Positions 1 to 32,846 of a stretch of 32,846 nt of DNA are shown here, piece after piece. The notes under the pieces were generated by a model that was given only the letters and a program-made list of their open reading frames with translations, was not told the DNA's origin and did no database searches. Location of the stretch: assembly GCA_947589225.1 (NCBI GenBank), contig CANQBC010000024.1:1-32846 (forward strand). Direction: 5' to 3'. How positions within the stretch are numbered: position 1 is the stretch's first letter; each line of letters begins with the position of its first letter. Origin of the DNA: an uncultured Oscillospiraceae bacterium. GTDB lineage: Bacteria; Bacillota; Clostridia; Oscillospirales; Oscillospiraceae. The translations under genes and the position numbers were made by a program.

Positions 1-63
1 CAGCATCCAAATGCTGTCCTTCTCGTCGTCCCACAGCGGCATGACCCCAATGATCGGCTTCAC
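1..63 (-). CDS. Peptidase C26 / class I glutamine amidotransferase-like protein, 5' end only
   Basis: Only the first 21 codons are in the window; the gene runs off the left edge. The start is a GTG at 63-61, behind a strong ribosome site (complement of 71-78, GGAGGTGG). An overlapping GTG two bases upstream is followed at once by TGA and cannot be the start. The peptide begins MKPIIGVMPLWDDEKDS, which resembles the N-terminus of gamma-glutamyl-gamma-aminobutyrate hydrolase-like amidotransferases common in Clostridia. No catalytic residue is visible, so the family call rests on this short N-terminus. It has its own promoter and a hairpin in its leader. Confidence 0.6.
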   Translation of the reverse strand, partial: MKPIIGVMPLWDDEKDSIWML

Positions 64-79
64 ACGAAACCACCTCCGT

Positions 80-114
80 AAAGAAAGACAAGGACGCCGC
101 CAGGCGCCCTTGTC
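80..114 (-). promoter_or_regulatory. Leader hairpin, attenuator-like or terminator of the HxlR gene
   Basis: A 12-bp inverted repeat with one mismatch (87-98 against 103-114; arm GACAAGGGCGCC on the minus strand) is followed by TTTCTTT in the minus direction. It lies between the promoter at 125-153 and the GTG at 63, so it forms right at the 5' end of that transcript. It may also stop readthrough from the HxlR gene. Which role dominates cannot be decided from sequence. Confidence 0.5.
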
Positions 115-124
115 CGCTTGATTC

Positions 125-153
125 ATTATACAACAAAAAGGCGAGCATTTCAA
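125..153 (-). promoter_or_regulatory. Sigma-A promoter of the peptidase C26-like gene
   Basis: On the minus strand, TTGAAA (complement of 148-153) and TATAAT (complement of 125-130) are separated by exactly 17 bases. This is a near-consensus housekeeping promoter. It starts transcription about 50-60 bases upstream of the GTG at 63. Confidence 0.8.
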
Positions 154-169
154 CACTTTTTTACCGCAC

Positions 170-502
170 CTAAATTCTGTTCTTTTCTCCCCATTCGCAC
201 ATACTGTCCAAAATCGGGATCAGATACGCTCCCCGTTCTGTCAGACTGTATTCCACTTTAGGCGGAATTTGCGGAAATTCCTCGCGATGGACAAGCCCGT
301 CTGCCTCCAATTCCTTCAGGGTCGTACTCAGCGTTTTATAGGAAATCGTTTTGATATATTTCCTCAACTCGTTGAAACGAACGACCTTAAATTCCATCAG
401 CGTGTACAGGATAAACATCTTATATTTTCCCTGTATCAACGACATGGTGTAGTTAAATCCGGTCTCTTCCAGGTGGGCGTCTTTGATACACTCTATACTC
501 AT
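170..502 (-). CDS. HxlR-family winged-helix transcription regulator
   Basis: A 110-aa protein beginning MSIECIKDAHLEETG. The start at 502 is chosen because AAGGAGA lies 8 bases upstream; the longer frame up to 613 has no such site and crosses the divergent promoter. The body has the HxlR pattern: LIQGKYKMFILYTL, then RFNELRKYIKTISYKTL in the recognition-helix region, then LKELEADGLVHREEF and a wing ending VEYSLTERG. Cys5 lies near the N-terminus, where HxlR-type proteins often carry a redox-sensing cysteine, but its role here is inference. It is divergent from a flavin reductase gene, a frequent partner, and probably controls it through the inverted repeat at 520-550. Confidence 0.88.
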   Translation of the reverse strand: MSIECIKDAHLEETGFNYTMSLIQGKYKMFILYTLMEFKVVRFNELRKYIKTISYKTLSTTLKELEADGLVHREEFPQIPPKVEYSLTERGAYLIPILDSMCEWGEKNRI

Positions 503-519
503 TCCAAACTCTCCTTCAG

Positions 520-550
520 GTAAGTATCGCACTTTTATGTGCGTACTTGC
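520..550. promoter_or_regulatory. Inverted-repeat operator in the HxlR / flavin reductase intergenic region
   Basis: The arms are GTAAGTATCGCAC and GTGCGTACTTGC, forming an imperfect dyad with one extra base in the left arm. GTAC/AAGTA-type dyads are typical HxlR-family sites. It overlaps the -35 of the plus-strand promoter (547-552) and lies just upstream of the HxlR start, so one bound dimer could control both genes. Confidence 0.6.
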
Positions 551-574
551 TTTTCTTCCTGTTCTTGTTATGAT
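547..574 (+). promoter_or_regulatory. Predicted promoter of the flavin reductase gene
   Basis: TTGCTT at 547-552 and TATGAT at 569-574, spaced by 16 bases, about 55 bases upstream of the ATG at 631. The -35 hexamer overlaps the right arm of the putative HxlR operator. Confidence 0.5.
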
Positions 575-630
575 TGTACTATCAAAACCGGATAAAGTCA
601 ATCCGGCTGACATGGAAAGGAGTCACAGCA

Positions 631-1203
631 ATGTCAAAGAATTTGGGCGTTAAGCCCTACCTGTTTCCCATGCCGACTTACATGATCGGCACCTATAATG
701 AGGATGACACAGTGGATGTTATGATGATGGCCTGGGGCGGTATCTGCGCCGAGGACATGGTCGCGCTGAACCTGGAGGCAGAACATAAAACGGTGGCCAA
801 TCTTGAGACGAGAAAAGCCTTCACGCTGGCCGTTCCGGGCACAGATACGCTGCGGGAATCGGATTTCCTCGGGATTGCCAGCTCCAACAAGATGGCGGAC
901 AAATTTGAGCGCACCGGTCTGCACGCCGTCAAGAGCGAGCGGGTGGACGCTCCGGTTATCACCGAGTATCCGCTTACGCTGGAGTGTGAGGTTGTGGAAA
1001 TGCAGTCCCAGCCCTATGGCCTGCGGGTGCTGGGAAAGATCATCAATGTGATTGCGGACGAAAGGATTTTGGATGATGCCGGAAGGATCGATGCCGGGAA
1101 GATCCACGCGTTTACCTTTGACCAGATGAAGAACGGCTACTATGCCGTTGGCGAAAAGGTGGGTCAGGCATGGAACAGCGGCGCCGGCTTGATGCACAAG
1201 TAA
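631..1203 (+). CDS. Flavin reductase-like (FMN-binding split-barrel) protein
   Basis: 190 aa, starting MSKNLGVKPYLFPMPTYMIG. The ATG at 631 follows AAAGGAG at a good distance. The N-terminal pattern (P-MP-x4-G, then the VDVMMMAWGGIC stretch) and a Thr-x-N-Leu-Glu-type flavin loop fit the FMN-binding flavin reductase / DIM6-NTAB family, usually 160-200 aa. Members are often NAD(P)H:FMN oxidoreductases or small flavoproteins of unknown substrate. The segment FLGIASSNKMADKFERTGL matches the family's second conserved block. Divergence from an HxlR regulator suggests induction by an electrophile or aldehyde-type stress, by analogy only. A strong terminator follows at 1247-1295. Confidence 0.85.
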   Translation: MSKNLGVKPYLFPMPTYMIGTYNEDDTVDVMMMAWGGICAEDMVALNLEAEHKTVANLETRKAFTLAVPGTDTLRESDFLGIASSNKMADKFERTGLHAVKSERVDAPVITEYPLTLECEVVEMQSQPYGLRVLGKIINVIADERILDDAGRIDAGKIHAFTFDQMKNGYYAVGEKVGQAWNSGAGLMHK

Positions 1204-1246
1204 AAAGCCCTGTTCTTTGCATAATTCATTTTACCGTTTCCCCCCG

Positions 1247-1295
1247 AAAAAGCGCGAGGGCACCAGAAAATGTCTGGCAGTCCTCGCGCGTTTTT
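1247..1295. terminator. Bidirectional rho-independent terminator after the flavin reductase gene
   Basis: Stem GCGCGAGG (1252-1259) with CCTCGCGC (1282-1289) and an inner CCAG/CTGG pairing. It is flanked by A5 on the left and T5 on the right, so it can stop transcription in both directions. Confidence 0.85.
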
Positions 1296-1297
1296 GG

Positions 1298-1303
1298 TAT
1301 AAT
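1298..1303 (+). promoter_or_regulatory. -10 element of the GH32-like gene
   Basis: A perfect TATAAT 47 bases upstream of the ATG at 1350, immediately after the terminator. The -35 position (about 1275-1280, TGGCAG) is poor and lies in the terminator stem, so expression may need an activator. Confidence 0.5.
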
Positions 1304-1349
1304 GGAAAAAATCAAGCCGCGATACGCCTGACGGGCGGGGGAGGTCAAT

Positions 1350-2714
1350 ATGGGAAATAGTTCGCCTGAATACAAAAGCTTCTTTCTCCCGGCCCCGGTG
1401 GGCGGCAGTCAGCCGTGGGTGGGGGACGTGATGCCCTACTACGAGGACGGCACCTTTTACATCTACTACCTCAAGGACGGCGGGGACTCCTATAACCACT
1501 CCATTTTCCTGGCCACGTCAAAGGACTTGGCCACATTTACCGAGCGCCCCGGCCCAATCCTGGAGGCCGCCCCCGGACGCGACTTCTGGATGGGCACCGG
1601 CTCCGTGGTGAAGGTGGGGGAGAAGTACTACCTCTTTTACACGGCCCACAACGCCTCGCCGAAGTTTGAATTCGACGAGGTCATTCGCGTGGCCGAGGGC
1701 ACGTCGCCCACGTCCTTCAAAAAGCGCGAGGATTGGATGCTGACGCCTCCGGCGTTCCTGGGCCAACGGATCGACTTCCGTGACCCGCAGGGGTACTACG
1801 ATCCCGTCTCCGACACCATCGCCCTCACGGTCACAGCCAGCCACCAGAACACGGCGAAGGCGCTGAAATTCACCGTCAGCGGGGACCTCAAAAGCACGGT
1901 CTGCGACGGGTTCATCTTCACAAACGACCGGGAGCGGTGCGGGGATTTCTGGAACCTGGAGTGCACCGACACCTTCCGCCTGGGTGATACATACTACCTC
2001 ACCTACTCCGCACAGAACGACACGCTCTGGTACGCCATGTCCTCGATGCCCTACGGCCCCTACGGCGTGCCCCAGCGGTTGGACGGGAAGCTCTTCTACT
2101 CAGCAAAGCACGTGGAGAGCCCGGACGGCGCCTGGATGGTGGGCTGGGCGCGCCGGAGCGCCGACAGCTGGGGCGGGAACCTGATGGCCAGGAAGCTGTG
2201 CCGGAAGGAAAACGGCGACCTCTACCTCATGCCCGTGGACGCCGTGCCGGAGCGCTTCCAAACGCCCGCGCCCCTCTTATGCGGCCAGGATGTGACCGTC
2301 CGCGGCGGGAACGCCAGAGCTTACGTGCCGGCCCTTGCGTGCCGTGGGAGCTTCATGATAAAAGGAAAGCTCCGATTTGACGGCCGCGGCTCCTTGGGCC
2401 TCGCCTTTGACGCGAACGGAGAGCCGGATGACACCGCGTACCTCTCCATAAACCCCGCCGCCGGCCGGATCAGGCTCACCTGCGGCAAAAAGACCGTCGC
2501 CGAGATTAGTGCGGATCTTGATACCGGGCGTGATTACGCCTTTTCCTACATCCAGGAGGGCACCCTGGGCCTTTTCACAATCGACGCCGCCGCGTCCCTG
2601 ACCGTCCGCGTCCCCTCCGCCGAGAGCCTGACCCTCCGCCTCTTCGCCCGCGCCGGAACAGCCGTTTTCTCAAATCTCCACGCCCTGACCCCGTCAAAAT
2701 CTGTGACGCTATAA
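1350..2714 (+). CDS. GH32-type glycoside hydrolase (beta-fructosidase-like)
   Basis: 454 aa without a signal peptide, so probably cytoplasmic. The ATG at 1350 follows GGGGAGGTC. The first ~310 residues look like a five-bladed beta-propeller of clan GH-J: a candidate nucleophile Asp26 in VGDVMPYY, the transition-state stabiliser motif RDP at 144-146, and the acid/base Glu204 in WNLECTDTF. The C-terminal ~130 residues resemble the family's beta-sandwich module. Family members hydrolyse fructosyl linkages in sucrose, levan or inulin. The nucleophile block differs from the classical WMNDPNG, so this is a divergent GH32-like branch and the substrate is not certain. No transporter or regulator is next to it in this window. 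It is the last chromosomal gene before the inserted element. Confidence 0.8.
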   Translation: MGNSSPEYKSFFLPAPVGGSQPWVGDVMPYYEDGTFYIYYLKDGGDSYNHSIFLATSKDLATFTERPGPILEAAPGRDFWMGTGSVVKVGEKYYLFYTAHNASPKFEFDEVIRVAEGTSPTSFKKREDWMLTPPAFLGQRIDFRDPQGYYDPVSDTIALTVTASHQNTAKALKFTVSGDLKSTVCDGFIFTNDRERCGDFWNLECTDTFRLGDTYYLTYSAQNDTLWYAMSSMPYGPYGVPQRLDGKLFYSAKHVESPDGAWMVGWARRSADSWGGNLMARKLCRKENGDLYLMPVDAVPERFQTPAPLLCGQDVTVRGGNARAYVPALACRGSFMIKGKLRFDGRGSLGLAFDANGEPDDTAYLSINPAAGRIRLTCGKKTVAEISADLDTGRDYAFSYIQEGTLGLFTIDAAASLTVRVPSAESLTLRLFARAGTAVFSNLHALTPSKSVTL

Positions 2715-2835
2715 GCAAAAATAAGGGAGCGGGGGAGGAGAGAATGTGGTCACGGAAAAATCGCAACTGTGGTATTTGATGTGGTCAAAGGATAATTCAA
2801 GAAATGCAATATAACTTTTTGCCCAAAAAAGTACG

Positions 2836-2871
2836 AAAAATCCCTGATTTCTTGCGAAATCAGGGATTTTT
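2836..2871. terminator. Bidirectional terminator, inferred original terminator of the tRNA-Val gene
   Basis: Perfect stem AATCCCTGATTTC with GAAATCAGGGATT around a TTGC loop, flanked by A and T runs on both sides. It sits two bases outside the TGGTGGA core at the left end of the element. Reading on the minus strand with the element removed, it directly follows the CCA end of tRNA-Val. In the integrated state it instead closes the serine recombinase transcript, and it may also stop readthrough from the GH32-like gene. Confidence 0.85.
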
Positions 2872-2873
2872 GG

Positions 2874-2909
2874 TGGTGGACACGACTCACTGGTAAACGA
2901 ACACCTCAC
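2874..2909. other. attL: left end of the integrated element
   Basis: The core TGGTGGA at 2874-2880 is followed, 11 bases further in, by the arm GGTAAACGAACACCTCAC (2892-2909). The arm overlaps the stop codon of the serine recombinase (2906-2908). The core repeats directly at 32772-32778, and the arm is repeated in inverted orientation at 32747-32764 with 16 of 18 identities. This is the layout expected when a serine recombinase splits a dyad-symmetric attP. Confidence 0.8.
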
Positions 2910-4546
2910 GGGAAAAAATCGGGGGATTCCCCCTTTTCGTTTTTGTCAGATTCACCGAGCAGGCTTTCACGCATTTTGATGGTGGCTTCTGTCGGCGCCT
3001 CCCGATATTCCCCGAGCATGGATTCTATGGTCCTGCTGTTCGCAATCAACTCACGCATTTCCTCAAAGGGCAGCTCACGCCGGTCATCGGAGTAATGGAA
3101 TGTTATCACCAGCCTGTCGGGGTAGACATAGATTTTGTCGATCAGCCCGTCCAACAACCGCTGCCGCGTGTCCGGGTCATTGAGGTCCCCAACGAAGCTG
3201 TCCAGAAATCGGAGAATATCGCTCTGCTTCAAATCGAACTTTCTCCGGTTCTGTTCCGCCAGGAGCGCGTCGTTCAACATGCTTTTCTGGCTTTCCAGGA
3301 CATTCATCTGCTCCGCCATCGTATCGCCGAAAATGCCCTTCTCAATCGCTTTGATGATGTTGGCGAGCTTGCCATCGACTTCTTTCAGCCGGGCCTTTAA
3401 CGATGCCGCATAGCTCCCGTTATCGTCATTCTGGCGCTTGTGATATTCATAGCAGGCATCGGAAATGATGATACGGTATACTGGGTCATGGAGCAGGTCA
3501 TACAGAACATACAGGACAATTTGCTCCATAAGCTCCTTGCGCTGGTTTTTCAGAGTGCAGGTGTGCTTCGCGTGGTTGATGCAGGAGTAGTAATAATATA
3601 ATTTCCCTTTTCTGTTGGTGCCGCTGATGCCGTGTATAGTACCGCCGCAAAGACCGCAGAAAATTTTCCCTGACAGCCAGTAGTCCTCTATCGCAGCCTC
3701 GGGGTGGATTTTCTTGATCGCGCCCCTGCCGCCGTACTTGTTGGCCTCCAGCTTCGCCTGTGCCGTCAGAAACACCTCGTCATCAACCAAACGGGGCATC
3801 CCACCCGGTATCACGACCGTTCCGTACCTGTATTCCCCAATGTACGCCCGGTTCATCAGAATGTTGCGTAGCGAGTTGACGGTAAATCGGTTTCCCCGGA
3901 CCGTCCGCAGGCCCGCGCCGTTCAGACCGTCACAAATCTTTTGCATCGGTACTCCCTCGGCGTACTCCTGGAAGATACGCCGCACAACGGGTGCCGTATC
4001 GTCGTCGATCTCATATTGCTGGTCCGGCTGGCCTTTGTAGCCCAGCATTTTGATACCGTTATACAGGGCGTTCTCGGCGTTGTAGGCCAGGCCGCGCATG
4101 ACGTTCTTCCGGTGCGACACAACAAACGACGCCGCCATGGCCTCATAGATGCTCTCCATCAGGATCTGCGTAGCTTCATCGTCGTCCGGGATGGATTCCG
4201 CGACGTAGGAGATCTTGACGCCGCACTCCCGGAGCCGCTTTTTTGCGAGGACAGAGTCGATCCTGTCACGGGAGAGGCGGTCTGTCTTCCACAGAATCAG
4301 ATAGGCCGGACGCAACTTCTCCACTTCATACAACATCTGCTGGAATTGCGGACGGTCCTCGCTGGTGCCGGAAATGGCGTGATCCTCATACTCCTTGATG
4401 ATGTGGTATCCGTGGGCCTTGGCGTAATCATGTGCCGCCTCGCGCTGCTGGTCGATGCTGACATCGCGCTGCGCGCCGGAGCTGTACCGGTAGTAGCAGA
4501 TGGCGTTGTTGCCGGGATTCTGTGTGAACCTCTTGGCCGCCCCCAT
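2906..4546 (-). CDS. Large serine recombinase (integrase of the element)
   Basis: 546 aa; the ATG at 4546 follows AAAGGAG. The N-terminal resolvase domain (about 14-160) has the catalytic Ser22 in YYRYSSGAQ, the SIDQQ block and the active-site arginines in KTDRLSRDR. A recombinase domain follows (about 180-290, with GYKG and GLRTVRGNRFTVNSLRNIL). A zinc ribbon comes next (about 320-360: CGLCGG, then CINHAKHTC), then a coiled coil (about 385-450) and a C-terminal tail. Length and order match large serine integrases of clostridial conjugative elements. It catalyses site-specific integration and excision, normally needing a separate directionality factor for excision; none was recognised here. 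It is the leftmost gene and ends inside attL. It has its own promoter at 4588-4616. Confidence 0.95.
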   Translation of the reverse strand: MGAAKRFTQNPGNNAICYYRYSSGAQRDVSIDQQREAAHDYAKAHGYHIIKEYEDHAISGTSEDRPQFQQMLYEVEKLRPAYLILWKTDRLSRDRIDSVLAKKRLRECGVKISYVAESIPDDDEATQILMESIYEAMAASFVVSHRKNVMRGLAYNAENALYNGIKMLGYKGQPDQQYEIDDDTAPVVRRIFQEYAEGVPMQKICDGLNGAGLRTVRGNRFTVNSLRNILMNRAYIGEYRYGTVVIPGGMPRLVDDEVFLTAQAKLEANKYGGRGAIKKIHPEAAIEDYWLSGKIFCGLCGGTIHGISGTNRKGKLYYYYSCINHAKHTCTLKNQRKELMEQIVLYVLYDLLHDPVYRIIISDACYEYHKRQNDDNGSYAASLKARLKEVDGKLANIIKAIEKGIFGDTMAEQMNVLESQKSMLNDALLAEQNRRKFDLKQSDILRFLDSFVGDLNDPDTRQRLLDGLIDKIYVYPDRLVITFHYSDDRRELPFEEMRELIANSRTIESMLGEYREAPTEATIKMRESLLGESDKNEKGESPDFFP

Positions 4547-4587
4547 AGCGTTTTTCTCCTTTCTCCAACGGTGAGATACCTACTTCT

Positions 4588-4616
4588 ATTTTACAGGATT
4601 ATTTATGATTTTTCAA
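4588..4616 (-). promoter_or_regulatory. Sigma-A promoter of the serine recombinase gene
   Basis: On the minus strand, TTGAAA (complement of 4611-4616), a 17-base spacer and TAAAAT (complement of 4588-4593). The -35 lies two bases beyond the stop codon of the PcfJ-like gene, so the recombinase can be transcribed separately from the upstream operon. No clear terminator separates the two genes. Confidence 0.75.
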
Positions 4617-4617
4617 G

Positions 4618-6585
4618 CTACGCGGCCGAAAGTATCTGCTTTTCGTAATGGTCAACAAACGCCTGAACATCGGGTGTTGCGGGGCAGTTGCGCATGCCTC
4701 GTACCTGTACGGCTTTTCGGTTCCTGATCTCTACCGTGAAAAAGGGCTTGTCCGGGCTGCCGGATTGGCGGAGAAACAGGATAATGCACTCATGTTTTGC
4801 CACGCGCTCGACGTAGGTGCCAACGCAGTGATGCAATGCCTGCCCCTCGGCGATTATCTCATCAGGATTGGACGGTATAAGAATTTTCATACCGTTCATC
4901 TCGAAGTCAAGATGCCTGGTGATGGCCTTCATGGCGGCGGTGAAATCACGCCTGAGTTGGGCATCGGCCTTTACCTTGACCCTGTGGGCGGCATTGTCAT
5001 GGGCTTTCTGCAGGTCTTTCGGATACAGAACGAAGCTGTTGAGCGTGTCATACCCCAGCTTGCGGCACATATTCAGATAGTCCCGGTATTCCGTGACCAG
5101 GTCCTGCATAGAGGGATAACGCGGCGTCTTGTATTTAGTCAGGCGGTATTGGAGGGCTGAGTACTGGAGCTCCATGTAGCGTATGAACTTATGGGCGGTC
5201 ATGTGCTCCAAGGCCGGTTCTATATCCCGTCCGACCTTCTTATCCAGCTGCCACGTCAGGAGTCGCTGACGGTCTTTCAGATTTCTCCTGCAGTAGTCCT
5301 GGAAGGTTTTCAGCGAGGACAAGTCTATGTCCATATTCCGCAAATAGTCCACATCTTCGGCACCGACCCTCAAAATTCGATGGGTACGCTTCTGGGCTTC
5401 GTCGAGCTCCAGGCCGTAACCTCCACGATAGGCCAGATCCGAAGCAAGGTTGTAAAATCCCGTTTTTATCAGATGCTCCAGCCTTGGGTGATCCACATAG
5501 GCGGCCAGGAATGGGGTCATCTCCATGGGCCCTCGAAAATGCTCATAGAAGATTCGGACAGGGCAATACTGCCAGGGTGTCCCGCGCAGGGACCGGGAGA
5601 GGTTCCCGCAGTAGACATGACCGCACATGTCCAATTCAAAATGATATTGATACGGAAATGGGACCGGACGACTCCCATGCTTCCACTTTGACCCCGCGTA
5701 GGAATAGTAATAGCTGTCACACTTTACAATGCCGTCCCGGTCAAGACGGATAAACTGTCGGGCGCTTTCGTACACCACGGTCTTCGGCTTTTCATCCCAA
5801 TAGGAACAGCAGGCCTTGATGATCCTCACAACGATTTCTCCCGTCTTTGTCTGCTGAATGACTTGGCAGGTATCCCGGTCATAGAGCCGCGCTATACGTC
5901 CTCTGGGCTTCATTGTGAGCGTCCGCCCGCAATGGGGGCAAATACCTTTGGCATTGTGCTTCACACCTGAGAGGGCCGCTTCCTGGCCGCAGGAGGAGCA
6001 GATACCAGCGGCCTTGCCGTTTCTGGCGTGATTATAGATGAAATAGGCTGGCATGACGTTCCTGTGCGCCCAGTGGGCAAGATCGCGGGGCAGGGCTGGG
6101 AGGCCTTTCATCCTGGCCCGGACGGCGTTATCCCTTCGCCGTTCCCGCTCCTGACGGTGGCGGTTCAGGATCTTGTCCTGGGCGTTGACCAGCGGTGCAA
6201 AATCCGGACTATCGTCATGAAAATACCGGCTCACACGGTTTTGATCCCGGGACGAGTAGAAGGCGCACTTGCTCGCAAAGCCCCAGCAGTTCGCCAGTTT
6301 TTCAAAGGCAGCCGTGCGCCAGAATGTGGTGCCGTCCGGGCGGCGGGCCAGGGTAATGTAGGCGCCACAGGCTTGAAACATCGTCCAGACGGGCGCGGTG
6401 TCCCCACCGGCGGCCTGCTTACGGTCATAGATGTACAGGACCAGCGTCCGGTGGCGGTCGATGATCTTGACATCCGCACGGACGATATAATCAATTTGCT
6501 GGGCGTGCAGCAGGCCATGGTCCGGCGGAATCGGCGGGGCGGGGCTTCCATCGGCGAATTTCCGAAGTGCTTTCTTATTGAGCAT
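4618..6585 (-). CDS. PcfJ-like protein
   Basis: 655 aa, starting MLNKKALRKFADGS at an ATG 9 bases after AAGGAG; the frame could extend two codons to a GTG. A zinc ribbon is visible at about residues 190-215 (CSSCG, then CPHCG). The C-terminal ~120 residues carry the PcfJ signature: ILIPSNPDEIIAEGQALHHC, then VGTYVERVA, then FLRQSGSPDKPFFTVEI. PcfJ is named from the enterococcal conjugative plasmid pCF10; its biochemical role is unknown. It lies 13 bases after the PcfK-like gene, forming the usual PcfK-PcfJ pair, at the end of an operon that starts with ClpP and a VirD4-like ATPase. This supports a conjugative or mobilisable element. Confidence 0.85.
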   Translation of the reverse strand: MLNKKALRKFADGSPAPPIPPDHGLLHAQQIDYIVRADVKIIDRHRTLVLYIYDRKQAAGGDTAPVWTMFQACGAYITLARRPDGTTFWRTAAFEKLANCWGFASKCAFYSSRDQNRVSRYFHDDSPDFAPLVNAQDKILNRHRQERERRRDNAVRARMKGLPALPRDLAHWAHRNVMPAYFIYNHARNGKAAGICSSCGQEAALSGVKHNAKGICPHCGRTLTMKPRGRIARLYDRDTCQVIQQTKTGEIVVRIIKACCSYWDEKPKTVVYESARQFIRLDRDGIVKCDSYYYSYAGSKWKHGSRPVPFPYQYHFELDMCGHVYCGNLSRSLRGTPWQYCPVRIFYEHFRGPMEMTPFLAAYVDHPRLEHLIKTGFYNLASDLAYRGGYGLELDEAQKRTHRILRVGAEDVDYLRNMDIDLSSLKTFQDYCRRNLKDRQRLLTWQLDKKVGRDIEPALEHMTAHKFIRYMELQYSALQYRLTKYKTPRYPSMQDLVTEYRDYLNMCRKLGYDTLNSFVLYPKDLQKAHDNAAHRVKVKADAQLRRDFTAAMKAITRHLDFEMNGMKILIPSNPDEIIAEGQALHHCVGTYVERVAKHECIILFLRQSGSPDKPFFTVEIRNRKAVQVRGMRNCPATPDVQAFVDHYEKQILSAA

Positions 6586-6598
6586 ATGCACATTCTCC

Positions 6599-7423
6599 TT
6601 ATAGGCCCGTCAGGCTCATCTGCTCAAAGGCTGCGGCCCCAGACTTTTTTGTGACAGTCTCTTTCTTTTCAGACTTCTTTTTGTCTGCCTTGGCCTTGGG
6701 CACCTTTTGGGCAGACGGCACATAGGGCTTTGATATAAACTTTTCGTCATCCTGGTGATCCTCCTTAGCGTCCGGGTCGTTGAAATAATCCCCGGCCCAC
6801 TGATAGCATAGCCCATCCGGTACATCCAGGCCGTAGACGCCGGTGCGGGCAATGCCGTTGTCCTTCATTTCCTGCTCGGCATAATCCCGGGCCTTGCGAT
6901 TGATATACTGGAAACAGTTGACCATCGTTTTGGCAGGGTGCATGACACGGCGGGCAAAAGCGGCATCCTCGCGGCATTTGGCTCGGATATGTTCGGCCAC
7001 AGCTTCTTTCATGTTGCGCCGGGTCAACTTTTCCGTATCGGCGCTGACACGCTCAATCGATGCCGCCAAGATGTCGGCATCACTCATAGCGGCCACCTTG
7101 TCAAGCTGTGCCTGCCGGGCAGCCTTTTTCTCTGCCTGCCGGGCCTCAAACTCGGCTTTGCGCTTGGCCTCGGCAGCCTCATGGGCCTGCCTGCGTTCCG
7201 TTTCTTCTTCCTTATTGGCGGCCGCCGGGCTCAGGTCAATGGACGGCGGTTCGGGGGGTGCTGTGGGCTTCTGCGCGGATTTGGCGGGGGCAGGCGTCGT
7301 GGATTCCACATGCGTGGGTACGGGCTGTGCGGGCGACTGTGGAGCCTGCGGAATGGATACAGGCTCTTGTGTGCGGACCATGTTTTGGCGAGCTTCGGAC
7401 GCGATCTCAGCAAAAAAGCCCAT
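6599..7423 (-). CDS. PcfK-like protein
   Basis: 274 aa, starting MGFFAEIASEARQNM at 7423, 8 bases after AAGGAGG. The N-terminal third is Pro/Ala/Gln-rich and probably disordered. A charged Ala/Glu/Lys helical segment follows (about 75-120, EAAEAKRKAEFEARQAEKKA). The conserved PcfK-like core (about 125-225) includes KTMVNCFQYINRKARDYAEQ and GLCYQWAGDYFNDP. The tail is lysine-rich. Function is unknown; family members sit in conjugation or replication modules beside PcfJ. It lies 53 bases downstream of Orf376 and 13 bases upstream of the PcfJ-like gene. Confidence 0.8.
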   Translation of the reverse strand: MGFFAEIASEARQNMVRTQEPVSIPQAPQSPAQPVPTHVESTTPAPAKSAQKPTAPPEPPSIDLSPAAANKEEETERRQAHEAAEAKRKAEFEARQAEKKAARQAQLDKVAAMSDADILAASIERVSADTEKLTRRNMKEAVAEHIRAKCREDAAFARRVMHPAKTMVNCFQYINRKARDYAEQEMKDNGIARTGVYGLDVPDGLCYQWAGDYFNDPDAKEDHQDDEKFISKPYVPSAQKVPKAKADKKKSEKKETVTKKSGAAAFEQMSLTGL

Positions 7424-7475
7424 TTTCGAATACCTCCTTGTGAAATTTGTGAAAGCCGGAATAGATGACACAAAG

Positions 7476-8606
7476 TTATTTTCCCATCCGCAGATAGGGC
7501 TCCACCCACAGCATATAGAGGTCCGTCACCGCCCCATTCATCTCCCCCATAGCTTGGGCCAGCTTTTCCCGGTCGAGAGCCTCCTGCCACAGCGGCACGA
7601 ATTCCGGGAAGGGCAGCTCTTTGACCAGCGTATAGAGCAGGCTGGGGCCGTAGCGCCAGTCGGGGAGGAAGATGTTCTCCCGCAGGGCCCAGGGCCCCGT
7701 CTCGGCGCCAGGGTCCGGCAAATCCGGGGCGTAGTTCCGGGCCAGGTCCAGGAAGTACCCATAGGGGTCCTCACAGGACGGGTCCGCCTGGGGCAGATCG
7801 CTGGGGTTCCTGCCGATACCGAACCGGCGGAGGGCCATTCGGAGACTCCAGGCCGCCTCGGCCTCCTCTGTCCGGTAGAACTCCAGGAACAGGGACGTGT
7901 CGCCCTGGTCGGCGTCTGAGTCCGGGCAGGGGCTGAGGTCGCACCGCGTCCCCGCGTCCTCCACCTGGAGCGCCAGCCCCGCCAGGCACCGCAGAAGATG
8001 ATCAAGCCTGTCGTAGGATGCCCACCCGGCCATATACCTCCGCAGGATACCGGCCTGGGCCTCCGCTAAGGGGCGGTCGCCGTCCGCCTCCCTCAGGAGC
8101 CTGTCCCGCCAGGCCGTGAACCACTCCGCCTCGGCCCCGCTCCGCCGGAAGTCCGACCCCGCCAGGGCCTCCAGGTACTGCCCCAGGGTCATCCGCAGGC
8201 ATTGGAAGACCTCCTTGTGGTGGTACCGGCCCATGGCCTGGTCCAGCACCATCCCCCCCAAGTGGATCAGGGCATTGTTCATCCGATGACCGAACACCGG
8301 CAGAAGCGGGTCCCGCCTCTGCCGGTCATACACCGGCGTGCAGTCGTTGTCCTGGTCCATCGCCAGCTGGTAGGCGGGGCAGAAACCCCGGTAGGTCTCC
8401 ACCTCCACCCGGGGATCGTCCAGGAACTCGCCGATGAGGTCGAACATGCCGTCGATGTCGCTTCTCCCGCAGAAAACATAGGCCGCGGGGAGCTGGGAAA
8501 ACCGCCTCACCAGCGCGGCGGCGGCCTCCGGCGAGGATGCTCTGGACTGGGCGGCCAGGGCCATTCGTTCCTCCAGGGTCAGGCGCGTTCTGTCCTTGCT
8601 GTTCAT
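7476..8606 (-). CDS. Uncharacterised 376-aa protein, coupled to the VirD4-like ATPase
   Basis: Not recognised. The ATG at 8606 overlaps the stop of the ATPase gene by four bases (ATGA), so translation is coupled. The product is acidic and appears mostly alpha-helical, with no signal peptide or membrane segment. Visible landmarks are FCGRSDIDGMFDLIGEFLDD near residue 45, RYHHKEVFQCLRMTLGQYLE near 128, and an Asp-rich stretch CPDSDADQGD near 227. The coding DNA is very GC-rich, like its upstream neighbours. Its place between the ATPase and PcfK suggests a role in the same assembly, but the sequence shows no motif for a catalytic function. Confidence 0.75.
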   Translation of the reverse strand: MNSKDRTRLTLEERMALAAQSRASSPEAAAALVRRFSQLPAAYVFCGRSDIDGMFDLIGEFLDDPRVEVETYRGFCPAYQLAMDQDNDCTPVYDRQRRDPLLPVFGHRMNNALIHLGGMVLDQAMGRYHHKEVFQCLRMTLGQYLEALAGSDFRRSGAEAEWFTAWRDRLLREADGDRPLAEAQAGILRRYMAGWASYDRLDHLLRCLAGLALQVEDAGTRCDLSPCPDSDADQGDTSLFLEFYRTEEAEAAWSLRMALRRFGIGRNPSDLPQADPSCEDPYGYFLDLARNYAPDLPDPGAETGPWALRENIFLPDWRYGPSLLYTLVKELPFPEFVPLWQEALDREKLAQAMGEMNGAVTDLYMLWVEPYLRMGK

Positions 8607-9904
8607 ATGTCCCTCCCAACTCCGGGCTCCTGGCGGCCCGGCTCTTCTTTTCTCGCTTCCTTCATACGGAGGTAGGCGTCGTCCCGTTCCAGGTCGTACT
8701 TCTGCGTTTGCCGGGGGCCGCGGCCCCGGGTGAACAGGTACATGCTGTCCAGAGGCAGGGACAGCACCGTGGATACCTGGCGATTGAGCTTCTCGGCGAA
8801 GTACCGGGCCGTCTCGATGTCCGTCCCGCCCAGGTAAAGGCAGTGGTCACAGTTGTTGATGATGGTCTGGGCCCGGGCGTGGCCGTAGAGCCCCTCCAGC
8901 TGGGAAAGACTCTGGACGATGAGGCTGACGTAAATCTCCCGGGAGCGGATGACGGAGATGATCTTGTCAAAATCAGGGATCAGGGTGTTGGTGGAAAAAT
9001 CGTCCAGGATGAACCGCACCGGGATGGGCAGGCGGCTGTCCGGCTGACGGTCTGCGGCGTCCATGAGATACTGGAGGGCCTGGGTATAAAAGAGGTTTAC
9101 CAGGGCGTCCTGGCTCCGATCCGAATCGCTGACAGACAAAAACAGGGCCGTCTTGCCCCGCAAAAATGCGCCCATGTCCACCTGATTTTTCATGCGGAAC
9201 ATCCTCCGCACGCCGGAGTGGGCCACCACGTCCAGGTGCTGGGCCAGGATCCCCCGGATGCTGGCGTCCATCCTGTCCGCCCGCTCGTTCTGGCGGATCA
9301 TCCCGATTTTCCGGGCGAAGGCGCTTTTGGGGTGGGTGATTTGCTCCTCCTCGATCATGCTCTTCAGCTCCGCCGTCCCCATCCGCGTCAGGAACGTGTA
9401 CGCCTCACAGAGGTCGTGCTGTTCCTCCGGAAGCAGGTTCAGGATGTAGAGAAGGATGGCCTCCAGATACATCTGGGATGCCATATCCCAGAAGGGGTCC
9501 TCGGCGTTCTGGCAGGGGCAGATGGCCTGGGCCACCTTTTTCACGTCCTGCTCGTTGTAGTAGTCGCCCTCCCGGTTGGCAGCCGCGTCCCGGCACTCCC
9601 GGATGTAGTCCAGGGGGTTGTACCCCCAGGGGGTGGCGGCCACGTCCCTGAAGTCCAGGTGCATCACCGTGTAGCCCCGCTGTCTGAGGGATTCCCCGTA
9701 CAGCCTGCACAGGTTGCCCTTGGTGTCGGTGACGATGAGGCTGTCCTGGGCGTGGAGGATGTTGGGGATCACGTACCCCCGGGTCTTGCCGCCCCCGGAG
9801 GGCCCTACCAAGAGGTCATTGTTGTTGATCCCCGTGGCCCAGGTGTCGTTGCTGGCGGTGACGTCCTTCGCCAAAATGCGGCTGGAGTTGACTTTTTCAA
9901 ACAA
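8603..9904 (-). CDS. VirD4/TraG-like coupling ATPase without membrane segments
   Basis: 433 aa from a TTG at 9904, chosen because AAAGGAGG lies 8 bases upstream; an in-frame ATG at 9931 lacks a site and would overlap ClpP further. Walker A is GPSGGGKT at about 34-41, Walker B is RFILDDFS at about 298-304, and the downstream block SLIVQSLSQLEGLYG is typical of VirD4/TraG ATPases. These hexameric motors pump DNA or protein into type IV secretion channels. Classical members have N-terminal transmembrane helices; here the P-loop begins almost at the N-terminus and no hydrophobic segment is visible, so the protein should be soluble or need a membrane partner. Its start overlaps the end of clpP by eight bases and its end overlaps Orf376 by four. 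Confidence 0.85.
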   Translation of the reverse strand: MFEKVNSSRILAKDVTASNDTWATGINNNDLLVGPSGGGKTRGYVIPNILHAQDSLIVTDTKGNLCRLYGESLRQRGYTVMHLDFRDVAATPWGYNPLDYIRECRDAAANREGDYYNEQDVKKVAQAICPCQNAEDPFWDMASQMYLEAILLYILNLLPEEQHDLCEAYTFLTRMGTAELKSMIEEEQITHPKSAFARKIGMIRQNERADRMDASIRGILAQHLDVVAHSGVRRMFRMKNQVDMGAFLRGKTALFLSVSDSDRSQDALVNLFYTQALQYLMDAADRQPDSRLPIPVRFILDDFSTNTLIPDFDKIISVIRSREIYVSLIVQSLSQLEGLYGHARAQTIINNCDHCLYLGGTDIETARYFAEKLNRQVSTVLSLPLDSMYLFTRGRGPRQTQKYDLERDDAYLRMKEARKEEPGRQEPGVGRDI

Positions 9905-10511
9905 GATCCATACCTCCTTTGCTCTCGTCAAAGCTGGTGATGATGTTGTCCGCCAGGCCGAAGGCCACGGCCTCCTCCGCCTGGAAGAAGCTGTCGGCGG
10001 CGGTCTTTTCCAGGACCTCCTCCAGGCTCCTGCCGGAGTGCTCCGCGATGACCCGGGCGGTGATCTGCCGGGTCTCCATCAGGTCGTCGGAGATTGCCTT
10101 CAGGTGCAGGGCACTGCCGCCGGTCCGGGGAATCAGCGGGTCGTGGATCATCAGGCGGCTGTGGGGCAGCATATCCCGCCGGTCGCCGGAGATGAACAGG
10201 AGCGCGGCCATGGAGGCCGCCAGCCCCACGCACACTGTTCGGATGGGACAGCTGAGGGCCTGCATCACGTCATAGAGCGCCAGGCCGCTGTCCACACTGC
10301 CGCCGGGGCTGTTGATGAACAAGGTGATCTCCGCCTCCGGATCCTGCCGCTGGAGATACCTGAGTTCCCTGACCAGGGCGTTCACCGACCCCGCGTCCAC
10401 GTCACCCACCAGCTCCACCTCCCGGTGGGCCAGCATCTCGTCCTGGATGGGGATCAGGTCATACCCCCGGGACGACTCCTTGATAATTCTTGCCTCGTTT
10501 GCAATGTACAT
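9897..10511 (-). CDS. ClpP-type serine protease carried by the element
   Basis: 204 aa, the usual ClpP length. The ATG at 10511 follows GGGAGG. The fold signature INSPGGSVDSGLALYDVM is present. The catalytic triad is Ser100 (GLAASMAA), His123 (LMIHDP) and Asp173 (AADSFF), with the terminal AVAFGLAD block. The N-terminus (MYIANEARIIKESS) differs from housekeeping ClpP and has no obvious propeptide. ClpP forms a degradation barrel that needs an AAA+ unfoldase such as ClpX or ClpC. None is encoded here, so it would use host unfoldases or act alone. It overlaps the VirD4-like ATPase gene, so protease and DNA or protein pump are translationally linked. A prohead-protease role was considered, but no phage structural genes are present. 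Confidence 0.88.
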   Translation of the reverse strand: MYIANEARIIKESSRGYDLIPIQDEMLAHREVELVGDVDAGSVNALVRELRYLQRQDPEAEITLFINSPGGSVDSGLALYDVMQALSCPIRTVCVGLAASMAALLFISGDRRDMLPHSRLMIHDPLIPRTGGSALHLKAISDDLMETRQITARVIAEHSGRSLEEVLEKTAADSFFQAEEAVAFGLADNIITSFDESKGGMDLV

Positions 10512-10592
10512 GCTGTTTCCTCCCTTCGCATTTTGAAAACCGGCGCCCCGGCCGGGAACGATCCGCGGCCGGGGGAATTCTTATGAGCGTGT

Positions 10593-12110
10593 TCAGGTGT
10601 TGTTCTCTGTTTCCTCCTGCCGGAGGCCCTTCAGGGCGTCCGCAGCGGCAGGATTCCCCTCCGCGGCGGACTTCCGGTACCAGTATCTCGCTGCGGCCAG
10701 GTCCTTTTTGACGCCCTGCCCCTTCTCATAGCACCGGGCCAGGGCAAAGTGGCCGTTGGCGTCTCCGCCGTAATCGGAGGTCTTCAGGAAGCACTCGAAG
10801 GCCTTCCCGTAGTCCTGATCCACACCGGTGCCGTTGTAATAGCACAGGCCCAGGTAGTATGTCGCCTGGATGTCGCCCTGGCCGGCGGCCCTGCGGTACC
10901 ATTCGGCGGCCTGGGTGTAGTCCTTCTCCCGCCCCCGGCCGAAATAGTAGATGCTCCCAAGCATGAACTGCGCTTTGGGGTGGCCGTGTTCCGCCGCTTT
11001 TAAGAGCCAGGTGAATGCCTCGGCGGCGTTCTCCTCCGTACCCTCCCCGCGCAGGCAGCTCATGCCCAGCCTGAACTGGGCGTTGACATCGCCCTGCTTG
11101 GCGGCGATCAGGACCTGCGCGTGGGCCTCCCGGTACAGGCGCTCCGCCTGGGCCGGGTCTTTCTCCACACCGGCGCCGGCCTCATAGAGCCGGCCCAGCA
11201 TCTGGAGGGCGTCCATGTGGCCGAGCTGTGCTGCCCGGCGGTACCACTCGGCGGCCTGGGCCCGGTCCTTCTCCCGGCCGTGGTCGCCCCAGAAGCAGTC
11301 GTTGCCAAGGGCGAAGAAGAGCTCTGCGTCGCTGATCTGGCAGTATGTACCCAGGGACAGCCTGTAGTACTCCAGGGCCCGGTCGGGGTCCCGCTCCACG
11401 CCGTCACCGCGCTCATAGCACAGCCCCAGGTAGTAGCTGGCACCCTCCGCGCCGTCCCCCTGGGGGCCGTCCTCCAGCGCCTTGCGGAACAAGACCGCCG
11501 CCTGGGCGCGGTCTTGTTCCACGCCCCGCCCGTGGTAGTAGAGGCGGCCCAGCCGGCAGGCGGCGTCGGCGGCATTATAGAAATACTTTTCCCGGGACTC
11601 GGCGGCCTGGCGGTATAGCGCGGCGGCCTGGGTGAAGTCCTGCTCCACGCCCCGGCCCTCCTCTAAGAGTCTGGCGAGACCGTACTGGCCCTTGGCGCTT
11701 CCGGCCTCGGCGGCCTTCCGGTACCACTCCGCGGCCTTTGTGTCGTCCTTCTCCACCGCCCCATAGACCGGGACACGGAAGTGCAGGTCCCCGCGCTCGT
11801 AGGCCGCCCCCACATCGGCACAGCAGTCGGCGAGTGAGGTGCGGGCTTTCTCGTGGCCCTGGCTGGCGGCCTTCTCAAACCAGTAGGCCGCCTGTGCCTT
11901 GCTCTGCTTCACGCCCCTGCCATAGCAATAGTGGATCCCCAACTCATACTGGGCCTCCACATGACCCTGCCCGGCCGCCTTGCGGTACAGCTCCACGCTC
12001 TTGGGCCAATCCCCGATGCCATAGCGCCGGGCCAGCTGGTATTGGGCCTCCGGATCCTTCTCCGCCAGGGGGAGAAGGTCCTCAATGCTCATGTTCTTCC
12101 AATCGATCAT
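10593..12110 (-). CDS. Sel1-like repeat protein, 505 aa
   Basis: The ATG at 12110 follows AAAGGAG. After a short N-terminus (MIDWKNMSIEDLLPLAEKDP) nearly the whole protein is about eleven or twelve Sel1-type TPR-like repeats, each resembling A-x2-WYRKAA-x-G-x3-AQ-x2-LG-x2-Y-x2-G-x-GV-x-D. No signal peptide or membrane segment is visible, so it is probably cytoplasmic. Sel1 repeats form helical solenoids that bind partner proteins; no enzyme domain is present. It lies 81 bases upstream of clpP in the same direction, so it may be the first gene of the ClpP-ATPase operon and act as a scaffold or substrate adaptor. That role is inference. Confidence 0.85.
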   Translation of the reverse strand: MIDWKNMSIEDLLPLAEKDPEAQYQLARRYGIGDWPKSVELYRKAAGQGHVEAQYELGIHYCYGRGVKQSKAQAAYWFEKAASQGHEKARTSLADCCADVGAAYERGDLHFRVPVYGAVEKDDTKAAEWYRKAAEAGSAKGQYGLARLLEEGRGVEQDFTQAAALYRQAAESREKYFYNAADAACRLGRLYYHGRGVEQDRAQAAVLFRKALEDGPQGDGAEGASYYLGLCYERGDGVERDPDRALEYYRLSLGTYCQISDAELFFALGNDCFWGDHGREKDRAQAAEWYRRAAQLGHMDALQMLGRLYEAGAGVEKDPAQAERLYREAHAQVLIAAKQGDVNAQFRLGMSCLRGEGTEENAAEAFTWLLKAAEHGHPKAQFMLGSIYYFGRGREKDYTQAAEWYRRAAGQGDIQATYYLGLCYYNGTGVDQDYGKAFECFLKTSDYGGDANGHFALARCYEKGQGVKKDLAAARYWYRKSAAEGNPAAADALKGLRQEETENNT

Positions 12111-12304
12111 GCTGTAACTCCTTTCAAATGTACTACCGTCGTTCCCAAAGGTTTTCCTGCCCCCGTTACTTCACAGCGGCGTTCCTGCCCCCTCCCTTGG
12201 CACGCTGCATGCGGTGCTTCTCCGGGCGGAGCGTATTCCCCTTGGACGGGTTTTTCAATTTTCAAGGTGCCGTGATACTAATATACCAGCCTGTCACAAT
12301 GCTG

Positions 12305-12321
12305 CTTGTAATTATTACAAG
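12305..12321. promoter_or_regulatory. Perfect 17-bp palindrome upstream of the Sel1-ClpP-ATPase operon
   Basis: CTTGTAATTATTACAAG is a perfect dyad around a central T. It lies about 195 bases upstream of the Sel1 start, beside the terminator of the upstream gene pair. It looks like a regulator binding site. Its TTGTAA half-sites resemble, but do not match, the GTAACG and TGTAA motifs at 19.4-19.9 kb. TATATT-like -10 candidates occur just downstream, but none has a convincing -35. Confidence 0.5.
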
Positions 12322-12322
12322 T

Positions 12323-12366
12323 AAACGGACAGCCCACTCCGAACCTGGAGTAGGCTGTCCGTTTTT
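12323..12366 (-). terminator. Terminator after the Orf362-Orf470 pair
   Basis: Perfect 12-bp stem AAACGGACAGCC (12323-12334) with GGCTGTCCGTTT (12353-12364). Inside is an imperfect ACTCC/GGAGT extension and a short loop. In the minus direction it follows the stop at 12386 and ends in TTT. On the plus strand it is followed by T6, so it works best in that direction but could serve both. Confidence 0.75.
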
Positions 12367-12385
12367 TGAATTGTATTCTTTGGCG

Positions 12386-13798
12386 TCAGATCACGGGAGC
12401 GCCGACCTCTCCGGGGGCCCTGTCCCGGGTCCGATAGAAGGCCTCGCGGCTCTCGCGGGTGGGGGCCGGCTCCTCCGGGGGGTAGAAGGCCCAGAGGAAC
12501 GCCCCCGGCGTCCCGGCGGGGGCCTCGTCGTTCAGTCCCCGGACCTGTGAAAGGGCGCTCTTTTCTCCCATCACGCAGTCCCGCTTGAAGTCGTTGAACA
12601 CGGCAAAGAAGCTTCTGTCCGCGTTTTCATGGAAGTCGGCCCGGAGCCGGAAGGGGCCAACCGCGGCGCCTCTGTCCGCCTCCCAGAAGGCCCGGTTGAG
12701 GCGCAGATAGTCGAAGCAGAAGAGGGCCCTGCTGCCGTCGTAGGCCTCCCGGGCCCCTCTGGCCGCCTGCCTGTACACATCCTCATAGATCGACTTCCCG
12801 GCCAGGAAAAAGACGCAGCCGCTCTGCAAATGGACCGCCAGGGGCAGATAGAGATACGGCGCACCGTTTTCCCCCTCCCGCCGCTTCAGGGCGTCCAGGA
12901 GCTTCTCCAGGTCCTCCGAGTCCATGACGCAGAAGTCCCGGCCCTCCATGCGCCACCCGGACATGTCCCTGGGGGTCAGGTCGTACCCCTGGGGACCGCG
13001 GCAGTAGGCGTCAAAGAGCCGCAGGGAGAAGTCCTGCTTCCGGCCCTCCCCGGGGGCCTGGGCGGGGCTCTCCAGGCGGAGCGGATAGCCGCCGTCCTGG
13101 AGCCAGGTCCGGATCTTATTGTGGAGCGCCGACCGCTCCAGCCGTTTTGTGAGCCAGGGCAGGTAATCCGTCTGCCGGGTCCGGCCCCTTTGGGTGACGC
13201 TCTGGCGCAGGTCGTGCAGACGCCCGGCGATCTCCGATTTTCCCGCGGCCTGCTCGTCCCGCAAAAGACGCTCCAGCTCCGCCAGATCCCGCTCCGCCTG
13301 GGCCTTGGTGAGGCCGCCCTGATGGACAGCACCAAGCCCCGCCCGTAGCAGCGGGACCAGCCATGCAGCCCCGTCCGTACCCCAGGGGCCGCTGTCCTTG
13401 TAATAGATGTCCCGGGCCGCCAGGTACGATGTGAGCCACCGGTAGTAGTCCGTATCCGCGATGAGCCCCGCCTGATACCCGGCGTCGTTCAGCGTCAGCT
13501 CCTGCCAGAAGTCCCGGCGCTCCTTCCGGCCCCTGCCCGGCGGCTCCCGCAGGAGCAGGCCCCGGGCCCAGGCCCGGTCCGCAACCATGGCGGCGGCCAG
13601 GGTCTCCCGGAGCTCCCGGCTGTCCGCAGGGCCCTCGGGCGTCTCCGCAAGGGCCCGGAGGAGGACCCTCCCCAGAAGCTCCCGGGCGCCCTCCCGCCAG
13701 AAGTACCGGTACAGGAAGGACCTCTCCTTGTCTCGGAGATAGCCCTCCGCCAGGTCCCGGTAGACGGTGTCCCGGAGTCCGTTCACAGGCTGTCCCAT
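12386..13798 (-). CDS. Uncharacterised 470-aa protein (Orf470)
   Basis: Not recognised. The ATG at 13798 overlaps the end of Orf362 by 16 bases, with only a weak GAGGGG site, so translation is probably coupled. The protein is rich in Arg, Ala, Leu and Tyr, appears soluble and mostly helical, with no signal peptide. Landmarks are YRDLAEGYLRDKERSFLYRY near residue 13, a Lys/Arg-rich helical middle (AERDLAELERLLRDEQAAGK, about 168-187), and a C-terminal part with MSGWRMEGRDFCVMDSEDLE and FRLRADFHENADRSFFAVF. No relaxase HUH or tyrosine motif, nuclease motif or P-loop was found. Base composition is very GC-rich. Confidence 0.75.
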   Translation of the reverse strand: MGQPVNGLRDTVYRDLAEGYLRDKERSFLYRYFWREGARELLGRVLLRALAETPEGPADSRELRETLAAAMVADRAWARGLLLREPPGRGRKERRDFWQELTLNDAGYQAGLIADTDYYRWLTSYLAARDIYYKDSGPWGTDGAAWLVPLLRAGLGAVHQGGLTKAQAERDLAELERLLRDEQAAGKSEIAGRLHDLRQSVTQRGRTRQTDYLPWLTKRLERSALHNKIRTWLQDGGYPLRLESPAQAPGEGRKQDFSLRLFDAYCRGPQGYDLTPRDMSGWRMEGRDFCVMDSEDLEKLLDALKRREGENGAPYLYLPLAVHLQSGCVFFLAGKSIYEDVYRQAARGAREAYDGSRALFCFDYLRLNRAFWEADRGAAVGPFRLRADFHENADRSFFAVFNDFKRDCVMGEKSALSQVRGLNDEAPAGTPGAFLWAFYPPEEPAPTRESREAFYRTRDRAPGEVGAPVI

Positions 13799-14871
13799 TG
13801 GAGCCCCCTCATGTACCGCGCCGCCTGCCGGCCGGGTCCGTCGTAGATCCGGCTGTACACATCCAGCGTCTTGTCCGTGTCCGTCAGGACCGTCTGCCCG
13901 TGCCGGAGCAGATAGAGATCAATGATCTCCTCCAGCTCCTCGCTAAACCCCCGGAGGACCTCCGCCGGGGCCTGCCGGTAGAGGGCGGCGAAGCGTTGGC
14001 AGGCCGCGATGTAGTCCTCCGGCTCCCGGAACCCCATGGCCAGGGCCGCAAGGCCCGAGGCCCGGTCCTCCTCCTCCGACAGCCGCTCCATCTCCCCGGC
14101 TGCCAGGATGTCCCCGAAGGGCGCCTCCGGCTCCCAGCCGTCCTCCTCGGGGTCCATGTCCCCGCCGTAATCCTCGTCGTCGTAGTCGTACCCGGCTTCC
14201 TCCGCGGGCTCCTCCGCCGGTTCCTCTGCCTGGGGCGGGGGATAGAGGCGCTTGCAATAGACGCGCTTCATGCTGCCCTCGTCGGTCATGCCGGAGGGGT
14301 CCTGGGCCGGGGCGCTCCACCAGGGCGTCAGGGCGCTGTCGCGGCTCCTGCCCTCCGGGTCGGTGAGGGCGTGGTAGAGATGGAACCCGAAGTAGGCGTC
14401 AAAGCCCTCGTAGGGCTCGTTTCTCTTGACCCCGTCGTGCCCCTCCATAACGCACCAGCCCCGGGAGAACCGCCGGGCCTGCTCCAAGAGGAAGGCAAAG
14501 TCCGTCCTCTCCCGCACATCCTCCCGGTCCCGGGCCAGGGCGAAGGCCCCGTCGCAGAGGCTCGTCCGCATGGTCAGATAGAGGTAGAGGCCGTAGAGCT
14601 CCCGCCGCGCCCGGAGATAGGGCTCCGCCGGGCTCTCCCCGCCGGGCCGGTCCGGGTACAGCCCGTCCCGCACACAGCCGGCCCAGCCGTCCATGAGCTC
14701 GGTCACCAGGGCGCAGAGCTTCTTTGAATCCGGCCTCCCGCTTTTGTCCGTGACGGCGGAGCGGAAGGAGAGGCCGTGCCCCTTCATTCGGCCCAGAAGA
14801 TCCTCCGTCACCGTTCGGAGGCACCAGAGATTTTTCTGGTAGTTGTCCAGGGTATCCCGGGATATTTCCAT
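13783..14871 (-). CDS. Uncharacterised 362-aa protein with an acidic linker (Orf362)
   Basis: Not recognised. The ATG at 14871 is preferred because AAGGAG lies 8 bases upstream; a GTG three codons earlier is possible. The N-terminal ~200 residues look helical and globular (DNYQKNLWCLRTVTEDLLGR; AYFGFHLYHALTDPEGRSRD). A Pro/Glu/Asp/Tyr-rich linker at about 215-255 (EEPAEEPAEEAGYDYDDEDY) joins a second helical part of about 110 residues ending MRGLQWDSL. No signal peptide, membrane helix or catalytic motif is visible. It overlaps Orf470, and the pair ends at a terminator, so it is a two-gene unit upstream of the Sel1-ClpP-ATPase operon. Confidence 0.75.
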   Translation of the reverse strand: MEISRDTLDNYQKNLWCLRTVTEDLLGRMKGHGLSFRSAVTDKSGRPDSKKLCALVTELMDGWAGCVRDGLYPDRPGGESPAEPYLRARRELYGLYLYLTMRTSLCDGAFALARDREDVRERTDFAFLLEQARRFSRGWCVMEGHDGVKRNEPYEGFDAYFGFHLYHALTDPEGRSRDSALTPWWSAPAQDPSGMTDEGSMKRVYCKRLYPPPQAEEPAEEPAEEAGYDYDDEDYGGDMDPEEDGWEPEAPFGDILAAGEMERLSEEEDRASGLAALAMGFREPEDYIAACQRFAALYRQAPAEVLRGFSEELEEIIDLYLLRHGQTVLTDTDKTLDVYSRIYDGPGRQAARYMRGLQWDSL

Positions 14872-14907
14872 GCAGTTCACTCCTTACGCATTATTTTCAC
14901 TATCCTA

Positions 14908-15200
14908 TCACGGCCGCACTGTCACGTCAAGCGGCTGCCCGTAAAAATTACAGACAAGCCGGGAGTCGGCGACCCTCCACGGAAAGGTGATGATTTGGAC
15001 CCGGGTGCAGGGCGGGTCGGGGGCGAACTCCGTGGCGGAGGTGCCGGTGGTGACTTTTTCCTTCACGGCCCACTGGACCGGCGCGTAGAAGCAGTCACCG
15101 CTGTCCACGTCGGTAAGCTCGGTGCAGCCTCCGCCACCAGCGCCGGGGCTGCCAGGACCGGCAGACAGATGGCCAGAATCAGAGGCAGAATACATTTCAT
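14908..15200 (-). pseudogene. Small lipoprotein-like gene with an apparent 1-base frameshift
   Basis: Two frames each hold half of a plausible gene. From the ATG at 15200 the frame gives MKCILPLILAICLPVLAAPA, a clean signal peptide, but then stops after about 45 residues. The next frame, from about 15140 to the stop at 14908, reads CTELTDVDSGDCFYAPVQWA and continues to VCNFYGQPLDVTVRP, which looks like a folded domain. Adding one base within the G-rich stretch near 15145 would join them into LVAGGC followed by TELTDVD, a good lipobox. The downstream frame alone has a start at 15195 but no ribosome site and no signal peptide. This is either a real inactivating deletion or a sequencing error; function is unknown. 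Confidence 0.5.
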
Positions 15201-15311
15201 ATCATATCGCTATGTCCTTTCTCGTAATGAATGATCCGTGTGGGGGGCTGGCTTTCCGAAGGACAGGCCTGTTTCGCCCCTTATCTGGATTGCTTCACGC
15301 GTTTTTTACAA

Positions 15312-15343
15312 CAGCAGGCCGGCGCGTCAGCGCCGACCTGCTG
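15312..15343 (-). terminator. Hairpin downstream of the small Sel1 gene
   Basis: Stem CAGCAGG(C)CGGCGC with GCGCCG(A)CCTGCTG around a GTCA loop. It lies between the stop at 15497 and the next gene start at 15200. The T run expected for the minus direction is weak (TTGT), so termination is likely but not certain. The rest of 15201-15496 is AT-rich and shows no gene. Confidence 0.5.
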
Positions 15344-15496
15344 TGCCCCTCATCAAAGAGTTCTTATATCTTTTAGAAATTGTGTGGTGCAGAATAAATG
15401 TGCTGTATTTAACGCTCGTTTTGGCAATGCTTGAGGATTGGTTTCAAATTAATTCCTTATGGAGCCCAGTGCAAAAGTGGCGGCGAGCTTTCTTGT

Positions 15497-16231
15497 TCAG
15501 TTGTGGGCATAGCCCTCATTATTGCAGCATTCAAGAGCATACGAAGCCTCTGTGAAGCCCTCCTCTTCGGCCATGCGGAAATATTCGGTCGCACTTGTAA
15601 TATCTTTGTCTACACCTTTACCATAATAATACATGAGTCCAAGGCTGTAATTTGCGGCAGCGAATTTTCCCAGCGCAGCATTGTGAAAATAATTATTCGC
15701 TTTTGCGTAATTTTTGTCTACGCCTTTACCATAATAATGCATAAGCCCAAGGATGTACGACGCGACTGCGCGGCCCCAGAGCTGAGGCTTGTAGAAACAT
15801 TCTCCCGCTATTTTGTAATCACTTTTCACGACTTTGCCATAAGTATAGCAACATTCGAGGTAGCACAGCACAACACGACGGTAACATCCCTCAGCTTTTT
15901 TTAAATAGTCAATCGCTTTTTTGTAATCTGATATTACGTCAATACCTTGGAAGATTCCAAGGTTGCGCCATGGCTCATCAGCGGACATATTTTGCTGTTC
16001 TCTGTAATATTGGTCCATCACTGCGACATCTCTATCTACGCCGTCTCTATCATAAAATTCTAAGATTTCCTGGTGTGTAACTTCCCACCTATTAAAGTAT
16101 TCGCTTATGTACGGATACGCATCGCTGTGGTCACCGATAATGTTAGATGGTGCATTATGCTGGATCGGTTCGTGCGTAGTGAGTTCCGCAGGCATATTAG
16201 CGGATGCCGAAGATATCTTTTCTGCGGTCAT
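15497..16231 (-). CDS. Second Sel1-like repeat protein, 244 aa
   Basis: Starts MTAEKISSASANMPAELTTH at 16231, with GGAGG 8 bases upstream; the frame is open further up to 16324 without a better site. Residues ~1-90 are a non-repeat region (YPYISEYFNRWEVTHQEIL). Residues ~95-240 hold about four Sel1-like repeats, the last two clear: ASYILGLMHYYGKGVDKNYA and ANYSLGLMYYYGKGVDKD. No signal peptide is visible. The coding DNA is much more AT-rich than the other Sel1 gene, so the two were probably acquired separately rather than duplicated here. It is probably a protein-binding scaffold. The gene stands alone, preceded by a long hairpin-rich region. Confidence 0.8.
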   Translation of the reverse strand: MTAEKISSASANMPAELTTHEPIQHNAPSNIIGDHSDAYPYISEYFNRWEVTHQEILEFYDRDGVDRDVAVMDQYYREQQNMSADEPWRNLGIFQGIDVISDYKKAIDYLKKAEGCYRRVVLCYLECCYTYGKVVKSDYKIAGECFYKPQLWGRAVASYILGLMHYYGKGVDKNYAKANNYFHNAALGKFAAANYSLGLMYYYGKGVDKDITSATEYFRMAEEEGFTEASYALECCNNEGYAHN

Positions 16232-17255
16232 TGTGATTTCCTCCATTACAATATATTTTGGTTGGGGGCACGGTAAGTGCTCCTTATTTGACACCATATT
16301 AGCACGATCGTGACGATTTAGCAATGGAGGGGCAGCAGCGTGGCGTCTTATTTGGGCACGTCCCTGACGTGCCCAAGCGCAGCCTATTATTTGGGTACGT
16401 CCCAGACGAAGTGGATTAAATGTGAATTATTTTGTGAATTTTTTGTAAATTTTTTGTCTGCCTTAGAGTTGCGTAATCCGGCGAGACAGTAAAGCGACGA
16501 AGCTCCAGGCACCCCCGGAACCGCGTCAGCGGTTCCGGGGGCGGTCGCCTCTGGCGACCGTAAGGGCCCGAGCGCAGCGAGGGCGGACCCGCGTCAGCGG
16601 GTCCGGGCGGTCGGCGGAGCCGACCACATCCCCCGGGACGGCCGCGTGAGCGGTCGAACCGGGGGATGTGTCACGCCCCCTTATGCCCTTTTCGTTTAGA
16701 GGATAAACAAAATAGAGGATCTGAAAATTCTAATATAATGTAAAAATCTTTACACTTTTTGAAATTACTAAAAATCTTGAGATCGCTTAAAATTTTCAAA
16801 AAACTTAAAAAGAGTGGAAAAAGTGTAGAAATCTTAGGAAAAGTTTTTAACGAAAAATGGGCCGGCGGTGTGTCACCTTGAAAATTGCTAACAAAATGCT
16901 TTTGGGGCGCTGAATTGGCCGTCCCAGCCCCGTCCCGGGCCTAGCGCCGCGAGGCGGCGGGCCCGGTGAGACTCATTATGGTCGGTGACCGTCCATAGAT
17001 GAAGCACCGTTCGCTTCGAAAATTGGGCTGGATTTGAGGCGACAGTGGGCTCGCGCAACGGGGCGGCACCGTGAGGCGGCGTCCCGTTGCGCGAGTGTAT
17101 GGCCCATCATGGGCCATTGACAGCGCGTGGCTGGGCTGAGCATGGAATGGGCTGGCGGTCCTGGAATATGGTCCATGACCGACCATATACCAACGATCTG
17201 AATCGTTCCGGTCCGACGGTCTTGGATTATGGTCTATACATAAACGATAGAGTAT
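16232..17255. other. Hairpin-rich gene-free region with TATGGTC palindromes
   Basis: No convincing gene on either strand. It holds a 17-bp direct repeat TTATTTGGGYACGTCCC (16348-16364, 16387-16403). Next is a run of hairpins at 16512-16669, then an AT-rich stretch with two TGTAA-type boxes (about 16738-16760 and 16818-16840). Further right are GC hairpins at 16936-16965 and 17050-17095 (13-bp perfect arms). Palindromes of the form TATGGTC...GACCATA lie at 16976-16996 and 17165-17187, with a further half-site near 17228. Such a mix of structured DNA and AT-rich sequence is seen at replication or transfer origins, but nothing here proves that function. Confidence 0.6.
16512..16669. repeat. Cluster of consecutive GC-rich hairpins
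   Basis: Consecutive inverted repeats: 16512-16541 (13-bp perfect stem, GTCA loop), 16542-16560 (CGGTCGC/GCGACCG), 16566-16584 (short), 16585-16604 (GGACCCGC/GCGGGTCC, GTCA loop), 16609-16625 (GGTCGGC/GCCGACC) and 16626-16669 (ACATCCCCCGG/CCGGGGGATGT around an inner hairpin). The GCGTCAGCG stem-loop top recurs at 15327 and 19338. It may be a REP-like repeat family or a structured RNA. Confidence 0.7.
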
Positions 17256-17305
17256 GAAAAAAAGAAAAAGCCTCAGCCGGCACCCGTAAGGGCATCGACT
17301 GAGGC
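17256..17305 (-). terminator. Rho-independent terminator (distal) after the 64-aa gene
   Basis: In the minus direction a stem GCCTCAGTCG with CCGGCTGAGGC (17270-17305) is followed by a long T-rich tract (complement of 17257-17269). Confidence 0.8.
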
Positions 17306-17362
17306 TCTTGCTATGTTGCTGCATCAAAGGGAGTGCGCATCGCACTGTGCAGTCACTCCTTG

Positions 17363-17444
17363 AAAAAAATATCCCCGCCCCGGTTTTCACAGCGGGCAGC
17401 AGGCGCGAAGCTCTGCCGCCCGTCACGATCTCCGGAGCGGGGAT
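17363..17444 (-). terminator. Rho-independent terminator (proximal) after the 64-aa gene
   Basis: Outer stem ATCCCCGC (17437-17444 complement) with GCGGGGAT, containing an inner hairpin (about 17393-17422), followed in the minus direction by T7. With the terminator at 17256-17305 it forms a tandem pair, so transcription from this side is strongly insulated. Confidence 0.75.
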
Positions 17445-17458
17445 TGTGGTTACGATGG

Positions 17459-17653
17459 TTACATGAGACCGAAGCGGATCAGAAGAGCGTTGATGAACGC
17501 CCTGACGACCTGACCGATCATAAAACCGCCACCGAACATGAACGCAAAGCCGAGGATACGGCCAATCATGGTGAAGATTGCGGGAGCGCGATAGTTGATG
17601 TCGCTTACAGTGTCACCGATGTTTTCCAGCTTGACCAAAACCCATTTATACAT
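17459..17653 (-). CDS. Small membrane protein, 64 aa, unknown function
   Basis: Starts MYKWVLVKLENIGDTVSDIN at 17653, with GGAG 7 bases upstream. Residues ~24-62 are almost wholly hydrophobic (TMIGRILGFAFMFGGGFMIG, then VVRAFINALLIRF), giving one long or two short membrane helices with Gly-rich packing faces. No family was recognised. It lies 77 bases downstream of the lipoprotein gene, with a hairpin between, and ends at tandem terminators. A good start site and clean hydrophobic pattern make it a likely real gene. It may work at the membrane with the lipoprotein. Confidence 0.65.
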   Translation of the reverse strand: MYKWVLVKLENIGDTVSDINYRAPAIFTMIGRILGFAFMFGGGFMIGQVVRAFINALLIRFGLM

Positions 17654-17698
17654 AGTGATTCTCCTTCCCCAGCAGAAAAATTTTCTATAAATAGATTG

Positions 17699-17724
17699 GC
17701 CCGCCCCGGTTTCCCGGGACGGGC
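17699..17724 (-). terminator. Hairpin after the lipoprotein gene
   Basis: Stem GCCCGTCCCGG with CCGGGGCGGGC around a short AAA-type loop, directly after the stop codon at 17731. The following minus-strand sequence is AT-rich but without a strong T run, so it may be a partial terminator or an mRNA end stabiliser. Confidence 0.6.
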
Positions 17725-17730
17725 TGTGTG

Positions 17731-19245
17731 TTACTTGGTGTGGTAGGCTGTCGTGACGACGTCCGCATATGTGTCGAAAGTGATTACATCAACGTCGTAT
17801 TTACCAGACCAATTGTAGTCTACATCGGAGACGTAGAAGTTGGAGCAACCGACGTATCCGAATTCAGGGTCTGTCATGGTCTCATAATGGCCTTTGGACG
17901 AATAGTAGTTAAGCGCAGCGTCAAATACGCTTTCCCTGCCAGCATAGTGCCCCACAGTACATTTGTTTTCACAATATGCATCTATATAGAGTGCATCCAT
18001 ATAGTCGTAAAGTTCACCTGTGTCGGCCATGTGATACATTCCGTCATGTTCGTCCCAACCTTCGGTACAGTCCATATAAGCCCTGTAGTTGGCAAGGGCG
18101 GCCATTTCCGAGTCGAATTCTACGGTTTCTACGTTGGCTCTGGTACGGTACTTGTTTACTTCTTCGAGTTCTTTGGCCTGCATATACGTGAGTTCCTGAG
18201 TGAGCTGCTTCTTGTAGGAACCGGTGGTTTTGACGCCGGACTCGGTGTCCTGGTGAAGCAGGTAGTACATGTAGTAGCACTCGTAATTGTCGCCAAAAGC
18301 CTTGCGGAGAGATTCGTCACAGTTGTCCATATAGGCGGCCACGTTAAAATCCTTGGAACCCTGGCGGCCCTCGTGGACACCGACGGTCTGGAAGTGCTTC
18401 AAGAGCAGCGCGTCGTCATTGTGATACTGGACAGCGAGCATCGGGAACGCAGCCTTGTAGTAATCCGCGTCGAATACCAGAGACCAGTCAACAGCGGCGA
18501 CGTAGGAGTTATAATCTTTGCCATAATCCCAGGTCACGTCGTAAGGATTGCCGTGGTTCTTTTCGCCGTCGAAGATGAAGACGAGGCATTCGTTTTTGTT
18601 TTTTTGAACAGTGGCTTCCTTGCCGCCAAGAGCGGCGATGGCTTCGACGGAACCGAATTTCGTTTTAGGGTCAACGTAGTCTTCACCATTCAGGTATGCC
18701 TGATATTCGTCACCATATTCTCTCTCGTAATACTCTACGATCTCGCTGCGTCTTTCATCTGTGAATTCGGCCCATTTCTCGTCCCATCTGGCGCGACCCA
18801 CATCATCACATTTGGTGTCAATGTACCACTGGATGATGGGCGGATACTCGATGGATTCGACTTCATCCGTGCCATCGGCGTCCCCGGTAGGGGCGGGCGT
18901 TTCGGACTCTGTCCCGTCTTCCCCGGCATCGTCGGCATCATCGGCATCGCCGGTATCTCCGGTATCCCCAGTGTCCCCAGTATCTCCGGTATCGTCGGCA
19001 TCATCGGCATCGTCGGTATCTCCGGCATCCCCAGTATCTCCGGTATCGTCGGCATCATCAGTATCCCCGGTATCTTCGGCTTCCGTGTCACCAGGATCAT
19101 CCGTCGTCGAAGTGTCGCTGTCCCCAGCATACTCGGTCTGGGCGACGGGATCGGCCGTCGGAGCGTCCTCCGTATAGTTTTCACCACAACCGGCGAGCGT
19201 GACAGTCATCAGGATGGCGGCCAGAACAACTACATAATATTTCAT
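17731..19245 (-). CDS. Surface lipoprotein with Asp/Thr/Gly-rich stalk and CAP-like domain
   Basis: 504 aa, starting MKYYVVVLAAILMTVTLAGC; the ATG at 19245 has GGAG six bases upstream, and a start four codons earlier is possible. The lipobox LAGC gives Cys20 as the lipid-modified residue, so the protein is anchored on the outer face of the membrane. Residues ~45-125 are a low-complexity stalk of DDADDTGDTGD-type repeats. A middle region (about 240-320) has the repeat type found in clostridial surface proteins (FDADYYKAAFPML, KHFQTVGVHEGRQGS). The C-terminal ~130 residues resemble a CAP/SCP-like domain (EVNKYRTRANVETVEFDSEM; YAGRESVFDAALNYYSSKG). The canonical CAP histidines are not all obvious. 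It may mediate contact with other cells or surfaces. Confidence 0.75.
   Translation of the reverse strand: MKYYVVVLAAILMTVTLAGCGENYTEDAPTADPVAQTEYAGDSDTSTTDDPGDTEAEDTGDTDDADDTGDTGDAGDTDDADDADDTGDTGDTGDTGDTGDADDADDAGEDGTESETPAPTGDADGTDEVESIEYPPIIQWYIDTKCDDVGRARWDEKWAEFTDERRSEIVEYYEREYGDEYQAYLNGEDYVDPKTKFGSVEAIAALGGKEATVQKNKNECLVFIFDGEKNHGNPYDVTWDYGKDYNSYVAAVDWSLVFDADYYKAAFPMLAVQYHNDDALLLKHFQTVGVHEGRQGSKDFNVAAYMDNCDESLRKAFGDNYECYYMYYLLHQDTESGVKTTGSYKKQLTQELTYMQAKELEEVNKYRTRANVETVEFDSEMAALANYRAYMDCTEGWDEHDGMYHMADTGELYDYMDALYIDAYCENKCTVGHYAGRESVFDAALNYYSSKGHYETMTDPEFGYVGCSNFYVSDVDYNWSGKYDVDVITFDTYADVVTTAYHTK
18975..19059. repeat. 31-bp direct repeat within the lipoprotein stalk
   Basis: Two identical 31-bp copies (18975-19005 and 19029-19059), offset by 54 bases (18 codons), inside a longer degenerate array of 6- and 9-base units coding DDA, DTG and GDT. 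Because all units are multiples of three, slippage would change stalk length without breaking the frame. Confidence 0.8.
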
Positions 19246-19977
19246 CAGTTTCTCCATAACCCGTTTATCCCTTTCTATGTGATGAAGTTTCCAGGAGCTC
19301 TTTCCTTGACTCCCTCACTTTCTTTGCACGGGTGCGGGGCGCGTCAGCGAACCCGCGCCCGTGTCGGAGTACCGCAGTCTGCCGGGCTGTCGTGTCTGGT
19401 TGGAGCGGTTCTGGCTGCCAAAACCGAAAAATCGGCCGGTGACAAACGTTACATTTCGGTACAGATTTTGACCCATGTGTTTTATATAAAAATCGTAAAA
19501 AGTGTAAGAATCATTACAGTTTTCTGTTGGAATCTTTGAAAAATGGACCTGCATTTTTTTGAAGGGGTCTTCGACCCTGAAAATGGAAACGTTACAAGAA
19601 AGTGCTGAAGATTTCTACAGTTTTTGCATTTATGTTTTCAACTCCGTTACACGACGTTACACGTGTGTCACCAAAAACTGTAGAAATCCTTACATAAATT
19701 TTTTTGTAACGTTTGTAACGTTAAAATTAGTATTATATACGCGCATGAGAAAAACTCATATAAAGGGTCTTAAAAAACTCCGTTACAGACGTTACAAAAA
19801 AATTTCTGCTATAATTCTTACAGTTTTTCGAAAATTTTTGTAACGGCGTGTAACGCGAGAACGTTACAAACTAAAAAAGTGCAAGAACTCTTACACATTC
19901 TTGTAACGTTCATTTTTGACGCTCGGAAAATGGGCTTAAAAAATGCAAGTGTGGTTTTACGGTTACGATACTTCGGC
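19246..19977. other. Gene-free region with an ordered array of CGTTAC/GTAACG motifs
   Basis: No gene fits here; the ORF at 19559-19843 has no ribosome site and is made of the repeats. A GC hairpin lies at 19327-19363. From 19447 to 19908 there are twelve CGTTAC or GTAACG hexamers: 19447, 19590, 19645, 19655, 19706, 19715, 19781, 19790, 19840, 19850, 19862 and 19903. Eight form pairs 9 or 10 bases apart, about one helical turn. Between oppositely oriented motifs lie TGTAA-N6-TTACA-like boxes. An extended -10 (TGCTATAAT, 19806-19814) points to the right. It could be an origin of replication, a partition site or a multi-operator control region. Confidence 0.7.
19447..19908. repeat. Iteron-like array, 12 copies of CGTTAC/GTAACG
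   Basis: Forward pairs (19645/19655 and 19781/19790) are each followed by a reverse pair (19706/19715 and 19840/19850), and a box related to CTGTAGAAATCCTTACA sits between the arms. A third unit uses single motifs (19862 and 19903) around a box at 19879-19896. The arrangement repeats as [CGTTAC]-box-[GTAACG], so it is modular rather than random. Confidence 0.8.
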
Positions 19978-20985
19978 TCATAATCCCAATAATTGCTTCT
20001 TCTTCGCGTCGTACTCCTCCTGCGTGATTGCGCCGGCGTCCAGCAGACCTTTGTATTTCATGATCTCGTCCGTAGCGGACACGGCGGAGGCGGGAGCAGA
20101 ATCAGATCTGGACTCTGGCATCGGCGCAGGTTCAGACCCTGGCGCGGATCCCGTTGCCCACTGGGATTGGTTCTGAGCCTTGATGTGGGCCAGGGCCTCC
20201 AGTATCTGCCTGACCGTGGACCTGGCTACGTCCTCCTCAATGCTTACGATTTCGATGCCGTCCGTCAGACGCTCAGGATACTTATACAGGATCTGGTGAA
20301 TCGTCGAGAGGTGGGCACCCTGTAGAGAGATGCCCACGCCGATGGTGGCCCGGAGAACCTTGGATACGGACCGCTCACTGCCCGTCATGGCCCCGACGAT
20401 GGCCCCCGCGCCGCCGAACAGAGCCCCGCCCACGGCGGCACGGGCCAGACCTCCCTTCCGAACACCCTCCTTGGTCTCAATCTCGTCGATGGGCCAGAAG
20501 TCCATGAGGTTGGCAAAGTCAAATAGATCCTTCTCCGGCACTTCGGACAAATCAAACATGGGACTGGTGGCGCTCCCCACACAAAAGAGCCGGTGCTCCT
20601 GGTCGATGCTCAGCAGCGGCCCGTCCCAACCACGGCCAATATTGATGGTGGGCTTAAAAGTCTCGGCCAGGGCGATGCGCCGATCGATTTGCTCCCGGTT
20701 GAACACACTCCAGGCTCGCTTGGTTACCCGCCCCATAAGGGTCGCTTTCCGGCACTTCGGGCAGAGGAAATCCCCACCGGCCAGGGAGACCTTTCCGTCC
20801 CCCCGCTGAGAGATTCTGACGCCGCAGTGGGCGCAGGGCTTGGCCTCTCCAAATAAGAGCCGCTCCGCAGTACCTGCCGGGGCTACGGCATTATTCCTGC
20901 TCAGGATCTGCATCACCGGTGTGCCACAGCTGCGGCAAAACTGGTCTCCCTCGGGGATCACGGCTCCGCATTTTGAACAATACAT
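19978..20985 (-). CDS. Zinc-ribbon protein with C-terminal SHOCT domain, 335 aa
   Basis: Starts MYCSKCGAVIPEGDQFCRSC at 20985; GGGAGG lies 11 bases upstream, and a GTG four codons earlier overlaps that site. The N-terminal zinc ribbon (CSKCG, CRSCG) is followed by a second ribbon at about 50-80 (CAHCG, CPKCR), as in DUF4428-type proteins. The middle has a glycine-rich stretch (AAVGGALFGGAGAIVGAM, about 185-205) that could pack against or enter a membrane. The last ~30 residues are a SHOCT domain (MKYKGLLDAGAITQEEYDAK). SHOCT proteins are common in mobile elements and often oligomerise; the role is unknown. It lies 21 bases downstream of two short zinc-ribbon membrane genes with the same N-terminus type. 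Confidence 0.8.
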   Translation of the reverse strand: MYCSKCGAVIPEGDQFCRSCGTPVMQILSRNNAVAPAGTAERLLFGEAKPCAHCGVRISQRGDGKVSLAGGDFLCPKCRKATLMGRVTKRAWSVFNREQIDRRIALAETFKPTINIGRGWDGPLLSIDQEHRLFCVGSATSPMFDLSEVPEKDLFDFANLMDFWPIDEIETKEGVRKGGLARAAVGGALFGGAGAIVGAMTGSERSVSKVLRATIGVGISLQGAHLSTIHQILYKYPERLTDGIEIVSIEEDVARSTVRQILEALAHIKAQNQSQWATGSAPGSEPAPMPESRSDSAPASAVSATDEIMKYKGLLDAGAITQEEYDAKKKQLLGL

Positions 20986-21006
20986 ATTGTTCCACACCTC
21001 CCTTGC

Positions 21007-21396
21007 TTACCGCCGCCTGCCTTTGAACATGCCAATCAGGAACATAATAAAAACCACGGCGCATGGAATAGCCAGAATGATAAAGATTGTATAAGACGCT
21101 GTCGGAAAATACGCAAAGAGCAACATCAATACCGCCACGAAGGCAATCGAAGGGAGCCAAACCGTCAAAAAGGTTGATTTCTTCGTTGACGAGCTTCCGC
21201 TGCTTGGAGCCGGAGCCTGCTGGGGCTGGCCCTGGACAGGTCCCTGCTGGTAGGACTGCCCCTGGTAGGGCCCCTGTTGGTACGGCTGATAGGGCCCGGG
21301 ACCGGCCTGGGTCGGGGCCTGCTGGAACGTGGCCCCGCAGGAGGGGCAGGACGTGGACCCGTCGGGGATCTGTTTTCCGCATTTAGGGCAATACAT
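21007..21396 (-). CDS. Zinc-ribbon membrane protein, 129 aa (copy 2)
   Basis: Starts MYCPKCGKQIPDGSTSCPSC at 21396 after AAAGGAG. The zinc ribbon (about 1-25) is followed by a Gly/Pro/Tyr/Gln-rich stretch (about 26-65, repeats like GPYQGQSYQQ), then two membrane helices (about 77-95 and 100-122) and a GRRR tail. It would sit in the membrane with the ribbon and Gln-rich tail on one side. The first 40 residues are almost identical to the next gene upstream, so the pair arose by tandem duplication. Function is unknown. Confidence 0.75.
   Translation of the reverse strand: MYCPKCGKQIPDGSTSCPSCGATFQQAPTQAGPGPYQPYQQGPYQGQSYQQGPVQGQPQQAPAPSSGSSSTKKSTFLTVWLPSIAFVAVLMLLFAYFPTASYTIFIILAIPCAVVFIMFLIGMFKGRRR
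21272..21396. repeat. 125-bp direct repeat, copy at the second zinc-ribbon gene
   Basis: Matches 21692-21816 at an offset of exactly 420 bases, with six differences. It covers the start codon, zinc ribbon and first Gln-rich repeats of both genes. Confidence 0.85.
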
Positions 21397-21426
21397 AAGC
21401 CATTTTCTCCTTTCAAGGCAGTCTGG

Positions 21427-21816
21427 TCACTTTTTCTTCATCCTCACTATATTAACAATACTCAAGACCAGTACTGGGATACAGCACAGTAAGCCCAAGA
21501 TACCACCCCCTAGAAGCATCCCCAGCAATGCAAGTCCAATAGTCAACCAGTAGATCAACCCAAAGATAGGTTTCTTGGACTCGCCGCCATTCCCGGTGGA
21601 TTGGGTCTGCTGGGATTGCCCCTGGTAGGGCCCCTGCTGGTAGGGCTGTCCCTGGACAGGTCCCTGCTGGTAGGGCTGACCCTGAGCGGGGCCCTGTTGG
21701 TACGGCTGATAGGGCCCGGGACCGGCCTGGGTCGGGGTCTGCTGGAACGTGGCACCACAGGAAGGGCAGGACGTGGACCCGTCAGGGATCTGTTTTCCGC
21801 ATTTAGGACAATACAT
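21427..21816 (-). CDS. Zinc-ribbon membrane protein, 129 aa (copy 1)
   Basis: Starts MYCPKCGKQIPDGSTSCPSC at 21816 after AAAGGAG. It has the same plan as copy 2: zinc ribbon, Gln/Pro/Tyr/Gly repeats (GPVQGQPYQQGPYQGQSQQ), then a hydrophobic C-terminus of two helices (IYWLTIGLALLGMLLGGGIL and LCCIPVLVLSIVNIV). The membrane segments differ strongly from copy 2 while the N-termini match, so the C-terminal parts have diverged or been exchanged. It is the first gene of a three-gene unit read from the promoter at 21899-21927, opposite the XRE regulator. Confidence 0.75.
   Translation of the reverse strand: MYCPKCGKQIPDGSTSCPSCGATFQQTPTQAGPGPYQPYQQGPAQGQPYQQGPVQGQPYQQGPYQGQSQQTQSTGNGGESKKPIFGLIYWLTIGLALLGMLLGGGILGLLCCIPVLVLSIVNIVRMKKK
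21692..21816. repeat. 125-bp direct repeat, copy at the first zinc-ribbon gene
   Basis: Partner of 21272-21396 (119 of 125 bases identical). The few differences are mostly at third codon positions, which suggests selection on the protein as well as recent duplication. Confidence 0.85.
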
Positions 21817-21898
21817 GTTGATTTCTCCTTTTCTCGAAATTTAATATTTTTTACAAAGCGTCTCCCTCGCGGACTTTTTGCATATCCGCACAAAATAC

Positions 21899-21936
21899 AT
21901 CATAGCACAAATGCAATAACAATACAAGATATATCT
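21899..21936 (-). promoter_or_regulatory. Promoter of the zinc-ribbon operon with adjacent palindrome
   Basis: On the minus strand, TTGTAT (complement of 21922-21927), a 17-base spacer and TATGAT (complement of 21899-21904). The palindrome AGATATATCT (21927-21936) touches the -35, and a related AGATATACAGAT lies near 21965-21976, just upstream of the XRE gene. These may be XRE binding sites controlling both directions. Confidence 0.65.
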
Positions 21937-22000
21937 AAAACATCTCTCACTTTGGACATAAAATAGATATACAGATAGTCACGTGGAAGGGGGTGGTGCC

Positions 22001-22333
22001 TTGGATACCCATGAGCGTTTACAGCAGCTGCTGCGCGAGCGCGGATGGACAGAGTACAAACTGTCAAAGGAGTGTGGGCTGGCCCAGTCCACGATCGGCA
22101 ATATATTTCGCAGAAATACGGTTCCGTCAATCGCCACACTGGAAACGATCTGCAAAGGATTTGGCATCACCTTGTCGCAGTTTTTTACGGATGAAAATCT
22201 CGTGGAGCTGAGCCCTGAATTGAAGGAGCTGTTCGACGCCTGGGTCTGCCTCAGGCCAAACCAGAAGAAAGCCGCCCTGCAAATGCTCAGGGCAATGAGC
22301 AATGAGGATGAGTGGGTGGGACCGTCCCTTTGA
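22001..22333 (+). CDS. XRE-family HTH transcription regulator
   Basis: 110 aa from a TTG at 22001, with GGGGGTGG just upstream; the frame is also open to a GTG at 21983. The helix-turn-helix is at about 5-60 (LLRERGWTEYKLSKECGLAQ, STIGNIFRRNTVPSIATLE), followed by the usual GFGITLSQFF segment and a short C-terminal helical part. It is the only recognised plus-strand gene of the element. It faces away from the zinc-ribbon operon and probably represses its own promoter and that operon through the AGATAT palindromes. A role in controlling transfer or excision is possible but not shown. Confidence 0.85.
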   Translation: MDTHERLQQLLRERGWTEYKLSKECGLAQSTIGNIFRRNTVPSIATLETICKGFGITLSQFFTDENLVELSPELKELFDAWVCLRPNQKKAALQMLRAMSNEDEWVGPSL

Positions 22334-22356
22334 TGGTATTCTTATTTCATTATGTT

Positions 22357-22397
22357 CAGGCCGCTTTTCGCTTTTTTGTGGTGCGAAAAGCGGCCTG
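22357..22397. terminator. Convergent hairpin between XRE and methylase-helicase genes
   Basis: Perfect 15-bp stem CAGGCCGCTTTTCGC with GCGAAAAGCGGCCTG around an 11-base loop, between two converging genes (stops at 22333 and 22405). The T runs are in the stem and loop rather than after it, so it is a strong hairpin with probable terminator function in both directions. Confidence 0.65.
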
Positions 22398-22404
22398 TTG
22401 TGTT

Positions 22405-25400
22405 TCATGCGGCGGGACGTTCTATCCCTGTCTTGCCGCCCAGATTCAGCGCGGCGTCCAGTTCCGCCAGGCGTGCGGATTTCTCCCGCAACTCCGCATC
22501 CATGGTAAAGGGTTTTGCTGCCTCGATTTTGGCGGATTCCAGCTGCCGGTTCAAATCGGCGAGCCGGTCCTGGGTTTCTTCCAGTTGCTCCGGCAGTTTT
22601 GACAGCGCGTTGTCGATGCGGGTGATGTTCCCGACAGCACTGCCGCCCAGCTCCACCGTATAGGCAACGGCGCCTCTGAAAGATACTTTGTGCTCACCGA
22701 ACATGGTCAGCGCAGCCGTGACCTTAAAGCCGCGGTAACTGCCGATCTCTACCGGCTCCGTCTGTGTGACACCGGCAATCGCGTCCAGCAGGGCCTCTCC
22801 GGCCTCGCCTTTTTCTGTATAAGTACGACCATGGATTGTCATGCCTGCAAAGCCTTCCATCGGGTGCGGATGTTCCGCCAGGGTCTGCATATCGGCCCGG
22901 ATGCCCGCGATCATGGCCTCATTCCGCCTGATTTCAGATGGGGACCGTTTCAGAATATCGTCCTCCAGCCGGTATTTCTTTGACTGAAAATCCGCTTTCA
23001 TCACGCGCAGTCGGGCAACGTCCACATCCAGCTCCATGCGCTCCTTGATGCGGGGATCCCCGGCGCACAGGGCCTTGATTTCCGCGAAGGACAGAACGGT
23101 TTCGTCCACGTCCTCACAAGAGCGGAGCGGCGTCCGGCTGGTCATGACCTGGGAGATGAATTTCTGCTTGGCCTCCACCGTCTGCCAGAGATAGCTGTCA
23201 AATGTGGACTCCGTCACATAGCGGTAGATGTGGACACGCGGGTTTTGGTTGCCCTGCCGGACGATGCGCCCGGCCCGCTGGGTCAGGTCACGGGGCCGCC
23301 ACGGGCAGTCGAGGTCATGGCTGGCAATAAGCCGGTCCTGGACGTTGGTGCCGGCGCCCATCTTCTGGGTGGAGCCGATCAGGACGCGCACCTGCCCGCT
23401 GCGTACTTTTGCAAACAGAGCCTTCTTTTGCTCATCAGAATTAGCCTCGTGGATGAACGCGATCTGTTCCGGAGGCATCCCGGCAGCGGTCAGCTTGCTC
23501 CGAATGTCATCGTAGATGTTGAAACCGCCTTTGCCCGATGTGGGCGTACTGATGTCACAGAAAACCAGCTGTGTCAGCCTGTCTGCTTCACCTTCCCGCC
23601 AGTGCCGGAGGATATTGGCGACGCACATATTGACTTTGGTTCCGGGCTCGTCTGGCAGAGTGGGGTTGATGATCCGCTGGTCCAGTCCCAGCTTGCGCCC
23701 ATCACTGGTAATTTTGAGCATATTGTCGGTGCGGGCGTCCACGGCGCCGGAATGAACAAGTTCCGCCCGTTTGGACAGTTCCTGAACCAATGCTTTCTGA
23801 TGTTCAGTAGGCTTGCTGACGACAGTATGGTATTCCACCTCCGGTGTGGGCAGGTCAAGCTGGTCGGCGGTCTTGATGTCCGCCACCTCCTTAAACATGG
23901 CCATCAGCTCCGGAAGGTTAAAGAATTTAGCGAACCGTGTCCGCGCCCGGTAGCCGGTGCCCGCCGGGTCAAGCTCCAGCGCCGTGACAGTCTCCCCAAA
24001 CCGCGATGCCCAGGAGTCGAATGTACCCATCCCCATTTCTTGCAGGCGGTCGTACTGGAGATAACGCTGGACGGTGAAAAACTCGGTCATGGAATTGCTG
24101 ATGGGCGTACCCGTTGCCATGATGATCCCACGCCCGTGGGTGATTTCATCCATATACCGGCATTTGGCAAACATATCGCTGGATTTCTGAGCCTCTGCAG
24201 TGGACAATCCGGCCACGTTCCGCATCTTTGTGTACAGGAACAGGTTTTTATACGCGTCGCTCTCGTCCACGAACATCCTGTCCACGCCGAGCTGCTCAAA
24301 GGAGATGACGGAATCCTTTTTCCAGTCGGCCTTTAGTTTCTCCAGCTTTGCCAGAAGGTCCTTCTTCAACTTTTCCATCTGTTTGATGGTGAACCGCTCG
24401 CCCTTGCTCGCCTTGACCTCACTGATGGCGTTGGTGATGTCGTCGATCTGATCGTTAATGATCTGCTCCTGCCGCTCGAAGCTGATAGGGATCTTTTCAA
24501 ACTGGCTGTGCCCGATAATGACCGCGTCCCAGTCGCCGGTGGCGATGCGGGCGCAGAACTTCTTGCGCCGGGCGGTCTCAAAATCGCGTTTCGTCGTGAC
24601 CAGGATATTGGCGGCGGGGTACAGCCGCAGGAATTCGGCGGCCATCTGCTGGGTCAGGTGGTTGGGTACCACAAAGATGGACTTGCTGCACAGGCCCAGG
24701 TGTTTGCTCTCCATGGCGGCGGCAATCATCTCAAAACTCTTTCCTGCGCCGACCTCATGCGCCAGCAGGGTGTTTCCGCCATAAAGCACGTGGGCGATGG
24801 CGCCCAGCTGGTGGGGACGGAGCTGGATGGACGGGTTGATGCCGTGAAAGACAATGTGGCTGCCATCATACTCACGGGGCCGGATGCAGTTCATAGTGTC
24901 GTTGTATACGCGCACCAGCGTCTGCCGCCGCTCCGGGTCTTTCCAGATCCAGTCTCTGAATGCGTCCTTGATCATCTGCTGCTTCTGTGCGGCCAGGGTG
25001 GTCTGCTTGGAATTGAGGACGCGGCGCTCCTTGCCGTCGGGGTCCTCAATCGTATCATAGACGCGCACATCCCGCAGATTCAGCGTTTCCTCCAGGATCT
25101 CATAAGCGTTGTACCGGTCCGTGCCGTAGGTGGTGCGTGCGGTGATGTCCCTGCTGGATACCCATGATTTGTTGGTGATGAACCACGCCGCCGTGGCCTT
25201 TACAAACACGACGCAGGTATTCTTCCGCTGGTATACAGGTGTCTGGAACGTCTCGTACATAAACTGCTGGATGTATTCCGGGGCAATCCACGTTGCGCCC
25301 AGGCGGACCTCGATCTCGCCGGCCTCCAGGTCCCTGGGCTGGGCGGCAAGCAGGGCATCCACGTTTGACTGGAAAGCAGGGTCAGCTTCAGCGGCCCGCC

Positions 25401-28026
25401 GTGCTTCCCGGAGTTTGCGGCGGACGTTGCCGGACAGGTATTCATCGGCGGTCTGCCATGCGGAGGTAAGGGGGTCTTTGTAGATCGCACCGCACAGGTC
25501 AACTGTCAGCTCCTGCTCTGTTTTCCCGGTCAGCTGCGCCATATAGGGCAAGTCCACCCGGGCGCGTTCGCCGATGGATACGGCCAGGGCCTCCTGCGCG
25601 GTGTCCACATGGGTCACGGGGACACGCCGGTTGATGGTGCGTCTGGTGAAAATATCCGCCTTGCGCTCCAACCTGCCGTCATCGTCCAGGACCTCCAAAG
25701 AGCAGAGCAGGTAGTAGGAGCTGTCTGACGAAAATGCCAGCCGGTTGGCCCGGCTGTTGATCAGGCCATACGCGCGTGTGAATGCATCGTAAAGGCGGTT
25801 TAGCTCCACCTGCTGGTCCCGTATGGTGCTGTCCGGGATCCCTTCCTTCATCTGAAGGGCAATCAACCGCTGCACACAGTCCCGCAGCCCAACCATACCA
25901 GTGACACGGGCTGCCGCGGCGGCGCTGAGTTTGGGGCGTACCATGACGGAGTTTTCCCGGTAGTAGACTTTCCCATTGACAATCGTGAAACTGTAGTTTT
26001 TCACGGCAGGATCAGCCGGGATGGAGTCAGCACCTTCTCCGTCCAGCTCTGTCACGGCGGCCCCACGGTATGTGCCATGGATGCGGGCAACTGCCTCGCG
26101 GAGCTGCTCGGACAGATCGGCGCCGGGGGTGGGGAAAACGGTGTAGTCCTGCCCATAGCGGGTGCTCTCGGAGCCGGGGCAGCCCAGCACCATTTCGGGG
26201 TTGTCCATGAAATAGCTGTTGACCGGATAGCCGTCCTGATTCTCTATGGTGCTCACCCAGTCGGGCAATGCTGTGCGAGGCTCAGCCCGTTTCTGGAAGA
26301 ACAGGATGTCGGAAACGATATCCGTCCCGGCATTTGCCTTGAAGGCTGAATTTGGCAGCCGGATCGCTCCCAGGAGGTCGGCGCGTTCAGCAAGATATTT
26401 ACGGGCGGCGGTGTCCTTGCTGTCCATAGTGTAACGACTGGTGACAAAGGCCATGACACCGCCGGGGCGCAGCTGGTCCATGGTTTTACAGAGGAAATAG
26501 TTGTGGATGCTGAAGCCGTACCGGTTATAGGCGGGGTCGTTGACCTGATACTGCCCGAAAGGCACGTTGCCAACGGCAATATCGAAGAAGTCATTTGGAA
26601 AGCAGGCGTTCTCATAGCCCTGGACAGCGATGTTGGCTTTGGGGTAGAGCTGCTGGGCGATGCGCCCGGTGATGGGGTCCAGCTCCACGCCGTACAGTTT
26701 GGATGCGGCCATGCTTTCCGGCAGGAGGCCGAAGAAGTTACCCACGCCGCAGGAGGGCTCCAGCACGTTCCCGGTGGTGAAGCCCATGTTGCCCACGGCC
26801 TCGTAGATGGCCCGGATGACCGTGGGGCTGGTGTAATGGGCATTGAGGGTGGAGGCGCGGGCGGCAGCGTATTCCTCCGGGGTCAGGAGACTTTTCAGCT
26901 CGGCATACTCCGCACTCCACGCCTCCTTGTCCGGGTCAAATGCGTCGGGGACGCCGCCCCAGCCCACATACCGGGACAGGACCTCCTGCTCGGCGGGGGT
27001 GGCGCTGCGGCCCTCGGCCTCGATCTGCTTCAGGGCGCGGATGGCGGCTGTGTTCATTTGATACTTGGCCTTGGGGCCGCCCTCGCCCAGATGGTCGTCC
27101 GTGATGCGGAAGTTGTGGGCAGACGGTTCGGAATCAAAAAAATAAACAGGGGCGGCGGCAGGTTTTGTGTCACCTGCCGCCGCCCCTGTGTCCAAAGTTT
27201 TGGGTGCCGGTATCTCTATGCGGGAAGGCGGTACGTCCTTGGGCGGAGCCGCCGGAGGCAAGGCCCCGGCGGCCTGGTCGTGCTCATATTTGCGGATGGC
27301 GTACTCGATCTGCCGTAAAATCATACCTGCGCTCTCGTTGACGGCGCTGCCCAGGGCCAGGACCACGTCCCTGGTGTTGAACTCCCGGATACAGTCGAAG
27401 TCCTCGGGGGAGAAATAGCTGTCCAGGTCAAAGCCGCAGCGGGCCAGCAGCAGGAAGGCCAGGCTGACCGTCATAGCCGCCTGAAAACGCATGGCGACGT
27501 TTTCCTCGTCCAGTTCTTCCAGAAAACTGTCGTGGACGGAATATAGAAGATCCTGCTTAAAATCGTGCCAGCGTTCCTCTGAAAATCGGACGGCGAGATT
27601 GATCAGCTGCTTGTCCAGGCCATCGCCGCCAGAAACGCCGAAGCACTCCTCCAAACGGGACGTGACGGCTCCCTGGTATTCCTCCCGGTACACCCACGGC
27701 ATAGGGTCACGGGCGTTTTCCTGGCGCTGCGTGTCTGCAACGTCAAAAACATAGCGGAGAAACGTCCTTCCCCCGCTCTTGCAGAGCAGGGCGATGCCCT
27801 TTGAGCCCCTGCGGATACGGCGGCCCATGCGGCGGGTCCACAGGTCGAACCCGGCACAGGCTGTGGCGGTGGGCCGCTGTGTATAGATCATGACCTGGTC
27901 GAGGAAGTTATATTTATAGAAATGGCCCGCCAGGATCAGAAAACGGCTCCAGTCCTTGATTTGTGCGGTCAGGGACTTCGTGGCACGGTCTGCCATCTGC
28001 GTGTAGGTTTCAACTTTTGTGGTCAC
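22405..28026 (-). CDS. Giant N6-DNA methylase / SNF2-type helicase, 1873 aa
   Basis: Starts VTTKVETYTQMADRATKSLT at a GTG (28026) after AAAGGGG; the upstream in-frame extension lacks a site and overlaps the 67-aa gene. The N-terminal ~270 residues resemble the ArdC/LtrC-like DNA-binding region (FLDQVMIYTQRPTATACAGF). An N6-methylase domain has motif I VLEPSCGVGNFF (about 421-432) and motif IV GNVPFGQY (about 486-493). An SF2/SNF2 helicase follows: Walker A AHEVGAGKS (about 1089-1097), DESD (about 1254), ATGTPISNS (about 1304) and QRAGRIVRQGNQ (about 1583-1594). The tail is coiled coil. Such fused proteins are typical of clostridial conjugative elements and are thought to process or protect element DNA. 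Motif IV is NVPF rather than NPPY/F, so methylation activity is uncertain. Confidence 0.9.
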   Translation of the reverse strand: MTTKVETYTQMADRATKSLTAQIKDWSRFLILAGHFYKYNFLDQVMIYTQRPTATACAGFDLWTRRMGRRIRRGSKGIALLCKSGGRTFLRYVFDVADTQRQENARDPMPWVYREEYQGAVTSRLEECFGVSGGDGLDKQLINLAVRFSEERWHDFKQDLLYSVHDSFLEELDEENVAMRFQAAMTVSLAFLLLARCGFDLDSYFSPEDFDCIREFNTRDVVLALGSAVNESAGMILRQIEYAIRKYEHDQAAGALPPAAPPKDVPPSRIEIPAPKTLDTGAAAGDTKPAAAPVYFFDSEPSAHNFRITDDHLGEGGPKAKYQMNTAAIRALKQIEAEGRSATPAEQEVLSRYVGWGGVPDAFDPDKEAWSAEYAELKSLLTPEEYAAARASTLNAHYTSPTVIRAIYEAVGNMGFTTGNVLEPSCGVGNFFGLLPESMAASKLYGVELDPITGRIAQQLYPKANIAVQGYENACFPNDFFDIAVGNVPFGQYQVNDPAYNRYGFSIHNYFLCKTMDQLRPGGVMAFVTSRYTMDSKDTAARKYLAERADLLGAIRLPNSAFKANAGTDIVSDILFFQKRAEPRTALPDWVSTIENQDGYPVNSYFMDNPEMVLGCPGSESTRYGQDYTVFPTPGADLSEQLREAVARIHGTYRGAAVTELDGEGADSIPADPAVKNYSFTIVNGKVYYRENSVMVRPKLSAAAAARVTGMVGLRDCVQRLIALQMKEGIPDSTIRDQQVELNRLYDAFTRAYGLINSRANRLAFSSDSSYYLLCSLEVLDDDGRLERKADIFTRRTINRRVPVTHVDTAQEALAVSIGERARVDLPYMAQLTGKTEQELTVDLCGAIYKDPLTSAWQTADEYLSGNVRRKLREARRAAEADPAFQSNVDALLAAQPRDLEAGEIEVRLGATWIAPEYIQQFMYETFQTPVYQRKNTCVVFVKATAAWFITNKSWVSSRDITARTTYGTDRYNAYEILEETLNLRDVRVYDTIEDPDGKERRVLNSKQTTLAAQKQQMIKDAFRDWIWKDPERRQTLVRVYNDTMNCIRPREYDGSHIVFHGINPSIQLRPHQLGAIAHVLYGGNTLLAHEVGAGKSFEMIAAAMESKHLGLCSKSIFVVPNHLTQQMAAEFLRLYPAANILVTTKRDFETARRKKFCARIATGDWDAVIIGHSQFEKIPISFERQEQIINDQIDDITNAISEVKASKGERFTIKQMEKLKKDLLAKLEKLKADWKKDSVISFEQLGVDRMFVDESDAYKNLFLYTKMRNVAGLSTAEAQKSSDMFAKCRYMDEITHGRGIIMATGTPISNSMTEFFTVQRYLQYDRLQEMGMGTFDSWASRFGETVTALELDPAGTGYRARTRFAKFFNLPELMAMFKEVADIKTADQLDLPTPEVEYHTVVSKPTEHQKALVQELSKRAELVHSGAVDARTDNMLKITSDGRKLGLDQRIINPTLPDEPGTKVNMCVANILRHWREGEADRLTQLVFCDISTPTSGKGGFNIYDDIRSKLTAAGMPPEQIAFIHEANSDEQKKALFAKVRSGQVRVLIGSTQKMGAGTNVQDRLIASHDLDCPWRPRDLTQRAGRIVRQGNQNPRVHIYRYVTESTFDSYLWQTVEAKQKFISQVMTSRTPLRSCEDVDETVLSFAEIKALCAGDPRIKERMELDVDVARLRVMKADFQSKKYRLEDDILKRSPSEIRRNEAMIAGIRADMQTLAEHPHPMEGFAGMTIHGRTYTEKGEAGEALLDAIAGVTQTEPVEIGSYRGFKVTAALTMFGEHKVSFRGAVAYTVELGGSAVGNITRIDNALSKLPEQLEETQDRLADLNRQLESAKIEAAKPFTMDAELREKSARLAELDAALNLGGKTGIERPAA

Positions 28027-28057
28027 AGTATCACCCCTTTCCGGTGTTTGATTCGAT

Positions 28058-28261
28058 CTATCGGACCGCGATTCGCCGGTCCCCATCCTCCGCTGCCGCG
28101 GCAAGCCTCTCTGCGATGCTGTGATACTGCTCCGCCCGGAGCAGGCACAGGCCGCGCTCGATCTCAGCCGCCGCCGTTTCCGCGGCCTGTTTCAGCCGGT
28201 CGGACGACTCGGACATTTCTTTGGCCGTCCATGCGATCTCCTGTTTTGCAAATGACTGCAT
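28058..28261 (-). CDS. Small helical protein, 67 aa
   Basis: Starts MQSFAKQEIAWTAKEMSESS at 28261 after AAGGGA. Its start lies inside the end of the TOPRIM gene (stop at 28164) in another frame, an overlap of 98 bases. The product is an Ala/Glu-rich helix-forming protein (DRLKQAAETAAAEIERGLCL, then RAEQYHSIAERLAAAAEDGD). No family was recognised. Its place between two replication-module genes and a 31-base gap to the next start support it as real. It could be an accessory subunit or excision factor; nothing shows which. Confidence 0.6.
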   Translation of the reverse strand: MQSFAKQEIAWTAKEMSESSDRLKQAAETAAAEIERGLCLLRAEQYHSIAERLAAAAEDGDRRIAVR

Positions 28262-29171
28262 TTTCTGTCGTTCCCTTCTTCTGCAAAAATTCATTCCAAT
28301 CTTTACCGCTCGGGGGCACCTGGTCCGCAGTGTCATAGCCCAGCGCCCGGTATTTGATTTTGAGCCTTTCCGCGGCGGCCCGGCCCCATTTATCGGCGTC
28401 GAGACAGAAAATGACCCGCCTGATATGCGGATTTTCGTGCAGATACGTTTCCAACGGGGCGTCGTGCAGGCCACACAGGGCGATGGAACCGGTCTGGCCG
28501 TAAAGTGTGAAAAAGCTCATCAGGTCGATGGGAGCCTCGAACACGGAAACGCTATCCGGGACGGAGCCGCAGGAAACGCGGAACGCGATCTGCTTGTCAC
28601 TGCCGGCCACATCGCCCTTAAAGTTCCCCAGGGTGCTCCTTCGGGCGGCGAATACTGCCTTTCCGGCCCCGTTATACCCCACAAAGACGCAATCATGGCA
28701 TTTTGCGTCCTCATAGAGCAGGCCCAGTCGGATGAAGTCATCTGTGACTTTGGCAGCGATTCCCCGGCTGCCCAAATAGGCGCGGACACGGTCGTTGTTG
28801 TAGTACTTCGGGGGAAGGGCAAAGTCTGGCCGTTCCTTCCGGTACTGCGTGTCTATGCGCTGGACCGGGGAAGGGGAGGGGGCCGCGGAACAGCCATTGA
28901 ATGCCAGCAGGTAGCGGACGGCCTCCTGGAACGACATGCCCTGGAAATGCCGCAGGAACGCGATGGCGTCGCCGCCGACGGATTCCGAGTAGCGGTACCA
29001 TGTATGCCGGTTCCAGATGCGCAGACTGTCCATCTCGCTGGTCGTGAAAAACCGGCCGGCGCGCCTGACATGGTAGCCGAGGCTGGAAAGTAGCTCCGGC
29101 AGATCCGTGTCGTTGGCAGCCTCGATTTCAGCGGCTGTATATCTGTCTGGCCTGTACCCGGAGTTAATCAT
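28164..29171 (-). CDS. TOPRIM / DUF3991-type primase-like protein, 335 aa
   Basis: Starts MINSGYRPDRYTAAEIEAAN at 29171; this ATG overlaps the upstream stop (ATGATTAA), and the longer open frame is an artefact of that neighbour. The N-terminus has the DnaG/DUF3991-like pattern (LLSSLGYHVRRAGRFFTTSE; SVGGDAIAFLRHFQGMSFQE). The C-terminal TOPRIM part has the glutamate motif SVFEAPIDLMSFF (about 225-237) and the DxD motif CLDADKWGRAA (about 272-282). These coordinate metal in primases and topoisomerases. It probably makes primers or binds single-stranded DNA during element replication, together with SSB and the methylase-helicase. Confidence 0.85.
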   Translation of the reverse strand: MINSGYRPDRYTAAEIEAANDTDLPELLSSLGYHVRRAGRFFTTSEMDSLRIWNRHTWYRYSESVGGDAIAFLRHFQGMSFQEAVRYLLAFNGCSAAPSPSPVQRIDTQYRKERPDFALPPKYYNNDRVRAYLGSRGIAAKVTDDFIRLGLLYEDAKCHDCVFVGYNGAGKAVFAARRSTLGNFKGDVAGSDKQIAFRVSCGSVPDSVSVFEAPIDLMSFFTLYGQTGSIALCGLHDAPLETYLHENPHIRRVIFCLDADKWGRAAAERLKIKYRALGYDTADQVPPSGKDWNEFLQKKGTTENAVICKTGDRMDGQRNVRVVRPAETGRGNGGG

Positions 29172-29598
29172 GGCCTTTACAGATCTCCGTGGCGGCCTTC
29201 TCGATGCCTCGTTTGAGCCGCGGGTCCCCCAGGACTTCCGTCGCCGTATAGCCCAGGGCGTCCAGTGCCTCCTCTGTATCCATGGTGCAGCCAAACTCAT
29301 GGTCGCTGAGTTCCTGGAGGAACATCTCATAGATGAATCCTTCCCCGGTTTCATCCGCCCCGATGGCCGCCTGCAACTCCGCCTCCTGCCGCTCCAGCGT
29401 TTCATGCAGCAGGGCATGGTCCTTCTTTTGGACGAAGCCGCCGCCCGGCAGGCGGTACAGCTTGTCCGTGTCCTTTTCCGGGTCGAGGCCCCAGCCGTGC
29501 ATCATCTCACCAAACTGCCGGTCATTGAACGCAAAGCCGAGGGGGAGTCTGTTTATCTCCTCCTGGTGCCGGCGCTTCATATCCGCGTAGCGGTTCAT
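29164..29598 (-). CDS. Uncharacterised 144-aa replication-module protein
   Basis: Starts MNRYADMKRRHQEEINRLPL at 29598, with GGAGG upstream; the start overlaps the preceding stop (ATGA), and its own stop overlaps the TOPRIM start. The protein has an N-terminal basic helix, then FAFNDRQFGEMMHGWGLDPE and a Glu-rich C-terminus (EEALDALGYTATEVLGDPRL). Proteins of this pattern are common beside SSB, TOPRIM and methylase-helicase genes in clostridial elements. Molecular function is unknown. Confidence 0.75.
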   Translation of the reverse strand: MNRYADMKRRHQEEINRLPLGFAFNDRQFGEMMHGWGLDPEKDTDKLYRLPGGGFVQKKDHALLHETLERQEAELQAAIGADETGEGFIYEMFLQELSDHEFGCTMDTEEALDALGYTATEVLGDPRLKRGIEKAATEICKGHD

Positions 29599-30590
29599 AC
29601 AGCGATCACCTCCATTCTGTCAATGTTTTTGGGGCTTACAATCTTCAAAAGCGTGTCCCGCCATGCCGACGCGCACATCCCGTAGACATCCCCCACATCG
29701 TAACGGCCCCGGCCGCAGCCGTCGGGAAGTGCCGCCCAGATGTACCGAATTGGTATCCGTACCTCTTTTTCCAGTTGGATCTCCATAACGCTTCCGCCGC
29801 CGTCCCACGGGTCGAACAGGCCGCACATGGTATCCTTGCCCAGCGTGATAGTGCCGCAGTAGGGATTTTTCCGCGCATCATAAAAGCGCCCATTTCGGTC
29901 CTGGAGCCTGACACAGCGGTTGAGTTCCATCAGCTTGGCTAGCGTCATGCGCACAAGGAAGGTCACGGCGGCCATGCTGGAGGGAAGGTTGGCGCACTCC
30001 ACGCGGCAGCTCTCCAGAAATCCCTTCGGGTCCCGCATATCCCCCTCCCGGAGCGCACGCCAAAGTTGGGTCTTGGTATACCCCTGCTGGCGGGCAAGCC
30101 ACAGGAGGGAGCTCTTTTCGTCCAGCCGGGCGTTATAGTCCCCATACCAGCAGGGATAGGGGGAGTTCAGCGTAAAGTCATAGTTTCCGTCCCCGGTATC
30201 CAGCAGGATATTCACGCAAAACTCCTGATTGAGAAAATGGTCCTCGGGATAAGCCCAGTACGTCAGCTCTGTGATGATGTCGCTGAGATCGTCTTCGTCG
30301 TCACCCAGGCCCTCCGGGTACGGACCGTCTGGCGCGGTGAGCGCCTGGCGGATTTCCTTTTCCAGTTCTGCCTGATAGACGCACGCCGCCTCGAAATACC
30401 ATTCCTCCAGTTTCTCCAGAAGCGCCAGTTCCGGGTCTGCGGACTGGCAGATTTCGGCCGCTGTCTTTTCGTCCATCTCGTCACGGTAATCCGCGTAGAT
30501 CTCCATACGGAAAGAGCCGTCCGGCTGCTTTGCGTACCAGTATTTTCCCTCCAAAATGGCGGCGACAGCGGTTTCCAGGTCCGTACTCAT
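29595..30590 (-). CDS. Uncharacterised 331-aa protein
   Basis: Starts MSTDLETAVAAILEGKYWYA at 30590, with GGAGG 7 bases upstream; overlaps the preceding gene by four bases (ATGA) and the following one likewise. It is acidic and soluble: EKLEEWYFEAACVYQAELEK near residue 77, a DDEDDLSD patch near 113, and a C-terminal half with LVRMTLAKLMELNRCVRLQD and MEIQLEKEVRIPIRYIW. No catalytic motif was recognised. The tight overlaps show one polycistronic unit with DNA-processing genes. Confidence 0.7.
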   Translation of the reverse strand: MSTDLETAVAAILEGKYWYAKQPDGSFRMEIYADYRDEMDEKTAAEICQSADPELALLEKLEEWYFEAACVYQAELEKEIRQALTAPDGPYPEGLGDDEDDLSDIITELTYWAYPEDHFLNQEFCVNILLDTGDGNYDFTLNSPYPCWYGDYNARLDEKSSLLWLARQQGYTKTQLWRALREGDMRDPKGFLESCRVECANLPSSMAAVTFLVRMTLAKLMELNRCVRLQDRNGRFYDARKNPYCGTITLGKDTMCGLFDPWDGGGSVMEIQLEKEVRIPIRYIWAALPDGCGRGRYDVGDVYGMCASAWRDTLLKIVSPKNIDRMEVIAV

Positions 30591-30877
30591 TGACCGTCCT
30601 CCCGTGTGAGCGGCTGGAAGGTCACGGTACATGCGCGGGCGACCTCAAAGGCAATGACCTCAACCGTCAAGCCGTCTGTGAGATCGGAGTGCGCAGCGAT
30701 GTTCTCCGCGATGGCGATGATGTCATTGGTGGCCAGGTGCGGCTTGCTCCCGGCCAGGTCCAGGAGCAGATGGCCGTACTCGTCGTTGCTGCCGCGTGTG
30801 TACCATTCCTGCCGGATACACAGCGCCCGCAGCGCCGACGGGCTCAGGCGGCGTATCTCTCTGTATGCTCTGTTCAT
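30587..30877 (-). CDS. Uncharacterised 96-aa protein
   Basis: Starts MNRAYREIRRLSPSALRALC at 30877 with GGGAGG upstream. A basic N-terminal half (RALCIRQEWYTRGSNDEYGH) is followed by an acidic helical part (NDIIAIAENIAAHSDLTDGL) and EVARACTVTFQPLTRED. Its stop overlaps the next start. No family recognised; it belongs to the coupled replication-module operon. Confidence 0.7.
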   Translation of the reverse strand: MNRAYREIRRLSPSALRALCIRQEWYTRGSNDEYGHLLLDLAGSKPHLATNDIIAIAENIAAHSDLTDGLTVEVIAFEVARACTVTFQPLTREDGQ

Positions 30878-30894
30878 CGCGCAAGCCTCCCTTC

Positions 30895-31521
30895 TCATGT
30901 GTGCAGGCCGTAGTATGCCTTTTCCATGTTCTCCTGGTTGTGCAGGATCAGCCCGCCGCACAGGCAGGGATGGCCGTCCCGGTACTCCCGGAAGAAGAAG
31001 GAATAGGGCGTGAAATCGTTGTAGAGCCGGACCTCCTCCGCGTCCGGCCAGTTGAAGTTCCGGGCCAGGGCCTTGCCCAGCTTGTGCCGGATGCGCCGGC
31101 TGCCGGCGGCGGCTTTCAAATTTCTCTTGTCGCCGTCGAATACAAGGCGCGGACGGTCCCTGTCCGTATTCAGAGAAAGGGCCCGGAATGTCCGGGAACC
31201 GTCCTGCCGGCGGCTGTTTTGGAGAAATTCCTCAAACTCAGACCAGCGCAGCGTAACGGTCTGCTCCGTGCCCTCCACGCGGTCCGGGCCACGTCCGGCC
31301 AGCCAGGTGAACAGGAACACAATGCGGTCGCGGGCCTGATCCAGCCGGAGCTTCACAAAGGAATGGATGTCCGAACTGATGGCCCAGCCGTCCCGCCGGA
31401 GCCGGTCGAATTCGTCGTACCCGATATAGAAACGGTGGGGTGATTTCATGCGGGCACTGACCGTGCGGATACCGACGGCATTCTCGTCGGCCTCGGCGCA
31501 CAGCATGATCCGATTTGTCAT
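30895..31521 (-). CDS. Uncharacterised 208-aa protein
   Basis: Starts MTNRIMLCAEADENAVGIRT at 31521 after a strong AAAGGAGG. The pattern is mixed alpha/beta with many basic residues (FRALSLNTDRDRPRLVFDGD; KLGKALARNFNWPDAEEVRL) and ends DGHPCLCGGLILHNQENMEK. The single CLCGG pair is not a full zinc ribbon. A strongly basic middle suggests nucleic acid binding. Genes like this accompany SSB in clostridial elements; I could not assign a named family. Confidence 0.7.
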   Translation of the reverse strand: MTNRIMLCAEADENAVGIRTVSARMKSPHRFYIGYDEFDRLRRDGWAISSDIHSFVKLRLDQARDRIVFLFTWLAGRGPDRVEGTEQTVTLRWSEFEEFLQNSRRQDGSRTFRALSLNTDRDRPRLVFDGDKRNLKAAAGSRRIRHKLGKALARNFNWPDAEEVRLYNDFTPYSFFFREYRDGHPCLCGGLILHNQENMEKAYYGLHT

Positions 31522-31552
31522 AACCGCGTCCTCCTTTTGATTTTTGGGCGCA

Positions 31553-31583
31553 AAAAAAGCGGGAAGGTCATGCCTCCCACATA
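31553..31583 (-). terminator. Weak hairpin with T run after the SSB gene
   Basis: In the minus direction, GGGAGG pairs with CCTTCCC (one bulge) and is followed by G, C and T7. It lies just after the SSB stop and before the next gene. It may reduce rather than stop transcription. Confidence 0.45.
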
Positions 31584-31593
31584 CCGGAATTTA

Positions 31594-31995
31594 TCAGAAT
31601 GGCAGATCGCAATCCGCGCTGTAGCCGCCGGCGGATGCATCGGCAGCCGCATAGGCCGGCTGCCCCTCTTGGGCCTGCGGCTTGCTGTCGCCGAAATTGA
31701 CGCTGCCCGCCAGGATCTCGGCGGTGCGGCGTTTGTTGCCGTCCCGGTCCGTCCAGTCGCGGATCTGGAGCCGCCCATCCACCACCGCCATACGGCCTTT
31801 GGTGAAATACTTGCCGACAAACTCCGCCGTATTGCGCCATGCGACGACGTTCACGAAGTCCGTGGCTTTTTCACCGCCCGTTTTGTAGTCACGGTCACAG
31901 GCCACAGAGAAGTTGCAGACAGGAAGCCCGGTCGGGGTATAGCGCAGCTCAGGGTCACGGGTCAGGCGGCCCATTAGGGTGATGTGATTCAACAT
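31594..31995 (-). CDS. ssb: Single-stranded DNA-binding protein
   Basis: 133 aa from the ATG at 31995, 8 bases after GGAGG. It begins MLNHITLMGRLTRDPELRYT, the standard SSB start, with the OB-fold continuing (FVNVVAWRNTAEFVGKYFTK, GRLQIRDWTDRDGNKRRTAE). A short Gln/Ala/Gly linker leads to the acidic tip DCDLPF, the partner-binding tail of SSBs. It protects single-stranded DNA of the element during replication or transfer. It belongs to the right-end module that also encodes the TOPRIM protein and methylase-helicase. At 133 aa it is shorter than most host SSBs, as expected for an element copy. Confidence 0.95.
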   Translation of the reverse strand: MLNHITLMGRLTRDPELRYTPTGLPVCNFSVACDRDYKTGGEKATDFVNVVAWRNTAEFVGKYFTKGRMAVVDGRLQIRDWTDRDGNKRRTAEILAGSVNFGDSKPQAQEGQPAYAAADASAGGYSADCDLPF

Positions 31996-32055
31996 ATTTG
32001 GTTCCTCCATTGTAAAATGATTTTGAACAGGGAAACGGAATGACAGATTCGTCTG

Positions 32056-32352
32056 TTATGCTTTGACCGGCTCCAGATTCTCACAGGTGTCGTCCTGAAT
32101 ATCCATGATGAAACGGGCGCCGGTCTTAAATCCGTCGATGTAGTACACCTCTGCCGTAAGGGCATTGAGGGCTGTCTGCACGTCTGTGAGGCGCTTCAAT
32201 GCGGGCAGAAGATCTGGCGTGAGAGCGTGTTCCAAAAGAGCCTCGGCATCGGCCAACTCGTTCACTATGTGCGCGATCTCGGACCCCCTGACCATCTGCC
32301 GGTTTACCGGGGACAGGTTTCCGTGAAATAAATCTTTAAGAATGCTGTTCAT
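32056..32352 (-). CDS. DUF6809-like small protein, 98 aa
   Basis: Starts MNSILKDLFHGNLSPVNRQM at 32352, with GGAGG upstream. The N-terminal LKDLFHGN-type motif, a helical middle (LADAEALLEHALTPDLLPAL) and a C-terminal YIDGFKTGARFIMDI segment match the small DUF6809-type proteins frequent in Firmicutes elements. Function is unknown. It is preceded by a terminator-like hairpin at 32395-32430. Confidence 0.7.
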   Translation of the reverse strand: MNSILKDLFHGNLSPVNRQMVRGSEIAHIVNELADAEALLEHALTPDLLPALKRLTDVQTALNALTAEVYYIDGFKTGARFIMDIQDDTCENLEPVKA

Positions 32353-32394
32353 TGGGCGTCCCTCCATAGTTTCCTGTGCAGCATTGCAAGAAAC

Positions 32395-32430
32395 GAAAAA
32401 ACGGCCGCTGCTATGCGACCGTTCTTTCTC
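32395..32430 (-). terminator. Rho-independent terminator after the first right-end gene
   Basis: Minus-strand stem AACGGTCGC with GCGGCCGTT (one mismatch), followed by TTTTTT. It separates the 93-aa gene at the extreme right from the DUF6809-like gene, and would also block part of any transcription entering from tRNA-Val. Confidence 0.65.
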
Positions 32431-32435
32431 TTGGA

Positions 32436-32717
32436 CTATTTACTTTTGATGATTCCGAACGAGATAAACGCTGCGCGGATCGCCTCCGCCTTTTCATGCG
32501 TCAGCTCCGCGGCATACGGCCCATTGGGGCCTGGGGTGCCCTTGTGCTGGAGCTTGGCAAGCCCACAGAGGTCCTTGGTCCATGAGATGGCGAGATTGCT
32601 GACATGCAGGCCGTAGTTCTGCTTGACCCACGTCCGAATCTCCTTGTATGTGGCGCGTTTGGTCTGTAAATACGTTTCGCCCTCATAGTCGTCTATCTCG
32701 ACTATGAGGGCGAACAC
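32436..32717 (-). CDS. Small protein resembling the C-terminal extension of clostridial RlmD-type methyltransferases
   Basis: 93 aa if started at the GTG at 32717. The core, KRATYKEIRTWVKQNYGLHV then SNLAISWTKDLCGL and HEKAEAIRAAFISFGII, resembles the domain appended to some clostridial 23S rRNA methyltransferases and also found alone in mobile elements. It may bind nucleic acid. The start is uncertain: no ribosome site precedes the GTG, and the frame stays open to the right across attR. In the circular form it would stay open back to a GTG at 2909. The first ~12 codons lie in a perfect inverted repeat (32681-32715). Confidence 0.6.
   Translation of the reverse strand: MFALIVEIDDYEGETYLQTKRATYKEIRTWVKQNYGLHVSNLAISWTKDLCGLAKLQHKGTPGPNGPYAAELTHEKAEAIRAAFISFGIIKSK
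32681..32715. repeat. Perfect inverted repeat near the right end
   Basis: Arms CGCCCTCATAGTCG and CGACTATGAGGGCG surround a 5-8-base loop, just inside attR and overlapping the predicted start of the 93-aa gene. It could be an operator, an RNA hairpin that hides the start of translation, or a structured end of the element. Confidence 0.7.
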
Positions 32718-32746
32718 GTTTCGGTATACCGCGACACTTCCTCTAA

Positions 32747-32778
32747 GTAAGGTGTTCGTATACCTCTTGAATGGTGGA
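32747..32778. other. attR: right end of the integrated element
   Basis: The arm GTAAGGTGTTCGTATACC (32747-32764) is the inverted counterpart of the attL arm. Seven bases later the core TGGTGGA (32772-32778) begins, which is the complement of the last seven bases of tRNA-Val. In the rebuilt attP the two arms are 25 bases apart, and the centre of that spacer falls inside the core, as expected for a serine recombinase site. Confidence 0.8.
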
Positions 32779-32846
32779 GACTGCTGGACTCGAACCAGTG
32801 ACCTCCTGCGTGTGAAGCAGGCGCTCTAACCAGCTGAGCTAAGCCT
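32772..32846 (-). tRNA. tRNA-Val (anticodon CAC), 5' end cut by the window
   Basis: Read on the minus strand, the gene runs off the right edge, with about two 5' bases missing. The anticodon arm CCTGC-TTCACAC-GCAGG gives anticodon CAC, reading GUG. The D arm GCTC/GAGC, the TTCGAGT loop and the acceptor strand AGTCTCC match a 5' strand GGAGGCT if two G are added. The CCA end is encoded. The outer pair of the T stem looks mismatched. The gene is complete at its 3' end because the element regenerates the TCCACCA sequence there. Confidence 0.92.

Follow-up and report, generated by a model that had tools for sequence, protein, structure and literature searches.

A palindromic CGTTACA array in a mobile element of an uncultured Oscillospiraceae bacterium as a candidate iteron-type origin

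What is the function of a non-coding interval that carries twelve copies of one short word, most of them in ordered pairs, within a mobile element of an uncultured Oscillospiraceae bacterium? The locus lies on a contig of 32,846 bases, which was analysed in its entirety (hereafter the window) and belongs to a genome of 2.4 Mb in 72 contigs. The mobile element has a serine recombinase gene at 2906-4546 and, according to family searches, also encodes PcfJ, PcfK, a TraG-type coupling protein, a 1899-aa SNF2-helicase-like protein, a Toprim primase-like protein and an SSB; PDB sequence searches with two core proteins gave no useful match. A tRNA-Val gene adjoins the element end in the window, and a related genome carries 95.8% identical DNA at this end, tRNA-Val included. 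The only match in the window to RNA families at gathering threshold was a tRNA at the contig end, with none in the array. Genes for zinc-ribbon proteins adjoin the array on one side and a gene for a CAP protein on the other, the latter starting 190 bases away.

17731-19257, reverse strand: neighbour gene, CAP-domain lipoprotein-like protein (lipoprotein signal assigned by eye), flanking the array and only putatively a member of it

An earlier note, made from the letters of the window, had described twelve CGTTAC/GTAACG hexamers in 462 bp, eight of them in pairs 9-10 bases apart with forward and reverse pairs alternating, and had judged this order far from random and not explained by any gene. 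The motif scan confirmed the twelve hexamers, found four others elsewhere in the 32.8-kb window and recovered the four pairs, which follow one another as FF-RR-FF-RR with spacings of 10, 9, 9 and 10 bases. Since an A follows all twelve hexamers, the repeated unit is CGTTACA. When the 462-bp region was shuffled 2000 times with its dinucleotides preserved, the hexamer occurred 0.53 times on average and four times at most; in 500 shuffles no hexamer containing two or more G/C exceeded seven copies, against the twelve observed. A gene within the array was ruled out, the longest open frame there having flat codon-position GC. The region has 33% GC compared with 58% for the window, and is the window's most AT-rich 400 bp. 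Within the draft assembly of this genome, heptamer or hexamer pairs occur in the array only.

19447-19908, no strand: non-coding array of twelve CGTTACA heptamers (motif count and shuffles)
19447-19453, forward strand: single heptamer (motif scan)
19590-19596, forward strand: single heptamer (motif scan)
19645-19661, forward strand: heptamer pair, starts at 19645 and 19655, spacing 10 (motif scan)
19705-19720, reverse strand: heptamer pair, TGTAACG at 19705 and 19714, spacing 9 (motif scan)
19721-19780, no strand: AT-rich palindrome centre with no heptamer (sequence)
19781-19796, forward strand: heptamer pair, starts at 19781 and 19790, spacing 9 (motif scan)
19839-19855, reverse strand: heptamer pair, TGTAACG at 19839 and 19849, spacing 10 (motif scan)
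19862-19868, forward strand: single heptamer (motif scan)
19902-19908, reverse strand: single heptamer (motif scan)

The alternating order of the pairs is part of one quasi-palindrome, which matches its own reverse complement at 67% (E 2.4e-15). Taken by themselves, the sites are less clearly mirror-symmetric: they form four mirrored pairs, a number reached in 46 of 2000 random placements that kept the pairs together. Folded as single-stranded DNA, the palindrome reaches -70.3 kcal/mol compared with -34.5 in shuffles (z -9.5). A TGTAA-N6-TTACA-like box had been reported for every interval, and the box scan bore this out in part: of the four boxes found, one is exact, two differ at one position and one differs at two, but the interval 19590-19645 has none except a two-mismatch match overlapping a heptamer, and in the central interval a two-mismatch match is all there is, and it is unconvincing. 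Two mirrored copies of the motif AAAAAATGCA lie in the outer flanks; the 8-base form of this flank word, AAAAATGC, lies near only 7 of the 112 viral arrays described below, so it is not a general feature. A second AT-rich block, separated from the array by the CAP gene, is approximately 65% similar to the right part of the array over 99 columns and includes the window's most AT-rich 60 bp (near 16.7 kb, outside the array). It holds an exact box at 16739 and no heptamer, and heptamers and boxes are therefore separable motifs.

19580-19916, no strand: quasi-palindrome with its centre near 19750 (self-match of the reverse complement; single-strand fold)
19503-19518, no strand: TGTAA-N6-TTACA palindromic box, exact (box scan)
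19679-19694, no strand: same box, one mismatch (box scan)
19807-19822, no strand: same box, two mismatches (box scan)
19880-19895, no strand: same box, one mismatch (box scan)
19547-19559, reverse strand: outer flank motif, mirror partner of 19938-19950 (motif scan)
19938-19950, forward strand: outer flank motif (motif scan)
16680-16860, no strand: second AT-rich non-coding block

A scan with the SNF2-like protein returned 194 relative loci, the best 80 of which were analysed, some of them ending at contig ends. One of these, L165 (contig G751:C36, from an uncultured Oscillospiraceae MAG), has the same element with the array and the adjoining CAP gene, and retains all 12 heptamers and all 11 spacings; the remaining 79 of the best 80 have at most three GTTACA sites per 450 bp. 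Beyond the array the cargo differs, with kinase, FHA, PP2C and trypsin-like genes in L165 and zinc-ribbon genes in the window. The two elements are about 7% diverged over 17 kb of aligned DNA. The high identity of the array is not decisive because coding DNA of the two elements also contains exact runs of such length, 356 and 380 bp compared with 330 bp in the array, and conservation was accordingly rejected as proof of function. As an observation on the elements themselves, the cargo swapped between these close relatives spans 19978-22400 of the window (zinc-ribbon/SHOCT) and 8127-15081 of L165 (Ser/Thr kinase-FHA-PP2C-trypsin-like).

19418-19961, no strand: non-coding block conserved in L165 (534 of 544 bases identical, no gaps); 19961 is the cargo-replacement edge

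The earlier note had put forward the comparison of homologous elements as its check, and the outcome is split between L165, which keeps all motifs and spacings, and the more distant G275, which keeps a CAP homologue (approximately 67% identity) without the array. The genes CAP-365-470-Sel1-ClpP-TraG-376 of G275 stand in the window's order with 58-88% protein identity (Sel1 lower), and the zinc-ribbon genes before CAP are of the same broad type, with only 22 residues or short stretches matching the window. The 48.6-kb contig of G275 has no array and no core genes, only a distant relative of a small HTH-like protein of the window. The core is present in L239 as SSB-208-345-Toprim-SNF2-PcfK-PcfJ, with 54-77% protein identity outside SNF2, and the 25.6 kb examined of its 45-kb contig contain no comparable 7-mer array. 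Since the array is absent both from this locus with the core and from the G275 locus with the cargo, it belongs to neither and forms a third piece; to judge by these sequences, it seems to be a cis-acting unit that was acquired separately. No heptamer or hexamer pairs were found outside the array in the draft assembly of the related genome G751. Searches of phage and plasmid DNA with the array as query gave no match, and an order-wide search of 394 genomes gave just two matches outside its own genome, of 24-29 bases.

Facing CGTTACA dyads were found in at least 120 IMG/VR contigs. Among the matches listed, 44 of 120 CGTTACA pair loci had at least four heptamers in 400 bp, compared with 6/120 and 13/120 for two composition-matched control heptamers. 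The genes next to such clusters were then counted in a census drawn from 191 loci (120 pair-pattern loci and 71 of 111 new dyad loci, among the matches listed), 79 of which fell below the threshold of at least five GTTACA sites and were dropped, leaving 112; heptamer spacing in the viral loci is biased because they were fetched with spacings of 8-11. A labelled gene lies within 500 bp in 67 of the 112 loci, comprising 38 with a replication initiator or primase, 25 with TerS and 4 with TerL. The same labelled proteins lie near 5/120 and 6/120 control loci (11/240 together), a comparison which supports reading the arrays as origins, and near 17 of 74 CGTTACA loci with fewer than five sites.

Because many of the 112 loci are related, they were collapsed to 65 nucleotide lineages, of which 26 have a replication gene (5 of them resting solely on one class labelled by eye), 2 TerS and 2 TerL, with 35 having no labelled gene within 500 bp. 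The TerS association thus has very few lineages behind it and the replication association many. Class labels were passed from family-searched members to their BLAST cluster, and one class, L544, was assigned by eye from a single sequence; it covers 7 loci and provides the only label for 6 loci and 5 lineages. With a locus's own lineage omitted from the labels, 67/112 arrays and 31/65 lineages still had a labelled neighbour.

The families found in the searched members are DnaD-like replisome organisers, an O-like initiator, helicase-primases of the D5/DUF5906 and VapE types and zinc-ribbon primases, together with the TerS class (Terminase_2 in the members searched), whose median distance from the clusters in its 25 loci is 42 bp. 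The 86 family-searched proteins were hand-picked from or near 169 candidates, with known TerS frames replacing longer overlapping frames in L124, L065 and L074, and for this reason the 11 Terminase_2 matches among them are not an unbiased count and this family search is weaker as support for an origin. For the controls, 139 neighbours were chosen from 74 of the 240 loci, 122 being scanned first and 17 long ones afterwards. Portal, glycine-rich, large-terminase and tail families were the commonest near control sites, and no Terminase_2 or primase family was among the best 25 of 63 families in the 122 scanned, each of the other families matching at most one protein; the 17 long neighbours gave tail, capsid and other families and no primase family. 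Terminase_6N is no commoner near arrays (2/86) than near controls (3/122).

The viral arrays are also local AT maxima, with GC below the rest of the locus in 104 of 112, and 93% of them have a 60-bp stretch within the lowest 5% of GC in their locus, compared with 39% of random zones. ATATATA, CTATATA and AAACCCT-type words are enriched near the clusters. Similarity between the window array and the viral arrays beyond the motif is weak (best E 4e-4), and phage searches with the L523, L573 and L118 regions gave no match. In the lambda-O-like layout, the phage cluster lies inside the initiator gene. Listeria phage A500 carries CGTTACA heptamers, direct and facing, inside gp45, which at the DNA level shares 91% identity with the region of the replisome-organiser gene in L042, and this cluster would be the phage's origin. 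The window array shares both the heptamer and the two arrangements with the A500 cluster, but is intergenic and outside any initiator gene. In locus L140 (3498-4892), heptamer repeats are translated as a repetitive VTGVT and NACNACN tail, in a gene that is primase/AAA-like by eye and has no PHROGs match; repetitive tails of this kind may betray coding iterons.

Facing dyads were absent from all 397 other sampled genomes of the phylum; they are present in two other genomes of the family found separately from that sample, outside which G351 and G184 lie. The pair pattern matched in 78 of 400 genomes, own included, and the sequence around the match was examined in 33 of the 77 others, two of which (G351 and G184) have at least six CGTTAC sites in 500 bp, forming clusters L035 and L036. 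The L035 array lies approximately 260 bp downstream of a Rep_OBD plasmid replication gene and also near a relaxase gene and tRNA-Ala. L036 is a diverged copy of L035 on a short contig; it adjoins tmRNA and SmpB sequence (by eye), and the gene upstream of its array is TetR-type (by eye), not rep. Overall identity between the two is 75%, with 6 of the 7 L035 sites aligning with the six of L036, and conservation stands out at these six heptamers, at a hairpin in the centre and at a TCAAAAAATGC block. The hairpin includes AAACCCTTGC, and AACCCTT/AAACCCT and CTATATA-type words are likewise enriched beside viral clusters. Relatives of the L035 Rep protein were found in three Lactococcus plasmid records (38% over a third of the query), with none in phages and none in 250 genomes; viral searches with the SHOCT and L035 small proteins returned nothing informative.

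An iteron-type origin appears the most likely function of the window array because of the replication context of the viral clusters, the AT-richness, the phased and facing repeats and the mainly viral and mobile-element distribution. We tentatively favour, with confidence short of firm, a cis-acting initiator-binding site of the replication-origin type, or a derivative of one, which may have been captured from a phage or satellite. In this model, oligomers of an initiator would occupy the phased CGTTACA repeats, two complexes of opposite orientation would sit on the facing pairs, and AT-rich DNA between or beside these complexes would melt, so that copying would start, either of the excised circle itself or via the replication machinery of a helper. 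Two features of such origins are present, namely several phased short repeats (twelve heptamers, four pairs at 9-10) as putative initiator-binding sites and an adjoining AT-rich region. The earlier note had named an origin as one of three possible roles, and this suggestion gains from the heptamer clusters marking initiation loci in many unrelated phages, but family searches found no cognate replication-initiator family among the window proteins scanned. The absent initiator is the main weakness of this reading: as none was recognised in the element, we infer the role from context, and for the same reason the array is said to work like an origin and is not filed as a member of a family. The initiator may be an unrecognised protein, may be encoded outside the contig or may be supplied by a helper.

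The closest known systems are the SaPI Rep and SCCmec Cch2 type origins, in which iterons lie downstream of a self-loading helicase gene (PMC7581432). The array resembles these in having short repeats within non-coding DNA of an integrated mobile element, and the phage CGTTACA clusters adjoin D5/VapE-type helicase-primases of the same broad kind. It differs in that the window has no recognised Rep or helicase of this kind and in its palindromic layout with two FF-RR modules, and its CGTTACA heptamer is unlike the AAGTG iteron given for Cch2 (PMC7581432).

The heptamer arrays adjoin phage replication proteins of no fewer than four unrelated classes, and TerS in some lineages. A bolder and unlikely extension is that CGTTACA is a portable initiation code read by a shared, unnamed host or mobile-element factor, which would make the window array a plug-in origin recognised in trans. 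No description of CGTTACA arrays at origins was found in the titles and abstract openings of a partly covered literature. If the origin reading is right, a short, countable DNA word would predict replication-initiation loci across unrelated phages, and origins could be found in integrative elements that lack a recognisable initiator; the question raised is why unrelated initiators would share one heptamer, and what reads it.

The alternative that survives best, although it is rather improbable, is the composite operator or promoter that the earlier note had also proposed, at which an element or host regulator would bind heptamer pairs and boxes and control the CAP gene or the whole cargo cassette. 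The array stays with the CAP gene while the opposite side is replaced, and the AT-rich block beyond that gene has the same box. Repeats in OmpR-type operators are about one helical turn apart, and OmpR/PhoB-type operators have half-sites at 10-11 bases and several targets per genome. The array has GTTACA-like half-sites which, where spaced at 10 bases, resemble OmpR sites, for which TGTWACAW is given (PMC3586657). Unlike such operators, the array includes spacings of 9 as well as 10, its pairs occur nowhere else in the host genome or in G751 (both draft assemblies), and facing dyads come chiefly from viral contigs. On the CAP strand a simple scan detected no sigma-70-like promoter, and the CAP homologue of G275 has no array upstream.

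It is distinctly unlikely that the array is a relic, that is, a captured fragment of a phage or satellite origin with no present role. The unrecognised cognate initiator and the absence of the array from relatives carrying either flank would fit such a fragment, but its heptamers and spacings are kept in full in the diverged relative L165, a point which counts for little given the similar exact runs in coding DNA. A packaging site, in which TerS reads the heptamers and the element mimics a helper phage cos/pac site, is more doubtful still. The proximity of TerS in the viral census would favour this, but its 25 loci collapse to two nucleotide lineages, no terminase family was found among the window proteins scanned, unlike what a terminase cos/pac site would lead one to look for, and neither host genome shows the other paired sites expected of a resident array-bearing phage.

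Very improbable is a role in single-stranded form, with the palindrome folding during transfer or replication and acting as a priming or loading site. The stable fold and the SSB and Toprim primase-like protein of the element point in this direction, but a fold follows from any inverted repeat regardless of function, the phased double-strand heptamers and the phage parallels suggest duplex binding, and the element core occurs elsewhere without the array. The partition site suggested in the earlier note is not supported, as no ParA/ParB-type family that would accompany a parS site was found among the window proteins scanned.

The small HTH-like protein of the window (32436-32717; HTH assigned by eye) was considered as the reader of the heptamers, its relatives adjoining the arrays in L035 and L036. 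This candidate was rejected because copies occur with no nearby array in G751, at L498 (84%) and L499 (80%, with an internal stop), and in G275 (51% over 53 residues). The protein adjoins the tRNA-Val end, and in L035, L036 and L499 its relatives are found close to tRNA or element ends, a placement that suggests a role in recombination for this group. At L499 (4755-9210, contig G751:C4) there is a small element with a recombinase of 79% DNA identity and a small HTH-like gene of 80%, in a layout as at the two ends of the window element, and the surrounding frames resemble an interrupted NUDIX-type gene (by eye).
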